Shown here: positions 1 to 64,000 of the stretch, piece by piece
How the letters are laid out: every line of letters begins with the position of its first letter
How positions within the stretch are numbered: position 1 is the stretch's first letter
DNA from: Streptococcus suis
GTDB taxonomy: Bacteria > Bacillota > Bacilli > Lactobacillales > Streptococcaceae
Reading direction: 5' to 3'
NCBI RefSeq assembly: GCF_002960445.1
Contig: NZ_POJD01000142.1
Coordinates: 62,001 to 126,000, forward strand
Length of the DNA: 64,000 nt
The notes under the pieces: model-generated
The model's input: only the letters and a program-made list of their open reading frames with translations
Databases searched by the model: none
What the model was told of the DNA's origin: nothing
Made by a program: the position numbers and the translations under genes

Positions 1-375
1 TGTTTCCCTTAGAAAGAGCTCATAATCTTCCAAGTCCGTATCTTTTAAGAGAGATACGAAGGCATTGACAACAAAGGCATAGTGTTGGGAAGATACGCTG
101 AAGAGTTGGCGTTTAGCATTTGGATTTTTATAACGATCCTCGAGGAGTTCAGTCTGTTCAACGATCTGGCGGGCGTAGGAAAGAAATTCAATACCATCCT
201 TGGTCAAGGTAATCCCTTTGGAATTGCGGAAGAAAATCTTGATGCTAAGTTCCTTTTCCAAATCGCGGACAGCATTGGAAAGACTGGGCTGAGTGATGAA
301 GAGTTGTTTGGCAGCCTCGTTCATACTGCCGGTTTCTGCGATTTTAATAATATAGTATAATTGTTGAATTCTCAT
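1..375 (-). CDS. cpsY: LysR-family regulator, CpsY/MtaR-like (N-terminal part, cut by window edge)
   Basis: The first 125 codons of a LysR-type transcriptional regulator lie here; the rest is beyond the left edge. The protein starts MRIQQLYYIIKIAETGSMNE and carries the winged helix-turn-helix, with the recognition segment FITQPSLSNAVRDLEKEL near residues 26-43. The linker and the first strand of the effector domain (FSVSSQHYAFVV) follow. The opening closely matches streptococcal CpsY/MtaR as I remember it; those regulators control methionine uptake and cell-surface traits. The gene diverges from the pyrK promoter across a 50-bp gap. A perfect -10 box sits six bases before the ATG, so the transcript may be leaderless. 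The LysR assignment is firm; the CpsY name rests on recalled similarity. Confidence 0.85.
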   Translation of the reverse strand, partial: MRIQQLYYIIKIAETGSMNEAAKQLFITQPSLSNAVRDLEKELSIKIFFRNSKGITLTKDGIEFLSYARQIVEQTELLEDRYKNPNAKRQLFSVSSQHYAFVVNAFVSLLKDTDLEDYELFLRET

Positions 376-381
376 ACCTCT

Positions 382-390
382 ATTGTATCA
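382..390 (-). promoter_or_regulatory. Extended -10 promoter of the LysR gene, six bases from the ATG
   Basis: On the minus strand TGATACAAT (an extended -10, TGnTACAAT) is followed by six bases and then the ATG at 375. Transcription normally starts about seven bases after the -10, that is at or beside the start codon. The GAGGT just before the ATG is too close to act as a ribosome-binding site. Confidence 0.55.
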
Positions 391-394
391 TGAT

Positions 395-423
395 TTGACA
401 AATAATTCTAAAAAATGTATAAT
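395..423 (+). promoter_or_regulatory. Sigma-70 promoter for pyrK-pyrD
   Basis: TTGACA (395-400), a 17-base spacer and TATAAT (418-423) are all consensus. The transcript would begin near 430 and enter the PyrR attenuator directly. Confidence 0.85.
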
Positions 424-429
424 GCTGAA

Positions 430-540
430 AATATATCCTTTAACTGAGTCCAGAGAGGCGAAGAAGGGAACGTGATAAATAGGGCAGATACTGCCTTCTT
501 TTCGTGTAACCTTGCTAGCCAGCAAGGTTTTTTTCTCTAT
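430..540 (+). promoter_or_regulatory. PyrR-binding attenuator upstream of pyrK
   Basis: The leader holds the conserved PyrR-binding core GTCCAGAGAGGC (about 448-459). It ends in an intrinsic terminator with arms AACCTTGCT and AGCAAGGTT followed by a T run (about 508-534). In Gram-positive pyr operons, PyrR with UMP stabilises this anti-antiterminator so that transcription stops. The element sits between the promoter and the pyrK ribosome-binding site, as expected. The second copy before pyrF shares the same core. Confidence 0.85.
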
Positions 541-584
541 ATCGACTTTCTTATTTTCTGTGTTTGCATAGAATAGGAGAAAAG

Positions 585-1358
585 ATGATTTTAAAAGAAC
601 AAATGTTGCTTGTTGACCAAGTCCAACTTGCCCCACGTATTTTTGCTATGACCTTACAGGGTGAGATGGTTCAGGATATGAAGATGGGGCAATTTATCCA
701 TATTCGTGTTCCTGATGATTCCATGCTTTTGAGAAGACCAATTTCTATTTCCGAGATTGATAAGGTCAACTCTCAATGCAGGCTCATTTATCGAGTGGAA
801 GGTCAAGGGACGGAAGTCTTTTCTAAGATGACTGTCGGACAACATTTAGATGTCATGGGACCGCTTGGGAAAGGGTTTGAAGTGGACTTTCTTACAGCAG
901 GTGACAATATTCTCATTATTGGAGGGGGCATCGGTGTTCCACCTCTGGTGGAAGTAGCCAAACAGGCTGCGAAACGTGGCGCCAAAGTCACGTCAGTCAT
1001 TGGCTTCGCCACAAAAGAGGCAGTCATTTTGGAAGAAGAATTAGCCCAATTCGGTCAGGTCTATGTCACAACGGATGACGGTTCCTACGGACAAAAAGGA
1101 ACGGTGGCAAGTGTGGTTGAACAGTTAACAGACGGCTATGCAGCCATTTATTCCTGTGGAGCACCTGCCATGATGAACTATGTTGACCAACGTTTTCAGG
1201 ACCATCCCCACGCCTACATCTCCCTTGAGGCGCGCATGGCTTGCGGAATGGGGGCTTGCTATGCCTGTGTTGTCAAACCAAAGCAGGGACAAGAATATGA
1301 GAATAAGCGTGTCTGCAAGGAAGGTCCTGTCTTTGCAACTGGCAGTCTGATTTTATAG
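585..1358 (+). CDS. pyrK: Dihydroorotate dehydrogenase B, electron transfer subunit
   Basis: PyrK passes electrons from the FMN enzyme PyrD to NAD+ through FAD and a 2Fe-2S cluster in the fourth step of pyrimidine synthesis. The 257-residue protein shows a ferredoxin-reductase FAD domain with LLRRPISISE, a nucleotide-binding GGGIGVPPL, and a C-terminal cluster motif with cysteines in MACGMGACYACVV plus a later VCKEG. The ATG at 585 was chosen because AGGAG lies a few bases upstream; an upstream in-frame codon at 564 has no such site. pyrD follows after nine bases, so the two subunits are co-transcribed behind the PyrR attenuator. Length and motifs are normal. Confidence 0.95.
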   Translation: MILKEQMLLVDQVQLAPRIFAMTLQGEMVQDMKMGQFIHIRVPDDSMLLRRPISISEIDKVNSQCRLIYRVEGQGTEVFSKMTVGQHLDVMGPLGKGFEVDFLTAGDNILIIGGGIGVPPLVEVAKQAAKRGAKVTSVIGFATKEAVILEEELAQFGQVYVTTDDGSYGQKGTVASVVEQLTDGYAAIYSCGAPAMMNYVDQRFQDHPHAYISLEARMACGMGACYACVVKPKQGQEYENKRVCKEGPVFATGSLIL

Positions 1359-2334
<976 letters not shown>

Positions 2335-2344
2335 TAGAGTAACA

Positions 2345-2456
2345 TCGTCCTTTAACCACGTCCAGAGAGTCTGAAAAGGTAGCATAATATAGCTTGAAAG
2401 TTGATTTTCAGGCTGATTTCGTCTACCTCCCTGTCCAATCTGGCAGGGTTTTTGTG
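2345..2456 (+). promoter_or_regulatory. Second PyrR-binding attenuator, upstream of pyrF
   Basis: The core GTCCAGAGAGTCTGAAAAGG (about 2360-2379) matches the PyrR site before pyrK. The region ends in a terminator built on CCCTG and CAGGG (2429-2448) followed by TTTTTG. A segment GTCTACCTCC can pair with the AAAGGTAGC region, giving the alternative fold expected of a PyrR attenuator. Confidence 0.85.
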
Positions 2457-2475
2457 TCGATTTGGAAAGGAATTT

Positions 2476-3174
2476 ATGAAAGAGAAACGTCCAATTATCG
2501 CCTTAGACTTTGCGAGTAAAGGGGAAGTTCAGTCCTTCCTAGAACAATTCCCAGCCCATGAAAAACTCTATGTGAAAGTGGGAATGGAACTCTACTATGC
2601 GGAAGGTCCGAGTATTATTTCCTATTTAAAAGACTGCGGTCACAGTATTTTCCTTGACCTAAAATTGCACGACATTCCCAATACAGTCGAATCTGCCATG
2701 CGGGTTCTGGCAAAACTAGGTGTGGATATGACCAACGTCCATGCTGCTGGTGGGGTTGAGATGATGAAGGCTGCCCGCAGAGGATTGGGGGCGGATGCTG
2801 TCTTAATCGCAGTCACTCAGCTGACCTCTACTTCTGAAGAGCAAATGCGAAGCGACCAGAATATCCAGACTAGTTTGCAGGATGCGGTTATTCACTATGC
2901 TCAAAAGGCGGCACAAGCTGGTCTTGACGGAGTCGTTTGTTCAGCCCATGAAGTTGCATTGATTAAAGGTGCTACGAGGTCGGATTTTGTCTGCTTGACA
3001 CCTGGTATTCGACCAGCTGGGGACGATCTAGGTGATCAAAAACGAGTTATGACACCGGCTGAGGCAGCCAGAATTGGAAGTAACTATATCGTGGTTGGTC
3101 GTCCCGTTACACGAGCTGAAAATCCTTACCAGGCCTATCTGGCTATTAAGGAGGAATGGACACAGCATTCCTAG
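2476..3174 (+). CDS. pyrF: Orotidine 5'-phosphate decarboxylase
   Basis: PyrF converts OMP to UMP, the last step of the pathway. The 232-residue barrel begins [13 protein letters not shown] and contains the catalytic [13 protein letters not shown] (the DxKxxDI motif) at about residues 58-70. The phosphate-binding end reads [14 protein letters not shown]. The start at 2476 follows GGAAAGGAATTT. An upstream in-frame ATG at 2401 lies inside the attenuator terminator and is rejected. pyrE follows after 85 bases. Confidence 0.95.
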
Positions 3175-3259
3175 AAATAGAAATTCTATAGATAAACATG
3201 TACAAATCTGTTTGGCGAAATAGGTTTGAAATTCTTTACGCACTTTAAGGAGGTCTATT

Positions 3260-3892
3260 ATGACACTAGCAACAGAAATCGCATCACACTTGTTGGACAT
3301 TAAGGCAGTTCACCTGCGTCCAGAAAAGCCATTTACATGGGCATCAGGTATTAAATCTCCGATTTATACAGACAACCGCATTACCCTGTCTTATCCTGAA
3401 ACACGGAACTTGATTGAAGATGGCTTTGTTCAGCGTATTGAAGAAGAATTTCCAGAAGTCGAAGTTATTGCAGGTACTGCGACAGCAGGTATCCCACACG
3501 GAGCTATTATTGCTGACCGTATGAATTTGCCCTTTGCCTATATTCGTAGCAAACCAAAAGAACATGGGGTTGGCAATCAGTTGGAAGGCCGCATTGTTAA
3601 GGGACAAAAAATGGTGGTCATTGAAGATTTGATTTCAACAGGCGGTTCTGTACTGGATGCTGTTGCAGCGGCTGAGCGTGAAGGGGCAGATGTTATCGGT
3701 GTGGTGGCCATTTTCACTTACGAATTACCAAAAGCAGAGCGTAATTTTGACAATGCTGGTGTCAAATTGGTAACGCTCAGCAATTACTCAGAACTCATTA
3801 AGGTCGCAAAAGTACAGGGCTATATCAATGCTGATGGCTTGACCTTGCTCAAGAAGTTCCGCCAAAACCAAGAAACTTGGTTAGAAGATTAA
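3260..3892 (+). CDS. pyrE: Orotate phosphoribosyltransferase
   Basis: PyrE joins orotate to PRPP to make OMP. The 210-residue protein has the PRPP-binding signature [17 protein letters not shown] near residues 117-133, the flexible-loop segment [15 protein letters not shown], and the substrate segment [16 protein letters not shown] near the N-terminus. AAGGAGG precedes the ATG at good spacing. With pyrF it forms the second attenuated unit; the next gene is unrelated and has its own promoter near 3940. Confidence 0.95.
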
Positions 3893-3997
3893 GTAGTCAT
3901 GTTTAAACGCACGATTTCTGGGAACTTATCTTCTAAAATGGTATAATGGAACTTACAGTATGTTTGACATACAAATTGACCGTATGAGGAGAAATAG

Positions 3998-4924
3998 ATG
4001 ATTTCAGTTATCGTGCCTTGTTTTAATGAAGAAGAGGCAATTCCCTATTTTTACGAGGCTATGGAAAAGGTTCGTAAGGAAATGGGGGAAAAATTTGAAT
4101 ATATTTTTGTTAATGATGGTTCCAAGGATGGCACTTTAAAAGTCTTGCGTCAGTTATCTGGTCAAGACCAAGCTGTTCGCTATCTATCATTTTCAAGAAA
4201 TTTTGGTAAAGAAGCAGCCCTCTATGCTGGTTTACAGGCAGCTCAAGGCGACTTGGTTACTGTTATGGACGTAGACTTACAGGATCCGCCTGAGATGTTG
4301 ATAGAAATGAAGGCTATGCTTGAAGCTAATGCAGATTTGGACTGTGTGGGAACCCGTCGTGTCAGTCGAGATGGAGAGCCACCAATTCGTAGCTTTTTTG
4401 CCAAATTATTCTATAAATTGATGAATAAGATTAGCCAAGTTGAAGTAGTTGACGGTGCCCGTGATTTCCGACTTATGCGTCGTCACATGGTCGATGCCAT
4501 TCTCTCTGTGTCTGAATACAATCGCTTTTCAAAGGGGATTTTTGCCTGGGTTGGTTTTGAAACGGAATATCTGCCCTACAAAAATGTTGAGCGAGTGGCT
4601 GGTGAAACCAGTTGGTCATTCTGGAAGTTGCTTTCCTACTCGATTGAAGGGATTATCAATTTTTCAGATACACCGCTAAATATTGCTTCCTACACAGGAT
4701 TCTTTACTTTCTTGCTGTCTTTGGTCTTGATGGTGTTCGTTGTATTTAAAACTTTGGTATTTGGTGATCCAACAATCGGCTGGCCATCAACTATCTGTAT
4801 CATCTTGTTTTTAGGTGGCTTGCAGTTGATGACAATCGGTATTCTTGGTAAATATTTGGCCAAAGTCTTCTTAGAAACCAAGAAACGCCCTGTTTATATT
4901 GTCAAAGAAAAAAGTTCAAACTAG
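3998..4924 (+). CDS. Membrane-anchored family 2 glycosyltransferase (GtrB/DPM1-like)
   Basis: The 308-residue protein has a GT-A domain at the N-terminus (ISVIVPCFNEEEAIPYFYEA), a nucleotide-sugar site FVNDGSKDGT, the metal-binding VMDVDLQDPPE, and two membrane helices after about residue 230. This layout is typical of enzymes that load a sugar onto polyprenyl phosphate (GtrB, DPM1). The donor and final target cannot be read from sequence. It has its own likely promoter, with TATAAT near 3942, and sits between pyrE and ung without an obvious pathway link. A ribosome-binding site (GAGGAG) precedes the ATG. Confidence 0.88.
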   Translation: MISVIVPCFNEEEAIPYFYEAMEKVRKEMGEKFEYIFVNDGSKDGTLKVLRQLSGQDQAVRYLSFSRNFGKEAALYAGLQAAQGDLVTVMDVDLQDPPEMLIEMKAMLEANADLDCVGTRRVSRDGEPPIRSFFAKLFYKLMNKISQVEVVDGARDFRLMRRHMVDAILSVSEYNRFSKGIFAWVGFETEYLPYKNVERVAGETSWSFWKLLSYSIEGIINFSDTPLNIASYTGFFTFLLSLVLMVFVVFKTLVFGDPTIGWPSTICIILFLGGLQLMTIGILGKYLAKVFLETKKRPVYIVKEKSSN

Positions 4925-4933
4925 GAGTTGTGT

Positions 4934-5587
4934 ATGGAACATTCAGCCTGGCATGAATTGATTAAGGAACAGTTGCCCGAACATTATTTCGGTAAAATCA
5001 ATCAATTTTTGGATAAAGCTTATGCAAGTGGGACAGTCTATCCTCCTCGTGAGAAGGTATTTGCAGCCATCCAGACAACAGCATTAGAAAAGGTCAAGGT
5101 GGTTATTTTGGGACAGGATCCCTATCACGGACCTGGTCAGGCACAGGGCTTGTCCTTCTCTGTACCCAATTCGGTACCAGCTCCGCCATCTCTCCAAAAT
5201 ATCCTCAAGGAATTGGCAGATGATATCGGGGTCAAGCAGGACCACGATTTGACAGCGTGGGCGGAAGAGGGTGTTCTTTTACTCAATGCTTGTTTGACCG
5301 TGCCAGCTGGTCAGGCCAATGGGCATGCAGGGCAAATCTGGGAGCCGTTTACAGATGCTGTTATTAAGGTGGTTGATGGCTTAGACCAGCCTGTTGTCTA
5401 TATTCTTTGGGGTGCTTATGCTCGTAAGAAAAAAGCGCTGATTACCAATCCCAACCATTTGATTGTTGAATCAGCTCATCCAAGCCCTCTTTCAGCCTAT
5501 CGAGGTTTCTTTGGAAGCAAGCCCTTCTCACAAGCAAATGCCTTTTTACATTCAAAAGGAAGTTCAGAAATTGACTGGCTGCGTTAA
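4934..5587 (+). CDS. ung: Uracil-DNA glycosylase
   Basis: Family 1 uracil-DNA glycosylase removes uracil from DNA to start base-excision repair. The 217-residue protein carries the water-activating motif [11 protein letters not shown] near residues 55-65 and the minor-groove loop [20 protein letters not shown] near 183-202. Both are intact. The ATG at 4934 has AGGAG six bases upstream; the in-frame TTG at 4928 is too close to that site. The start lies nine bases after the glycosyltransferase stop, so the two are probably co-transcribed. pyrC follows after 29 bases. Confidence 0.96.
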
Positions 5588-5616
5588 AAGCAGTTGGCAG
5601 CCAAAGGAGAAGTCGA

Positions 5617-6885
5617 ATGTTATTAGTAAAAAATGGTCGTGTCGTCGATCCACAATCTGGTCTAGATAAAGTATGTGATCTTTTGATTGATGGCAAGAAA
5701 ATCGTAAAGATTGATGATGTGATTACAGAAGATGTTGAACAGATCATTGATGCGACAGGCTTGGTCGTTGCACCAGGCTTGGTCGATGTTCACGTGCATT
5801 TCCGTGAGCCAGGTCAGACCCACAAGGAAGATATTCATACTGGAGCCTTGGCTGCTGCTGCGGGTGGCTTTACGTCCGTAGTTATGATGGCCAACACCAG
5901 TCCGACGATTTCGACTGTCGAAACTCTGAAAGAAGTCTTAGAATCTGCCAAAAAAGAAGCCATTCACATTTACAGTGTGGCAACTATCACCAATCAATTT
6001 GATGGTCAACATCTGACCGATTTTCCTGCCTTACTAGAGGCTGGAGCTGTAGCCTTTTCGGACGATGGTATTCCTTTGACAAATGCTGGCGTGGTGAGAA
6101 AGGCTATGAAATTAGCCAAAGCTCACGACTGCCTCATCAGTCTGCATGAAGAAGACCCTGATTTGAATGGTATTTTGGGGTTGAACGAGCAAGTAGCTGA
6201 AAGGCATTTCCATGTTTGTGGAGCAACTGGCGTGGCAGAATACAGCATGGTTGCACGTGATGTTATGATTGCCTATGAAACAAATGCCCGTGTCCATATC
6301 CAGCACTTGTCCAAAGCGGAGTCAGTCAAGGTTGTCGAATTTGCTCAAGGCCTAGGAGCTAAGGTAACAGCAGAAGTAGCACCCCAGCATTTTTCACGGA
6401 CTGAGGACTTACTTTTGACCAAAGGTGCCAATGCCAAGATGAACCCGCCCCTACGTCTAGAAAGTGATCGCTTGGCTGTGATTGAAGGTTTGAAATCAGG
6501 CGTCATAACCGTTATTGCGACAGACCACGCTCCTCATCATGCTGATGAGAAAAATGTGGAGGATGTCACTCAAGCACCGTCTGGTATGACCGGTTTAGAA
6601 ACCTCGCTTTCATTGGGTCTAACTCACTTGGTAGAAGATGGGCATCTAAGTCTCATGCAATTACTCGAGAAAATGACCATTAACCCTGCCAAGCTCTATG
6701 GCCTTGATGCAGGTTATCTTGCCGAAAATGGTCCGGCAGATCTAGTCATATTCGATCCAAATGCAGACCGCTTGGTTACTGCAGACTTTGCATCTAAGTC
6801 AGCCAATTCTCCATTTGTAGGAGATAGCTTGAAGGGCGAGGTTCGTTTTACAATATCGGATGGTGGGATTGTTTTTGAGAAATAA
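5617..6885 (+). CDS. pyrC: Dihydroorotase
   Basis: PyrC cyclises carbamoyl-aspartate to dihydroorotate. The 422-residue amidohydrolase has the metal-binding [16 protein letters not shown] near residues 57-72, a conserved ATDHAPHH near 302-309, and the family's C-terminal [13 protein letters not shown]. It is a type I dihydroorotase of normal length. An AAAGGAG site precedes the start. It lies close behind ung without its own PyrR element, so it probably depends on an upstream promoter and is not attenuated like pyrK and pyrF. Confidence 0.95.
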
Positions 6886-7015
6886 GCAGTAAGCGGATTG
6901 GGAAACTAATTCGCTTTTCTCGAACCTTTTTTCTGTAAAAACGATTTCAATGTTTCTATTTTTATGAAATAAGTGTATAATAGTCTTGTGAATTCTGCAC
7001 AAGAAAGGTTTGTTT

Positions 7016-9325
7016 ATGAAAAAGAAAGATTTCTTATTACCGGTACTGTCTACTCTATTGTTGTCTCCGTTCGTATTGGCACAACAAGTGCAGGCTGCTG
7101 AAACTACGCCATCGAGTACTACGGCAAGTACCACAGCTGCTAGCCAAGAAGTAGCTCCGACATCAGCTTCAACAGAAACAGCTACCACTGGAAGTGAGGA
7201 AGCGGCTGTAACAAGTCAAACTTCAGAAACTGTTGAAGCAGTTATCATCCACACCAATGATGTGCATGGTCGTATTCTTGAAGATACCCGTTCAGGTGTT
7301 ATCGGTGATGCCAAGGCTGCTGCTGTTATTGAGGAAGAACGTGCAAAGGTTGAAAATACCATCGTTGTAGATGCTGGAGATGCCTTCCAAGGTTTGCCAA
7401 TTTCTAACTCGACCAAGGGTGAAGATCGTGCCAATATCATGAATGAGGTTGGATACGATGCTATGGCTGTTGGTAACCATGAATTCGACTTTGGTATGGA
7501 ACAGGCTATCAAGTACAAAGAAACCTTGAATTTCCCACTCCTTAGTGCCAATACCTATGTTGATGGCGCGCGTGTCTTTGAAGCTTCAACCATTGTTGAT
7601 AAAACTCCAACAGTTGTTGGTGATGAGTTTGTTGTGATTGGTGTTACAACACCTGAAACAGCGACTAAAACGCACCCTAAAAATGTTGAGGGCGTTACTT
7701 TTGCGGACCCAATCACTGAAGTCAATAAAGTCATTGACGAGGTAGAAGCGCGTGCCTTAGCTGATAACCGAGTTTATAACAACTATATCATCCTTGCTCA
7801 CTTGGGTGTTGATACAACAACTCCTGTTGAGTGGAGAGGTTCTACTTTGGCACAGGCTCTTTCTGAAAACAGCAAGTTGGCTGGCAAACGTGTCATTGTG
7901 ATTGACGGACATTCTCATACAGTCGAGTCAACAACCTATGGAAATAACGTTACCTACAACCAAACAGGTTCATACTTGAACAACATTGGTAAGGTAACCT
8001 TGAAATCTAACCAGTTGCTAGCTGAAGCAGGTCTGATTTCTGCAGCCGATGCTAAGAATGTGACACCAAATGCGAAAATTGAGGCTCTAGTTGCTGAAAT
8101 CAAAGCCAAGTACGAAGCTGAAAATGCTCAAGTTGTTATTGCCAACAATCCAGTGGAATTGAATGGTGAACGTTCAAACGTTCGTGTACGTGAAACAAAC
8201 TTGGGGAATGCTGTGACAGATGCGATTTACGCTTATGGTCAAACAGGTTTCTCTAATAAAACTAGTCTTGCTGTGACAAATGGCGGTGGTATTCGTGCAA
8301 CCATTGCTAAAGACCAGCCTGTCACAAAAGGTGATATTATTGCTGTCTTGCCATTCGGTAATATCGTTTCTCAAATCACTGTAACTGGTCAGCAAATTGC
8401 TGATATGTTTGCTAAGTCTTTGTCTGCAACCTTGCAGGCTGATAAGGAAACTGGCGCTCCTGTATTGGATGAAAATGGTCTTCCACTTTTGGAAGCTAGC
8501 GGTGGTTTCTTACATGTTTCCGGTGCCAAGGTTTTTTACGATACTAGCCTTCCTGCTGAAAAGCGTGTTCTCTTGGTGGGTATTTTCAACCCAGAAACGG
8601 GTCTTTATGAGGATTTAGATTCTGCTAAGACTTATTACTTAGCAACAAATGACTTCCTGGCTGCTGGTGGTGATGGCTACACTATGTTAGGTGGCGCTCG
8701 TGAAGAAGGTCCTTCAATGGATAGTGTTTTTGCGGATTATTTGAAGGTTGCCAATTTGTCAGTCTATAATGAGGTCAATCCAAATTCACGTTTGGTCTCT
8801 GTAGATTCAACCTTGGATACAGATAAGGATAAATATCTGGATTTTGTTGAAGTATATCATTCAACAAATCCTAACGATTCCTTCTCATATCCTGGGAAAT
8901 TGTTTGTATCTGATTGGCCATTTATTTCAGAAAATACAATTCCTGTTACCATTAAAGATTTAACTGATGCAGGTAAAACAAGTCTTTCAGAATTAGAAGT
9001 ATCAACGCCAGTTAACCAGACTGAGTTAACTCAGCAGGCTAGCTCATCTCCTATTCTTAGTCAAGCTGTGGAAGTTAACTCTGAACAGTCTCAACTAGAA
9101 TTGGTGCAGAATGTAGAAAGCTCGCTTGTTAGCTCAGAATCTATTTCTCAACCTGTAGTTAAACCAGCCTTGGCTGCTAGTACTCCAGTTGCTACTTCTA
9201 AAACAGCTACTAGCTCAGCAGCTAGCCTGCCAAATACCGGTGACCAATCAAGCCTAGCACTTAGTCTATTTGGCCTTGGTCTTGCTGGACTTGCAGTGAC
9301 CGTTCGTCGCCGTAAAACAAATTAA
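7016..9325 (+). CDS. LPXTG-anchored 5'-nucleotidase (surface adenosine synthase type)
   Basis: This 769-residue surface enzyme has a signal peptide (MKKKDFLLPVLSTLLLSPFV, then QQVQA) and a Thr/Ser-rich linker. The calcineurin-like metal-binding domain shows VIIHTNDVHGRI, VVDAGDAFQG, VGNHEFDFG and IDGHSHT. The C-terminal 5'-nucleotidase domain has TNLGNAVTDAIYA and NGGGIRATI. It ends in a Ser-rich wall-spanning part and the sorting signal LPNTG, a hydrophobic stretch and RRRK. Related streptococcal enzymes make adenosine and deoxyadenosine from AMP and dAMP and help evade phagocytes; that role is known for the family and inferred here. The ATG at 7016 is preceded by GAAAGG. A terminator follows. 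Confidence 0.9.
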   Translation: MKKKDFLLPVLSTLLLSPFVLAQQVQAAETTPSSTTASTTAASQEVAPTSASTETATTGSEEAAVTSQTSETVEAVIIHTNDVHGRILEDTRSGVIGDAKAAAVIEEERAKVENTIVVDAGDAFQGLPISNSTKGEDRANIMNEVGYDAMAVGNHEFDFGMEQAIKYKETLNFPLLSANTYVDGARVFEASTIVDKTPTVVGDEFVVIGVTTPETATKTHPKNVEGVTFADPITEVNKVIDEVEARALADNRVYNNYIILAHLGVDTTTPVEWRGSTLAQALSENSKLAGKRVIVIDGHSHTVESTTYGNNVTYNQTGSYLNNIGKVTLKSNQLLAEAGLISAADAKNVTPNAKIEALVAEIKAKYEAENAQVVIANNPVELNGERSNVRVRETNLGNAVTDAIYAYGQTGFSNKTSLAVTNGGGIRATIAKDQPVTKGDIIAVLPFGNIVSQITVTGQQIADMFAKSLSATLQADKETGAPVLDENGLPLLEASGGFLHVSGAKVFYDTSLPAEKRVLLVGIFNPETGLYEDLDSAKTYYLATNDFLAAGGDGYTMLGGAREEGPSMDSVFADYLKVANLSVYNEVNPNSRLVSVDSTLDTDKDKYLDFVEVYHSTNPNDSFSYPGKLFVSDWPFISENTIPVTIKDLTDAGKTSLSELEVSTPVNQTELTQQASSSPILSQAVEVNSEQSQLELVQNVESSLVSSESISQPVVKPALAASTPVATSKTATSSAASLPNTGDQSSLALSLFGLGLAGLAVTVRRRKTN

Positions 9326-9333
9326 TAGAATGG

Positions 9334-9362
9334 CAGAAACAGGGTCTTAGGGCTCTGTTTTT
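9334..9362 (+). terminator. Terminator after the 5'-nucleotidase gene
   Basis: Arms AAACAGGG and CTCTGTTT (one G-T pair) around a short loop are followed by TTTTTG. It separates the surface protein gene from maf. Confidence 0.65.
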
Positions 9363-9375
9363 GACTGGAGGAAAT

Positions 9376-10149
9376 ATGCAAACTGTATTTGACTATCAAA
9401 AAGAAGGAAGTCGACCAATCCTTACTTCCTATGTTTTGCTCAGTAATTCGCCTAGACGCAAGCAATTATTGGAGTTTCTAGCCCCTCGCATCCAATCCGT
9501 TGAAGTAGATGAACGGGGGATTGAAGAGTATTTTATGGAAAAATTTGCTAGCGATGATTTTCTTACTCGAGCAGCAAAAACATGCTGTGAAATTTCCAAG
9601 GCCAAGTCGGATATGGAACTAGAACAAGGCTATCTCTATATCTCGGCTGATACGATTGTGGTGGCAGACGGACAGATTTTCAACAAACCTCGGGATTTGG
9701 CTGAGGCGGAAGCCATGTTTCGTTCCTATTTTGGCAAGAGTCATTATGTAGTGACTTCTGTTTGTCTTCGAAGTTCTCAGTCATTAGATGTTTTTTATAC
9801 GCTGGCACAGATTGATTTTGTTGACTATTATCCAGCGCTTGAGGAACACATCCAAGCTTATATTCATGAAAAACAGCCACTCGATAAGGCAGGTGCCTAC
9901 GGTATTCAAGAGCTGGATCCACGCTTTGTGGCGGGCATTTCAGGGGATATTCATACCATCATCGGTCTGCCCGTGGCTGAAGTTTCCCGCAGGATTTTGG
10001 GAGTGGGAAAGAACTCTACTAATCTCAAAGAGTTCGTCAACAAGTCCGTATTTCCAGTTGTTGAGCTGAAACAGTCTATTCCCAGACTGTTCCACTCCCA
10101 CCCCCGCATAGCTCCAAAGGTTTGGGGAACCTTTGGAGGTCGGAGATAG
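9376..10149 (+). CDS. maf: Maf-family nucleotide pyrophosphatase with repeat-encoded C-terminal tail
   Basis: Maf proteins hydrolyse non-canonical or modified nucleoside triphosphates. The catalytic signature LLSNSPRRKQLLEFL (about residues 21-35), ISADTIVV and the lysine-containing DKAGAYGIQ are present. The family ends soon after the IIGLPVAEVSRRIL segment, at about residue 207. This protein runs 50 residues further because the reading frame continues into an intergenic repeat that starts with GGGAGTGGGAAAG at 9999. The tail (GVGKNSTNLKEFVNK onward, ending TFGGRR) has no domain I recognise. The native stop has probably been lost by repeat insertion. The ATG at 9376 follows GGAGG. The core enzyme should still work. 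Confidence 0.88.
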   Translation: MQTVFDYQKEGSRPILTSYVLLSNSPRRKQLLEFLAPRIQSVEVDERGIEEYFMEKFASDDFLTRAAKTCCEISKAKSDMELEQGYLYISADTIVVADGQIFNKPRDLAEAEAMFRSYFGKSHYVVTSVCLRSSQSLDVFYTLAQIDFVDYYPALEEHIQAYIHEKQPLDKAGAYGIQELDPRFVAGISGDIHTIIGLPVAEVSRRILGVGKNSTNLKEFVNKSVFPVVELKQSIPRLFHSHPRIAPKVWGTFGGRR

Positions 10150-10236
10150 AGCGAACTTTGTTCGCAACAGTCGTAATGGCCAGATTTGGAGTGCAAAACA
10201 CGAACAAATCTGCCAATCAACCACTGCGCTGAGATG
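9999..10236 (+). repeat. Dispersed intergenic repeat, long copy, overlapping the maf 3' end
   Basis: It begins GGGAGTGGGAAAGAACTC and ends with a block of about 65 bases containing a hairpin with arms AGATTTG and CAAATCT and then CAATCAACCACTGCG. The same start and end blocks occur at 14500-14640. This copy carries extra internal hairpins (CCAAAGGTT/AACCTTTGG and GCGAAC/GTTCGC). Its first half codes the tail of Maf. Confidence 0.8.
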
Positions 10237-10343
10237 TTGACACTAACCTTATTAAGTGATGCTATAATTTAGCTCAGCATTTTTGAAAATAGCAGAGCTG
10301 AAAAGTTTCTTTGTGGTATAATAGAGGGCGAAAAGGAGAGTTT

Positions 10344-10832
10344 ATGACTGTAGATATCGAAAAATACAAGCAACTAGCCCAGCAGAAACAGGGAGAACAT
10401 CGAAAATTTCTAGCCAACCTCAAGAAGAAAGCACCCAAAAATCTGGACAGAATTGTTCAAGATATCCATGCGGAAGTTTTTTCGGAAATTGACTGTACAG
10501 AGTGTGCCAATTGCTGCAAGACCTTGGGACCGCTTTTTACAGAAGCTGACATTACTCGAATCGCCAAGCATTTGCGTATGAAATTACCTGTTTTTGAGGA
10601 TATGTATTTGCGCGTGGATGAGGATGGCGATAAGGTTTTTCAATCCATGCCCTGTCCCTTCCTTGGAGGTGATAATCTCTGTAGCATCTATGATGCTCGT
10701 CCTAAGGCCTGCCGAGAATTTCCGCATACTGACCGGAAGAAGATATACCAAATCAACAATTTAACTATAAAGAATACCTTAATCTGCCCTGCTGCCTACC
10801 TTTTTGTTGAGAAATTGCGTGAGCGGATTTAA
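10344..10832 (+). CDS. YkgJ-family cysteine-cluster protein
   Basis: The 162-residue protein has the cysteine pattern of the zinc/iron-chelating YkgJ family. CTECANCCKTLGPLFTEADI lies in the first half, and CPFLGG, CSIYDARPKACREFP and a late CPAAY follow. The metal and function are not established for the family; a metal-site or modification role is only presumed. The ATG at 10344 follows AAGGAGAG, and an extended -10 (TGGTATAAT, about 10314-10322) lies just upstream. It is monocistronic, between maf and a convergent ABC-F gene. Confidence 0.85.
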   Translation: MTVDIEKYKQLAQQKQGEHRKFLANLKKKAPKNLDRIVQDIHAEVFSEIDCTECANCCKTLGPLFTEADITRIAKHLRMKLPVFEDMYLRVDEDGDKVFQSMPCPFLGGDNLCSIYDARPKACREFPHTDRKKIYQINNLTIKNTLICPAAYLFVEKLRERI

Positions 10833-10845
10833 TCAATATAAAAAG

Positions 10846-10945
10846 GGAGTGGGAAAGACATCCACGATGGCTCTGCCCTCAGCCGCAAAATAATGAAAAC
10901 GAACATAAAGCCCTCACTAGGTGTAACATCTTAGTGAAGGCTTTG
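10846..10945 (+). repeat. Repeat start fragment followed by a hairpin terminator
   Basis: GGGAGTGGGAAAGACATCC repeats the opening of the 9999 element, but the rest does not match. After it, AAAGCCCTCACTAG and CTTAGTGAAGGCTTT form a near-perfect stem (about 10908-10943) that probably ends ykgJ transcription. No gene is seen here. Confidence 0.55.
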
Positions 10946-10975
10946 TGGTTGACGAGTTAATGATAGAAGTGGCGC

Positions 10976-11034
10976 TGGACTTGATCCAAGCCTCTTTTTG
11001 TTAGCTAGATTTGGACTTGATCCAAGCCTTTTTC
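10976..11034 (-). repeat. Short direct duplication of the ABC-F gene's 3' end
   Basis: TGGACTTGATCCAAGCCT occurs twice, 36 bases apart. One copy encodes the last residues (GLDQVQ) of the ABC-F protein and the other lies just beyond its stop. It looks like a small tandem duplication at the gene end. Confidence 0.6.
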
Positions 11035-12534
11035 GCTTAATCTGTATATATTTTGGCAGACTTCCTTTAGAAAACGTCGGTCGTGTGATACGCATACTAG
11101 GCCACCTGGATAGTCGGCAAATAACTGACGTATATAAGGCTGAGAAGTAGGAGAGAAGTTGCGGCTTGGTTCATCTAATAAGAGAAAATTGGCTTGATTA
11201 AGAACCATTTTTAACAAGAGTAACTTGGCTTTTTGTCCCCCAGAAAGTTCACAGATCTTGTGATGAACTTCTTGTCGTGTAAACTGTAGGCTAGCTAGAT
11301 GGGTTAAGATAAGTTGTTCCTGTTCACGATTGCCATTTTCTAATAAAAAATCAAGTGGAGTTTTAGACTCATCAAGGATTTCTGAATAGTGCTGAGGCAT
11401 ATAACCTAAGTTTATATCTGTACGCTTCTTGAGTGCTTGATAGATAGTCTTTAGAAAGCTGGATTTACCAATTCCATTCGGGCCAATTATACCAATCTTA
11501 TCTTGCCCATTTATGTTGAAATGGATATTGCTAACTAATTGTCGTTCTTCAACATTCAATTGGAAGTTTTCTAAGTGAAGTACTTGCTTTCCAGCTGGTA
11601 ATGGTGAAATGTCTGAGAAGAAGAGGGAAATGGCATCTTCATGAAAAGGAACTTGTGTGAGATTTTCCTTCATTCTTTCATAGCGTTTTTCACGTGAGAG
11701 AACATTTTTCATTTTCTTAGCAATGAGCCGTCCCATAGTAGCATCATGCGTATTGAGCAAGGTATTGCGCACCTGTGATTTTTGTCGTAGGTGCTTATTC
11801 ATGGCTTTGTCAAATTCTTTTTGATCATTCCGAGCCTGTTGGACCTGCTTCTGATAAGCTTGTTGTCGCTTTTGTGCGTAGTCTTGATAGTCCAATTCTT
11901 CAACTTTGGTTTGAGCAAGTGTTTTCTTTTTAACCGACTCTAGGTGAATGATTTTTGTGGCTGTTTTACTGAGGAAGTCTTCATCGTGGGAAACAAATAG
12001 AATGGTTTTAGGGCTCGTGATGACATAGTTTTCAAGCCAAAGTAAGGTATCTAAATCCAAGTCATTGGACGGCTCATCCAGAAAAATAATATCAGATGGA
12101 GTTGCTAGAGATTTGATTAACTGAATTTTTAGTTTTTCACCACCTGACAGGCTTCCAATCAATTGCTGGCTGGAAAAACGTACGCTGTCAAACTGGAGCT
12201 GGTCAGCATAGAGGTAGAGTAGACCGTAATCAATATCACTGTCCATATCTCCAAAGAAGTAGTCGTTCAAGGTCAGCTTTGCTATTTCTAGTGGAAGACT
12301 TTGGGGAATATAGACTGGTGAGTGAAAATATCGGTGAATACTGCCTGATTGAAGCAGGTAGTTGGCGACAAGTGTTGAATCCATCAAGGTTAGTAATAGA
12401 CTGGATTTTCCATTTCCTTCTTCGCCGATGATGGCTATTTTATCGCCGAGGTTGACAATGAGGTTTAGGTCCTGAACCAAGGTTCTTAAATCTTTTTGAT
12501 GGTCGAGAGATAAATGTTGAGTGCTTAGTAGCAT
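11005..12534 (-). CDS. ABC-F family ATPase (ribosomal-protection type)
   Basis: The 509-residue protein has two ABC domains and no membrane segments. Domain 1 has Walker A GEEGNGKSSLL, signature LSGGEKLKIQL and Walker B FLDEPSNDLDL. Domain 2 has GPNGIGKSSFL, LSGGQKAKLLLLK and LLLDEPSRNFSPTS. A charged, helical linker of roughly 80 residues (about 210-300) joins them, as in ABC-F proteins that enter the ribosomal E site. Members with this short two-domain form (Lsa, Vga, Msr types) protect ribosomes from lincosamides, pleuromutilins, streptogramin A or macrolides. The upstream attenuator with a tiny leader peptide supports an antibiotic-response role. Resistance itself is inferred, and housekeeping ABC-F proteins look similar. 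Confidence 0.88.
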   Translation of the reverse strand: MLLSTQHLSLDHQKDLRTLVQDLNLIVNLGDKIAIIGEEGNGKSSLLLTLMDSTLVANYLLQSGSIHRYFHSPVYIPQSLPLEIAKLTLNDYFFGDMDSDIDYGLLYLYADQLQFDSVRFSSQQLIGSLSGGEKLKIQLIKSLATPSDIIFLDEPSNDLDLDTLLWLENYVITSPKTILFVSHDEDFLSKTATKIIHLESVKKKTLAQTKVEELDYQDYAQKRQQAYQKQVQQARNDQKEFDKAMNKHLRQKSQVRNTLLNTHDATMGRLIAKKMKNVLSREKRYERMKENLTQVPFHEDAISLFFSDISPLPAGKQVLHLENFQLNVEERQLVSNIHFNINGQDKIGIIGPNGIGKSSFLKTIYQALKKRTDINLGYMPQHYSEILDESKTPLDFLLENGNREQEQLILTHLASLQFTRQEVHHKICELSGGQKAKLLLLKMVLNQANFLLLDEPSRNFSPTSQPYIRQLFADYPGGLVCVSHDRRFLKEVCQNIYRLSEKGLDQVQI

Positions 12535-12556
12535 AAGGCCTCCTTTACAAGAAAAA

Positions 12557-12581
12557 ACACACTACCTATTTAGTAGTGTGT
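12557..12581 (-). terminator. Attenuator terminator in front of the ABC-F gene
   Basis: Read on the minus strand, a nine-base-pair stem (CACACTAC with GTAGTGTG plus one further A-T pair) and a seven-base loop are followed by a T run. This lies only about 25 bases before the ABC-F start codon. It would stop transcription before the gene unless the competing pairing with 12645-12656 forms. Confidence 0.8.
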
Positions 12582-12644
12582 CGAAATCTGCTCAAAAAGA
12601 CCCTATTCATGGAATAGAGAAACAGAAAAATGGACGCAAGAAAA

Positions 12645-12656
12645 CTACTAAATAAG
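12645..12656 (-). promoter_or_regulatory. Antiterminator arm complementary to the ABC-F terminator
   Basis: On the minus strand CTTATTTAGTAG contains ten bases (TATTTAGTAG) exactly complementary to CTACTAAATA, the left arm and loop of the terminator at 12557-12581. Its pairing would prevent the terminator. A nearby AAACTA, just after the leader stop, can pair with TAGTTT at the edge of this arm, which offers a third fold that a stalled ribosome could break. Confidence 0.7.
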
Positions 12657-12675
12657 CATAGAACTTAGTTTGAGT

Positions 12676-12693
12676 TTACTTCTTATTGTCCAT
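12676..12693 (-). CDS. Leader peptide MDNKK of the ABC-F attenuator
   Basis: A five-codon frame, ATG GAC AAT AAG AAG TAA, follows AGGGAG at proper spacing. It lies between a strong promoter and the terminator/antiterminator pair. Short leader frames of this kind sense ribosome-stalling antibiotics upstream of ABC-F and erm genes. Its translation is inferred from position and the ribosome-binding site. Confidence 0.65.
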   Translation of the reverse strand: MDNKK

Positions 12694-12724
12694 TTCTCCC
12701 TACCTCGCTTGCTATATTTGTTTT

Positions 12725-12753
12725 AGTATAGCATATCGATAAAAACTTGTCAA
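12725..12753 (-). promoter_or_regulatory. Promoter of the ABC-F leader
   Basis: On the minus strand TTGACA (12753-12748), a 17-base spacer and TATACT (12730-12725) form a near-consensus promoter. Transcripts would begin about 25 bases before the leader peptide start. Confidence 0.85.
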
Positions 12754-12911
12754 TATACTGTTTTTGTACGGAAATCTTGTCGAAGAATGAAGAAAAAATG
12801 AATTTTCTTTCATCAGGAGAGTAAACAAACGTATTTTTCGCTAGGCTTAGGTTATAATAAGAGAAGCTGTGTTTAGACAGGACTCTAAAGCAATAGCTAA
12901 AAAATAAGGAA

Positions 12912-14495
12912 ATGAAAAATGTTATGGATATTTTATTGAGTGTTTTTCCAATTGTTCTCTTGATATTTTTGATGATCAAGATGCGTTTGGCAGCCAGTTA
13001 TGCCTTGCCAGCGATTGCAGGCTTGGTTTATTTGATTTTGTTGGTGTATTTTAAGACGGATTTTGCCTTGTTAAATTCAGGCTTGGTCACAGGTTTTTGG
13101 GCTACCCTAACGCCGATAACAGTGATTATGGGAGCAGTGCTATTTAATAACTTTCAACGAAAAACAGGAAACCAAGCTATCATCAACAGATGGATGTCTA
13201 GTTTGACACCCAATCCTGTTGCTCAGATGATGATTATCGGTTATGCCTTCGCCTTCATGATTGAAGGGGCATCTGGTTTTGGAACTCCCGCAGCAATTGC
13301 AGCCCCCATCTTAATTGCTTTGGGATTTGAACCCATCAAGGTTGTGCTAGCAGTATTGATTTTTAATTCGATTCCTGTATCTTTTGGTGCTGTCGGAACG
13401 CCGACTTGGTTTGGATTTGGTTCTTTAGGTTTGACCAGTCAGCAGATTGGAGAGCTAGGCTTAAAGGCAGCTCTAATTCATTTAACCGCAGGCTTGCTCA
13501 TTCCCTTGATTGCCCTTCGTTATGTCTTTTCTTGGTCACAAATCAAGGCCAATCTGCTCTATATTTATTTGACAGTCTTTGCTTGCGCCTTGCCCATGAC
13601 CCTTTTGGCCACTATCAACTATGAATTCCCATCTCTTTTGGGAGGAGCGATCGGTTTTCTTATTTCAATCTGGTTAGCCAAAAAACAGATTGGCTTGAAT
13701 TCGGTCGAAAACAAGAAAAATTTTGTGGAACAAGTAACAGCTAAAGAACTCTTTATGGCTACTCTTCCCTTGATTTGCTTGGTTTTGATACTGGTGATAA
13801 CCCGTGTTCCTCAGCTAGGGATTAAAGGCCTGATGAGAACGGATGCCCTGCTTTTAAGTACAGATATTGGCTTTGCTAAGCTAGAAATTACAAAGGCTCT
13901 GAAATTCACATTAGCCAATGTATTTGGTACTAGCTCGACAGAATCTTATGAATTGCTTTACGCACCAGCATTCATTCCTTTCTTCCTCATTGTGTTGACC
14001 CTATCGAGCCTCTATCCGAGTATGAAAGGTCAAGTCTGGAAGATGATTGGGCAAACCGCCAAACAAGTGTCGGAACCCTTCTTTGCCCTTCTAGGTGGTG
14101 TGACCATGGTAAAATTCATGCTACTTAATGGTGATCAGTCTATGGTATCCATTATCGGGATGTCCTTGGCAGCAGCAACTGGTCCATATTGGGGTCTCTT
14201 CGCTTCCTATCTAGGTGCCATTGGAGCCTTCTTCTCGGGTTCTGCGACAATTTCCAATCTCATTTTTGGAGGTGTTCAACAATCCATCGCCACGCAAACG
14301 GGTCTGAATATGACTAGCATTTTGGCTATGCAGTCTGTTGGAGGAGCAATGGGGAATATGACCTGTGTCAACAATATCATTGCGGCCTCATCCGTTTCCG
14401 GAGTGCGTCGTCAAGAAGGATTTATCATGCAGAAAACTGCCGTGCCTATGTTTATCTACGGAATCATTACGGCTTTAGTTGGATTGTTTTTATAA
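12912..14495 (+). CDS. lctP: L-lactate permease (LctP/LldP family)
   Basis: This 527-residue integral membrane protein has about a dozen hydrophobic helices and the LctP family segments FMIEGASGFGTPAAIAAPIL, TPTWFGFGSLGL and GSATISNLIFGG. It imports or exports lactate (or glycolate) with protons. The ATG at 12912 begins the longest frame, but AAGGA ends only one base before it. The in-frame ATG at 12924 (MDILLSVFPIVL) is a plausible alternative start. A TATAAT at 12853-12858 may be its -10. It is monocistronic and diverges from the ABC-F leader. Confidence 0.92.
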   Translation: MKNVMDILLSVFPIVLLIFLMIKMRLAASYALPAIAGLVYLILLVYFKTDFALLNSGLVTGFWATLTPITVIMGAVLFNNFQRKTGNQAIINRWMSSLTPNPVAQMMIIGYAFAFMIEGASGFGTPAAIAAPILIALGFEPIKVVLAVLIFNSIPVSFGAVGTPTWFGFGSLGLTSQQIGELGLKAALIHLTAGLLIPLIALRYVFSWSQIKANLLYIYLTVFACALPMTLLATINYEFPSLLGGAIGFLISIWLAKKQIGLNSVENKKNFVEQVTAKELFMATLPLICLVLILVITRVPQLGIKGLMRTDALLLSTDIGFAKLEITKALKFTLANVFGTSSTESYELLYAPAFIPFFLIVLTLSSLYPSMKGQVWKMIGQTAKQVSEPFFALLGGVTMVKFMLLNGDQSMVSIIGMSLAAATGPYWGLFASYLGAIGAFFSGSATISNLIFGGVQQSIATQTGLNMTSILAMQSVGGAMGNMTCVNNIIAASSVSGVRRQEGFIMQKTAVPMFIYGIITALVGLFL

Positions 14496-14498
14496 AAC

Positions 14499-14637
14499 AG
14501 GGAGCGGGAAAGAACTCGACTGGTCAAAAAAAGAGTTCGTCTTCCCGCCCCCGCACAGTTGATTAGGTCAGATTTGGAGTGTAAAACACGAACAAATCTG
14601 CCAATCAACCACTGCGTTGAGATGTTTACACGAACCC
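14499..14637 (+). repeat. Dispersed intergenic repeat, short copy
   Basis: It opens GGGAGCGGGAAAGAACTCGA and ends with the same hairpin block as the 9999 copy (AGATTTGGAGTG, ACACGAACAAATCT, CCAATCAACCACTGCG). About 100 bases found inside the long copy are missing. AAAGAACTC and GAGTTCGTC arms plus CGGGAAAG and CTTCCCG can fold the first half. It lies right behind lctP, outside the coding region. Confidence 0.8.
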
Positions 14638-14647
14638 TGAGAAGCGA

Positions 14648-14673
14648 GGTTGGGCTTGAGCCCAGCCTTTTTG
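14648..14673 (+). terminator. Terminator after lctP and its repeat
   Basis: GGTTGGGC and GCCCAGCC flank a TTGA loop and are followed by TTTTT. Confidence 0.75.
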
Positions 14674-14769
14674 ATGTTTGCCTTACTAGATGAATAGAAA
14701 TGGCTATTCTCATCTATTCAGATTTGTGATAAAATTGACCTACCGAGATGAACTAGTAAGGAGATATTC

Positions 14770-15261
14770 ATGGCGATCGAAGGAGTAGAGCAGGCGGCAG
14801 TATTAGAAATTGACAATCAGATTCGGCTTCGTAGATATGATGGAATTCATGATTTTGCTTTGATATGGCATCAAGATTTGGAATTGGTCTGGCTGATTGA
14901 TGGTGATCAAGAACGTTATAGTCTTGACTTGCTCGATCGTATGTATGATTATTTGTCTAAAAATGGCGAATGTTACTTTATTGAAATTTTTGAAGACGAT
15001 CAGTTTATCCCAATTGGTGATGTGACGCTGTTTGCAGATGATTTTGCCATTGCCATTGGAGATAAGCGGTATTGGAAAAAGGGAATAGGAACCAAGGTAT
15101 TGCAGCGAATGATTGATCGAGCAAGGGAGCTGGGCTTTGTGGAAATACTTGTCGAAGAAATATATGACTGGAATACGGGCTCCCGTAAACTATTTGAGAA
15201 ATGTGGCTTTGAAGCTGTTGAAAAGACAAAGAAAGGTTGGTCCTATAAAAAGAATTTATAA
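14770..15261 (+). CDS. GNAT-family N-acetyltransferase
   Basis: The 163-residue protein has the GNAT fold. A beta-strand core (FIPIGDVTLFADDFAIAIGD) precedes the acetyl-CoA loop YWKKGIGTKVLQRMIDRA near residues 98-115. The C-terminal strand NTGSRKLFEKCGFEAVE fits the RimJ/RimL-like group. The substrate is unknown. AAGGAG at 14757-14762 sets the start. It stands alone, with a terminator before it and a shared terminator after it. Confidence 0.85.
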   Translation: MAIEGVEQAAVLEIDNQIRLRRYDGIHDFALIWHQDLELVWLIDGDQERYSLDLLDRMYDYLSKNGECYFIEIFEDDQFIPIGDVTLFADDFAIAIGDKRYWKKGIGTKVLQRMIDRARELGFVEILVEEIYDWNTGSRKLFEKCGFEAVEKTKKGWSYKKNL

Positions 15262-15276
15262 ATCATTGTGAGATGC

Positions 15277-15310
15277 AAAAAAAGCCTTGACTGTTAGTCA
15301 AAGGCTTTTC
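15277..15310. terminator. Bidirectional terminator between the acetyltransferase and glnQ
   Basis: AAAAGCCTTTGAC and its complement form a perfect stem with A and T runs on either side, placed between convergent genes. It can serve both strands. Confidence 0.85.
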
Positions 15311-15317
15311 GTTTAGC

Positions 15318-16058
15318 TTACACATTCAAGACCTTATCTAGGAAGTCTTTCAAACGTGGGTGTTGTGGGTTGTCAAAGATTTGTTCTGGAGTACCATCTT
15401 CAAGGAATTCACCGCCATCTGTAAAGATAACGCGGTTAGCAACCTTGCGGGCGAAGCCCATCTCGTGAGTAACGATCAACATGGTCATACCTTGTTCTGC
15501 CAAGTCCTTCATAACATTTAGTACATCACCAACCATCTCAGGGTCAAGGGCAGAAGTAGGTTCATCAAAGAGCATGATGTCTGGGTTCATAGCCAAGGCA
15601 CGAGCGATAGCAACACGTTGTTTTTGACCACCAGATAGGCTATCAGGCATGGCGTCACGCTTGTCTGCCAAACCAACTTTTTCCAACAATTCCATACCAA
15701 CTTTTTCAGCTTCTGCCTTATCCATCAACTTGTGTTCGATAGGAGCAAAAGTGATATTATCAAGGACAGTCATGTGTGGGAAGAGGTTGAAGTGCTGGAA
15801 TACCATGCCGACATTGGCACGGAAGGCATCAACATCTGTCTTAGGATCTGTCAAATCATATCCGTCCACTGTCACTTGACCACTTGTGATGGTTTCAAGC
15901 AAGTTCATGGTACGAAGAAAGGTTGATTTACCTGAACCAGAAGGACCGATGATACAAACAACATCGCCTTCATAGAACTTAGCAGTAATACCTTTCAATA
16001 CTTCGTTTTTTCCATAATACTTGTGCAAGTCATGGACGTTAATTTTCAATTGAGCCAT
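15318..16058 (-). CDS. glnQ: Glutamine-type amino acid ABC transporter, ATPase
   Basis: This 246-residue ATPase powers the import system encoded by the overlapping upstream gene. It has Walker [13 protein letters not shown], the Q loop [14 protein letters not shown], signature [17 protein letters not shown], Walker [15 protein letters not shown] and the switch histidine in IVTHEMG. The motifs and length match polar amino acid ATPases (GlnQ/HisP). The start codon overlaps the stop of the permease gene by one base (TAATG), so translation is probably coupled. Confidence 0.93.
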
Positions 16059-18256
16059 TATTTGCCTCCTTTTTCAAGATTACGAGCCAAGCGCGTCAAG
16101 AGAGTGATAACTACCAAGTAGATAATGGCAAGGATTGCGTACATACGGAAGGACTGATAGTTACGAGCGATAATGATTTTACCTGCTTGGAAGAGCTCCA
16201 CCAAACCAATCGCAGAGATGATAGTTGTATCTTTCAAAGTGATAACGAATTGGTTAATGAAGTTTGGCAACATGATTTTACCAGCCTGTGGCAAGATAAT
16301 CTTACGCATGGTTGTTCCGTAGGAAATACCCAAACTGCGTGAGGCTTCCATTTGACCAGCAGGAACGGCTTGAATACCACCGCGAACAATCTCAGCGATA
16401 TAAGCACCAGAGTTGAGGGACAGGGCAATGGTACCAGCAACGAAGTCGTTGATTGGAGATTGCTGACCTGTGATAGATTCGATTAAGTTAGGAATACCCC
16501 AGAAGATGAAGGCAGCTACAATCATCAAAGGAATACCACGAACCACATCAACAAACACAGATGCAGTAACACGGAGGGCTTTGATTGGACTAACCGCGAA
16601 CATACCGAAGATAATACCAATAACAATAGCGATTGCAAATGAAAGAAGTGCAAGACCGATTGTGATACCAAGACCAGAGAGTAACTGACCGTAGTTGTTT
16701 TTCAAAAGACCTGCAATGGTTGTTTCATCAACAGTAGATGTAGTAGAGCTTGTTTCCTCAGTAGAATTGAAGTACTTGTTCAAAATTTCATCGTACTTAC
16801 CAGATTGGACAAGAGCAGCCATACCGTTGTTGAACATTTCAATCAACTCTGGGTTTGTACCTTTTTTAACAGCGAAACCGTACTCACCAGATTTTTCGCC
16901 AGGGATTGGAGTTGCAAAGTCGCGACCTTGTTGGATAGCGTAAAGAAGCACAGCTTCGTCATCCATGAGGGCATCAATAGAACCTGAATTCAAGCTGTCA
17001 TACATGCCAGAAGCTTCATCGAAAGGTTTAAGAGTATACCCGTACTTGTCTTTGTTACTTTCTAAGAAAGTATAAGAAGCTGTACCGTTTTTAGCACCGA
17101 CAGTTTTGCCTTTCAAGCCTTCGTAGGAAGTAATATCGCTACCATTTTTAACAGCAAGAAGAATATTTGATGAATAATAGGCATCTGAGAAATCAAAAAT
17201 CTCTTTACGAGCGTCTGTGATAGACATACCAGCGATAACCGCATCAGCTTGTCCAGCTTGTACAGCGTTCAAGGCTGCATCAAAGCCAGGGTTTTGGATG
17301 GTAATGGTAAAGCCTTGGTTTTCTGCAATTGCCTTAATCAATTCCATGTCGATACCGACATATTTACCAGTTTCATCTTGGTATTCAAATGGGGCAAATG
17401 AGGAATCCGATACAATAGTGTAGCTTGCTTTTACAGGTGTTGCTTTTGCAGTAGCACTACCAGTCAAGCTAAGGCGTGAAGAGTAGTCAGTTGTTTCAGC
17501 AGAAGCAGTTGTTGTTCCAAACCACTTGTTCATGATTGTTTCATATGTGCCATCTTCTTTCATGGCTGCAAGTGCCTTGTTAAAATCTTCTACAAGGTAC
17601 TCATATTGGCTGCCTTTTTTAACAGAGAAACCAAAGGAACCAATGGCTTCACCAGCGATGTCGATGCTGAGGTCTTGACCTTGTTGGATAGCATATTGGA
17701 TAACTGCTTCATCGTCCATAACTGCATCAACAGCACCAGCTGAAAGGCTGTTGTACATCAAATCGCCTGTATCAAAGGTTTTAAGAGTATAGCCGTACTT
17801 TTCCTTGTTTTCCTCCAGAAAGGCTTGGGCAGCGGTACCGTTTTTTACACCGACAGTTTTACCTTTGAGGTCTTCGTATTTAGAAATCGTGTTTGACTTG
17901 GTTGTAGCAATAACGATTTTTGTATCGAAGTAGGGATCTGAGAAAGTAAAGACTTTCTTGCGAGCCTCTGTAATGGTTGTACCTGCCATAAGGGCATCGG
18001 CAGAACCGGCTTGAACAGCGTTAACGGCAGCATCGAAGCCTGGGAAAGATTGGTTAACTTTCCAGCCAGAGCGCTTGATAACTTCGTTGATGATATCAAC
18101 ATCTAATCCTTTGTAAACTTGGTCTGAGTCTTTAAACTCGAATGGTGCGTAGGCATTATCGAAGACAATATCAATGGTATCGTCAGCCTTAACACTGGTA
18201 AAAATAAAGAATACTGGCAGTATGCTTGCCAATAACATGAATAGTTTTTTCTTCAT
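16058..18256 (-). CDS. glnP: Fused substrate-binding/permease protein of a glutamine-type ABC importer
   Basis: The 732-residue protein has a signal peptide ([20 protein letters not shown]), two tandem solute-binding domains (beginning [15 protein letters not shown] and [15 protein letters not shown]), and a C-terminal permease with the EAA-type loop [20 protein letters not shown]. This double-SBD architecture matches lactococcal GlnP, which imports glutamine, glutamate or asparagine. The two binding domains resemble each other closely, suggesting an internal duplication. The ATG at 18256 has AGGAGT six bases upstream; another ATG at 18262 touches that site and is rejected. A strong extended -10 promoter lies at 18290-18318. 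glnQ overlaps its end. Confidence 0.93.
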
Positions 18257-18289
18257 TTTCATACTCCTTCTATATAAAATAACTTTGCT

Positions 18290-18318
18290 AGTATACCATA
18301 TTCTGAAAATTTTTGCAA
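18290..18318 (-). promoter_or_regulatory. Promoter of the glutamine importer operon
   Basis: On the minus strand TTGCAA, a 17-base spacer and TATACT form a good promoter with an extended -10 (TGGTATACT). It lies about 35 bases before the start codon. Confidence 0.75.
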
Positions 18319-18426
18319 AATCTATCAATTCCTTATGTTAGAAAATATAACATTCCAAGTCATTAAATTGTGAGAAAATTTAATGTTTTTTTGAGAAGAT
18401 GTCTAGTGTTCCATTGATTAAACTTG

Positions 18427-18435
18427 TGTTACAAT
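18427..18435 (+). promoter_or_regulatory. Extended -10 promoter of uvrC, six bases from the ATG
   Basis: TGTTACAAT (TGnTACAAT) is followed by AGTTTT and the ATG at 18442. No ribosome-binding site lies between. Transcription should start at or next to the A of the ATG, which points to a leaderless message. Confidence 0.55.
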
Positions 18436-18441
18436 AGTTTT

Positions 18442-20226
18442 ATGAACGATTTAATCAAGCACAAGTTGGAGTTGCTGCCGGATAGTCCGGGTTGTTACCT
18501 CCACAAAAACAAGCACGGTAAGATTATCTATGTGGGCAAGGCCAAAAACCTGCGAAATCGGGTGCGGTCTTATTTTCGTGGTGCCCATGATACCAAGACA
18601 GAAGCCTTAGTAGCTGAAATTGCCGATTTTGAATTTATCGTGACAGACTCCAATATTGAGGCACTTCTGTTGGAAATCAATCTCATTCAGGAAAACAAGC
18701 CACGCTACAATATCATGCTCAAGGACGACAAGTCCTATCCTTTCATCAAGATCACTAAGGAACGCCATCCGCGGCTAATCATTACACGGCAGATAAAAAA
18801 GGATGGTGGTCAGTATTTTGGTCCTTATCCTGACGTTAGTGCGGCCAATCAAACCCTTAAACTATTGGAGCGCCTCTATCCTTTCCGCAAGTGTAAATTG
18901 CCTGAGAACAAGTATTGTCTTTATTATCATTTGGGGCAATGTTTGGCACACGGGGAAAACCTGCCCAGCCTGTCTGACTATGACAAGATGGCTAAGGAAG
19001 TGGCCCAGTTCTTGACAGGTCATGATGATAAGATTGTCAAGGAAGTCCAGGACAAGATGAAAGTTGCTGCTGGCAATCTGGAATTTGAAAAGGCTGCGGA
19101 ATACCGAGATGTCCTCCAATCCATTTCAACCCTGCGGACCAAGCAGCGTGTGATGGCCCATGACTTGCAGAATCGAGATGTCTTTGGCTACTATGTAGAT
19201 AAGGGCTGGATGTGTGTACAGGTTTTCTTTGTTCGTCAGGGAAAACTAATTGAGCGGAATGTCAATCTCTTTCCCTACTATAATGATGCGGACGAAGACT
19301 TTTTGACCTACATCGGTCAGTTTTACAGGGACCAGCAGCATTTAATTCCATCTGAAGTGTTGATACCACAGGATATTGACCAAGAAGCCGTAGAAGCTCT
19401 GGTGGCGACCAAGGTGCTTAAACCCCAGCGTGGTGAGAAGAAGCAACTCATAGCTCTGGCCACCAAGAATGCCCGTGTCAGTCTGGAGCAGAAGTTTAAT
19501 CTCCTGGAGAAAAATCTGAAGAAGACCTATGGTGCAGTCGAGAATATCGGTCAGCTTTTGGGAATTCCGACGCCTGTGCGGATTGAGGCCTTTGACAACT
19601 CCAACATCATGGGGACCAGTCCTGTGTCGGCCATGGTGGTTTTTGAAAATGGGGTGCCCAATAAAAAAGAATACCGCAAGTACAAGATTAAGACGGTTGA
19701 GGGGCCGGATGATTACGCCTCTATGCGTGAAGTGCTGCAACGCCGTTATAGTCGGGTCTTGCGGGACGATTTGACACCGCCTGATTTGATTATCATTGAC
19801 GGTGGTCAAGGTCAGGTAAATGTCGCCAAGCAGGTCATCGAGCAGGAGCTAGGCATGTCCATTCCTATTGCAGGTTTGCAGAAGAATGACAAGCACCAGA
19901 CCCACGAGTTGCTCTTTGGAAATCCGCTAGAAGTCGTGGAGTTGCCCCGTAATTCTCAGGAATTTTTCCTTCTTCATCGAATTCAAGATGAAGTTCACCG
20001 ATTTGCCATTGAGTTTCATCGTCAGGTTCGGTCAAAAAATTCCTTCTCATCCAAATTGGATGGTATTGATGGCTTGGGACCAAAACGCAAACAGGCTCTG
20101 ATGAAGCATTTCAAATCTATTGGTAATATCCAGTCGGCCAGTCTGCAAGAAATTGCAGAAGCAGGAGTGCCGTATAAGGTGGCGGAGAAGGTGAAGGAAA
20201 GTTTATCAGATAGAGGTGAGAATTGA
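18442..20226 (+). CDS. uvrC: Excinuclease ABC subunit C
   Basis: UvrC makes both incisions in nucleotide excision repair. The 594-residue protein has the GIY-YIG nuclease domain at the N-terminus ([20 protein letters not shown]), the UVR motif [20 protein letters not shown] near residue 210, the RNase H-like domain ([28 protein letters not shown]) and C-terminal helix-hairpin-helix repeats ([19 protein letters not shown]). Length and motifs are normal. The ATG at 18442 lacks a ribosome-binding site and lies six bases after an extended -10 box, so the message may be leaderless. A small membrane protein gene follows. Confidence 0.95.
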
Positions 20227-20281
20227 AAAAATGCTTCAATTATGGTAAAATAAAACGATATTGCAAAATAAGGAGAAAGCC

Positions 20282-20410
20282 ATGGCTTTTGGAGAAGTAA
20301 AACATAAGAAAACATTTTTTGAGAAGGTGACAATTATCATCGTTATTGTGATGGTGCTAGTAACCTTGGCTGGTTTGATTTTACCAGCTATCAATGCATT
20401 GATGAATTAA
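20282..20410 (+). CDS. Small membrane protein, DUF4044 type
   Basis: This 42-residue protein (MAFGEVKHKKTFFEKVTIII and onward) has a short basic head and one membrane helix rich in Ile, Val and Leu, ending NALMN. It matches the DUF4044 family of tiny streptococcal proteins in start (MAFG), the FEKVT motif and size. AAGGAGAAAGCC gives a strong ribosome-binding site. It lies 55 bases after uvrC and is probably read from the same transcript. No function is known. Confidence 0.8.
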   Translation: MAFGEVKHKKTFFEKVTIIIVIVMVLVTLAGLILPAINALMN

Positions 20411-20565
20411 GAACCTGTACACACTTCAGCACTTCTATAGTAAGGTTAGCTTTCAGTTCCTCATTGTTAGTTTTTTTCAAAATACAACTGTATTTCCCTA
20501 AAAACTGCTTTGTTTAACTTGAAAAGAATTCTTATATTTGAATTTTGCTTGTGATACAGATTATA

Positions 20566-20588
20566 AAACGCTTCTAAGCGTTTTTTTC
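20566..20588 (+). terminator. Terminator before obgE
   Basis: AAACGCTT, a two-base loop and AAGCGTTT are followed by seven T residues. It lies 20 bases before the obgE start and ends the uvrC transcript. A possible promoter (TTGAAT, 17 bases, TTATAA at 20538-20566) abuts it, so the obgE start point is unclear. Confidence 0.75.
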
Positions 20589-20608
20589 TAGGAAAGAATA
20601 GGTAAATT

Positions 20609-21922
20609 ATGAGTATGTTTTTAGATACAGCCAAGATTACGGTCAAGGCTGGTAAGGGTGGCGATGGCATGGTGGCCTTCCGCCGTGAGAAGTATGTACC
20701 CAATGGCGGTCCTTGGGGTGGTGACGGTGGTCGTGGTGGTAATGTGGTCTTTGTCGTGGATGAGGGCTTGCGCACCTTGATGGACTTCCGTTACAACCGT
20801 CGTTTTAAGGCTGACGATGGTGAAAAAGGCATGACCAAGGGAATGCATGGTCGTGGCGCAGAAGATATGTTGGTCCGTGTTCCTCAGGGAACTACTGTGC
20901 GCGATGCGGAAACTGGCAAGGTTATTACTGACTTGGTCGAGCATGGTCAGGAATTTATCATTGCCCATGGCGGACGTGGTGGTCGTGGAAATATCCGTTT
21001 TGCGACACCTAAAAATCCTGCACCAGAAATTTCTGAAAATGGGGAGCCAGGTGAAGAACGCCAATTGGAATTAGAATTGAAAGTTCTTGCTGATGTTGGG
21101 CTTGTTGGTTTTCCATCGGTTGGTAAATCAACCCTGCTCAGCGTGATTACGGCAGCCAAGCCAAAAATTGGTGCCTATCATTTTACTACTATTGTTCCAA
21201 ACTTGGGAATGGTTCGGACTAAATCTGGAGAATCATTTGCAGTTGCAGACTTGCCAGGTTTGATTGAAGGAGCTAGCCAAGGTGTTGGACTTGGAACCCA
21301 ATTCCTTCGTCACATCGAGCGGACACGGGTTATCTTGCATGTCTTAGATATGTCAGCAAGTGAAGGGCGCGATCCATATGAGGATTATGTAGCCATTAAC
21401 AATGAATTGGAAACCTATAATCTTCGACTAATGGAACGTCCGCAGATTATCGTTGCTAACAAGATGGATATGCCAGAAGCAGCTGAAAATCTGAAGGAAT
21501 TCAAGAAAAAATTAGCAGCTAACTATGATGAATTTGATGAACTGCCACAGATTTTCCCAATTTCTGGTATTGCCCATCAAGGTTTGGAAAATCTCTTGGA
21601 GGCAACAGCAGAATTGCTAGAGAAAACACCAGAATTCTTGCTTTACGACGAATCAGATTTCCAAGAGGAAGAGGCTTACTATGGCTTCAACCCAGATGAA
21701 CCAGAATTTGATATCAGCCGTTCAGATGATGCCAGCTGGATTCTATCTGGTGATAAGCTAGAAAAACTCTTTACTATGACCAACTTTGACCGTGACGAAT
21801 CAGTTATGAAATTCGCCCGTCAGTTGCGAGGAATGGGTGTCGATGAAGCCCTCCGCGCACGTGGAGCAAAAGACGGCGACACCGTTCGCATCGGCAAGTT
21901 CGAATTTGAGTTTGTGGATTAA
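20609..21922 (+). CDS. obgE: GTPase Obg/CgtA
   Basis: Obg is an essential GTPase that binds the large ribosomal subunit and the stringent-response system. The 437-residue protein has the glycine-rich Obg domain ([20 protein letters not shown]), the G domain with G1 [11 protein letters not shown] near residues 165-175, G3 [11 protein letters not shown] and G4 NKMD, and the Gram-positive C-terminal OCT domain ([20 protein letters not shown]). All key motifs are present. An ATG six bases further in is possible. A structured repeat region starts immediately after its stop codon. Confidence 0.96.
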
Positions 21923-21925
21923 CGT

Positions 21926-22172
21926 AGCAGTTTGACTGCAAGTTAACTTGCTAGTCAAACTACGCCAAGTCCTATGGGCTCTTGGCTAGCTACCTTACTA
22001 ACTTCACCCAAATGGTAGTATCGACCATTTGGGTTCCGTGTCGTAACGTTGGAACTGCCTCTAAGTCCTAAAGGACTTGATGTAGTACGATAGCCGCTAT
22101 GGCGGACTACCTACCAACCTTACTAATTCCGTACAGGCAGTAACATCGACTGCCTGTACTCCATGTCGTAAC
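21926..22172 (+). repeat. Multi-hairpin element, copy 1
   Basis: A 247-base stretch packed with perfect hairpins. First comes a long one (AGTTTGACT/AGTCAAACT with inner GCAAGTT/AACTTGC), then GCCAAG/CTTGGC. Two 56-base modules follow, at 21992-22047 and 22117-22172, each with 14 conserved bases, an 11-bp stem, a 7-base loop ending ATCG, and TCCNTGTCGTAAC. The stems are unrelated in sequence (ACCCAAATGGT versus GTACAGGCAGT), yet each is perfectly paired. It lies directly after obgE and has no credible reading frame. Confidence 0.85.
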
Positions 22173-22275
22173 TTGTCCAGTGGAGTGAAACAGTTTGGGG
22201 AACTGTTTCAGCTGGTCGCCTTGAAATATGAAAGCGACCACAGAAGCCCGAGCCTAAAAATTCGAGAGCGAGGTA

Positions 22276-22522
22276 AGCAGTTTGACTGCAAGTTAACTTG
22301 CTAGTCAAACTACGCCAAGTCCTAGGGGACCTTGGCTAGCTACCTTACTAACTTCACCCAAATGGTAGTATCGACCATTTGGGTTCCGTGTCGTAACGTT
22401 GGAACTGCCTCTAAGTCCTAAAGGACTTGATGTAGTACGATAGCCGCTATGGCGGTCTACTTACCAACCTTACTAATTCCGTTCAGGCAGTAACATCGAC
22501 TGCCTGTACTCCATATCGTAAC
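22276..22522 (+). repeat. Multi-hairpin element, copy 2
   Basis: A second copy exactly 350 bases after the first, nearly identical with about nine differences by eye. One change (GTTCAGGCAGT against ACTGCCTGTAC) breaks a single pair in the second module stem. The 100-base stretch between the copies has two further hairpins (GAAACAGTT/AACTGTTTC and TGGTCGC/GCGACCA). The 128 bases after copy 2 carry no gene up to the next start codon. Confidence 0.85.
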
Positions 22523-22650
22523 ACATCCGATAAGTTGGCATGGATTTAACTGGGGAACTCGAAGGCGAGGTAGTCTTGGAATAGACTGTTTCAGTTGCTT
22601 TAAACTTGGACGAGTAGAAAATAAGTAATGATAGAAATTTGGAGGTGTCT

Positions 22651-22815
22651 ATGGGTGATAAACCGATATCCTTCAAGGATAAGGATGGAAATTTCGTTTC
22701 TGCAGCAGATGTTTGGAATGCTGAGAAATTGGAAGAACTTTTTAACACGCTCAATCCCAATCGTAAATTGCGCTTGGAAAGAGAGCGTATAGCCAAAGAG
22801 AAAGAAAATGAGTAA
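22651..22815 (+). CDS. Conserved small streptococcal protein of unknown function
   Basis: This 54-residue charged protein (MGDKPISFKDKDGNFVSAAD, then VWNAEKLEELFNTLNPNRKL and a basic/acidic tail) has no membrane segment or signal. GGAGGTGTCT precedes the ATG at ideal spacing and a terminator follows closely, which supports a real gene. I recall similar short proteins in other streptococci. FKDKDGNFVSAADVWN could bind a partner, but nothing definite can be said. Confidence 0.75.
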   Translation: MGDKPISFKDKDGNFVSAADVWNAEKLEELFNTLNPNRKLRLERERIAKEKENE

Positions 22816-22819
22816 AGTT

Positions 22820-22863
22820 AGAATCTGCTGGTGTATTGCATGACTGGCAGATTCTATTTTTTT
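22820..22863 (+). terminator. Terminator after the 54-residue protein
   Basis: AGAATCTGC (22820-22828) and GCAGATTCT (22847-22855) form a nine-pair stem followed by ATTTTTTT. Confidence 0.85.
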
Positions 22864-22928
22864 GGTCAGATATTAACCAAATTCTGTTATACTATACATA
22901 GTATATTTTATGAAAGCGTGGTGGCCGA

Positions 22929-25900
22929 ATGAAATTAGTCTATACAGATATTCGTAATCCTCTGACACAGTATCTGACAGAGCAGGCGGCAGTATTTGCC
23001 AAACAAGGGAAGCGTGTTTTTTATATTGCTCCTAACTCCCTATCATTTGAAATGGAACGCAAGGTTTTGGAATACTTGCCAGAGCAAGCTACTTTTGACA
23101 TTATCGTGACACGTTTCGGTCAATTAGGACGTTATTTGTTGATTGATAAGGTAGAGGAAGGGCAGTCGCTTGATGATGTAGGCTTGGCCATGGTTTTTTT
23201 CCGGGTCTTATCACAGTTTAAAGATGGTGATTTGAAAGTCTACGGGCGTTTAAAGACAGATTTTGGTTTTATCAATCAACTAGTAGCACTATATAAAGAG
23301 TTGCAAGGGGCCAATATGTCTGTTTTAAACTTGGAAGCCATGGGTTCTCCAGACAAACAGGCTGATTTGACCAAGATAATTCTGGCAGTAACTGATGTTT
23401 TGGTCAAGGAAGGCTTTGAGCACCGATCCAAGTTAGCACAGCTGATTAGTATGATTGAAACAGGTCAGTTAGATCAGCAGTTAAAAGATATAGTCCTTGT
23501 TATAGATGGCTTTTCTCGTTTCTCAGCAGAAGAGGAGGCCTTGGTAAGCGCCTTAAATGAATGGGTATCGGAGATTTTGATAGGTGTTTATGCTAGTAAA
23601 AAGGCTGTAAAGGCAGCTTATATTGAAGGAAATGTTTACCAGGCCAATGTTGATTTTTTGCGTCACTTATCTGCCCACTTTAGCAGCAAAATTGACTACA
23701 TTGGTCAGGAGCCTGTTTTGGATAGTCTAGGTAAAATTTCCAAGAATATGGAATGTCATTACGATTATAGTGGTTCTCAGCTCGCCCTAATGGAGGCAGA
23801 TCGAAGCAAGATTGAGATTTGGAAAGCTATCAATCAGAAAGCTGAAGTGGAGCAGGTTGCAATCGCCATTCGTCATCTACTTAGCAAGGGTGTTCGTTAC
23901 AAGGATATTCTTTTGTTGGTTGGCGATGTTGATAGCTATCATTTACAAATTGGCAAGGTGTTTGATAGATTTGACATCCCCTACTATTTGGGGAAGGCAG
24001 AAGAGATGAGTCACCATCCTCTCGTGCATTTTGTTGAGTCACTCCAACGCTTGCGTCGCAATCGTTTCAGACCAGAGGACCTGCTCAACCTTCTCAAATC
24101 AGGCTTGTACGCCAGTATTTCTCCAAAGGAACTGGATCTTTTTGAATCTTATGTGCAATTTGCAGATATGAAGGGTCAGGCTGCTTTTTCACGGGCCTTT
24201 TCGGTCAATAGCAGAGCAGACTATGATGAGGAGGTAGTTAAGGAGAAGGGGCTTATCTATGATTTGAATGTCTTAGAACCTCTGCGGGCCAAGATTATGG
24301 AGCCTTTGCTGATCTTGTTTAAGGCTGGTCCGCAAAAGGCTAGCAGTCTACTAGAGAAATTTATGGTCTTTTTAGAGGCTGTTCAGCTAACTCAAAATAT
24401 GGAAGTGCTCACTAAAGGGCTAGGTGAAGCAGAGCAGGATAAGGCGAAACAAGTCTGGAATAGCTTTATCCATACTCTTCATTCTCTTCGTCAGATTTTT
24501 GGTCATGAAAAAATGAAGTTGGATGATTTTCTGGCTATTTTACAGGCTGGAATGCAGGCCAGTCAGTATAGGACTGTTCCAGCAACAGTCGATGTGGTCA
24601 ATGTAAAATCCTATGATTTGATTATGCCTCATACTGCCAAGTACGTTTTTGCTATCGGTATGGGACAGGCTAATTTCCCAAAAGTTGCTAAGAATACCAG
24701 TCTTTTGACCGAAGAAGAGATGGCCAAGGTCAATCTGGTATCAGCTAGCTCCTCTCGTTTTGACTTGGTCAGTCGTGACAATATTAAGAAAAACCACGCT
24801 ACCATGATATCCTTACTAAATGCGGCTACGGAACACTTGGTTCTTTCTGCACCTCAGATATACAATGAAGGTGAAGATCCTCAATCCCCTTATATAGGCC
24901 TTCTCGTCGAGCTGATGAAGTTTCAAGTGATACCGCATGGTCGAATACTCAGTCCAAATCCTCAAGATGTCGGTTACTATAAAGGCTTGCTCTCTCAGCT
25001 AAAAGAGCCAGCCCTGTCAAGCCTTGAACAAGATTGGCAAGGTCAATCAGCTTTTTGGACTACTCTGGTATCCGAGCTAAAAGAAAAATTTGCAGCAAAA
25101 GATCTTTCTATTCCTGAAATCAAGGATGATATCAGTCCAGTCGCCTTAAGTGAAGATACTCGAGCAGTTCTCTATCCAGCAGATAAGCCTTTAAAACTAT
25201 CGGCCTCTAGTTTGACCAATTTTTACAATAACCAGTATCTCTACTTTATTCGCAATATCCTACGCTTGCGGGAGCAGGAAACCATTCATCCGACAGTGAC
25301 CCAGCACGGGCTCTTTCTACATCGTGTCATGGAACGCTTTGCTATGGACAAATCTAGTGATAGTTTTGAGCAGAAGTTGGATAAGGCTATTTCTGACACT
25401 CACAATGAAGCGGAGTTTAAGATGTTTTATAGTCAGGATGCCGAAGCGGAGTTCACGGGGCAAGTTTTAGATACGATTGCTCGCTCTACAGCGACTGTTC
25501 TAAGGGATAATGATTTGGTCGCTATTGATGGTCAGGAAAAGAGTTTCCGTGAGGAACAAGCTATTAAAATCCTAGATACTCAGGTCAATCGGCCAATTCA
25601 TATCAATGGTACCATTGACCGCTTGGATACTTTATTGATAAATAATGCTGTAGGTATCGTAGATTACAAGTCCAGTGATCAGACCTTCTCATTGGCTGAT
25701 TTTTACAATGGTTTGAAACCCCAATTGGTCACTTATTTGGAAGCTGTGCGCCATCTGAAAGAAACAAAAGAAAAGGCTGCTTTTGGAGCTATGTATCTAC
25801 ATTTACAAAATCCTCTTATCCGATTAAAGGATACGAAGAATATGGAAGAACTAGAGCAGCTTGCCAATACCAGTTTAGTCTACAAGGGTTTATTTATTAA

Positions 25901-26198
25901 AGGGGAAAGTCAAGGTCTTTCATCCCTTTATAAGACAGAGAAGCAGACCTATGAGAAAGAGGAATGTGATATTCTACTGGAGCATAATCGACATCTCTAT
26001 CAGAAGGCTGCTGAGGAAATTATCAATGGTCGCTTTGCTATTAACCCTTATACAAAAGATGGACGTTCGGTTGCTGGTGAGCAACTGAAGGCCATTACAG
26101 GTTTTGAGGCCGATCGACATATGGGAATGGCTCGTCGTTTGGTCAAGGAAACAAAACGAGAGAATTGGCTAGAGAGAATGAAAGGAGAAGAGGACTAA
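22929..26198 (+). CDS. rexB: ATP-dependent helicase/nuclease subunit B (RexB/AddB)
   Basis: RexB partners RexA in the streptococcal counterpart of RecBCD, which resects double-strand breaks for recombination. The 1089-residue protein has a helicase-like N-terminus without a Walker A lysine ([18 protein letters not shown]), as is usual for the lactic-acid-bacterial type. A C-terminal RecB-type nuclease domain carries [20 protein letters not shown] and the catalytic DYKSS. The start is an ATG with a modest upstream purine run. Its stop overlaps the rexA start by one base (TAATG), so expression is coupled. Confidence 0.93.
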
Positions 26199-29100
26199 TG
26201 GCTTTTGAACCATTTTTAAGTGCAGAAGAAATTCGTGCTATTCAGTTGGAGGAGGCTGCTTCTGCAAAGAAGCCCAAGCGGACACCTGAGCAGATTGAAG
26301 CCATTTATAGTCATAGTCAGAACATACTTGTTTCAGCATCAGCTGGTTCTGGCAAGACCTTTGTCATGGTGGAGAGGATACTGGACAAGCTACAACGTGG
26401 TGTGGGGATTGAAGAGCTTTTTATCTCTACTTTTACAGTTAAGGCAGCAGGTCAGCTAAAGGATCGGATTGAGGACAATCTTAATAAAACCATTGCTGCG
26501 ACTAGCGATATGGACTTGAGGCGGCACCTATCAGCTCAGTTGGCTGATTTGACCAAGGCTGATATCGGGACCATGGACTCTTTCACGCAGAAATTAGTCA
26601 CGACCTATGGCTATAGTCTGGGTATTTCGCCCCAGTTTCGTATCCTACAAGATGAAGTTGAAAAATCTAGTTTCAAAAAAGAAATTTTTAGTCAGATTTT
26701 TGCAACCTATTTAGAAAATGACAAATCAGGGGACTTTCGGAAGCTGGTCAGCAATTTTTCAGGTAGTCGGAAAGACAATAGCGGTTTTCGTGCAGTCGTC
26801 TATCAGATTTATGATTTTAGCCAATCAACTAGCAATCCGACCCAATGGCTAAAAGAAAAGGCTGTTCAGTCAGAACTTTATAGCCAGGAAAAAATTGACC
26901 AGATGCTTGAACAAGACTATAAGCAAACTGTTTTGGACCAGCTTTATGATGCTGCGGATTTTTTCCATTACCATGTGGAATGGGGGAAAAAAGATTTTGG
27001 CTCTGCTCCATATTTTGCTAATGTTGAAGAGGTTGTGGGTCTTTTGACAGATTTAGATGGCTTGGGTCTAAAGGACTTGACGGAACGGGTTGAAAAAATT
27101 CTACTCATCAATAGCCAGTCCAATGGCAGGGGGTTGACAAATGCTAAGCGTCCTAAGGATGAGCATTTACTAGCTTTTAAGGAAGAATATAATGTTGGTA
27201 AGAAACAAATTATTGAAGGCTTGCGGGAGTTAGGGCAGGAAGCCTATGAATTGAACTTGCTTAAAGACTACCAGCTTCAAGCTCTGCCTTTGTTGGAGCT
27301 TCTGCGTGATTTTGTTTTGGATTTTTCACAAGCCTATTTGGAGTTGAAAATCAGGGAAGCTGCCTTTGAATTTTCGGATATTGGGCATTTTGCCATTCGG
27401 ATTTTAGAGGAAAACGAGGATATTCGCCAGTATTTCCAAGACAAGTACCATGAGGTAATGGTGGACGAGTACCAAGACAATAACCACAGTCAAGAGCGAA
27501 TGTTGGATTTGCTGTCTAATGGGCACAATCGCTTCATGGTAGGGGATATCAAACAATCAATCTATCGCTTCCGTCAGGCTGATCCGATGATTTTCCAAGA
27601 GAAATTTGAACTTTATCAGTCTAATCCAGAGGCAGGAAAATTGATATTACTCAAGGAGAATTTCCGCAGCAGTATCGAGGTTGTAGAAGCTACTAATGCG
27701 ATTTTTACTCGCCTTATGGATAAACAGGTGGGTGAAATTAACTATGATGGCAGCCACCGCCTAGTCTTTGGTAATAGTGAAAACCCTACTTATAAGCCAG
27801 AAAATCAGATGGAGTACTGGCTCTATAGTCAGAAGGAAGATAAGACTGATACAGAGGATAGGGAAGAGGAGGTGGCCATATCAGCTGGCGAAGTTGAAAT
27901 GGTGGCTAAGGAAATCTTACGTCTGCATAAGGAGAAGAACGTAAAATTTGAAGACATTACGCTATTAGTCCAAAAACGAACCCACAATCATCTGATTACA
28001 AGCATTTTTGACAGGTATGGTATTCCCTTAGTGGCTGATGGTGGGTTAACATCCTATCTGAAATCCTTGGAAGTCATGGTCATGCTAGATACCTTGCGGG
28101 TAATTAACAATCCGCTCAATGATTATGCCCTAGTAGCACTTCTCAAATCTCCTATGTTTCGATTTGATGAGGATGAATTGACCCGCATTTCCCTACAGGC
28201 TAATACAGGATTTTTCTATCAAAAGATGGAAGAAGCGAAACAAATAGAAGGTATCAAAGATGATGCGGACCAAGAGAATTGTGCTAGGAAAAGCTTGATT
28301 ACAAAAGGTTTGCAAACTAAGATTAGTCATTTTTTGTCAGTATTGGATAGCTGGCGTTCTTTTGCCAAGCTACATTCTATCCATGATTTGATTTGGAAGA
28401 TTTTCAATGAAAAATTCTACTACGACTATGTAGCTACTTTGCCAAATGCCAGCAAGCGACAGGCTAATCTTTACGCCCTGGGTTTGCGTGCTCATCAATT
28501 TGAAAAGACTGGTTACAAGGGATTATCTCGCTTTATTGCCATGATTGATCGTGCCTTAGTCAACGACAAAGACTTGGCAGATGTTCAAGAATTTGTTCCG
28601 GAAAACGCAGTGCAACTCATGACTATTCATAAGTCAAAGGGGTTGGAGTTCAAGTATGTATTTCTTATGAATATTGATAAGAAATTTAACTTAGAGGACC
28701 ATTACCAGTCTGTTATTATCAGTCGAAAAAATGGACTTGGGGTTCAGTATCTGGCAGACATGAAAAATCGGGTAAGGAGTTCATTACCCCAGGTGCGCGT
28801 GCTGATGAATACTCTTCCCTATCGTCGTAACTTGCAAGAGCTGAAAATTGCCAATCTATCTGAACAAATGCGCTTGCTTTATGTAGCCCTGACCCGAGCT
28901 GAGATAAAACTCTACTTGGTTGGAAAAGGGTCTGAGGAAAAACTAGCAGATCGGTACGACGGCAAACAAGAAAATGGTGTCTTAGCTAAATCAACAAGAG
29001 AGAATATGGTCAGCTTTCAAGATTGGATACTAGCTATTGACGCTGCCTTTGCTGGTCAAGACCTTCACTTCAAGAAAAGATTTGTGACGGATGAGGACCT

Positions 29101-30010
29101 TGAAGAAATCGGGGAGCAGATCGAAGACCAGTCAGTTCAAGAAGCAGCGGAAGCAAGTGACAATCAAGCAACTGAAACCGTAGAGGTTACTGTGTCTGAA
29201 CAGTTACCACTAGAGCAAGCTGACCAAACTGAACAAGCCAAAGAGGTGAAGTCGGATCGAATAGAAGAAATCCAGTTAAAAGACATTGAGATTGGTTTGA
29301 AATTATTGTCTTCTGTCCAAGAACTGAATGCCAGCTATAAGGCTGCTATAGAATTACCAAGTTTACGGACTCCAAGTCAAATCAAGAAACTCTATGAGCC
29401 TATTTTGGAACAAGAAGGCATGGAAATCATGGATAAGTCCGATACAAGGCAGGACTTGGCAAAATCCAAAACAAAACGGACCTTCAACTTGCCAGATTTC
29501 TCCAAGAAACCAAAAATTACTGGAGCCCAAGTCGGTTCAGCAGTCCATGAACTCATGCAACGCTTGGACTTGTCTTGGTTGGTGACAGAAGATACGGTAA
29601 GAGAAGCTCTAGAAGCTGTTCATGCAGATCAGGCTGTTAAGGACAAGATTGATATTCAAAAGATCTTGGATTTCTTTGATACAGACTTGGGTCAGGAAAT
29701 TCTAGCCAATACGGACAAACTACACCGAGAAGCTCCATTTGCAAGTTTGCAGACTGATCCTGTATCACAGGAAGATTTTGTCCTGCGTGGGATTATCGAT
29801 GGCTACCTACTCTATGATGATCATATTGTCCTCTTTGATTACAAGACAGACAAGTATGACCAACCAATCCAACTCAGCCAACGTTACCAAGCTCAAATGC
29901 AACTCTACGCAGAAGCATTGAAAAAAGCCTACAAGATAAACCGTGTAGACTGCCATTTAATTTTGCTAGGCGGAGAGAGAATAGAAGTAGTTCAAGTTGA
30001 TGTAAACTAA
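26198..30010 (+). CDS. rexA: ATP-dependent helicase/nuclease subunit A (RexA/AddA)
   Basis: This is the UvrD-type helicase and nuclease subunit of RexAB. The 1270-residue protein has Q-motif and Walker A residues ([34 protein letters not shown]), Walker [12 protein letters not shown], motif [14 protein letters not shown], late helicase motifs [11 protein letters not shown] and LLYVALTRA, and a C-terminal nuclease site [19 protein letters not shown] Gln/Glu-rich stretch at about residues 965-1020 is a low-complexity linker. GGAGAAGAGG precedes the ATG at 26198, which overlaps the rexB stop. Length is normal for AddA. Confidence 0.95.
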
Positions 30011-30035
30011 AAGCGAGTGATTAAACTCGCTTTTT
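30009..30035. terminator. Bidirectional terminator shared by rexA and plsY
   Basis: AAAAGCGAG and CTCGCTTTT flank TGATTAAA, with A and T runs on both sides. The plsY stop codon lies in the loop, and one arm codes its last residues. Confidence 0.8.
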
Positions 30036-30665
30036 CTGTTTGGTTAGATTGAGGCCGAATGGAACTAAATTTTCTTCTTTTTTCAAAATCCGTTGGATAT
30101 TTTCCTTGTGTCGAACGATGACAAAGAGCCCCAAAAAGACGATGATAATGGTAAAGAGCCAGTCGTAGCTAGGTAGGATAAATTTTAGTGCTGGAAATAG
30201 CAGAGCTCCTAAGATGGCTAAGGCTGCTGCCAAAACACTAGAGAAGGACACCATGGATGTCAAGTATAGTGAGCTGGCAAAGATTAGAATAAGATAGAGG
30301 CAGAATGTAGGTGCGACACCCAACAACATACCAGCAGATGTGGCAACAGCCTTACCGCCTTTGAATTGGGCAAAGATGGGGAAAGTATGTCCTAAAACAG
30401 CCATCAATCCAAAGACAATCGGAGAAATTCCTTGGGCATGAAAAATAATTGGGAGCAGTGCTGCCAAGGTTCCCTTGAGGAAATCAATCAGAAAGACGAC
30501 AGTGCCCGCCTTCTTACCGAGAATTCGGAAGGTATTGGTGGTTCCCGTATTGCCTGAACCATGCTCCCGGATATTGATCTTGAAAAAAGCCTGACCAATC
30601 CAAAGTCCTGATGGAATAGAACCTAATAAATATGCGACGAATAATAAAATAAGATTGACTAACAT
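30021..30665 (-). CDS. plsY: Glycerol-3-phosphate acyltransferase PlsY
   Basis: PlsY transfers acyl from acyl phosphate to glycerol 3-phosphate at the membrane, the first step of phospholipid synthesis. The 214-residue multi-helix protein shows the three family motifs: [28 protein letters not shown] and [12 protein letters not shown]. The ATG at 30665 was chosen because translation from the upstream in-frame ATG at 30704 would read through the -10 box. An extended -10 (TGCTATAAT) ends six bases before this ATG, so the message is probably leaderless. The last codons lie inside the terminator stem. Confidence 0.93.
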
Positions 30666-30671
30666 GCTTCC

Positions 30672-30680
30672 ATTATAGCA
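30672..30680 (-). promoter_or_regulatory. Extended -10 promoter of plsY, six bases from the ATG
   Basis: On the minus strand TGCTATAAT is followed by GGAAGC and then the ATG. The geometry is identical to that before uvrC and the LysR gene at 375. Confidence 0.6.
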
Positions 30681-30748
30681 CAATTTCCTTTGAATTCTCC
30701 TCAAATGCGTTTTCTTAGCTGTTCCAGCCGAAAGTTAGCAGAAAAATT

Positions 30749-30777
30749 TTGCAAAAATGCTCAAAAACTTGTAATAT
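30749..30777 (+). promoter_or_regulatory. Promoter of parE
   Basis: TTGCAA (30749-30754), a 17-base spacer and TAATAT (30772-30777) lie about 30 bases before the parE start. Confidence 0.65.
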
Positions 30778-30806
30778 AGTAAGGATGACAAGTATGGAGG
30801 TCAGTT

Positions 30807-32756
30807 TTGACTAAGAAAGAGATTAACATAAATAATTATAATGACGATGCCATTCAGGTATTAGAAGGGCTAGATGCTGTTCGCAAACGCCCTGGTATGT
30901 ACATCGGCTCCACAGACGGAAATGGTCTGCACCACATGGTCTGGGAGATTGTCGATAATGCTGTCGACGAGGCCTTGTCTGGTTTCGGTGACCGAATTGA
31001 CGTGACCATTAACAAGGACGGTAGTCTGTCCGTTTCCGACCGTGGACGTGGAATGCCTGTCGGTATGCACGCAACAGGCAAGCCAACCGTTGAAGTTATC
31101 TTCACCGTTCTCCACGCAGGTGGTAAGTTCGGTCAAGGTGGCTACAAGACTTCAGGTGGTCTGCACGGGGTTGGTTCTTCGGTGGTCAATGCCCTGTCCA
31201 GTTGGTTGGAAGTGGAAATTACCCGTGACGGTGCTGTTTACAAGCAACGGTTTGAGCAGGGCGGAAAGCCAGTCACGACCCTAGAGAAGATTGGCACCGC
31301 TCCAAAATCAAAAACAGGTACAAAGGTTACCTTTATGCCTGATGATACCATCTTCTCGACGACGGATTTCAAGTTCAACACCATTGCCGAACGTTTGAAA
31401 GAATCAGCCTTCTTGCTCAAACAAGTCACTATGACCCTGACAGATGAGCGGACGGGTGAGCAGGAGGAGTACCACTACGAAAATGGTGTCCAGGACTTTG
31501 TATCCTACCTCAACGAAGACAAGGAAACCCTGACTCCAGTCCTCTATTTTGAAGGAGAAGATGCAGGTTTCCAGGTCAAAGTTGCCATGCAGTACAACGA
31601 TGGTTATTCAGATAACATCCTGTCCTTCGTTAACAACGTTCGGACCAAGGACGGCGGTACCCACGAAACAGGTCTTAAACTAGCCATTACCAAGGCCATG
31701 AACGACTATGCTCGTAAGACCAACTTGCTCAAGGAAAAGGACAAGAACTTGGAAGGCTCTGACTACCGTGAAGGTTTGTCTGCGGTCCTTTCTATCCTTG
31801 TGCCAGAAGAGCATTTGCAGTTTGAAGGGCAGACCAAGGACAAGTTGGGAAGCCCACTTGCTCGTCCTGTGGTGGACGGCATTGTGTCGGACAAGCTGAC
31901 TTTCTTCCTTTTGGAAAATGGGGAATTAGCTTCAAATCTAGTTCGTAAAGCCATTAAGGCGCGTGACGCCCGCGAGGCTGCGCGTAAGGCGCGTGACGAA
32001 TCCCGAAATGGTAAGAAAAACAAGAAGGACAAGGGTCTTTTGTCAGGGAAACTCACCCCAGCCCAGTCCAAAAATCCAGCTAAAAACGAACTCTATCTGG
32101 TCGAGGGAGATTCGGCCGGAGGCTCTGCCAAACAAGGCCGTGACCGCAAGTTCCAAGCCATTCTACCTTTGCGTGGTAAGGTTATCAATACCGCCAAGGC
32201 TAAAATGGCGGATATCCTCAAAAACGAAGAAATCAACACCATGATTTACACCATTGGTGCAGGTGTTGGTTCAGACTTTACGCTGGAAGATGTCAACTAT
32301 GACAAGATAATTATCATGACCGATGCGGATACGGATGGTGCTCACATTCAGACCCTCTTGTTGACCTTCTTCTATCGTTATATGCGACCATTGGTAGAAG
32401 CTGGTCGGGTTTACATTGCCCTTCCGCCGCTCTACAAGATGTCCAAAGGCAAGGGCAAGACAGAAAAGATTGCCTATGCTTGGTCTGATGGAGAATTAGA
32501 AGATCTCCGCAAGGATTTTGGCAAGGGCTTTATCCTTCAACGCTACAAGGGTCTTGGTGAGATGAATGCCGATCAGCTCTGGGAAACAACCATGAACCCT
32601 GAAACCCGTACCCTTATCCGTGTCACCATTGAAGACCTGGCCCGAGCTGAACGCCGTGTGTCCGTCCTCATGGGCGACAAGGTCGAGCCACGCCGCAAGT
32701 GGATTGAAGATAATGTCAAATTTACATTGGAAGAAGCGACTGCGTTTACTAAATAA
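30807..32756 (+). CDS. parE: DNA topoisomerase IV subunit B, TTG start
   Basis: ParE is the ATPase subunit of topoisomerase IV, which separates daughter chromosomes. The 649-residue protein has the GHKL ATPase site (EIVDNAVDEALSGF, GRGMPVG, GGLHGVGSSVVNAL), the transducer domain, and the TOPRIM region ELYLVEGDSAGGSAKQGRDR with MTDADTDGAHIQTLLLTFF. The start is TTG, six bases after GGAGG; the first internal ATG would cut into the ATP-binding fold. I saw no change in the EGDSAGG or PLRGKVIN quinolone-interaction segments. A Fic-domain gene follows after 23 bases. Confidence 0.96.
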   Translation: MTKKEININNYNDDAIQVLEGLDAVRKRPGMYIGSTDGNGLHHMVWEIVDNAVDEALSGFGDRIDVTINKDGSLSVSDRGRGMPVGMHATGKPTVEVIFTVLHAGGKFGQGGYKTSGGLHGVGSSVVNALSSWLEVEITRDGAVYKQRFEQGGKPVTTLEKIGTAPKSKTGTKVTFMPDDTIFSTTDFKFNTIAERLKESAFLLKQVTMTLTDERTGEQEEYHYENGVQDFVSYLNEDKETLTPVLYFEGEDAGFQVKVAMQYNDGYSDNILSFVNNVRTKDGGTHETGLKLAITKAMNDYARKTNLLKEKDKNLEGSDYREGLSAVLSILVPEEHLQFEGQTKDKLGSPLARPVVDGIVSDKLTFFLLENGELASNLVRKAIKARDAREAARKARDESRNGKKNKKDKGLLSGKLTPAQSKNPAKNELYLVEGDSAGGSAKQGRDRKFQAILPLRGKVINTAKAKMADILKNEEINTMIYTIGAGVGSDFTLEDVNYDKIIIMTDADTDGAHIQTLLLTFFYRYMRPLVEAGRVYIALPPLYKMSKGKGKTEKIAYAWSDGELEDLRKDFGKGFILQRYKGLGEMNADQLWETTMNPETRTLIRVTIEDLARAERRVSVLMGDKVEPRRKWIEDNVKFTLEEATAFTK

Positions 32757-32779
32757 TCTCAGGGAAGTTGAGGTGCCAT

Positions 32780-33382
32780 ATGGTTTTAGAAAATAAATTG
32801 GGGATTGAAAATTCGGCTGAATTAGCCCGTCTTGAAGAACAAATCAGTAAGAAAAAAGCAGCCAAACTATTTGAAACTGGTCAGTTATTCCAGATTGAAG
32901 TTGGAACCTTTGCAGGTTTGGCACACATTCATCAGGCTTTATTCGAGGATATTTACGACTTTGCAGGGAAAATTCGTGATGTCAACATTGCTAAGGATAA
33001 TTTTCAATTCGCTCCCCGGATTTTTCTGGAGCAGTCTTTGGCCTATATTGACAAGCTACCTCATGAAAACTTTGACGAAATCGTTGAAAAATATGCGGAT
33101 ATGAACATTGCACATCCATTCCGAGAAGGAAATGGACGCAGTATGCGTATCTGGTTGGATTGTATGTTTCGGGCTAGTTTGGGCAAGGTCATTGATTGGA
33201 ATAACATTGATAAAGACGAGTATTTCAATGCCATGATTAGAAGCCATGTGTCAACAGGTGAACTCAAATACCTCTTGCTACATTCTTTGACTGACGATCT
33301 TGGTCAGGCTACTTATTTCAAAGGTATCGACCATTCTTATTTCTATGAGGGTTACAACCTCTATCGGACAGAGGATTTGTAA
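32780..33382 (+). CDS. fic: Fic-domain protein AMP-transferase, class III with C-terminal inhibitory motif
   Basis: Fic enzymes move AMP from ATP onto a protein hydroxyl group. The 200-residue protein has an intact catalytic motif HPFREGNGR with His112. Its C-terminus carries SYFYEG (Ser186-Glu190-Gly191), matching the autoinhibitory (S/T)xxxE(G/N) motif. Placement at the C-terminus makes it class III, like Neisseria NmFic and Enterococcus EfFic, whose glutamate also supports removal of AMP. The ATG at 32780 follows GAGGTG; the TTG at 32768 is rejected. It lies between parE and parC. Known FicT toxins of another class modify GyrB and ParE, so ParE is an obvious candidate target, but that is inference. 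Confidence 0.9.
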   Translation: MVLENKLGIENSAELARLEEQISKKKAAKLFETGQLFQIEVGTFAGLAHIHQALFEDIYDFAGKIRDVNIAKDNFQFAPRIFLEQSLAYIDKLPHENFDEIVEKYADMNIAHPFREGNGRSMRIWLDCMFRASLGKVIDWNNIDKDEYFNAMIRSHVSTGELKYLLLHSLTDDLGQATYFKGIDHSYFYEGYNLYRTEDL

Positions 33383-33414
33383 TTCTAGCACAAGCAAACT
33401 ATGTGAGGTGTTTT

Positions 33415-33918
33415 ATGCCACTAAGAGTAAAATTAACTGACCGTTTTCAAAAACAGCTGACTGAATGGGCTCGAAAGCGCAAGCCATTTAAAAACAAACA
33501 GGAATTAGAAGAAAAGTTTGACCAGGCGCTTGAAACTTGGAAATCCTCCAAGACTAGAGAACGGGCAGAGGCCTTGTTGTCTGATCAAGGGAAATTGGAA
33601 CATTTTCTGCAAAATATAGAGAAGAAATTGGCACGACTTCCATTTGGCGGGGACAAGTTTTCAGCCATTCCAGGAATGATTTCCATGGTTAGAAGCTATG
33701 TTAAGCGAGAATATACAGCCTTACCAAAAGGAGCTATTTTAGCTACAATCGGTGCCTTAATCTACTTTTTTAGCCCACTGGATGCTCTGCCTGATTTCCT
33801 ATTCGGACCTGGTTTGTTGGATGATGCCTTTGTCCTTAATGCCTGCCTCAAATTAGTTAAGTCTGATGTGGATGATTTCAGAAACTGGCAAGCAAGTCAG
33901 TGGAAGGTGGAAAAGTAG
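33415..33918 (+). CDS. DUF1232 (YkvA-like) membrane protein
   Basis: The 167-residue protein has a charged helical N-terminal half (FKNKQELEEKFDQALETW) and a C-terminal DUF1232 domain with a single hydrophobic segment GAILATIGALIYFFSPLDAL and the family motif SPLDALPDF. Function is unknown; members are predicted inner-membrane proteins. The ATG at 33415 follows GAGGTG. It sits 32 bases after fic and 27 before the RelA/SpoT-like gene, so the three are probably transcribed together with parE. Confidence 0.82.
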   Translation: MPLRVKLTDRFQKQLTEWARKRKPFKNKQELEEKFDQALETWKSSKTRERAEALLSDQGKLEHFLQNIEKKLARLPFGGDKFSAIPGMISMVRSYVKREYTALPKGAILATIGALIYFFSPLDALPDFLFGPGLLDDAFVLNACLKLVKSDVDDFRNWQASQWKVEK

Positions 33919-33945
33919 CTCTGCTATTTTACGAGGAGAAAGAAG

Positions 33946-34506
33946 ATGTTAGAGAAAGTTGAACGATTAATAAGTGAAATTAACCGCATTCATCTTGAGT
34001 ATTCACAGGATTATTTTGAAACAGGAAAAGTTGAGAAAATCAATCTCAAGCATACATTTGCCAAGGTGCCTACCCAGCCTATTCTGACCTATCGGCTCAA
34101 CTTACACGAGGCTATCAATGACTATTTGATGCGTGCTGATGTGAAGGACATTACCTATTTTTATCGTGTCAAAACATCGGAATCCATTTTGGATAAGATT
34201 GAGCGTTTTAAAGAGAGAAGCGAGGGATATCCTGTCAACTCCATTCTCAATGATATTTTCGGTGCTCGTATGATTTTGACTTCTGAGGAAATCGCGGAGG
34301 TCATGGAGCGTCTGGATGACTGGCAGGAAAAATATGGACTGAAAAACTGGTACCTGCGAGATAAGGACGGCTATGTCGGCATTCATATCTATTTCAAAAA
34401 TAAGAGTAATTTCTACTACCCGTGGGAATTGCAACTGTGGGATGAAAAAGATGTCGAAGGCAATATTGCCAGTCATATCAAGTATAAACGGAAGTTTGTG
34501 GGGTAA
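33946..34506 (+). CDS. Short RelA/SpoT-type (p)ppGpp synthetase-like protein
   Basis: The 186-residue protein carries a stand-alone RelA/SpoT nucleotidyltransferase domain without hydrolase or TGS regions. Seen are YRVKTSESILDKIERF (Arg74, Lys76, Ser80, Lys84), the metal-site NDIFGARMIL (Asp103, Arg108), the substrate loop DGYVGIHIYF (Tyr143, His147) and the catalytic WELQLW (Glu161, Gln163). It could make (p)ppGpp or a related alarmone, or pyrophosphorylate another target as toxic small synthetases do. It is shorter than typical RelQ/RelP by eye. GAGGAGAAAGAAG precedes the ATG. parC follows after a structured gap. Confidence 0.8.
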   Translation: MLEKVERLISEINRIHLEYSQDYFETGKVEKINLKHTFAKVPTQPILTYRLNLHEAINDYLMRADVKDITYFYRVKTSESILDKIERFKERSEGYPVNSILNDIFGARMILTSEEIAEVMERLDDWQEKYGLKNWYLRDKDGYVGIHIYFKNKSNFYYPWELQLWDEKDVEGNIASHIKYKRKFVG

Positions 34507-34595
34507 GTCAAATTAAATTTTTCTCTTATGCAAACAAAGTGAAAGAAAGGAATGTTCGGTTGCTAGAAACAACTGAACACGCCCTAAAGACTGTG

Positions 34596-34652
34596 TCAAA
34601 AAGATAAATCGTCTAGAAAATCAGGATTTTCTGCCGATTTCCTATTTTGACT
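34596..34652 (+). promoter_or_regulatory. Extended stem-loop upstream of parC
   Basis: Nested inverted repeats: GTCAAAA with TTTTGAC, AAATCG with CGATTT, and AGAAAATC with GATTTTCT in the centre. There is no T run, so it is not a clear terminator. It may stabilise or regulate the parC message. The parC start lacks an evident ribosome-binding site. Confidence 0.5.
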
Positions 34653-34682
34653 TTGTCTTTTACGGGCTTTGTATCTTAATTT

Positions 34683-37136
34683 ATGTCTAACATTCAAAAC
34701 ATGTCCCTTGAGGACATCATGGGAGAGCGTTTTGGTCGCTACTCCAAATACATTATTCAGGAGCGGGCTCTTCCGGATATTCGTGACGGTTTGAAGCCTG
34801 TACAACGTCGGATTCTTTATTCTATGAATAAAGACGGCAACACCTTTGACAAGGGCTATCGTAAGTCTGCCAAGTCAGTCGGTAATATCATGGGGAATTT
34901 CCACCCGCACGGTGATTACTCTATTTATGATGCCATGGTCCGCATGAGTCAGGACTGGAAAAACCGCGAGATTTTGGTGGAGATGCATGGAAATAACGGT
35001 TCCATGGACGGCGATCCGCCTGCGGCTATGCGTTACACCGAGGCTCGTCTATCGGAAATGGCTGGCTATCTCTTGGCTGACATCGAGAAAAAGACGGTGC
35101 CATTTGCTTGGAACTTTGACGATACGGAAAAAGAACCCACTGTCCTACCAGCTGCCTTCCCTAATCTATTGGTTAATGGAGCGACAGGAATTTCAGCTGG
35201 GTACGCGACTGACATCCCGCCACATAATTTGGCTGAGGTCATTGATGCTGTTGTCTATATGATTGACCATCCGACTGCGAAGTTAGAAAAGTTGATGGAG
35301 TTCTTGCCTGGACCAGACTTCCCAACGGGTGCTATTATCCAAGGGGCTGACGAAATCAAGAAGGCCTATGAAACTGGTAAGGGCCGTGTCGTTGTCCGTA
35401 GCCGTTGTGAAATCGAGCAACTCAAGGCTGGCAAGAAACAGATTGTCATTACCGAGATTCCTTACGAGGTCAACAAGGCTGTTCTAGTCAAAAAGATTGA
35501 CGACGTTCGTGTTAACAACAAGGTACCTGGAATTGCGGAAGTACGTGATGAGTCAGACCGGACAGGTCTGCGGATTGCCATTGAACTGAAAAAAGACAGC
35601 GATGAGCAAACTATTCTCAACTATCTGTACAAATACACCGATCTGCAAATCAATTACAACTTCAACATGGTGGCCATTGATAACTTCACACCACGTCAGG
35701 TTGGCTTGCAGAAGATTCTGTCTAGCTATATTGCCCACCGTCGTGAGATTATCATTGCCCGTTCTAAGTTTGACAAGGAAAAGGCAGAAAAACGCCTCCA
35801 TATCGTAGAGGGATTGATTCGTGTCATTTCCATTTTGGATGAAGTGATTGCCCTTATCCGTGCTTCTGAAAATAAGGCAGACGCCAAGGAAAACTTGAAA
35901 ATCAGCTACGATTTCAGCGAGGAACAGGCAGAGGCTATCGTGACCTTGCAACTTTATCGCTTGACCAACACCGATATTGTGACCTTAGAAAACGAAGAAG
36001 CAGCCCTCCGTGAGCAGATTCAGACATTGGCAGCCATTATCGGAGATGAGCGGACTATGTTTAATCTCATGAAGAAAGAACTGCGTGAGGTCAAAAAGCA
36101 GTTTGGCAACCCTCGTTTGAGTGAATTACAAGATCAAGCAGAGACCATTGAAATTGATACTGCCAGCTTGATTGTGGAGGAAGAAACCTTTGTCAGCGTG
36201 ACTAAGGCAGGTTACATCAAACGGACCAGTCCGCGTTCTTTCAATGCCTCAACGCTTGAAGAAATGGGCAAACGGGATGACGACCAGTTGATTTTCTTAC
36301 AGAATGCCAAGACAACCCAGCACCTTTTGCTCTTTACCAATCTTGGAAATGTCATCTACCGACCTGTCCATGAGTTGACAGATATTCGTTGGAAGGATAT
36401 TGGTGAACACCTGAGCCAAACTCTTATGAACTTTGATACCAATGAAGAAATTATCTTCGCTGAATTGGTGGAGAATTTTGATGAGGGAACTTATTTCGCG
36501 GTGACCAAATACGGTCAAATCAAGCGTGTGGAGCGGAAGGAGTTTACTCCATGGCGGACTTACAAGTCCAAGTCAACCAAGTATGCCAAACTTAAAGATG
36601 CGAATGATGTGGTCATTACTGTATCGCCTGTAGTCTTGGATGACATCATGCTCATGACAGAAAAGGGCTACGCTCTGCGATTTAACATCGAGGAAGTGCC
36701 AATTATCGGTGCCAAGGCGGCCGGTGTCAAGGCGGTCAACCTCAAGGATGGGGATGTGGTGGCTGCGGCCTTTATCAGCAACACCAGCTCCGTCTATCTC
36801 CTGACCCAGCGTGGTAGTTTGAAGCGGATGGCGACAGAGGAAATCCCTGTGACCAGCCGTGCCAAGCGTGGTTTGCAGGTGCTTCGCGAACTCAAGGCTA
36901 AGCCTCACCGTGTCTTTGCGGCTGGTCCAGTCTTGACGGACCAGGGGGATTTTGACCTCTTTAGTACGACAAATGAAGATGAAACGATCAGTCAAGTGCT
37001 TCATGTGCAGTCCAAAACGGGCAAACTCTATGAGGTTGATGTGACGCAGCTTAACCTGTCTGAACGCACCAGCAACGGCAGCTTCATTTCGGATACCATT
37101 TCTGATGAGGAAGTGTTTAGGGCTTGGATTGATTAG
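34683..37136 (+). CDS. parC: DNA topoisomerase IV subunit A, with Tyr79 in the quinolone-resistance region
   Basis: ParC holds the DNA-cleaving tyrosine of topoisomerase IV. The 817-residue protein has the winged-helix domain ([20 protein letters not shown]), the active-site segment [11 protein letters not shown], and a C-terminal beta-pinwheel. The QRDR reads [12 protein letters not shown]: position 79 is Tyr (codon TAC, 34917-34919), where susceptible streptococci have Ser. Asp83 is unchanged. S79Y and S79F are established first-step fluoroquinolone-resistance changes. A stem-loop and no clear ribosome-binding site precede the start; TATCTT lies five bases before the ATG. Confidence 0.96.
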
Positions 37137-37145
37137 GTATTTAGA

Positions 37146-37256
37146 ATGAAAAAGAAATTCCTTATTTTGTTCACTATTTTAGTACTGATAGTCCTTGCCA
37201 TGAAAGTCTTTCCTACCTTTGAGGAATGGCTTCACCAGCTGATTGGTTGGTACTAA
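37146..37256 (+). CDS. Tiny membrane protein after parC
   Basis: A 36-codon frame, MKKKFLILFTILVLIVLAMK then VFPTFEEWLHQLIGWY, lies nine bases past the parC stop. It has a Lys-rich start, one membrane helix and an amphipathic, Trp-containing tail. TTAGG overlapping the parC stop may serve as its ribosome-binding site. A strong terminator follows at once, which supports a real last gene of the operon. No family is recognised. Confidence 0.6.
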   Translation: MKKKFLILFTILVLIVLAMKVFPTFEEWLHQLIGWY

Positions 37257-37267
37257 CGGATATAGAA

Positions 37268-37293
37268 CGAACCCGCTCCGGCGGGTTTTTTCT
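37268..37293 (+). terminator. Terminator of the parE-parC region
   Basis: CCCGC, a TCCG loop and GCGGG are followed by TTTTTT. Confidence 0.88.
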
Positions 37294-37320
37294 AATGTTG
37301 CAAAATATTCTGAATTTTTC

Positions 37321-37349
37321 TTGTAAATCACTTTCAAAAGTAGTAAAAT
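37321..37349 (+). promoter_or_regulatory. Promoter of ilvE
   Basis: TTGTAA, a 17-base spacer and TAAAAT lie 27 bases before the ilvE start. Confidence 0.6.
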
Positions 37350-37376
37350 AATAAAAAATACCTTTGGAGAAACTAT

Positions 37377-38399
37377 ATGACAGTAAACATCGACTGGGAA
37401 AACCTTGGTTTTGCCTACATGAAACTACCTTACCGCTTCATCGCTCATTTCAAAGATGGTCAGTGGTCTGAGGGGCAGTTGACAGAAGATGCGAACCTGC
37501 ACATTTCAGAAAGCTCACCAGCCCTCCACTACGGCCAGCAGGCCTTTGAAGGCCTCAAGGCCTATCGCACCAAGGAGGGAAAACTCCAACTCTTCCGTCC
37601 TGACCAAAATGCCGAGCGTCTGCAGCGCACAGCTGACCGCTTGCTCATGGAGCCTGTTCCGACTGAACTATTCATCAAGGCTTGTAAAGAAGTGGTCAAA
37701 GCCAATGCAGACTACGTTCCTCCCTATGGAACTGGTGGCACCCTCTATCTTCGCCCGCTCCTCATTGGTGTCGGCGACATCATCGGCGTCAAACCTGCGG
37801 AAGAGTACATTTTCACAGTTTTTGCCATGCCAGTTGGCAACTACTTCAAGGGCGGTCTTGCTCCGACCAACTTCCTCATTCAGGACAAGTACGACCGTGC
37901 GGCACCAAATGGAACAGGGGCAGCCAAGGTTGGTGGTAACTACGCGGCATCACTGTTGCCGGGCCAATATGCCAAAAAGCAGGGCTTCTCAGACGTGATT
38001 TACCTGGACCCAGCTACCCACACCAAGATTGAGGAAGTCGGCTCAGCAAACTTTTTTGGGATTACAGCCAATAACGAGTTTGTCACACCAATTTCACCAT
38101 CAATCTTGCCTTCTATTACCAAGTATTCTCTCTTGTATCTAGCAGAGCATCGTCTGGGGATGAAGGCAGTGGAGCGAGAAGTCCTTGTCGAAGAATTAGA
38201 CCAGTTTGTAGAAGCAGGAGCCTGCGGTACGGCAGCTGTAATTTCTCCAATCGGTGGTGTCCAAATCGCAGACAAACTCCATGTTTTCCATAGCGAAACA
38301 GAAGTGGGGCCAGTTACCCGCAAACTCTATGAAGAATTAACAGGCATCCAGTTCGGTGACATCGAAGCACCAGATGGATGGATTGTTGAAGTGGAATAA
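37377..38399 (+). CDS. ilvE: Branched-chain amino acid aminotransferase
   Basis: IlvE interconverts leucine, isoleucine and valine with their keto acids using PLP. The 340-residue protein is of the fold-type IV, BCAT-like long form. It has LHYGQQAFEGLKAYR near residue 49 and NGTGAAKVGGNYAASL around the PLP-lysine (Lys197 region), followed by EEVGSANFFGI and GTAAVISPIGGV. Length is normal. TTTGGAG precedes the start. It is monocistronic between two terminators. The parC-ilvE order is shared with pneumococcus as I recall. Confidence 0.95.
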   Translation: MTVNIDWENLGFAYMKLPYRFIAHFKDGQWSEGQLTEDANLHISESSPALHYGQQAFEGLKAYRTKEGKLQLFRPDQNAERLQRTADRLLMEPVPTELFIKACKEVVKANADYVPPYGTGGTLYLRPLLIGVGDIIGVKPAEEYIFTVFAMPVGNYFKGGLAPTNFLIQDKYDRAAPNGTGAAKVGGNYAASLLPGQYAKKQGFSDVIYLDPATHTKIEEVGSANFFGITANNEFVTPISPSILPSITKYSLLYLAEHRLGMKAVEREVLVEELDQFVEAGACGTAAVISPIGGVQIADKLHVFHSETEVGPVTRKLYEELTGIQFGDIEAPDGWIVEVE

Positions 38400-38403
38400 C
38401 ATT

Positions 38404-38441
38404 TTCTCCTATTCAGTTAGAACTGGGTAGGAGTATTTTTA
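38404..38441 (+). terminator. Terminator after ilvE
   Basis: CTCCTATTCAGTT and AACTGGGTAGGAG form a long stem with small mismatches, followed by TATTTTT. Confidence 0.8.
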
Positions 38442-38507
38442 TGCAATGCATCACAAGGAATAATTTTTAGATCTACTGCTCTTTTGCACACTTTTTAGCA
38501 ATAAATT

Positions 38508-38516
38508 TGTTATAAT
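38508..38516 (+). promoter_or_regulatory. Extended -10 promoter of the polysaccharide locus
   Basis: TTGTTATAAT contains TGTTATAAT (TGnTATAAT). It begins a leader of about 40 bases before the chain-length gene; no clear -35 is seen at 17 bases. Confidence 0.55.
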
Positions 38517-38564
38517 GGTAGGGATTAAAGATATATTCCTTACACTTAGAAAGGTAAAAGATGT

Positions 38565-39302
38565 ATGAATAAGAAATCAGATGACATTATGAATATTTTT
38601 GATTTGATTAAGCTATTTAAAAAGAATGCACTTATGATAGTCATTTGTGCCCTATTTGGTGGTCTTCTTATGGGCTTGTATGCAAATTTTGCAGTGAAAC
38701 CTCAGTATGATTCAAGTGCTCAACTCTTAGTTGCCCAGGATCCGATTGATATTGGTAGTGGTAATACTTATGTACAGGCAGCCAACTCTATCCGAACAAA
38801 TTTGGAAATGATTCCCACCTATCGTGATATTCTTTATGGAGTGCCAGTCCTTGGAAAGGTATCGGAAACGTTTGATGGTAAATATTCGGCAGCAGAATTG
38901 AAAGCGCGTTTAAACTTTGCTCAATCAGAAAACTCCCAGGCTTTTGTTGTGAAGCTCAGGATGGATGACGCAAAGGAAGCGCAAGCTGTTCTTGAAGAAA
39001 TTACAACAGTTTTCAGTCAAACCTTGCAGGAAATTTATAGTCAAGGTTTTGGCAAGGTTGTGGTTCTCTCCCCAGCCTCTTACAATGGTAACAAGGTGTC
39101 ACCCAATATCATTAAAAATAGTATTTCAGGTGTGCTAGCAGGTGTCTTTCTATCATTTGGATTCATTCTTACTAGAAACCTTTTTGACCGAACTGTAAAA
39201 AATGATGCCTTGTTACAAAATCGTAACCTGACACTCTTGACCGAATTATATGATATGACTTCAAAAGAGATTAGTGACGCAAATTACAAATCAAATTTAT
39301 AA
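38565..39302 (+). CDS. Polysaccharide chain-length regulator / tyrosine-kinase adaptor (Wzd/CpsC-like)
   Basis: The 245-residue membrane protein has a first helix (ALMIVICALFGGLLMGLYAN) near residue 22, an extracellular Wzz-type domain (YDSSAQLLVAQDP) and a second helix (ISGVLAGVFLSFGFILTR) near residue 190. This is the CpsC/Wzd layout of Gram-positive polysaccharide loci, in which it activates the CpsD kinase and sets polymer length. Its C-terminal cytoplasmic tail is present. It is followed after 21 bases by the kinase gene. The usual preceding cpsA regulator gene is absent: the next gene upstream is ilvE. Confidence 0.88.
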   Translation: MNKKSDDIMNIFDLIKLFKKNALMIVICALFGGLLMGLYANFAVKPQYDSSAQLLVAQDPIDIGSGNTYVQAANSIRTNLEMIPTYRDILYGVPVLGKVSETFDGKYSAAELKARLNFAQSENSQAFVVKLRMDDAKEAQAVLEEITTVFSQTLQEIYSQGFGKVVVLSPASYNGNKVSPNIIKNSISGVLAGVFLSFGFILTRNLFDRTVKNDALLQNRNLTLLTELYDMTSKEISDANYKSNL

Positions 39303-39323
39303 TACTAGAAAGTGATTCTACAA

Positions 39324-40046
39324 ATGTTTTTCGGAAGAAGAAAGAAACAAGAAAAATTAAATAAACAACAATTACAAGGTTCTCCACTCTATTCTGCAAC
39401 ACAGCCAACAAGTTTGAATGCAGAGCAGATTCGAGTTCTTCGGACTAACTTAGAGTATGCACAGTTGAATGGTAAAATCAAATCAATCGGTATTACCTCT
39501 TCTATACCGGGTGAAGGAAAATCTACTGTTTCAGCTAACTTAGCACATAGTCTTGCTGCAACTGGTAAAAGAGTTTTGATAGTAGATGCTGATTTGCGAA
39601 AACCAACCGTCCATCGGACCTTTAAAGTCTCTAATCAACGAGGATTGACGGACCTTGTTATTGGAAAAGAGGGACGTTTTACACAAAACTTACATTATCT
39701 TACGGACCTAGACTTGTATGTACTTCCTTCAGGCCCTATTCCACCAAATCCATCTGAACTCTTGCAGTCTGAAAATATGAGTAAATTGATGACAGACTTG
39801 GCCAACTACTTTGATTTTGTTATTTATGATTTACCACCTGTAAATAGCGTGACGGATGCACAGATTATTTCCAGAAAAGTAGATGGAATGATTTTAGTAG
39901 TTCGTCAAGGCTATGTCTTAAACACCGAGCTTGAGAAAAGTTTACGGAATTTGAACAATGTTGAGGCGAAACTGATTGGTTATGTCATGAATGATGTTGT
40001 AAAAGAGCAGAAGGGTTCTTACTATTATTATTATGAAAAAGATTGA
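39324..40046 (+). CDS. Bacterial tyrosine kinase (Wze/CpsD-like)
   Basis: This 240-residue cytoplasmic BY-kinase works with the Wzd-like protein before it. It has Walker A SSIPGEGKSTVSANLA, Walker A' VLIVDADLRKP, Walker B FVIYDLPPVNS, and a C-terminal autophosphorylation cluster YYYYYEKD. The ATG at 39324 is preferred, since the in-frame GTG at 39312 overlaps the only purine-rich site (AGAAAG). No cognate CpsB phosphatase gene is found in the window. The next gene overlaps its end by 14 bases. Confidence 0.88.
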   Translation: MFFGRRKKQEKLNKQQLQGSPLYSATQPTSLNAEQIRVLRTNLEYAQLNGKIKSIGITSSIPGEGKSTVSANLAHSLAATGKRVLIVDADLRKPTVHRTFKVSNQRGLTDLVIGKEGRFTQNLHYLTDLDLYVLPSGPIPPNPSELLQSENMSKLMTDLANYFDFVIYDLPPVNSVTDAQIISRKVDGMILVVRQGYVLNTELEKSLRNLNNVEAKLIGYVMNDVVKEQKGSYYYYYEKD

Positions 40047-40971
40047 TGGAAATCAAACAAGAAAACACGCATATTTAATTATGGTCCACCATAATTTTAA
40101 ACAATTATTATTTCTAATCTCTCTTTTAGATGATGTTAGAAATGATATTTATCTACATATTGATAAGAAAATTGACAAAGAAGCATACACATATATATAT
40201 AATGAGATACAGAAGGCTACGTTCAACTCAAAAATATATTTTGTAGACCGTATTGCTGTTTATTGGGGACATTATTCATTTATTGAGGCTGAATATTCTT
40301 TATTTAAAGCATCATCGAGTAATTATGAGTATTCCTATTACCACTTGATTTCAGGTGATGATTTGCCATTAGTATCTCAAGATGCTATCCATCAATTTTT
40401 TAATCAGCATCCCAATAAGTTATTTTTAAAGAAAGCCGAGATCACACCTACTATATATGAGAGGGTAGCTTTCCCTTATATTTTTCCCCGTATAACAGAA
40501 AGGACTTCAAAGTCATTATTTTTTAGGATATGTTATCGTATTTTTAGGAAACTTGAAAAATCCGTCTATAGAATTTTAAAAGTGGATTGCTTTAAAAAGT
40601 TTGGATTGGAGTTGGGAAAAGCTTCTAATTGGGTTTCAATTGATAATCGTATGGTAAAGATTATTCTTGAAAATGAGGGATTAGTAAAAAAGATATTTGA
40701 GAAATCTTTTTGTGGAGATGAACTTTTTATTCCAACCTTAGTCAATCATTATGATTTGGTAGAAGATGTTTATTATTACGAGATAGTTCCAAATGCCATG
40801 GGAGAATTTCAAGGGCACCTTAGATATATCAATTGGTGGGATGGAAATCCATACGTTTGGACAGATTCAGAAAAAGATAAGAGTGAATTGTTGCTTGCGA
40901 AAAAAATGGACATTTTTTCAGCAGAAAATTTGACTGTTCTAGATACCCTAAATCTGGTGAATTTGTATTAA
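40033..40971 (+). CDS. Family 14-like beta-1,6-N-acetylglucosaminyltransferase
   Basis: The 312-residue protein resembles core-2/I-branching enzymes (GT14). It has AYLIMVHHNFKQLLFLISLL, DIYLHIDKKID, VYWGHYSFIEAEYSLFKAS and the YYHLISGDDLPLVS segment. It would add a branching sugar, often GlcNAc, during repeat-unit assembly; donor and linkage are not readable. It overlaps the kinase gene by 14 bases and uses markedly more A and T than the genes before it, suggesting the variable part of the locus starts here. Confidence 0.8.
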   Translation: MKKIDGNQTRKHAYLIMVHHNFKQLLFLISLLDDVRNDIYLHIDKKIDKEAYTYIYNEIQKATFNSKIYFVDRIAVYWGHYSFIEAEYSLFKASSSNYEYSYYHLISGDDLPLVSQDAIHQFFNQHPNKLFLKKAEITPTIYERVAFPYIFPRITERTSKSLFFRICYRIFRKLEKSVYRILKVDCFKKFGLELGKASNWVSIDNRMVKIILENEGLVKKIFEKSFCGDELFIPTLVNHYDLVEDVYYYEIVPNAMGEFQGHLRYINWWDGNPYVWTDSEKDKSELLLAKKMDIFSAENLTVLDTLNLVNLY

Positions 40972-41551
40972 AACTTATTGAGCAAGATAATTTTGACTAA
41001 GAGTAAACATTTTCCGAACGAATTGGGATAAATGACAGAATAATCTCATCAATCTAGTCAGTGCTTGAAGTACTTTTTTTCTATGTTTTCTCTTACGATT
41101 TCTCGCTTAGCAATAATATTTTTTGTTCGTCAGTAGTTCAAATACTTCCTAGACTTTTCGCGCTATCCTTTACTCTACAATGGGGGAGAACAGTACTTCG
41201 ATAGTATCCATTTACGGTACAGTTAATTTTGTAACTCTTAGTCCGTCGCGCTACCTAAGGTACGCGACGAAAGTAATACAAAAAACTCCAAAGCTAATAC
41301 AATATAGGTTTTTAAGCCGATTGTAGAGCGAATGGAGGAGAAAACATTTTAATGGATGACTTCTTCACGAGCATAAATTTAGTAAGTCTGTATCACATGA
41401 TATAGTCCTTGTTGCTGGATTGTAAAAGAGTATGAAGAATTTCGATTGGGATTATGGGACATTGTATGAACGATTCTTGAAATGGCTGATGTTAATTACT
41501 CAAATCTCAAATTTAAACCACCCGTTTAAGGAGTGGTTGTGTTTCTATTTA
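40972..41551 (+). other. Gene-free 580-base gap with a possible transposase remnant
   Basis: No credible intact gene is seen. A hairpin GTCGCG/CGCGAC occurs near 41252-41278. At about 41430-41545 a broken frame reads NFDWDYGTLYERFLKWLMLI, which resembles the WxxVYxRFxRW stretch of IS5-type transposases. A CCACCC/GAGTGG hairpin near the end may stop the minus-strand gene that follows. The insertion-sequence assignment is weak. Confidence 0.3.
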
Positions 41552-42493
41552 TTATCTATTTGAGAGAAAATGATTAAGAAGTCGTCCTAATTTATAACTA
41601 GATGGCAATAGATATACCTTTATTATGTAGCGGTGATATGGCAAAGTTTTTTTATAAAAAGTAGATAGGTATGGATTCTTGAGGTAGTGCATTGAGCGAA
41701 GTAAACTTACGGCTTCAGAATAGGCTTTTTTGTCACCGATTTTAATGCTGTTTGCGGTCATTTGAAGTAAATCTTCAATCGCTTTGAAGGCAAAATATTC
41801 GGAATAATTTGGATTTCTTTTACCTAAGGTAATATTATTTAACATTGAATTTTGATTTACCTTAGGATTTGGTGTCGTACTGAGTGATCCGTTTCGCGAG
41901 CGATAAAAATAGAGTTGTTCAGGGACAGTGGAGATATGATTGGCATGAATCATCAATTCAAAATAGACTCCTTCTCCCATTCCTGATAAAAATCGAAAAT
42001 GAATATGGTCTATTAAATTCCTGGATACAATGCGAGCAGTAGGATGTGTGTTATGATAGATATCTTTCAATTCTGCTTTTCCGTAAACAGGTTTAAAGGA
42101 TAATTTCTTCTTTTTACCATTAGAGGACAGATTATCCTTATAACAAAGAACAATTTCTGCATTTTCTTTCTTTGCTTGGGTGTAAAGTTTCTCTAACATG
42201 TCACTTTTGATAACATCATCTGAGTCGACAAATGAAATGAACTCGCCACTTGATAACTCGATTCCTTTATTTCGAGCATCCCCAACCCCCATATTTTCAG
42301 GAAGGTCAATGATGGTAATGCGATTATCGTTTTGTTTATATTGTTTTAAAATTTCTAGTGAATGATCGGTTGAACAATCGTTCACTAGAATTAACTCAAT
42401 ATCTTTTAAACTTTGTTGGAGAATTGATTGGATGCAATCTCCGATATATTTCTCTGTGTTATATACAGGTACAATGATTGAAATTTTAGGCAT
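41552..42493 (-). CDS. Family 2 glycosyltransferase
   Basis: This is a 313-residue GT-A enzyme: MPKISIIVPVYNTEKYIGDC, ILVNDCSTDHSLEIL, the metal-binding FISFVDSDDVI and a C-terminal region rich in aromatic and basic residues. It is typical of capsule side-chain transferases; donor and acceptor are unknown. It runs opposite to the genes on both sides, diverging from the Wzy-like gene across about 150 bases. It probably adds one sugar of the repeat unit. Confidence 0.85.
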   Translation of the reverse strand: MPKISIIVPVYNTEKYIGDCIQSILQQSLKDIELILVNDCSTDHSLEILKQYKQNDNRITIIDLPENMGVGDARNKGIELSSGEFISFVDSDDVIKSDMLEKLYTQAKKENAEIVLCYKDNLSSNGKKKKLSFKPVYGKAELKDIYHNTHPTARIVSRNLIDHIHFRFLSGMGEGVYFELMIHANHISTVPEQLYFYRSRNGSLSTTPNPKVNQNSMLNNITLGKRNPNYSEYFAFKAIEDLLQMTANSIKIGDKKAYSEAVSLLRSMHYLKNPYLSTFYKKTLPYHRYIIKVYLLPSSYKLGRLLNHFLSNR

Positions 42494-42640
42494 ACATATA
42501 TTCCTCTCTGTTTGAAATTATATCATAAAATTCCTAAGAAAACTGCTTTTGGAATATCTAATAATTTCCTAAGAGATGTGAAACATATCATTTGCTTAAC
42601 AAAATTTAAGGTGAATTTATATAGTAAGGAGTATTGACAT

Positions 42641-43837
42641 ATGATAGATAATAGACTATTTAATAAATGGGGTATCTCCTTTTTCTATATCTCTATGGCG
42701 ATTTATCCCTTTAACATTTTATTATCGCTTCTTTTTCAAAAAATCGGAGCTTCATTTATAGCAGCAAGAAGTATTTTTATTTGCTATGCACTAGTTTATC
42801 TTTTGGCAATCTATATTTTGGTGAAATTTGGTTTTTCGTTAAAACGATTAACGGTACTCTACTTCATATACATTTTATACTTCATTTTGTTTTTGACCAG
42901 TCCTCAATCAGTTAAGTCAGTTTATACTAGCACAGTCATGATCATGATTTACATCTATTACCTACCCTACTCAGTGCTTATTTTAACTAGAATAAGTGAT
43001 TTTCGTCAACTATTCACTAGTAAAGTGATTGAGTACATGAATTACTTGTTAATAGTTGGTGCATTTGTTTCTAAGTATTTCTTTCAGAATCAGACCAATT
43101 ATATGACCTTTTCTTATCAGCTGTTACCAATTTGGATGCTATTTACCTTTAGTTTCATTCGCCGACCGACACTGCTTAAGGCAGGAGTTGCTTTAGTTAT
43201 GTTGCTAGAGGGAGTTATATATGGTGCTCGCGGTCCATTGATCTGGTTGGTTATCGGAGCAGTGGCCTATTTCATCTTTCTGGCGTTTGAAAACAAGTTC
43301 ATCAGCAACCTATCCTTGAAGAAAGTATCACAAATCGTTCTATGGCTGGGGCTTTTCATAGGAATTTTCTCAGTTGCAAGAAAATCATTACCTACACTCA
43401 ACATTGAAAATTCTTATATTTTAAATCGTTTGGAACAAGGGAACATCGGAGTGAGTACAGGTAGAAATGAAATGATTGACATAGCCATTAACTATTTAAA
43501 ACAGATGGGCGGTGAAATAAACGGATTGTTTTTCGACCGTACCCTCATGCCGGATAATATTTACGTTCATAATTTTATATTAGAAACCTATCTATCATTT
43601 GGTTGGTTTATTGGGACCGTGATACTGGTTTCATTGGCTTATTTCGTAGGAAAAACGTTTCTGTACTCTAATAATACCAATAGAAAAGTAATTATCTTTG
43701 CTATTTCAGCCTTTTTCTTAAAATATTTTTTAACTGGAAGTATGTATGAAGGAGATAGTTTTATCATTATGATGGCCCTTGTTTGTGCTATCTATAGTCA
43801 AGCAAAACAAGAAAGAATAATGTCTGATATTGACTAA
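42641..43837 (+). CDS. Wzy-like polysaccharide polymerase
   Basis: The 398-residue protein has ten or more membrane helices and a hydrophilic loop between them containing the conserved VSTGRNEMIDIA near residue 268 (compare the SGR of O-antigen polymerases). A larger extracellular loop with GLFFDRTLMPDNIYVHNFIL follows. This topology fits a Wzy polymerase that joins repeat units outside the membrane. Sequence conservation in this family is very low, so the call rests on topology and neighbours. AAGGAG precedes the ATG. It converges with the flippase gene on a shared terminator. Confidence 0.75.
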   Translation: MIDNRLFNKWGISFFYISMAIYPFNILLSLLFQKIGASFIAARSIFICYALVYLLAIYILVKFGFSLKRLTVLYFIYILYFILFLTSPQSVKSVYTSTVMIMIYIYYLPYSVLILTRISDFRQLFTSKVIEYMNYLLIVGAFVSKYFFQNQTNYMTFSYQLLPIWMLFTFSFIRRPTLLKAGVALVMLLEGVIYGARGPLIWLVIGAVAYFIFLAFENKFISNLSLKKVSQIVLWLGLFIGIFSVARKSLPTLNIENSYILNRLEQGNIGVSTGRNEMIDIAINYLKQMGGEINGLFFDRTLMPDNIYVHNFILETYLSFGWFIGTVILVSLAYFVGKTFLYSNNTNRKVIIFAISAFFLKYFLTGSMYEGDSFIIMMALVCAIYSQAKQERIMSDID

Positions 43838-43838
43838 T

Positions 43839-43896
43839 CAAAAAACTCTATTGTCCCAAGCTATTGGTAGCTATGGGAGCAATAGAGTTTTTTGAT
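43839..43896. terminator. Bidirectional terminator between Wzy-like and Wzx-like genes
   Basis: AAAAAACTCTATTG and CAATAGAGTTTTTT form a long perfect stem around an imperfect centre, with A and T runs at either end between convergent genes. Confidence 0.88.
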
Positions 43897-45371
43897 TACT
43901 TGATCATTGAGAGAATGTTTTTTTGAAGTATAAAGCGATTGAGGAGATAGGAAATTCCGCTAGTAAGGACGACACTACATAGACCAAACAGTCCCCAGCT
44001 TATAAAATTAGTAATCCATTTTGTCAATGGAAGGAAAATCAGACAGGAAGTAGACACAGTTAGCATATCAACCAATAGTTGCCATTTCAGATGGTGTAAC
44101 TGTGCCTGTAGGATATGCCGATAGCAGTACCAAATATAGTAAAAGAGGCTAAATAATAGTGATATACCTGTTCCGATTGCTACCCCAATGAGCTGCCAAT
44201 GAAAGACAAGGCCGATAGAGATTGCTAGATTAAGGAAGGCCTCCGAATAGGTTCCAACTTGTGTTTCCTTAAAACTTCCTGCTGAAAAAACCAGTGTACG
44301 ATAAGGCAAGCGCAGGGCGTTGATAAAGATAGCCAAGGTCATCAGATAACCAAACAAGGGCTGGTTATAATTCGCATCCGTTATGCGTTGGGTATATAGG
44401 ATGACAAATGGTGTAATCAATTGGAAGGTAGTGCTTAACAAAATTGTGGCAGCGGTATGGATAGTCCATTCAATTTTATTAAACTGTTCATGTAAAACAG
44501 TTCTATCTTCTAAATGGAGTGCGCGTCCAAGAAACGGTCGCAGACCGCTGGTTGCTGCGTTTAAGAAAGTCTTTATCCCCTGAAAAACGGTATTATAAAC
44601 AGCGTAAACAGAAACCTGAGAAAGACTAGCAAAGAGTGATAGGATGACCACATCTGTACTTTCTTGAATGGTATAGGCGATATGCTGACCAATACCATAC
44701 CACTGTTGTTTGATTTTGTAGTCTTTATCAATATTTTTCTTGGAAATGTGGTAGTGCTTGTGGACATAGAAACTAATGCAGATGGGTGGAAGTATGAACA
44801 CAAGAGAGGAAATGAATTTTACTAGGTAAATACTTTGTCCACTGTTAATCAAGAAAATAGATAGAGCTAAGTTTATGATATTAGCAGTTCCTTGCAATAC
44901 TTCCTTGATATAAGCTCGTTGGTCGGAACCTAAAATGATTTGACTGGTAATGCCTACAAAGAATTGCAGAAGGTGGGAGAGGGATAGTATCAAAGTTAAC
45001 CCCATAATTTGAATACTGGAAACATTGCCAGTTAAGGTTTGAGGTAGGATTAAGAACAAGCAACCAATATAGACCAACAAGGCCAGACCAATCCGGTTGA
45101 AAAAAACTTTAGATTTATAGTAAATGGTTGATAATTGGTTAAAGTCCCCATCTAAAATTGGTTTATATAAACTCGCTTGAATAACAGTAGCCATTCCAAG
45201 ATCGAGAAGACTGATTAAGTTGAGGTATTGGGAAATACTTGACATCAATCCGTTAATTTCTGTACCATAGGCAGTGATAAATAATCTTGGTAATATTAGA
45301 CTGCAAATGATGGAGATACATTTATTGAGTAAGGAAATTAGTCCATTGAGTTTTAGTGATTTTGTATTCAT
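43896..45371 (-). CDS. Wzx-like polysaccharide flippase
   Basis: The 491-residue protein has about 12-14 membrane helices in the MATE/PST pattern, starting NGLISLLNKCISIICSLILP with a conserved INGLMSSISQYLNLISLLDL. It would move lipid-linked repeat units across the membrane. PST-type flippases diverge strongly, so substrate cannot be named. It lies on the minus strand upstream of the shared terminator, next to another minus-strand glycosyltransferase gene with which it may be co-transcribed. Confidence 0.83.
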   Translation of the reverse strand: MNTKSLKLNGLISLLNKCISIICSLILPRLFITAYGTEINGLMSSISQYLNLISLLDLGMATVIQASLYKPILDGDFNQLSTIYYKSKVFFNRIGLALLVYIGCLFLILPQTLTGNVSSIQIMGLTLILSLSHLLQFFVGITSQIILGSDQRAYIKEVLQGTANIINLALSIFLINSGQSIYLVKFISSLVFILPPICISFYVHKHYHISKKNIDKDYKIKQQWYGIGQHIAYTIQESTDVVILSLFASLSQVSVYAVYNTVFQGIKTFLNAATSGLRPFLGRALHLEDRTVLHEQFNKIEWTIHTAATILLSTTFQLITPFVILYTQRITDANYNQPLFGYLMTLAIFINALRLPYRTLVFSAGSFKETQVGTYSEAFLNLAISIGLVFHWQLIGVAIGTGISLLFSLFYYIWYCYRHILQAQLHHLKWQLLVDMLTVSTSCLIFLPLTKWITNFISWGLFGLCSVVLTSGISYLLNRFILQKNILSMIK

Positions 45372-45478
45372 AGAGCTTGCAACTTTCTAACAAAGGACAA
45401 ATATCGCAATTACGTTTCTTTGATAAAGGGAACGAAATTTGATAAAATAGTAACAAATAATATCTTTGAATAGTAATA

Positions 45479-46381
45479 TTATCTAGAAATAAGATTTTGT
45501 TTCACTTGTAATAGTTTTTTTAGTGCAGAATAGCCGAATAGGGAGCAGGTCCAATACAGAAATGGAACAAATCTAGGTTTGATTTGAATCGATTTCCATA
45601 ATTGTTGACGAGTTTCTTTTATCTGGCCTAGTTTGAAGTAGCGCATAGCAAGATAATACTCCTGATAGGCCAGTAAGTCCTTTTCTGGAAGCGCCTGTAA
45701 TGTTTGGTTGATGGCGCGTGCTTTTTTAGATACAATTTGGTAACCCTGAATGACCTTGGTAGAGTTTTTGGAAATACTGTCTTCTTGCACCTCATAGGCA
45801 ACTAAATCTTCTGCCAGTTTGTAGCCCTGACTGACCTGGAGGAGTTTTAGAAACAGGTCCCAGTCCTGACAGCTGAGTAGATTACTATCTAATCCACCGA
45901 CCTGTTGAAATAGCTCCTTCCTTACCATTAGGGTAGAGAATCCACCTAGGTTATTTTGCTTAATTGTTTCTTTTAGTGGAATAATTCCTTCTGAAAGAGT
46001 GTGAACTGCCTTAGCACCAAAACCAGTCACAACAAAACCAACTTCTGGTCGGTCTTGTAAAATACGAACTTGTTTTTCAAGTTTTGTTGGTAGAAAATAA
46101 TCATCCGAATCAAGGAAAGCGAGGTACTCTCCTCTAGCCTTTTCTACCCCTATATTCCGACAAGCATTGGCACCACTATTTTCCTCAACGACAAAGAGTG
46201 AAAGATTGTCCTGTTGCTTTTGTAAGTCTTGAATGATTGAAACAGATTGGTCAGTTGATTGATCGTCAACTACGATGATTTCTACATTTGAATAATGTTG
46301 TTGATTGACGCTTTCGATGGCTCTTTGGATTAGATGTTGGCGATTAAAGTTCGGAATAATGACTGAGATAAGTGGTTTCAT
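45479..46381 (-). CDS. Family 2 glycosyltransferase
   Basis: This 300-residue GT-A enzyme shows ISVIIPNFNRQHLIQRAIES, IIVVDDQSTDQSVSII, FLDSDDYFLPTK, and CQDWDLFLKLL, a form of the catalytic-base ED motif. The C-terminus has a weak hydrophobic stretch. It probably adds one sugar to the repeat unit; donor unknown. It is transcribed toward the flippase gene (107 bases) and diverges from the next glycosyltransferase. Confidence 0.85.
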   Translation of the reverse strand: MKPLISVIIPNFNRQHLIQRAIESVNQQHYSNVEIIVVDDQSTDQSVSIIQDLQKQQDNLSLFVVEENSGANACRNIGVEKARGEYLAFLDSDDYFLPTKLEKQVRILQDRPEVGFVVTGFGAKAVHTLSEGIIPLKETIKQNNLGGFSTLMVRKELFQQVGGLDSNLLSCQDWDLFLKLLQVSQGYKLAEDLVAYEVQEDSISKNSTKVIQGYQIVSKKARAINQTLQALPEKDLLAYQEYYLAMRYFKLGQIKETRQQLWKSIQIKPRFVPFLYWTCSLFGYSALKKLLQVKQNLISR

Positions 46382-46547
46382 GAAAATATCCTTCTAAGTT
46401 TCTATACATAATATTACAACAGGATAGTCTTTTTTTCAAATCTCGTCTATTGGTTTGATTGATTTTTTAGGACGCGCATGAATGTTTTAAAATACTAGAT
46501 TGAAATGTGAATTTAAAAGTTAGTTATTGATAAAGGATACATGATAT

Positions 46548-47321
46548 ATGACGAACCAAGCATATGACACTCCACTGGTTAGTGTCATTATTCCAGTTTA
46601 TAATGCCTCGCAGTTTATTGAAGAAACCATTCAGTCTGTCCTTAAACAGACTTATCAGCATTTTGAAATCATCCTTGTAGATGATGTTTCAACGGACGCA
46701 TCGGTATCTATCATTAGAAAAATGATGGTGACAGATAAGCGCATTTCCTTGCTTGAGAATGAAGTCAATTCAGGGGTCGCTCTTGCACGAAATAGGGGAG
46801 TTGCGGCTTCGACAGGGCGATTTATTTGTTTCTTAGATGCCGATGATCTTTGGACTCCGACGAAACTGGAAAAGCAGGTGGCCTTTACCTTGAACAATGG
46901 CTATGCCTTCACTTTTACTTCTTACCAATTTGCAGATGAGAGCGGGATAGCCCTAAAGGCACCACTCCATGTACCAGGCAAGATTTCTTATCAACAAGCG
47001 CTTGGTAATCATACGATTTTTACATCGACGGTCATGCTAGATCTCAATCAACTTACTAAGAAAGATATTGAAATGCCCGATGTTCGTAGGGGACAGGATA
47101 CTGCTACCTGGTGGAAAATATTGAAGTTGACAGACTACGCTTATAGTATCGATGAGCCACTCTCGATATACAGAAGAACATCGGCATCTTTGTCTGCTAA
47201 TAAGTTTGCCGCTGTAAAACGTACTTGGAATTTATTTAGAAATGTAGAAGGTCTGTCTTTGTGGCAAACCATTCCTCCATTTTGTAGCTATGCCATAAAT
47301 GCCATAAAAAGAAGATTATAA
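46548..47321 (+). CDS. Family 2 glycosyltransferase
   Basis: This 257-residue GT-A enzyme contains VSVIIPVYNASQFIEETIQS, ILVDDVSTDASVSII, FLDADDLWTPTKLEKQ and RRGQDTATWWKILK. The short form with LSIYRRTSASLS near the end is common among capsule transferases. Donor is unknown. It starts the last plus-strand run of the locus, and the next gene follows after nine bases. Confidence 0.85.
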   Translation: MTNQAYDTPLVSVIIPVYNASQFIEETIQSVLKQTYQHFEIILVDDVSTDASVSIIRKMMVTDKRISLLENEVNSGVALARNRGVAASTGRFICFLDADDLWTPTKLEKQVAFTLNNGYAFTFTSYQFADESGIALKAPLHVPGKISYQQALGNHTIFTSTVMLDLNQLTKKDIEMPDVRRGQDTATWWKILKLTDYAYSIDEPLSIYRRTSASLSANKFAAVKRTWNLFRNVEGLSLWQTIPPFCSYAINAIKRRL

Positions 47322-47330
47322 GGAGAAACG

Positions 47331-48119
47331 ATGGTTGTACTCGTCGCAACATTAAATACAGAAAATGTCCCTAAACTGATTGAAGAAATGAATTTGAAGA
47401 CAGTAGATACCATCGTGATCAACCAGTCTAGTGCAGGTAGAGAAGGGACAGTCATTGAACAGTGTCAACAAGCAACCATTGTTTATAGTGAGCGACTTGG
47501 TTTGAGTGCTAGTCGTAACGAAGCGATTTCCTATGCTCAGAGTGAGGATATTTGTCAGATTGCTGATGATGATATGATTTTTGTTGATAATTATAAGGAA
47601 ATTGTTGAGAATGCCTATAAGGAATTTCCAGAAGCAGACATAATTGTTTTTTATGTTGATCTTGAAAATCATGCTATCGCAAGAAGTAGTATTCCAAAAG
47701 GTAGAATGCACTATCTTAATGCCATGCGCACCTCATCCGTCCAAATCAGTTTTAAAAAGTCCAGCTTAGAGAGAGTAGGACTTAAATTTGATGAACGGTT
47801 TGGCATAGGAGCAACATATGGTTCGGGTGAAGAGAATATTCTCTTGTTTGACGCACTGAGAAAGGGATTAAAACTTTATAGCTATCCCGTAAAAATTGCT
47901 TCCTTACGAGAAAGAGCATCTCACTGGGACAGGTCACACACTCCTGAAAACTGTCGCAAACGTGGTGCTATATATAAGCGGATGACAAACTATTGGTATT
48001 GGATATTGATTATCCAATTTGCTATTCGTAAGCGAAAGCAAATGTTACCTGAAATTTCCTTATTTGATAATATCCGCTATATGTTTCAAGGAGCAAGAGA
48101 ATTTTCTAAATTGAAATAA
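47331..48119 (+). CDS. Glycosyltransferase-like protein (GT-A fold)
   Basis: The 262-residue protein has a reduced GT-A domain: VVLVATLNTENVPKLIEEM, ERLGLSASRNEAISYA, the metal-binding ICQIADDDMIFVDNY, and GSGEENILLFDALRKGLKL, an acceptor-side motif. The N-terminal strand lacks the usual VIIPxYN signature, so it belongs to a divergent group. It closely follows the previous glycosyltransferase (nine bases, with AAGGAG) and is probably translated with it. Its donor is unknown. Confidence 0.75.
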   Translation: MVVLVATLNTENVPKLIEEMNLKTVDTIVINQSSAGREGTVIEQCQQATIVYSERLGLSASRNEAISYAQSEDICQIADDDMIFVDNYKEIVENAYKEFPEADIIVFYVDLENHAIARSSIPKGRMHYLNAMRTSSVQISFKKSSLERVGLKFDERFGIGATYGSGEENILLFDALRKGLKLYSYPVKIASLRERASHWDRSHTPENCRKRGAIYKRMTNYWYWILIIQFAIRKRKQMLPEISLFDNIRYMFQGAREFSKLK

Positions 48120-48146
48120 TATAATGATATAAATGTCAAAAAATTA

Positions 48147-48155
48147 TGTTATAAT
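48147..48155 (+). promoter_or_regulatory. Extended -10 promoter before the initiating transferase
   Basis: TGTTATAAT (TGnTATAAT) lies 84 bases before the GTG start, so the last two genes may form their own unit with a long leader. Confidence 0.5.
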
Positions 48156-48239
48156 TAAGGAAAAATGGTGGAACACAATTTAAATTTACAATTTAGTTGG
48201 CAAATAATCACAAAAAATAAATAAGGATAGGTAGAGATA

Positions 48240-49625
48240 GTGTTTATCAGAGAACAAGCTTGGATTAGACTTGCCACGATCATAGAGGCAATCATAGTTG
48301 TCACATCTGTATTTCTAATAATTAGTTTATCTCAGATTGTTGATATAACTGTTTTAGATTTAAAATTTTCGTTACTGGTTCTACCTTGGATAATCATTTT
48401 TTATATTTTCTTGAGTAGAGCTTTTGATACCCATGTATATTATAACCGAACAGTAAAGGGCGATATTCTAAACTCCTTTTTTGTCCAACTATTCTTTTTG
48501 GGTGGCTTATCAATGGTTAGTCTTCCATTTCTAGGTTCATTTCCTTTTTCTGTAGTATCATTTATTCATATTCTTACTCTAGGAACGTTTTTATCTAGCC
48601 TAGTACATCTCATTATTTTTAAAATCTATGAGAGCAAAGTGAACAGAAAACGCCTTTTGATAGTAGGGAAAGAAGCTGATGTACTTGCAGCTTGGAAGAA
48701 TTTTCAAGCATCTAGTGAGCCCTTGCATAAAGTAACCCACTTGGTAGTTAATAACTATTTGGAATCTATCAGGAAAGTTGTAGATGAGATTGATGCTGTT
48801 TATATCGCAGGGGACATTGAAAGTAAGACGAGATTAGCGATTTATGACTACTTGATTTCTCAAGATAAAATCCTCTTTCTGACAACTAATGTTGAAAATT
48901 CAATCGCTATTAACGCACAGTTGTTTAATATTTCTGACGAGAGTATGATTCAACTTTCACCATATTGTCTATTTGTTGGTCAAGGATTTGTAAAACGGAC
49001 CTTGGATTTTCTTATGGCAGGTCTTTTGTTGCTTTTATCAAGCCCGATTTTCGTCTTAACGGCAATTCTGATTAAGTTAGAAAGTCCAGGACCAATCTTT
49101 TATCGTCAAGATAGAGTAACAAAGGGAAATCGTGTATTTTCAATCTTAAAATTTCGGTCAATGAGAGAGGATGCAGAGCAAAACTCAGGACCTGTTTTAG
49201 CTCGTGCAAATGACAACCGTGTGACACGAATTGGTAAGTTTATTCGCAGAACTCGAATTGACGAGTTACCGCAGTTGATAAATGTTTTAAAAGGAGATAT
49301 GTCCATGGTCGGACCACGACCAGAACGGCCGTTTTTTGTTGAGCAGTTTATCCAAGAAAATAACTATTACTCGCTCCGCCATAATGTCCCAGCAGGTATT
49401 ACAGGTTACGCGCAAGTCTATGGAAAATATACGTCTGATTTTCAGAGTAAATTGAAATTTGATTTGCTATACATCAAGCAATATTCTATCCTGCTAGATG
49501 TTAAGTTATTACTAAAAACCTTTGTCATACTTCTCGATAAGACAAGTTCTCGCGGGAAATCAGAGGAAAATGATAAAGAAATAAATCTGGAGAAACTTGC
49601 TGAAACTATCAAAATACTGACCTAG
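48240..49625 (+). CDS. Polyprenyl-phosphate sugar-1-phosphate transferase (initiating enzyme)
   Basis: The 461-residue membrane protein has four or five N-terminal helices, a Rossmann-like middle (RKRLLIVGKEADVLAAWKNF), and a C-terminal bacterial sugar transferase domain. The domain shows KRTLDFLMAG, ILIKLESPGPIFYRQDRV, LKFRSMREDAE, RTRIDELPQL and MVGPRPERPFFVEQ. This full-length WbaP/CpsE type starts repeat-unit assembly by placing a hexose-1-phosphate on undecaprenyl phosphate. The GTG at 48240 is the likely start, with a weak purine-rich site upstream. Its position near the end of the locus, not after the kinase gene, is unusual. Confidence 0.88.
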   Translation: MFIREQAWIRLATIIEAIIVVTSVFLIISLSQIVDITVLDLKFSLLVLPWIIIFYIFLSRAFDTHVYYNRTVKGDILNSFFVQLFFLGGLSMVSLPFLGSFPFSVVSFIHILTLGTFLSSLVHLIIFKIYESKVNRKRLLIVGKEADVLAAWKNFQASSEPLHKVTHLVVNNYLESIRKVVDEIDAVYIAGDIESKTRLAIYDYLISQDKILFLTTNVENSIAINAQLFNISDESMIQLSPYCLFVGQGFVKRTLDFLMAGLLLLLSSPIFVLTAILIKLESPGPIFYRQDRVTKGNRVFSILKFRSMREDAEQNSGPVLARANDNRVTRIGKFIRRTRIDELPQLINVLKGDMSMVGPRPERPFFVEQFIQENNYYSLRHNVPAGITGYAQVYGKYTSDFQSKLKFDLLYIKQYSILLDVKLLLKTFVILLDKTSSRGKSEENDKEINLEKLAETIKILT

Positions 49626-49690
49626 TTTTCAAAATTTGTAACTGCAGGTATTAGAGAATGCTCTATTGATTGAGAGATGAGGAAATGTTT

Positions 49691-50977
49691 ATGAACCAAG
49701 CATTAGAACAAAATAATGACAGTAGAAATCAGATGACTGATATAGCAAAGCCTGCAAATACCATCGCCGTTGTTGGTTTGGGCTATGTAGGAATGTCCAT
49801 TGCAGTTCTGTTAGCGCAAAATAATAAGGTTTACGCTGTTGATATCCAGGAAGAACGAGTTGAGAAGGTGCGGTCTAAAAAATCTCCAATCCAGGATGAT
49901 TATATCGAACGATTTTTAAAAGAGGAAACCTTATTCTTAGAAGCGACAACAGATGCTGCATCAGCCTATAAAGCAGCTGATTTCGTGGTGATTGCTACTC
50001 CGACCAATTATGACGATAAGACTAATTATTTCGATACAAGCTATGTTGAAAGTGTTATAAAAGAAGTCTTGGCAGTAAATCCTAATGCCCTCATGATTGT
50101 GAAGTCAACAGTTCCAGTAGGTTTTACATTGAGTGTGCGTCAAAAATACAAAACTGAGAACATTGTCTTTAGCCCAGAATTTCTTAGAGAATCGAAAGCA
50201 CTCTACGATAATCTCTTTCCATCTCGTATCATCGTTTCCACAGAAATGACAGACTCTCCTAAGACGAAAATGGCTGCTCAATTATTTGGTGATTTACTGG
50301 CACAGGCTGCCCAGAAAACTGATATCCCAATATTGATAATGGGTGCCACGGAAGCAGAGGCTGTTAAGCTTTTTTCCAATACCTATTTAGCCTTACGAGT
50401 TTCTTACTTCAATGAGTTGGATACTTATGCGGAACTGAATAATTTACGGGCAGAAGACATTATTAAGGGTGTTGGTTTAGATACGCGAATTGGTCAGCAT
50501 TACAACAACCCTTCGTTTGGTTATGGTGGCTATTGTTTGCCTAAGGATACCAAACAATTACTTGCCAATTATCAGCAAGTTCCACAAAACATGATTTCAG
50601 CTATTGTTGAAGCCAATAGGACCCGAAAAGATTTTATTGCGGAACAAGTGATTAAATTTGCTGAGAAAAATCATGCTACTGCCAGTGATAAACCAGTAAT
50701 TGTGGGTGTTTACCGTCTGACGATGAAAACAAACTCGGATAATTTTAGGCAAAGTTCCATTCAGGGTGTGATGAAACGTCTTCAGAAAAAGGGAGTAGAT
50801 TTAATCATCTATGAACCAACTCTTCCCGATAACTCATTTTTTGAAGGGTGGAAAGTGGTGAATGACATCAAGCGTTTTAAGCAACAAACAACGGTCATTA
50901 TTGCCAACCGCTTCGAAGAATGTTTGCAGGATGTTGAAAATAAAGTCTATTCTAGGGATATTTTCAGAAGAGATTGA
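49691..50977 (+). CDS. ugd: UDP-glucose 6-dehydrogenase
   Basis: The 428-residue protein oxidises UDP-glucose to UDP-glucuronate. It has the NAD-binding [40 protein letters not shown], and the catalytic-cysteine loop [19 protein letters not shown]. This implies an acidic repeat unit if the donor is used here. The ATG at 49691 was chosen for its AGGA at seven bases; the in-frame TTG at 49670 has none. It is the last gene of the locus, followed by a terminator. A related UDP-sugar dehydrogenase activity cannot be excluded. Confidence 0.88.
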
Positions 50978-50999
50978 TGTGTATCATTTCAATCTACAT

Positions 51000-51035
51000 G
51001 AAGGGCTAGCACTTGCAAGCTCTTCTATTTTTTTG
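51000..51035 (+). terminator. Terminator at the end of the polysaccharide locus
   Basis: An imperfect stem GAAGGGCTAGC against GCAAGCTCTTC is followed by ATTTTTTT. Confidence 0.65.
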
Positions 51036-51061
51036 TAGAATAGTAAAAGTGAGGTTTGAAA

Positions 51062-51295
51062 ATGAGTAAAAAAGATAAAAAAATTGAAATTCAAATTGAA
51101 GATAGTAAAGTCTTGGTCAATAAGGAAGAATTTGCTGGTTACCGCTTGGTAATTGGTAAAAAAGTTATCGGTGAAATTGCAGAATTGGCAGAAAATAATT
51201 TTGCTGTTGTAAAAAATGGCAATACTGAAAGCTTTTATAAAAAACTAGAAAAAGCAGTCGGAAATATTATTGAAAATTATAATTTAAGTCACTAA
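51062..51295 (+). CDS. DUF2969 small protein
   Basis: The 77-residue protein begins MSKKDKKIEIQIEDSKVLVN and has alternating charged and hydrophobic strands, with no signal or membrane segment. It matches the small DUF2969 family of streptococci; its function is unknown. The ATG at 51062 has GAGGT a few bases upstream. It lies between the polysaccharide terminator and tRNA-Tyr. A stem-loop (AGTCACTATT/AATAGTGACT, 51307-51334) follows directly. Confidence 0.82.
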   Translation: MSKKDKKIEIQIEDSKVLVNKEEFAGYRLVIGKKVIGEIAELAENNFAVVKNGNTESFYKKLEKAVGNIIENYNLSH

Positions 51296-51347
51296 AAGGC
51301 TTGAAATAGTCACTATTTTATGTTAGAATAGTGACTGTTGGTGCTAT

Positions 51348-51428
51348 GGAAAGATAGCGAAGAGGCTAAACGCGGCGGACTGTAAATCCGCTCCTTCGGG
51401 TTCGGGGGTTCGAATCCCTCTCTTTCCA
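51348..51428 (+). tRNA. tRNA-Tyr (GTA)
   Basis: An 81-base class II tRNA with acceptor arms GGAAAGA and TCTTTCC, anticodon loop CTGTAAA (GTA), a long variable arm (CGCTCCTTCGGGTTCG region) and the T loop GGTTCGAATCC. CCA is not encoded. Confidence 0.95.
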
Positions 51429-51460
51429 TTGAACAGGATACAAAGGACTTTAAGAAATCT

Positions 51461-51672
51461 ATATGAAAATAGGAAACTGACGCAGTGTACCAAACACACA
51501 AGGAAGTTTATCTTTTTCACTAGGATTTTAGTCCGTGTTCATTTAAGATACGAGAGATGTTCTGGTTTACCAGAAATTTCTGTAGAAAATTAGGAGGCTG
51601 ACGCTGAGTGTTCACACTCAAGGAAGGCTATCTATTTTCCTAAGAAATTAATCTCGAGTTCAATTTCTTGGG
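51461..51672 (+). repeat. Two diverged hairpin repeats between tRNA genes
   Basis: Copies at about 51461-51545 and 51580-51672 share GAAAAT-AGGA--CTGACGC, a GTGT/ACAC hairpin, CAAGGAAG--TATCT-TTTC-CTA and a closing GTTC. The central stems differ in sequence yet both pair (CAGTGT/ACACAC region versus TGAGTGT/ACACTCA). There is no reading frame. The 275 bases between tRNA-Tyr and tRNA-Gln hold nothing else. Confidence 0.6.
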
Positions 51673-51703
51673 ATTAGTAAATAAATGAATTGTATCTATA
51701 TTT

Positions 51704-51775
51704 TGGGGTATCGCCAAGCGGTAAGGCAAGGGACTTTGACTCCCTCATGCGTTGGTTCGAATCCAGCTACCCCAG
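51704..51775 (+). tRNA. tRNA-Gln (TTG)
   Basis: A 72-base tRNA with acceptor arms TGGGGTA and TACCCCA, anticodon loop CTTTGAC (TTG) and T loop GGTTCGAATCC. CCA is not encoded. Confidence 0.95.
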
Positions 51776-51863
51776 TCAAGGTACTAGATAAAATCTAGTT
51801 CGTCAAAGATGTCTAATTGTTGTTGTCCTTGCGTGTGCCTTAAATAAAATATATTTTATGTTG

Positions 51864-51875
51864 GGTCGAAAGACC
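51864..51875 (+). promoter_or_regulatory. Small hairpin in the rpsA leader
   Basis: GGTC and GACC close a GAAA tetraloop 24 bases before the rpsA start. The strong GGAGG follows. It may help regulate rpsA, but this is a guess from position. Confidence 0.35.
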
Positions 51876-51898
51876 TGATTGTCGGAGGTTTTTTTATA

Positions 51899-53104
51899 AT
51901 GAACGAATTTGAAGATTTGTTGAACAGTGTAAGTGAAGTTACACCTGGTGATGTGGTAACTGCAGAAGTATTGACAGTTGATGCTGGTCAAGCTAACGTA
52001 GCTATTTCAGGTACTGGTGTAGAAGGCGTATTGACTCTTCGTGAGTTGACAAACGACCGTGATGCTGACATCAACGACCTTGTTAAAGTTGGTGAAACAC
52101 TTGAGTTGCTTGTACTTCGCCAAGTTGTTGGTAAAGATACAGACACTGTTACATATCTTGTATCTAAAAAACGTTTGGAAGCACGCAAAGCATGGGACAA
52201 ACTTGTTGGTCGTGAAGAAGAAGTTGTTACAGTTAAAGTAACTCGCGCTGTCAAAGGTGGTCTTGCAGTTGAATTTGAAGGTCTTCGTGGATTTATCCCA
52301 GCTTCAATGATCGACAGCCGTTTCACTCGTAACACTGAGCGTTTCGTAGGTCAAGAATTTGATGCTAAAATCAAAGAAGTTGATCCAGCTGAGAACCGCT
52401 TCATCTTGTCACGTCGTGAAGTTGTTGAAGCTGCAGCTGCGTCAGCACGTGCAGAAGTATTTGGTAAATTGGCAGTTGGTGAAGTTGTAACTGGTAAAGT
52501 TGCACGTATCACTAGCTTCGGTGCCTTCATCGACCTTGGTGGTGTTGATGGTTTGGTTCACTTGACTGAATTGTCACACGAGCGTAACGTATCTCCTAAA
52601 TCAGCTGTAACTGTTGGTGAAGAAGTAGAAGTTAAAGTTCTTGCAATCGACGAAGTCGAAGGTCGCGTATCATTGTCATTGAAAGCTACACAGCCTGGTC
52701 CATGGGATGGCGTTGAGCAAAAATTGGCAGCTGGTGACGTTATCGAAGGTAAAGTAAAACGCTTGACTGACTTCGGTGCATTCGTTGAAGTATTACCAGG
52801 TATCGATGGTTTGGTACACATTTCACAAATTTCACACAAACGTGTTGAAAATCCAAAAGATGCTTTGTCAGTAGGTCAAGAAGTAACTGTTAAAGTTCTT
52901 GAAGTGAATGCTGCTGATGAGCGTGTATCACTTTCTATCAAAGCTTTGGAAGAGCGTCCAGCAGCTGCTGAAGGCGAAGAAAAAGCTGAAAAACGTGCTC
53001 CACGTCCACGTCGTCAAAAACGTGAAGAAAAACGTGATTACGAATTGCCAGAAACTCAATCTGGTTTCTCAATGGCTGACCTTTTTGGTGACATTGAATT
53101 GTAA
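51899..53104 (+). CDS. rpsA: Ribosomal protein S1 (four S1 domains)
   Basis: S1 helps bind mRNA to the small ribosomal subunit. The 401-residue protein has four S1 RNA-binding domains, starting near residues 14, 100, 190 and 275; the last two open [20 protein letters not shown] and [20 protein letters not shown]. The C-terminus is basic ([15 protein letters not shown]). This shorter four-domain form is usual in Gram-positives, unlike the six-domain E. coli protein. Codon use is strongly biased to favoured codons, as expected for high expression. GGAGG precedes the ATG. A hairpin terminator at 53112-53136 follows. Confidence 0.95.
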
Positions 53105-53111
53105 TTCATAT

Positions 53112-53136
53112 AAAAACTTGCCTTGTGCAAGTTTTT
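53112..53136 (+). terminator. Terminator after rpsA
   Basis: AAAAACTTG and CAAGTTTTT form a perfect nine-pair stem around CCTTGTG. Confidence 0.85.
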
Positions 53137-53140
53137 CCTT

Positions 53141-53214
53141 TCCACCCTTAGTGTAATGGATATCACGTAAGATTCCGGTTCTTGAGATGGGGGTTCGATT
53201 CCCTCAGGGTGGAT
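53141..53214 (+). tRNA. tRNA-Arg (CCG)
   Basis: A 74-base tRNA with acceptor arms TCCACCC and GGGTGGA, anticodon loop TTCCGGT (CCG) and T loop GGTTCGATTCC. It starts five bases after the rpsA terminator. Confidence 0.93.
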
Positions 53215-53220
53215 AAGTTT

Positions 53221-53245
53221 TAAGCCTGAATGAACAGGCTTTTTT
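53221..53245 (+). terminator. Terminator after tRNA-Arg
   Basis: AAGCCTG and CAGGCTT around AATGAA, followed by TTTTG. Confidence 0.8.
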
Positions 53246-53271
53246 GTTTTATTAATTACGGAGGTTGTGAG

Positions 53272-54300
53272 ATGTTACATTTTGAAAATGATTACAACAA
53301 AGGTGCTCACCCAGTCCTGCTTGAAGCCTTGGTTGCTAGCAACCAAGAAGGTTTATCTGGCTATGGAACGGATAAATATACCCAATCTGCTATCGAAAAA
53401 ATTAGACTTGCGACCAACTGTCCTCACGCACAGGTTACTTTTTTGGCAGGTGGTACGCAGACCAATCAAATCCTTATTTCTTCAATGTTAGCTTCTTATG
53501 AGGGTGTGATTGCCGCAGATACAGGCCATATTTCTACACATGAGGCTGGCGCCATTGAATTTTCTGGTCACAAGGTGTTGACACTGCCGCATCATGAAGG
53601 GAAAATAACGGCAAGCGAGGTTGATAACTTCATCAAAGATTTCTATGCTGATACTAACCATGCTCATATGGTTCATCCAGGAATGGTTTATATTTCCCAC
53701 CCGACTGAATATGGTACGCTTTATAGCAAAACAGAGCTAGAGGACTTGTCCCAAGTTTGCCGGCAGCACAATATTCCGTTCTTTTTAGACGGTGCTCGCT
53801 TGGGTTATGGGCTTGCTGCACGCGATACGGATCTTGATTTGCAGGCCATAGCAGAGCTGACAGATGTCTTCTACATTGGCGGGACAAAACTTGGTGCCTT
53901 GTTGGGAGAAGCTCTTGTATTTACAAAGAATAATCAGCCAAAGCATTTTGTATCTATTGTCAAACATCACGGTGCCTTGTTAGCTAAGGGACGATTGATT
54001 GGGGTCCAGTTTGATCGATTGTTCACTGATGACTTGTATCTTGAATTGGGGCGTCATGCTATCGCAATGGCAGAGCAACTCACACAGATTTTGGAAGAAA
54101 AAGGATTTCAATTCTACCTCAAATCACCAACCAATCAGCAGTTTGTCATCGTCAAAAATGAAGAGTTGCCTAAACTGACTGAAGCAGGAATTGCTTATAG
54201 TTTCTGGGAAAAATATGACGAGAATCACAGTATCATCCGCTTTGCAACTAGTTGGTCAACTAACCAAGAAGATATTGATGATTTAAGAAAAATACTTTAG
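53272..54300 (+). CDS. Low-specificity L-threonine aldolase-like enzyme
   Basis: The 342-residue PLP enzyme belongs to the beta-eliminating lyase/threonine aldolase family. It has FENDYNKGAHPVLLEAL at the start, TFLAGGTQTNQILISSML, the aspartate-bearing FFLDGARLGYGLAAR and the PLP-lysine motif FYIGGTKLGALLGEAL near residue 210. It would cleave threonine or allo-threonine to glycine and acetaldehyde; the exact substrate is not certain. The ATG at 53272 follows GGAGG at good spacing; an upstream in-frame codon at 53230 lies in the terminator. It stands alone. Confidence 0.87.
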   Translation: MLHFENDYNKGAHPVLLEALVASNQEGLSGYGTDKYTQSAIEKIRLATNCPHAQVTFLAGGTQTNQILISSMLASYEGVIAADTGHISTHEAGAIEFSGHKVLTLPHHEGKITASEVDNFIKDFYADTNHAHMVHPGMVYISHPTEYGTLYSKTELEDLSQVCRQHNIPFFLDGARLGYGLAARDTDLDLQAIAELTDVFYIGGTKLGALLGEALVFTKNNQPKHFVSIVKHHGALLAKGRLIGVQFDRLFTDDLYLELGRHAIAMAEQLTQILEEKGFQFYLKSPTNQQFVIVKNEELPKLTEAGIAYSFWEKYDENHSIIRFATSWSTNQEDIDDLRKIL

Positions 54301-54309
54301 AAAACTAAA

Positions 54310-54492
54310 AAGAGGCTGGGACAAAAGTCCTGGCCTCACTAGTTTTTTCTAAATAGTTAAACTTGATGCAGTGGTTGAGTGGGCTATCATTCGCTGATGT
54401 TATCAGCTTTTATAGTCCTACTCAACTGTGCGGAGCTGGGCTAACGGCTCATCGAACCCTTCGGGTTACCGATTTTTGTCCCACTCTCTTTT
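54310..54492 (+). repeat. Intergenic repeat with inverted ends, overlapping a minus-strand gene end
   Basis: It begins GAGGCTGGGACAAAAGTCC and ends TTTTTGTCCCACTCTC, so the ends pair (GGGACAAAA with TTTTGTCCC). Inside are GAGTGGG/CCTACTC and CGAACCCTTCGGGTT hairpins. The style is that of dispersed repeats common in streptococci. The last 27 bases code the C-terminus of the minus-strand membrane protein. It also serves as the terminator region for the threonine aldolase gene. Confidence 0.7.
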
Positions 54493-54861
54493 CATCTGTA
54501 AATAGTGATAGCGATAGACGGTATAGCGTTCAATAAGGCGGTAGCCTATTCCACCTAAAATAGCTTTGATGATAAAGACAAGGTGTTTTGATAGGGGTGC
54601 CTGGACAGTCAATCCGAAAAGGATACCCAAGATAATCCAAGCAAGTACCGCCCACCATAACTCTTTGAATAGAGTGTATTGTCCATCTCTTTCTTTGACT
54701 TCATTCGATACTCTAACTGCACAGCTAGATAAGATAACTATGGGAAGAAGAGAACTGGTGTTAAACGGTTCTGGTAAAAATGATGCTAGCAGGAAGATTT
54801 CAATGAATGAAAATAGCAACAACCAAATTAAAATAGGTATTCTAAGAATAAAACATTTCAT
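54466..54861 (-). CDS. Hypothetical membrane protein
   Basis: The 131-residue protein has an N-terminal helix (ILIWLLLFSFIEIFLLASFL), a second (LLPIVILSSCAV) and a third (LWWAVLAWIILGILFGLTVQ), then an amphipathic end with RYTVYRYHYLQMKREWDKNR. No family is recognised. The last nine codons lie in a dispersed repeat, so its natural end may differ. It is isolated on the minus strand between two plus-strand genes. Confidence 0.65.
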   Translation of the reverse strand: MKCFILRIPILIWLLLFSFIEIFLLASFLPEPFNTSSLLPIVILSSCAVRVSNEVKERDGQYTLFKELWWAVLAWIILGILFGLTVQAPLSKHLVFIIKAILGGIGYRLIERYTVYRYHYLQMKREWDKNR

Positions 54862-54960
54862 ACAGCACCTCCTAGATTTAGTATATCAAACCAAGAGCAG
54901 TTGTGCAAATATTTATCTGGTTATTCTTGGGAAGAACTTGTGGATGCCAACTTGTACCAT

Positions 54961-55027
54961 AGTAAGTTCTACCTTATTTCTTTGTCTCAGTCTAATTTCC
55001 AGTTTTTAAGACAGACTAGAACTTACT
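54961..55027 (+). promoter_or_regulatory. Inverted repeat upstream of the cysteine desulfurase gene
   Basis: AGTAAGTTCTA (54961-54971) and TAGAACTTACT (55017-55027) are perfect complements, with weaker inner pairing (GTCTCAGTCT with AGACAGACT). It lies about 110 bases before the gene. It could be a terminator for read-through or a regulatory fold; no known class is recognised. Little else is seen in 54862-55134. Confidence 0.35.
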
Positions 55028-55134
55028 TTTGGAATTTAGCATCATAAAAAACCAAGTTTAAAACTATCTTAAAGATTGGCGAAAGGCATGAAAACGTGAT
55101 AAAATAGGACTATTGCAAACAAAGGAATGAAGAA

Positions 55135-56277
55135 ATGATTTATTTTGACAACGCAGCCACGACCCAGGTATACCCAGAAGTATTGAAGACCTATACGGAA
55201 GTGGCAACAAAAATTTGGGGCAACCCCTCTAGTCTGCATAATCTTGGTAGCCAGGCAACACGGATTTTAGAGGCATCTCGTAAGCAAATCGCAGAACTCC
55301 TCGGCAAGGACAGCAAGGAAATCTTTTTCACCTCAGGTGGTACGGAAGGTGATAACTGGGTCATCAAGGGCGTGGCTTTTGAAAAGGCACACCTGGGTAA
55401 GCATATTATCGTATCAGCTATTGAACACCCAGCCGTAAAAGAGTCAGCTCTTTGGCTCAAAACACAAGGTTTTGAGGTGGATTTGGCTCCGGTCAATGCC
55501 CAAGGTTTTGTCGATGTTTCAGCCTTAGAAAGCTTGATTCGTCCAGATACCACACTCATTTCTGTCATGGCCGTCAACAATGAAATTGGTGCTATTCAGC
55601 CCATTCAGGAAATTTCACAACTCCTAGCTGATAAGCCAACCATTTCCTTCCATGTGGATGCGGTTCAAGCAATTGGCAAGGTGCCAACGGAAGCGTATCT
55701 AACAGACCGAGTTGATTTTGCTAGTTTTTCAGGTCACAAATTCCACTCTGTCAGAGGAGTAGGCTTCGTCTATGTCAAAGCAGGCAAAAAAATCGCTCCG
55801 CTATTGACAGGAGGGGGACAGGAAAGCGACAAACGCTCAACCACGGAAAATGTGGCTGGCATTGCTGCAACAGCTAAGGCGCTCCGCTTGACCTTGGACA
55901 AGGCAGCAGATAGCCAGAAGCGACTGGCAGCCATGAAGCAAATTCTGGTGGATGAATTGGGGAACTATGCTGATGTGACAGTCTTTTCTGGACTAGAGGA
56001 CTTCGTGCCCAACATTGTGACCTTCGGGATTAAGAACATTCGTGGCGAAGTCATCGTCCATGCCTTTGAAGACCACCAGATTTATATTTCGACCACATCA
56101 GCCTGCTCGTCCAAGGCTGGAAAACCGGCTGGAACCCTGATTGCCATGGGAGTACCGCAGAAGCTGGCTCAAACTGCCGTCCGTATCAGCTTGGATGATG
56201 ACAACGATATGGGACAAATTGAACAATTTCTCACCATTTTCAAACAAATTTATCAAAACACACAGAAAGTAAGGTAG
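55135..56277 (+). CDS. Cysteine desulfurase (NifS/IscS family), partner of ThiI
   Basis: The 380-residue PLP enzyme takes sulfur from cysteine and passes it on. It has [43 protein letters not shown], the PLP-lysine [15 protein letters not shown] and the catalytic-cysteine loop [15 protein letters not shown]. It ends one base before thiI, the 4-thiouridine synthase gene, so it is probably the dedicated sulfur donor, as NifZ is in Bacillus. Many streptococci also have another desulfurase in the suf cluster. Length is normal. Confidence 0.92.
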
Positions 56278-56278
56278 T

Positions 56279-57496
56279 ATGAACTATTCAGAAATTATGA
56301 TTCGCTATGGCGAATTGTCAACCAAAGGGAAAAACAAGATGCGGTTTGTCAACAAACTGCGTAACAACATCAAGCACGTCCTTTCAGTCTATCCAGAAGT
56401 GACCGTTTATTTTGACCGTGACCGTGGTCATGTCTATTTGAATGGGGCGGATTATCAGGAAGTTTCAGCTTCTTTGAAGAAGATTTTTGGTATCCAAAAT
56501 TTTGCACCGTCTTATAAGATTGAAAAATCAGTTCCAGCCTTGAAAGAAGCGGTTGTGGAGATTATGCAGTCTATTTACAAGGAAGGGATGACCTTCAAGA
56601 TTGCGGCACGTCGTAGCGACCACAGTTTTGAATTGGACAGTCGTGACCTCAACCAAGTCCTTGGCGATGCGGTCTTCACAGCTATTCCAAATGTACAGGT
56701 ACAGATGAAGTCACCAGATATTACCTTGCGGGTGGAAATCCGTCCGGATGCTGCCTATATTTCCCATGAAGAAATCAAGGGGGCAGGTGGTCTGCCAGTT
56801 GGAACATCTGGAAAAGGAACGCTTATGTTATCAGGTGGTATTGATTCGCCTGTTGCGGGCTATTTAGCACTGAAACGTGGGGTTGAAATCGAAGCCCTGC
56901 ACTTTGCTAGCCCTCCATATACTAGCCCAGGTGCTCTTAAAAAAGCACATGATTTGACCCGTAAACTGACAGTCTTTGGTGGCAATATTACATTTATTGA
57001 GGTACCATTTACTGAAATTCAGGAAGAAATCAAGGAAAAGGCCCCTGAAGCCTACTTGATGACCTTGACCCGTCGTTTCATGATGCGAATTACAGACCGA
57101 GTTCGTGAAGAGCGTGGTGCTATGGTTATTATCAATGGCGAAAGTCTAGGACAGGTGGCAAGTCAGACCTTGGAATCTATGCAGGCTATCAATGCGGTGA
57201 CAAATACACCTGTTATCCGTCCAGTCGTTACCATGGACAAGCTGGAAATTATTGATATTGCGCAAGAAATTGATACCTTTGATATTTCCATCCAGCCATT
57301 TGAAGATTGTTGTACCATCTTTGCACCAGACCGTCCAAAGACTAATCCTAAGATTAAAAATGTCGAGCAATACGAAGCCCGCATGGATGTAGAAGGTTTG
57401 GTGGAACGAGCTGTGGCTGGGATTATCGTAACTGAAATCACACCGAAAGAAGAAGTGCAAGACGAGGTCGATAGCCTGATTGAGGAGTTGTTGTAG
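56279..57496 (+). CDS. thiI: tRNA 4-thiouridine synthase ThiI
   Basis: ThiI adenylates U8 of tRNA and inserts sulfur. The 405-residue protein has the N-terminal ferredoxin-like region, the THUMP domain ([20 protein letters not shown]) and the PP-loop ATPase motif [19 protein letters not shown] near residue 182. It lacks the C-terminal rhodanese domain of the E. coli protein, as usual in Gram-positives. Its start lies one base after the desulfurase stop. Its last 51 codons are repeated, in diverged form, at 58723-58875. Confidence 0.95.
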
Positions 57497-57497
57497 C

Positions 57498-58100
57498 ATG
57501 AATGACTTTCTGGATGGACTTCTCCATGCACTGAGTTGGGATAGTGAGAAAACAAATGTTATTTTAGAAGGTCATTTAAGCTGGCCCTATGTATTGGGAA
57601 TAGTGATTAATTTTCTTGTCTGCCTTTCGGTGTTTATTCTTGTTGTCCGTTTCTTGGTGAAGAATGTGAAGAAATCTGGAGGTTGGCGTAACTATTGGTC
57701 CAACTATTACCAGAACAGTATTTCAACTTTGGGTCGTTTACGATTCTGTTTATCTGTGCCAGTCGCTCTATTGATTATAGTTTGGGCCACCGTTTATTTC
57801 CTTGGTTATCGTGTGGTGAATGGGCTGACGCGCTACCACTATTTTACTTCTCAAGAGCTAAGCCCGACTTACGCATTGGTGACTATAAAAGATACCAAAA
57901 TCGGAAACTATAGAAGTCACTACTCTAAATTAGTTCTTCAGGTGCATATTGCGGGGTCTAGTCAAACGGTTAATGTCAGCAATAGTTCAAAGACAATTGC
58001 TCGGTACTTTCGGCCGCTAGAAGGGAATATATATCCTGCACTTGTAGAGGTGAATTCAAATAACGAAATTGTTTACATTTCTAATATACTGATTGATTAG
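57498..58100 (+). CDS. Membrane protein of unknown function (first of a related pair)
   Basis: The 200-residue protein has helices YVLGIVINFLVCLSVFILVV and VPVALLIIVWATVYFLGYRV, then an extracellular or soluble domain of about 100 residues (SPTYALVTIKDTKIG, VSNSSKTIARYFRPLEGN). The next gene has the same layout: two helices, a soluble end with a [11 protein letters not shown] counterpart, and a length near 200. The ATG at 57498 lies just after the thiI stop, with GAGGA 11 bases before it. Both genes sit between thiI and a copy of its 3' end, so they look acquired. No family is recognised. Confidence 0.7.
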   Translation: MNDFLDGLLHALSWDSEKTNVILEGHLSWPYVLGIVINFLVCLSVFILVVRFLVKNVKKSGGWRNYWSNYYQNSISTLGRLRFCLSVPVALLIIVWATVYFLGYRVVNGLTRYHYFTSQELSPTYALVTIKDTKIGNYRSHYSKLVLQVHIAGSSQTVNVSNSSKTIARYFRPLEGNIYPALVEVNSNNEIVYISNILID

Positions 58101-58133
58101 TATAGACGAATTTGGAGAGAAGGAGCGAATGAG

Positions 58134-58721
58134 ATGGATATTATTTCAGATACATTCCATGCTATAGGGGATACATTTATATTACGCAGTCCTTTTGTAA
58201 ATATTTCGTATGGGGAGCCGCCAACAGTAGGATTTTTAATTGGAATAATAATCAAGCATGCCTTTGCTCCTGTATTTATTTTATTTTTTCTTCTTCCTAA
58301 ACGGAGAAGTGAATTACCTGCTGCTATTATTAAAAAAGGAAAACAAGTATTTCAAGAGTTACGCTTTGACGTGATGATGTATGTTATTCTGTTCATTTGT
58401 ATCCTATTGGGGTTCGTTGCTGTCTATGACATTAAGAGGACTTTTTCAGCTCATGCTTATTTTGTCCAGCATCCAGTCGTTGAAAGTAAACAAGGTGTCC
58501 TATCTCACTTTTATATCAAAAAAGGTGGCAGTAGAGCAAGTCATGCAGATATTTATTGCTATCTTACGATTGACAATGAACAGATTCCAGTTTATTTTTC
58601 GGATGGAAATAAGCGTATAGCCAACGCTATCCTTAAGGATGGAAAGGATTATTATCAGGTCCGTGTCGGGCTTGATAATAATGGTAAAGCTGTCTCGGTC
58701 AATGAATTTATAAATAATTAA
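58134..58721 (+). CDS. Membrane protein of unknown function (second of a related pair)
   Basis: The 195-residue protein has helices [20 protein letters not shown] and [20 protein letters not shown], followed by a soluble domain ending [20 protein letters not shown]. Layout and short motifs match the preceding gene, so the two are probably ancient paralogues. GAGAGAAGGAG precedes the start. It ends one base before the duplicated thiI fragment. No function can be assigned; immunity, toxin-antitoxin or envelope roles would be guesses. Confidence 0.7.
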
Positions 58722-58722
58722 G

Positions 58723-58875
58723 AACCCTAAAATCAAAAATGTCGAGCAATACGAAGCCCGCATGGATGTAGAAGGTTTGGTGGAACGAGCTGTAGCAAGG
58801 ATTATTATCACTGAAATCACACCGAAAGAAAAAGTGCAGGATGAAGTGGGTAGTTTGATTGCTAATTTATTGTAA
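58723..58875 (+). pseudogene. Duplicated 3' end of thiI (51 codons with stop)
   Basis: Every codon matches the end of thiI (57344-57496) in frame, including the stop. By eye there are about 23 differences in 153 bases, nearly all at the edges: a central stretch of roughly 59 bases around GTCGAGCAATACGAAGCCCG is identical. It has no start codon or ribosome-binding site. It is best read as the far junction of an insertion that brought the two membrane genes. Confidence 0.85.
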
Positions 58876-58906
58876 GGAAACAAAAATATTTTTCAGAAAT
58901 ATAATG

Positions 58907-58932
58907 AAAATCTAGCGAAAGCTGGATTTTTT
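58907..58932 (+). terminator. Terminator before brnQ
   Basis: AAATCTAGC and GCTGGATTT (one G-T pair) close a GAAA loop and are followed by TTTTT. This may be the original thiI terminator, now behind the duplicated fragment. Confidence 0.8.
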
Positions 58933-59008
58933 GCAACTTGCTCGGAAAAGCAAGATTTGTGTGGTATAATAGTTTTTAACAAATATTTTTTCTAACAAAG
59001 GAGGAGTT

Positions 59009-60334
59009 ATGAAAAAAGGAGCCTTAACAGGTCTACTCCTGTTTGGTATGTTTTTTGGTGCAGGAAACTTGATTTTCCCGCCTGCACTCGGTGTCTTATC
59101 TGGTGAGAATTTCTGGCCAGCTATTTTAGGATTCGTTGTATCAGGTGTCGGTATTGCAGTCATTGCCTTGATTGTCGGAACATTGAACCCCAAAGGCTAT
59201 GCACATGAGATTTCACGCAAGATTTCGCCTGCCTTTGCAACGGTTTATCTTGTTGCCTTGTATTTGGCCATTGGTCCATTCTTTGCCATTCCGCGTACGG
59301 CTACAACGTCCTTTGAAATTGGTATTGCACCATTGTTGGGTGAAGCAAACCTTGGAATTTGGTTATTTGGTTTTACAGCTCTCTACTTTGTGGCAGCCTA
59401 CCTGATTGCCCTTAATCCTTCTCAGATTTTGAATAGTATTGGACGAATTTTAACTCCAGTATTCGCTATTTTGATTGTTATTTTGGTTGTTCTAGGAGCT
59501 ATCAAGTATGGTTCGACCAGTCCTCTGCCAGCAGCAGAAGCTTACTCAGCTGGACAGGCTTTTGGTACAGGATTTATTGAAGGATATAACACTTTGGATG
59601 CTCTTGCCTCTATCGCCTTTAGTGTGGTAGCTGTTAATACCTTGAAACAACTTGGTTTTTCAAGCAAAAAGGAATATGTTTCTACAATTTGGTCAGTAGG
59701 CCTTATTGTAGCCTTGGCTTTCTCAGCACTCTATGTTGGTTTGGCCTTCCTTGGAAATCACTTCCCAGTGCCAGCAGATGTTTTGGCATCAGATACGAAC
59801 AAGGGTGTCTATGTTTTATCTCAAGCAACCCAAGCCATCTTTGGACCAAGTGCACAGATTTTCTTGGCTGCGATGGTTATCGTAACCTGCTTCACTACAA
59901 CAGCTGGTTTGATTGTGTCTTCTGGTGAATTTTTCGCTGAGCGTTTTCCACGTTTTAGCTACAAAGTATATGCGACTGTCTTTACCTTGATTGGTTTTGG
60001 GATTGCCAATCTTGGTTTGAGTAAGATTATTGCCTTCTCTATTCCAGTTCTTTTGATTCTGTATCCAATTACTATCTGTATTGTTTTAATTACCATTGTC
60101 AACAAATTTGTACCGCTTTCAAAATATGGTATGCAGTTGACAGTTGGCCTAGTAACAGCTTTGTCATTGGTAGAAGTTTTGGCAGGTCAATTTGGTTGGA
60201 AAGCTATTTCAACAATCATTTCAGCTCTGCCATTGGCCGGACAATCATTAGCATGGTTATTGCCTGCTCTTGTCGGAATCGTTCTTTCACTTTTCTTGCC
60301 AAACAAGCAGGAGAGCGAAGTTTTTGAAATGTAA
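59009..60334 (+). CDS. brnQ: Branched-chain amino acid carrier BrnQ
   Basis: The 441-residue protein has about 12 membrane helices and matches the BrnQ/LIVCS family. Seen are GLLLFGMFFGAGNLIFPPAL at the start, GPFFAIPRTATTSFEIGIAP near residue 89, and TLDALASIAFSVVAVNTLKQ near 195. It imports leucine, isoleucine and valine with sodium or protons. GGAGGAG precedes the ATG. An extended -10 (TGGTATAAT, about 58962-58970) suits a short leader. Length is normal. Confidence 0.93.
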   Translation: MKKGALTGLLLFGMFFGAGNLIFPPALGVLSGENFWPAILGFVVSGVGIAVIALIVGTLNPKGYAHEISRKISPAFATVYLVALYLAIGPFFAIPRTATTSFEIGIAPLLGEANLGIWLFGFTALYFVAAYLIALNPSQILNSIGRILTPVFAILIVILVVLGAIKYGSTSPLPAAEAYSAGQAFGTGFIEGYNTLDALASIAFSVVAVNTLKQLGFSSKKEYVSTIWSVGLIVALAFSALYVGLAFLGNHFPVPADVLASDTNKGVYVLSQATQAIFGPSAQIFLAAMVIVTCFTTTAGLIVSSGEFFAERFPRFSYKVYATVFTLIGFGIANLGLSKIIAFSIPVLLILYPITICIVLITIVNKFVPLSKYGMQLTVGLVTALSLVEVLAGQFGWKAISTIISALPLAGQSLAWLLPALVGIVLSLFLPNKQESEVFEM

Positions 60335-60346
60335 AAAAATGATACA

Positions 60347-60380
60347 AAACACTTGCATTTGCAGGTGTTTTTGTTATAAT
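60347..60380 (+). promoter_or_regulatory. Terminator of brnQ overlapping the rplU promoter
   Basis: AACACTTGC and GCAGGTGTT form a stem with a T run (about 60348-60373). The same DNA supplies a promoter for rplU: TTGCAT (60353-60358), a 16-base spacer and TATAAT (60375-60380). Confidence 0.65.
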
Positions 60381-60386
60381 AGGAGT

Positions 60387-60500
60387 GTTGACTATGCACA
60401 CCCTGTGCAACCGCACGACTACCGTTTAAGTGGTTCGTCCCACGGTACTAGGCGAGTCTTCACATTAAATTCGGGCAAGGCCCAAAAATCATAGGAGGTG
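60387..60500 (+). ncRNA. L21 ribosomal protein leader
   Basis: This structured leader lies between the promoter and rplU, with pairings GCACACC/GTGC-type, CCGTTTAAGTGG and CGGGCAAGGCCC, and ends near the strong GGAGG. Its position and look fit the L21 leader of Firmicutes, which lets L21 control its own operon. Confidence 0.7.
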
Positions 60501-60504
60501 CATA

Positions 60505-60819
60505 ATGAGCACATACGCAATCATTAAAACTGGCGGCAAACAAGTTAAAGTTGAAGTCGGTCAAGCTATCTACGTTGAAAAATTGAACGTTGAAGCAGGT
60601 CAAGAAGTTACTTTCGAAGAAGTAGTTCTTGTTGGTGGTGAGAAAACTGTTGTGGGTACTCCACTCGTAGCAGGCGCTACTGTTGTTGGTACTGTTGAAA
60701 AACAAGGTAAACAGAAAAAAGTTGTTACCTTCAAGTACAAACCTAAAAAAGGTAGCCACCGCAAACAAGGTCACCGTCAACCTTACACAAAAGTTGTTAT
60801 CAACGCTATCAACGCTTAA
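60505..60819 (+). CDS. rplU: Ribosomal protein L21
   Basis: The 104-residue large-subunit protein has the typical start [20 protein letters not shown] and the RNA-binding [19 protein letters not shown] near the end. Codon use is strongly biased, as expected. AGGAGG precedes the ATG. rpmA follows after 46 bases, with no Prp protease gene in between. Confidence 0.97.
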
Positions 60820-60865
60820 TCGCGTAGCTTGAAGCAATCATTACAGAAATTCGGAGGAATAACAT

Positions 60866-61159
60866 ATGTTAAACTTGAATCTTGCTAACTTGCAATTTAT
60901 GGCCCACAAAAAAGGTGGAGGTTCAACGTCAAACGGTCGTGATTCACAAGCGAAACGCCTTGGTGCGAAAGCTGCTGACGGCCAAACTGTATCAGGTGGT
61001 TCAATCCTTTACCGCCAACGTGGTACTAAAATCTACCCAGGAGCTAACGTAGGTCGTGGTGGAGATGACACTCTTTACGCTAAAGTAGAAGGCGTTGTAC
61101 GCTTCGAACGTAAAGGTCGCGATAAGAAACAAGTATCTGTTTACCCAATCGCAAAATAA
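60866..61159 (+). CDS. rpmA: Ribosomal protein L27 with N-terminal extension
   Basis: The 97-residue protein has the conserved body [20 protein letters not shown] and [15 protein letters not shown]. It starts with a Firmicute-type extension, [11 protein letters not shown], which the protease Prp removes before L27 enters the ribosome. The ATG at 60866 has a strong GGAGGAA site, so the extension is made; a second ATG at 60899 lies at the mature end. The prp gene that usually sits between rplU and rpmA is absent here. A terminator follows. Confidence 0.95.
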
Positions 61160-61180
61160 GTCTGAAAATGGCTTAACAAT

Positions 61181-61216
61181 AGGCTTTCCGAGATTTCGGA
61201 AGGCCTGTTTTTTTTG
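61181..61216 (+). terminator. Terminator after rpmA
   Basis: AGGCTTTCCGA and TCGGAAGGCCT form a long stem, followed by GTTTTTTTT. Confidence 0.88.
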
Positions 61217-61357
61217 TTTTGATACCCAAGAACATTATAGTAGACGTATTGACCAGTAAATTGACATTAGGAACGGTGAGACTAATGGAATTTACTCATC
61301 GTGTTGCATCGAATCTGTGTTATAATAGAAAAATAAGAATTGAGAAAGGGCAAGATA

Positions 61358-62263
61358 ATGAATATTCAACAATTACGGTATGTTGTTGCCATTGCAAACA
61401 GTGGTACATTTCGAGAGGCGGCAGAGAAAATGTATGTGTCCCAGCCTAGTCTGTCCATTTCCATTCGTGACTTGGAAAAAGAGATTGGTTTTCAGATTTT
61501 TAATCGGACCAGTTCGGGAACCTTTCTAACCAAAGAAGGCATGGATTTTTATGAAAAAGCTCAAGCCTTGGTTAAGGGCTTTGACCAGTTTGAAAATCGC
61601 TATTTACAAGCTGAAGAAGGTGAGAAAATCTTTTCTATTTCCAGCCAGCATTATGATTTCTTGCCACCTTTAATTACAACATTCTCTAAGGAGCATCCTC
61701 AGTATAAAAACCTTCGAATTTTTGAATCAACAACAGTTCAAATTTTAGATGAAGTGGCCCAAGGATATAGCGAACTAGGGATTATTTATCTGAATGGTCG
61801 CAATACAAAAGGCATTATGCAGAAATTGGAAAAGCTCAAGTTAGAAGTGGAGGACCTGATAGCCTTTCAGACCCATATCTATGTCCGTAAAGACCATCCT
61901 TTGACAAGCAAGTCTGAGGTTGAGTTGAATGATTTAGTTGGTCTTCCGACGGTTCGATTTACTCAGGAAAAAGAAGCTTATCTTTACTACTCTGAAAATT
62001 TGATTGATACGTCAGACTCGTCTGTTACTTTTGATGTAACTGACCGAGCAACTTTGAATGGCATTTTGGAGCGGACCGATGCCTATGCGACAGGCTCTGG
62101 CTTCCTAGATAGTGAAAGTGTGAACGGGATTACGGTCATTCCAATTAAAGATCAAATTGATAATCGCATGGTCTATGTCAAACGAGCTGATGGAGAATTA
62201 AGCCAATGTGCTTTAGATTTTATTGAAATGATGCATCAATATTTTGATGCGAAGAAAGGTTAG
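61358..62263 (+). CDS. LysR-family transcriptional regulator
   Basis: The 301-residue protein has the DNA-binding start MNIQQLRYVVAIANSGTFRE with recognition helix VSQPSLSISIRDLEKEI, and a full effector domain (FSISSQHYDFLPPLITTFSK onward). It resembles the LysR protein at the left edge in the linker motif SxSSQHY, so both belong to the same CpsY-like group. The effector is unknown. AAAGGG lies about nine bases before the ATG at 61358. The next gene, lspA, starts two bases after its stop codon. Confidence 0.9.
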   Translation: MNIQQLRYVVAIANSGTFREAAEKMYVSQPSLSISIRDLEKEIGFQIFNRTSSGTFLTKEGMDFYEKAQALVKGFDQFENRYLQAEEGEKIFSISSQHYDFLPPLITTFSKEHPQYKNLRIFESTTVQILDEVAQGYSELGIIYLNGRNTKGIMQKLEKLKLEVEDLIAFQTHIYVRKDHPLTSKSEVELNDLVGLPTVRFTQEKEAYLYYSENLIDTSDSSVTFDVTDRATLNGILERTDAYATGSGFLDSESVNGITVIPIKDQIDNRMVYVKRADGELSQCALDFIEMMHQYFDAKKG

Positions 62264-62264
62264 T

Positions 62265-62729
62265 ATGAGAAAGTTTGGATTTCCAATTCTGGCAGTTATT
62301 TTGATAGCTGTTGACCAGCTTGTTAAGGCTTGGACAGTTGCCAATATTGAATTAGATACGGTTGAGCCATTTCTTCCAGGATTTATGAGTTTGGCCTATT
62401 TACGCAATTATGGAGCGGCTTGGTCCATCTTACAAAATCAGCAGTGGTTTTTCACGATTGTAACAATTGTAGCTGTGACCGGTTTGATTTGGTATTATGT
62501 GAAGCAAATCAAGGGTAACCTATGGACCTTGTTTAGCCTGGCTTTGATGATTGCTGGAGCTCTGGGGAATTTTATTGATCGAATTCGTCTTGGTTATGTA
62601 GTGGATATGTTCCACTTGGATTTTATCAGTTTCCCAGTATTTAATGTGGCGGATATGTGTTTGTCTGTCGGTGTTGGTATTTTGTTTATTTGTATCATGA
62701 AAGAAGAGAGTAATGGAAGTAAGAGTTGA
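62265..62729 (+). CDS. lspA: Lipoprotein signal peptidase
   Basis: LspA cuts the signal peptide of lipid-modified prolipoproteins at the membrane. The 154-residue protein has four helices and the catalytic aspartates in ALGNFIDRIRLGYVVDMFHL and FPVFNVADMCLSVGV. Other family features are VDQLVKAW and RNYGAAWSILQ. The ATG at 62265 follows GAAAGG, just after the LysR stop. It overlaps rluD by 17 bases, so the two are translationally coupled. Confidence 0.95.
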   Translation: MRKFGFPILAVILIAVDQLVKAWTVANIELDTVEPFLPGFMSLAYLRNYGAAWSILQNQQWFFTIVTIVAVTGLIWYYVKQIKGNLWTLFSLALMIAGALGNFIDRIRLGYVVDMFHLDFISFPVFNVADMCLSVGVGILFICIMKEESNGSKS

Positions 62730-63609
62730 GATTGGTGGCATTCGTTTGGACAAGGCCTTGGCGGATTTGACAGATTTGTCCCGTTCAGTTGCCAATGAAC
62801 AGATTAAAAATGGTCAGGTTTTGGTTAATGGACAACCCAAAAAAGCCAAATATAGTGTGCAGGCTGGTGACATCCTAACCTATCAGGTGCCAGAAGTAGA
62901 AGAAATTGACTATGTAGCGGAAGACATTCCCTTAGAAATTGTCTATCAGGATGCGGATGTGGCTGTGGTCAATAAACCTCAAGGGATGGTTGTTCACCCA
63001 TCTGCGGGCCACACATCTGGTACACTGGTCAATGCTCTTTTGCATCATGTCAAGGATTTATCAGGCATCAATGGTGTTCTTCGACCTGGAATTGTCCATC
63101 GGATTGACAAGGATACATCTGGCTTGCTCATGATTGCTAAAAACGATGATGCTCATACCAAGCTGGCTGCTGAATTAAAAGACAAAAAGTCGCTTCGTAA
63201 ATATTGGGCAATTGTTCATGGAAACCTGCCAAATGACCGTGGAATGATTGAGGCACCGATTGGGCGTTCTGAGAAAGACCGCAAGAAACAGGCTGTTACA
63301 GCCAAAGGGAAAGAAGCTGTGACACGTTTTCAAGTTTTGGAGCGTTTTGGGGATTATACCTTGTTAGAATTGACCTTGGAAACCGGTCGGACACATCAAA
63401 TACGTGTTCACATGGCTTATATCGGTCATCCAGTAGCAGGGGATGAGGCCTACGGTCCTAGAAAGACCCTAAAGGGACATGGTCAGTTTCTTCATGCCAG
63501 AACGCTTGGATTTACCCATCCGAGAACTGGGGAAGTAGTGGAGTTTACGGCAGAAGCGCCAGCTATTTTCCAAGAAACGCTTGAAAAACTGCGTCAGTCA
63601 AATGGCTGA
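62713..63609 (+). CDS. rluD: Ribosomal large subunit pseudouridine synthase (RluD family)
   Basis: This enzyme makes pseudouridines in 23S rRNA. The 298-residue protein has an N-terminal S4 RNA-binding domain (IRLDKALADLTDLSRS), the catalytic-Asp motif PGIVHRIDKDTSGLLMIAKN near residue 130 and the conserved LETGRTHQIRVHMAYIGHPV. Length is normal. Its start lies inside the end of lspA. Site specificity is inferred from the family; RluC- or YlyB-like activity is possible. Confidence 0.92.
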   Translation: MEVRVEIGGIRLDKALADLTDLSRSVANEQIKNGQVLVNGQPKKAKYSVQAGDILTYQVPEVEEIDYVAEDIPLEIVYQDADVAVVNKPQGMVVHPSAGHTSGTLVNALLHHVKDLSGINGVLRPGIVHRIDKDTSGLLMIAKNDDAHTKLAAELKDKKSLRKYWAIVHGNLPNDRGMIEAPIGRSEKDRKKQAVTAKGKEAVTRFQVLERFGDYTLLELTLETGRTHQIRVHMAYIGHPVAGDEAYGPRKTLKGHGQFLHARTLGFTHPRTGEVVEFTAEAPAIFQETLEKLRQSNG

Positions 63610-63689
63610 TGAAAACCTGTTCATCTTGCCCATTTTCCCAACAAATGCTATACTAGTAGACGATAAAAATGTAAGGAGTATGAAAAAAT

Positions 63690-64000
63690 ATGGAAACTTT
63701 ACCAAATTGTCCAAAATGTCATTCTGAGTATGTCTATGAAGACGGCGCCCTTTTGGTCTGCCCTGAGTGTGCTTATGAGTGGAACCCAGCGGATCTAGCT
63801 GAGGAAGAAAGTGGACCTGTTGCAATTGATGCGAACGGTAATCGTTTGGCGGATGGCGACACGGTAACTCTGATTAAGGACTTGAAAGTCAAGGGTGCGC
63901 CTAAAGACTTGAAACAAGGTACACGCGTGAAAGGTATCCGTATCGTTGAGGGTGACCACAATATTGACTGTAAAATCGATGGTTTTGGTGCCATGAAGTT
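63690..64000 (+). CDS. YjdM/PhnA-like zinc-ribbon protein (cut by window edge)
   Basis: The first 103 codons lie here; the end is beyond the window. The start [20 protein letters not shown] and [13 protein letters not shown] give a zinc ribbon with two CxxC pairs, followed by the PhnA-type domain ([28 protein letters not shown]). The family has been linked to alkylphosphonate genes, but its function is unclear. The ATG at 63690 fits AAGGAG at 11 bases; an out-of-frame ATG at 63680 is closer but leads to a short frame. Confidence 0.85.

Follow-up and report, generated by a model that had tools for sequence, protein, structure and literature searches.

The lmo0919 leader of Listeria monocytogenes reportedly carries a short leader frame (uORF) of only three residues, and the gene, the subject of a Term-seq paper of 2016, is reported to be induced by lincomycin. 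The accessible text of PMC12421871 counts lmo0919/vgaL among the ABC-F genes that are under ribosome-mediated attenuation. For cplR of C. difficile, the part of PMC10201436 available to us describes reporters in which the uORF start codon, the terminator stem, or the poly-U tract was mutated and which were challenged with lincomycin. The same part gives consensus uORFs of a size similar to those described below, i.e., MIN for VmlR, MAGN for LsaA, MR[I/M] for CplR, and MK[L/Q] for VmlR2.

The leader discussed here lies upstream of an ABC-F gene of Streptococcus suis, in a 64-kb stretch of DNA that we call the window. We consider it likely that this leader is an attenuator of the cplR/vmlR/vgaL kind, one that couples transcription to translation and responds to stalled ribosomes. 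The features on which this reading rests are collected in Table 1.

Table 1. Features of the leader and of the gene that follows it, numbered from the first base of the window
Feature	Position	Strand	Remarks
Sigma-70 promoter, TTGACA-17 nt-TATACT	12753-12725	minus	11/12 consensus; TG preceding the -10
Shine-Dalgarno (SD)-like GAGGTAGGGAG of the leader frame	12706-12696	minus	from sequence
Leader uORF ATGGACAATAAGAAGTAA, ATG GAC AAT AAG AAG TAA (MDNKK)	12693-12676	minus	
Arm 1 of the predicted 5' hairpin (leader SD plus uORF)	12706-12676	minus	
Predicted antiterminator arm CTTATTTAGTAG	12656-12645	minus	12/12 pairs with terminator 5' arm and loop
Arm 2, predicted partner of SD-AUG-uORF (anti-antiterminator hairpin 1:2)	12643-12617	minus	from folding and swap test
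T1, weaker terminator-like hairpin and T run	12619-12594	minus	stem 12619-12601, 8 pairs, 3 GC
Intrinsic terminator GACACACTACT-AAATA-GGTAGTGTGTT and T tract	12582-12552	minus	stem 12582-12556, 11 pairs
SD AAGGAGG of the ABC-F gene	12545-12539	minus	3' of the terminator
ABC-F gene (P0001, 509 aa)	12534-11005	minus	ATG at 12534

The original prediction had described, in this order on the minus strand, a near-perfect promoter, a ribosome-binding site with an MDNKK frame, and an antiterminator arm and terminator ahead of the ABC-F gene, and each of these is found where it was placed. It had also claimed a ten-base match between the antiterminator and the terminator arm and loop; against the 5' arm and loop (12582-12567 plus the next base) we counted 10 contiguous Watson-Crick pairs, and 12 of 12 are reached by adding one flanking U-G and one C-G pair. 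Taken alone, this complementarity is only modestly unusual in this single sequence, being equaled by 7 of 300 mononucleotide shuffles. The promoter is the sole promoter-like site between 10900 and 13100, where shuffles give 5.6 sites on average, and it is therefore not significant by itself. The nearest long frame upstream of it starts at 12912 on the opposite strand, so the promoter seems to be part of the ABC-F unit.

The site might be a chance association of an ordinary promoter, a short frame without meaning, and the leftover terminator of another unit, and promoter-like matches are indeed common, with this region holding fewer of them than chance gives. The composite arrangement speaks against this: defined, by criteria written only after the site had been seen, as a promoter, an SD with a frame of 3 to 7 codons, a terminator, and an exact 10-nt complement, it occurs once on both strands of the 64-kb window, at this site, and in none of 40 random windows generated from a first-order Markov model. 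Coincidence is contradicted as well by the swap test, by the pairing in 77 of 94 leaders, and by the conservation in other genomes, all described below, and we give it next to no weight.

Folding of the leader revealed a long 5' hairpin, absent from the original prediction, in which arm 1 pairs with arm 2 and the antiterminator sits in the upper part. The 186-nt leader folds with -60.4 kcal/mol (z = -5.5), and none of 200 shuffles was as stable. In 15 of the 16 leaders examined, the 5' hairpin exceeded its shuffles in stability (z from -2.2 to -5.6); in L036 it did not (z of 0.1). The same hairpin plan recurs in the S. suis, W153-type S. suis, sanguinis, parasanguinis, massiliensis, and mitis/pneumoniae lineages. 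Among 46 aligned leaders, the GAGGTA of the leader SD is invariant and the next G-rich block is nearly so, while the bases of the SD-AUG spacer vary in several lineages and their arm 2 partners, judged by eye, vary to match. With the antiterminator hidden in hairpin 1:2, a stalled ribosome would matter.

This was borne out in silico when a ribosome footprint, from -20 to +15 around the AUG, was held single-stranded in transcripts ending before the 3' arm of the terminator. The antiterminator then had a probability of >0.5 in 49 of 51 leaders, compared to 1 of 51 with the footprint free; many of these leaders are closely related and so are not independent. Control blocks of equal length gave 1 of 51 when placed upstream and 0 of 51 just before the terminator. 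The 51 leaders exclude five duplicates (L006, L007, L012, L019, and L022) and L031, in which the terminator was misfound; the script pattern found no uORF in L037, L074, and L080 and no terminator in L061.

Two further results of the folding place demands on the model. The terminator stem has a probability of 0.95 in the free full-length leader of the window, and at full-length equilibrium with a ribosome on the uORF the terminator still wins in many leaders: its probability is 0.75 in the window leader and >0.95 in the sanguinis and parasanguinis leaders even with a stalled ribosome. Because the terminator dominates at full-length equilibrium, the switch would need cotranscriptional folding. 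In silico, arm 1 is covered as well by a ribosome at the stop codon as by one at the AUG, and since a terminating ribosome would thus free the antiterminator just as a stalled one does, the model also needs a difference in dwell time.

The proposed sequence of events is as follows. Transcription of the leader would start at its own promoter, whereupon a ribosome would load on the very short uORF. When drug is absent, the ribosome would finish and leave at once, arm 1 would pair with arm 2 and hide the antiterminator, and RNA polymerase would stop at the terminator of the free leader, so that a short RNA results. If a drug froze the ribosome at the start codon or just past it, arm 1 would stay covered; the likeliest candidates are a pleuromutilin, a lincosamide, or a streptogramin A, the classes to which, by analogy with the described systems, the signal probably belongs. 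The freed antiterminator could then base-pair with the terminator's 5' arm and loop, so that transcription would continue into the ABC-F gene, the product of which probably acts on the drug-stalled ribosome.

The elements of the switch are found well beyond the window. A terminator was detected in 94 of the 96 leaders with a script-detected uORF, and in 77 of these 94 the terminator arm can pair with at least 11 of the 12 bases in an antiterminator window, a level reached by 2.1% of mononucleotide shuffles. The remaining 17 have fewer than 11 of 12 pairs. A wider search improved the result for L150, L145, L157, L161, and L163 (3, 15, 11, 11, and 9 of 200 shuffles equal, respectively) and left seven of the 17 unremarkable (L146, L147, L152, L154, L156, L162, and L189, with 44 to 200 of 200 shuffles equal). 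In this search L191 was void, its fragment being too short, and the results for L190, L195, L198, L199, L200, and L202 were printed only.

Covariation between lineages was assessed by swapping arms, because MAFFT did not keep the arms of all lineages in register; two such alignments, A1 and A2, were rejected for pair counts and for a covariance model. A1 had omitted the five duplicates, the insert-bearing L018, L061, and five identical stretches. The swap test covered 47 leaders of 7 lineages, with no more than three leaders per lineage taken for the permutation. Arm 1 pairs with its own arm 2 at a mean of -15.3 kcal/mol compared to -11.6 kcal/mol with swapped partners (3 of 5040 permutations as good), and the antiterminator pairs with its own terminator at -11.8 compared to -8.1 kcal/mol (4 of 5040). 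The pairing of the post-stop segment with the antiterminator co-varies less clearly (122 of 5040). The W153-type leaders and L036 run against the trend, in that their arm 1 pairs better with some foreign arm 2. Individual two-sided replacements are seen in L018 (one A-U to G-C), in L020/L027 (three in L020, plus one mismatch there), and, by eye and with one bulge, in L043; the pair table behind them omits the same duplicates, and its L031 row is spurious. Sequence comparison thus reveals, in many Streptococcus genomes, the parts, the mutually exclusive predicted helices, their covariation, and their link to the ABC-F gene, and at this level attenuation is well supported. The attenuator interpretation of the original prediction has therefore held up, since every part is present and the antiterminator/terminator alternative has been kept across lineages with compensating changes.

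Some leaders carry additional sequence. In L018 (1660-1800), an insert of about 125 bases separates the uORF from its antiterminator, which is itself intact; the coupling should be weakened or changed by this insert, which makes L018 a natural experiment. Ten leaders, several of them from the mitis group (L047, L049, L051-L055, L059, L060, and L062), have repeat-like insertions between antiterminator and terminator, which we take to be BOX-like; the terminator in these leaders lies about 200 to 310 bases past the uORF, and both arms are kept.

At the gathering score, Rfam placed no family in the window leader, and RF02436 (SpF43) had no match in the window's own genome at an E value of 0.01; elsewhere the same window holds an L21 leader (RF00559; 60399-60469, plus strand) and three tRNA genes. 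When the threshold was loosened, the window leader scored 19.3 bits against RF02436 over the full length of the model (E = 0.38), under the gathering score of 70. This chance-like row gained meaning because the stretch upstream of the pneumococcal orthologue (L057) scored 117.2 bits; that of the parasanguinis orthologue scored 74.1. RF02436 matches were found in 115 of 197 Streptococcus genomes (E ≤ 0.01), and a P0001 homologue was found in 167 of the 197 (E ≤ 1e-90). Listed RF02436 places were available for 111 genomes, and in 106 of them the match lies 95 to 314 bases upstream of the ABC-F gene on the same strand. The five exceptions comprise two contig breaks (G080 and G028) and three genomes without a listed gene row; a blast look at two of the latter put the ABC-F gene downstream in G145 (L128) and in G082 (L134; reading frame split), and G185 is the third.

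RF02436 is typed by Rfam as "Gene; sRNA," and pneumococcal studies have filed the RNA in the same way. In the portions of these sources that were accessible, F43 lies between SP1281 and SP1282 in TIGR4 and is confirmed by Northern blotting; srf-19 (D39V 1170746-1170923, 178 nt) is an "ncRNA of unknown function" with the remark "alternative terminator present"; and F43/Spd_sr63 is putative sRNA M52 in a 2025 paper. Hairpins similar to the T-rich T1 of the window were seen by eye in other leaders, and the srf-19 remark likewise concerns an alternative terminator. Placed on L057, srf-19 begins at the sixth base past the -10 and closes with the final T of the terminator. This mapping, which uses the D39 offset (1171761 to 1172219) and the D39 coordinates of F43, with srf-19 starting one base before F43, assumes no indels because L057 is strain 19F, not D39. 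The reported srf-19 ends, mapped on another strain, thus appear to fit the predicted promoter and terminator.

The leader RNA might instead be mainly a trans-acting small RNA, with a terminator that just ends it and an ABC-F gene that follows incidentally, and the Northern confirmation of F43 in TIGR4, its place in a deletion set (as far as the accessible text goes), and the ncRNA or sRNA label given to it by the srf-19, M52, and Rfam entries would all agree with this. A terminated attenuator, however, is expected to resemble an sRNA. A trans-acting role also leaves unexplained that an SD and uORF are carried in 97 of 99 stretches, that antiterminator and terminator co-vary, and that RF02436 precedes the same gene in 106 of 111 genomes; moreover, according to the part of the source available, sepsis was attenuated in 8 of 15 mutants, and the F43 deletion was not one of these 8. 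We therefore see very little prospect for a mainly trans-acting RNA, and an attenuator leader is the probable nature of Rfam's SpF43.

Our literature search, which ran outside supplements and most subscription papers, found no paper treating SP_1282/SPD_1137 or F43/srf-19 as a uORF attenuator. The leader family, its uncharacterized ABC-F clade, and this reading of SpF43 seem to be new, while the kind of attenuator is already known. In the accessible text of the papers that do touch on the locus, the SPD_1137 protein has a ratio of 1.57 in an unrelated mutant comparison (PMC9234739), SPV_1137 is mentioned once (PMC9812572), and a comparison of two phenotypes of one isolate, S. pneumoniae 307.14, lists an A-to-G substitution located 61 bp ahead of SP_1282 (PMC4243769). 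The last change probably falls in this leader. The attenuator reading would give a function to an RNA listed as an sRNA by three pneumococcal papers and Rfam and, if true, would change target-prediction work that treats F43/SpF43 as trans-acting.

Ten relatives outside Streptococcus were inspected by eye. Four of them, from Clostridia MAGs and Caproiciproducens (L063, L064, L066, and L085), have candidate M-R-X frames before a terminator-like hairpin; the Aerococcaceae leaders L061 and L074 have short frames inside strong folds, L067 has none, and the rest allowed no clear call. A plasmid search gave no match of at least 60% identity, its best-covered rows being PoxtA at near 25%. Five leaders of distant streptococci (L150, L153, L155, L158, and L159) have a gene of about 48 codons for a basic peptide between the terminator and the ABC-F gene (an example of its C terminus is HTNQHSKPIISHNLGNR); two of these peptides were scanned and showed no significant Pfam family.

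A uORF of at most seven codons, with predicted translation, was found in 97 of 99 Streptococcus stretches, a nonrandom sample of which 19 were taken by leader similarity, 20 from genomes lacking a listed RF02436 place, and 60 for diversity. The observed range is three to seven codons. Of the two non-positives, L144 has no uORF and the L153 stretch starts inside its candidate; L037 and L144 both have a terminator-like hairpin without a recognizable uORF and are perhaps decayed switches. A single candidate frame was called in 76 of the 99, and 23 needed resolving: 17 were resolved by eye to a three-codon frame after the SD (12 with overlapping or distant spurious frames of other kinds), three others to a frame of seven codons, and L018 to MDSNK.

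The five-codon leader of the original prediction is correct here and in the S. suis group, where the frames (MDNNK, MDSNK, MDNKK, and variants) are rich in Asn and Lys, but the usual form elsewhere has three codons. Three-codon uORFs occur in 77 of the 99 stretches, mostly as M-X-Asn-stop. Codon 3 is Asn, spelled AAC or AAU, in 70 of the 77 and in 14 of the 19 distinct ones, counts that are inflated by relatedness. Lys, His, or Ile replaces it in some leaders. Codon 2 takes seven residues, and the counted frames close with UAA. The W153-type uORF is MDK, that of L184, L186, and L188 has seven codons (MYKKSIA), and MIN is found in two stretches (L150 and L158). Such variants, with three to seven codons, AUG, UUG, or GUG starts, and a variable codon 2, form a natural series for the study of ultrashort-leader sensing.

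The prevalence of Asn at codon 3 (70 of 77) and the Asn/Lys-rich five-codon frames of S. suis would suit a stalling attenuator whose signal is a shortage of charged tRNA for Asn, Lys, or Asp. For attenuation by an amino acid leader, one or two regulatory codons are few. Codon 2, moreover, varies over seven residues, Lys, His, or Ile can stand in place of Asn, and the regulated gene encodes an ABC-F protein, neither biosynthetic nor transport, all of which makes a tRNA signal improbable in our judgment. Base pairing might also fix codon 3. The mean pairing probability is 0.54 for codon 3, 0.42 for codon 2, and 0.73 for the stop codon in the 19 distinct leaders, and base pairing of codon 3 and the stop may account for part of the conservation.

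Within the drug-sensing attenuator, the last sense codon could itself be read, so that the decisive event falls at codon 3 or at termination, for example as a drug-dependent failure of fMet-X-Asn release. Asn is also the last residue in unrelated ABC-F leaders (VmlR MIN and LsaA MAGN), which points this way. The accessible text of PMC10201436 leaves open whether stalling on such uORFs is sequence specific, with the Asn rule itself absent from that text. Against a reading of codon 3, the available part of PMC12421871 places the toeprint stop of another three-codon leader at the start codon, and we regard a decisive role for codon 3 as rather unlikely. If true, it would mean a drug-inducible intrinsic system across Streptococcus, concealed in Rfam as a small RNA.

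P0001 has two ABC_tran matches and no membrane family among nine, and its AlphaFold model has predicted linker helices at residues 216-261 and 265-290 (mean pLDDT of 89.4). With two ABC domains, a predicted long helical linker, and no membrane domain, it has the makeup of an ABC-F ATPase. It scores 294.8 bits against NF000355 (ribosomal protection-like ABC-F), under the cutoff of 380 of a broad model that several other ABC-Fs of its own genome pass. It passes none of the NCBIfam cutoffs for the CplR, Vga, Sal, Msr, Lsa, OptrA, producer-type, or VgaF families; among the best 25 rows, CplR is the best named resistance family, with 227.1 bits against a cutoff of 780, and the others are far lower.

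When Vga(A), PoxtA, OptrA, a protein of the Lsa family, an ABC-F from E. gilvus, and six further ABC-Fs encoded in the same genome were included in a tree, the P0001 clade (Streptococcus, Aerococcaceae, and Clostridia) was separate, with support of 100/100 and a stem of 2.6 changes per site, in a small sample in which several reference branches are long. Two other ABC-F genes of the genome (L104, G000:C123:491-2026, and L106, G000:C288:123448-124794) are represented in this tree; one of the proteins is nearly identical to OptrA (tree distance of 0.004), and one groups with Vga(A) at 100/99. The genome thus appears to carry ABC-Fs of known resistance type besides the chromosomal one.

Comparison with solved proteins gave a different order by sequence and by structure. 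By sequence, YheS and human ABCF1 are the best relatives, followed by VmlR. Foldseek ranked VmlR2, PoxtA, human ABCF1, and VmlR first to fourth, with YheS seventh. The VIA-align Z scores were 36.3 for VmlR2, 35.2 for VgaL, 34.8 for VmlR, 34.7 for VgaA-LC, 33.9 for SalB, 32.9 for LsaA, and 32.6 for EttA, where rows within 1 Z count as tied. The modeled fold is closest to those of ribosome-bound ABC-Fs and is compatible with a resistance-type ABC-F, the kind nearest to it by a small margin.

These comparisons bear on whether the leader is instead a general sensor of slow initiation or ribosome damage, unspecific for drugs, with an ABC-F protein that serves housekeeping translation. A clade apart from the sampled resistance ABC-Fs that passes no named resistance family would be in keeping with this, as would YheS and human ABCF1 as the best solved relatives by sequence and a homologue in 167 of 197 Streptococcus genomes, as a core function would give. 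Yet the six best VIA-align matches are all resistance ABC-Fs, just above EttA, and ultrashort-uORF attenuators are reported, in the accessible parts of PMC10201436 and PMC12421871, for drug-inducible resistance ABC-Fs. We hold a housekeeping role to be unlikely. By analogy with the drug-inducible systems, we infer that the protein would protect ribosomes.

If the drug-sensing attenuator is real, most of the sampled streptococci, including the pneumococcus, have a chromosomal ABC-F gene whose expression responds to drugs. Since this gene matches none of the named resistance families of NCBIfam, strains that typing reports as free of resistance genes might still be induced to tolerate lincosamides or pleuromutilins.

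Of the RNAs already described, SpF43 (RF02436) is the same RNA by homology and position, but it is filed as an sRNA and not as a uORF leader. Like msrD, going by the part of its source available, and like erm, the locus would attenuate through a ribosome that a drug stalls while it translates a leader peptide. Stalling in the msrD and erm leaders depends on a longer nascent chain and on macrolides and is beyond a three-codon frame. The original prediction had likened the locus to inducible ABC-F and erm genes alike; the ABC-F leaders of cplR and vmlR are indeed close, but erm is a poorer model. The vgaL (lmo0919) system differs in its protein, P0001 lying outside the Vga family with 205 bits against a cutoff of 725. 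With vmlR of B. subtilis (uORF MIN), the locus shares attenuation of a chromosomal ABC-F gene through an ultrashort uORF, as described in the accessible text of PMC9226507 and PMC10201436, but the protein is remote (phmmer E value of 3.6e-43), and (p)ppGpp and NusG layers are reported for vmlR in the same texts. The likeness to cplR of C. difficile extends to the layout, a three-codon uORF, MRI, being predicted there within a 5' hairpin and a terminator standing before the ABC-F gene (PMC10201436, in the part available). The uORF is MR[I/M] in cplR and mostly M-X-Asn here, P0001 scores 227 bits against the CplR cutoff of 780, and the cplR terminator, according to the same text, also hides the SD of the gene, which here lies 3' of the terminator. 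Because three codons are too short for macrolide stalling that depends on the nascent chain, cplR and vmlR are closer models for this leader than erm.
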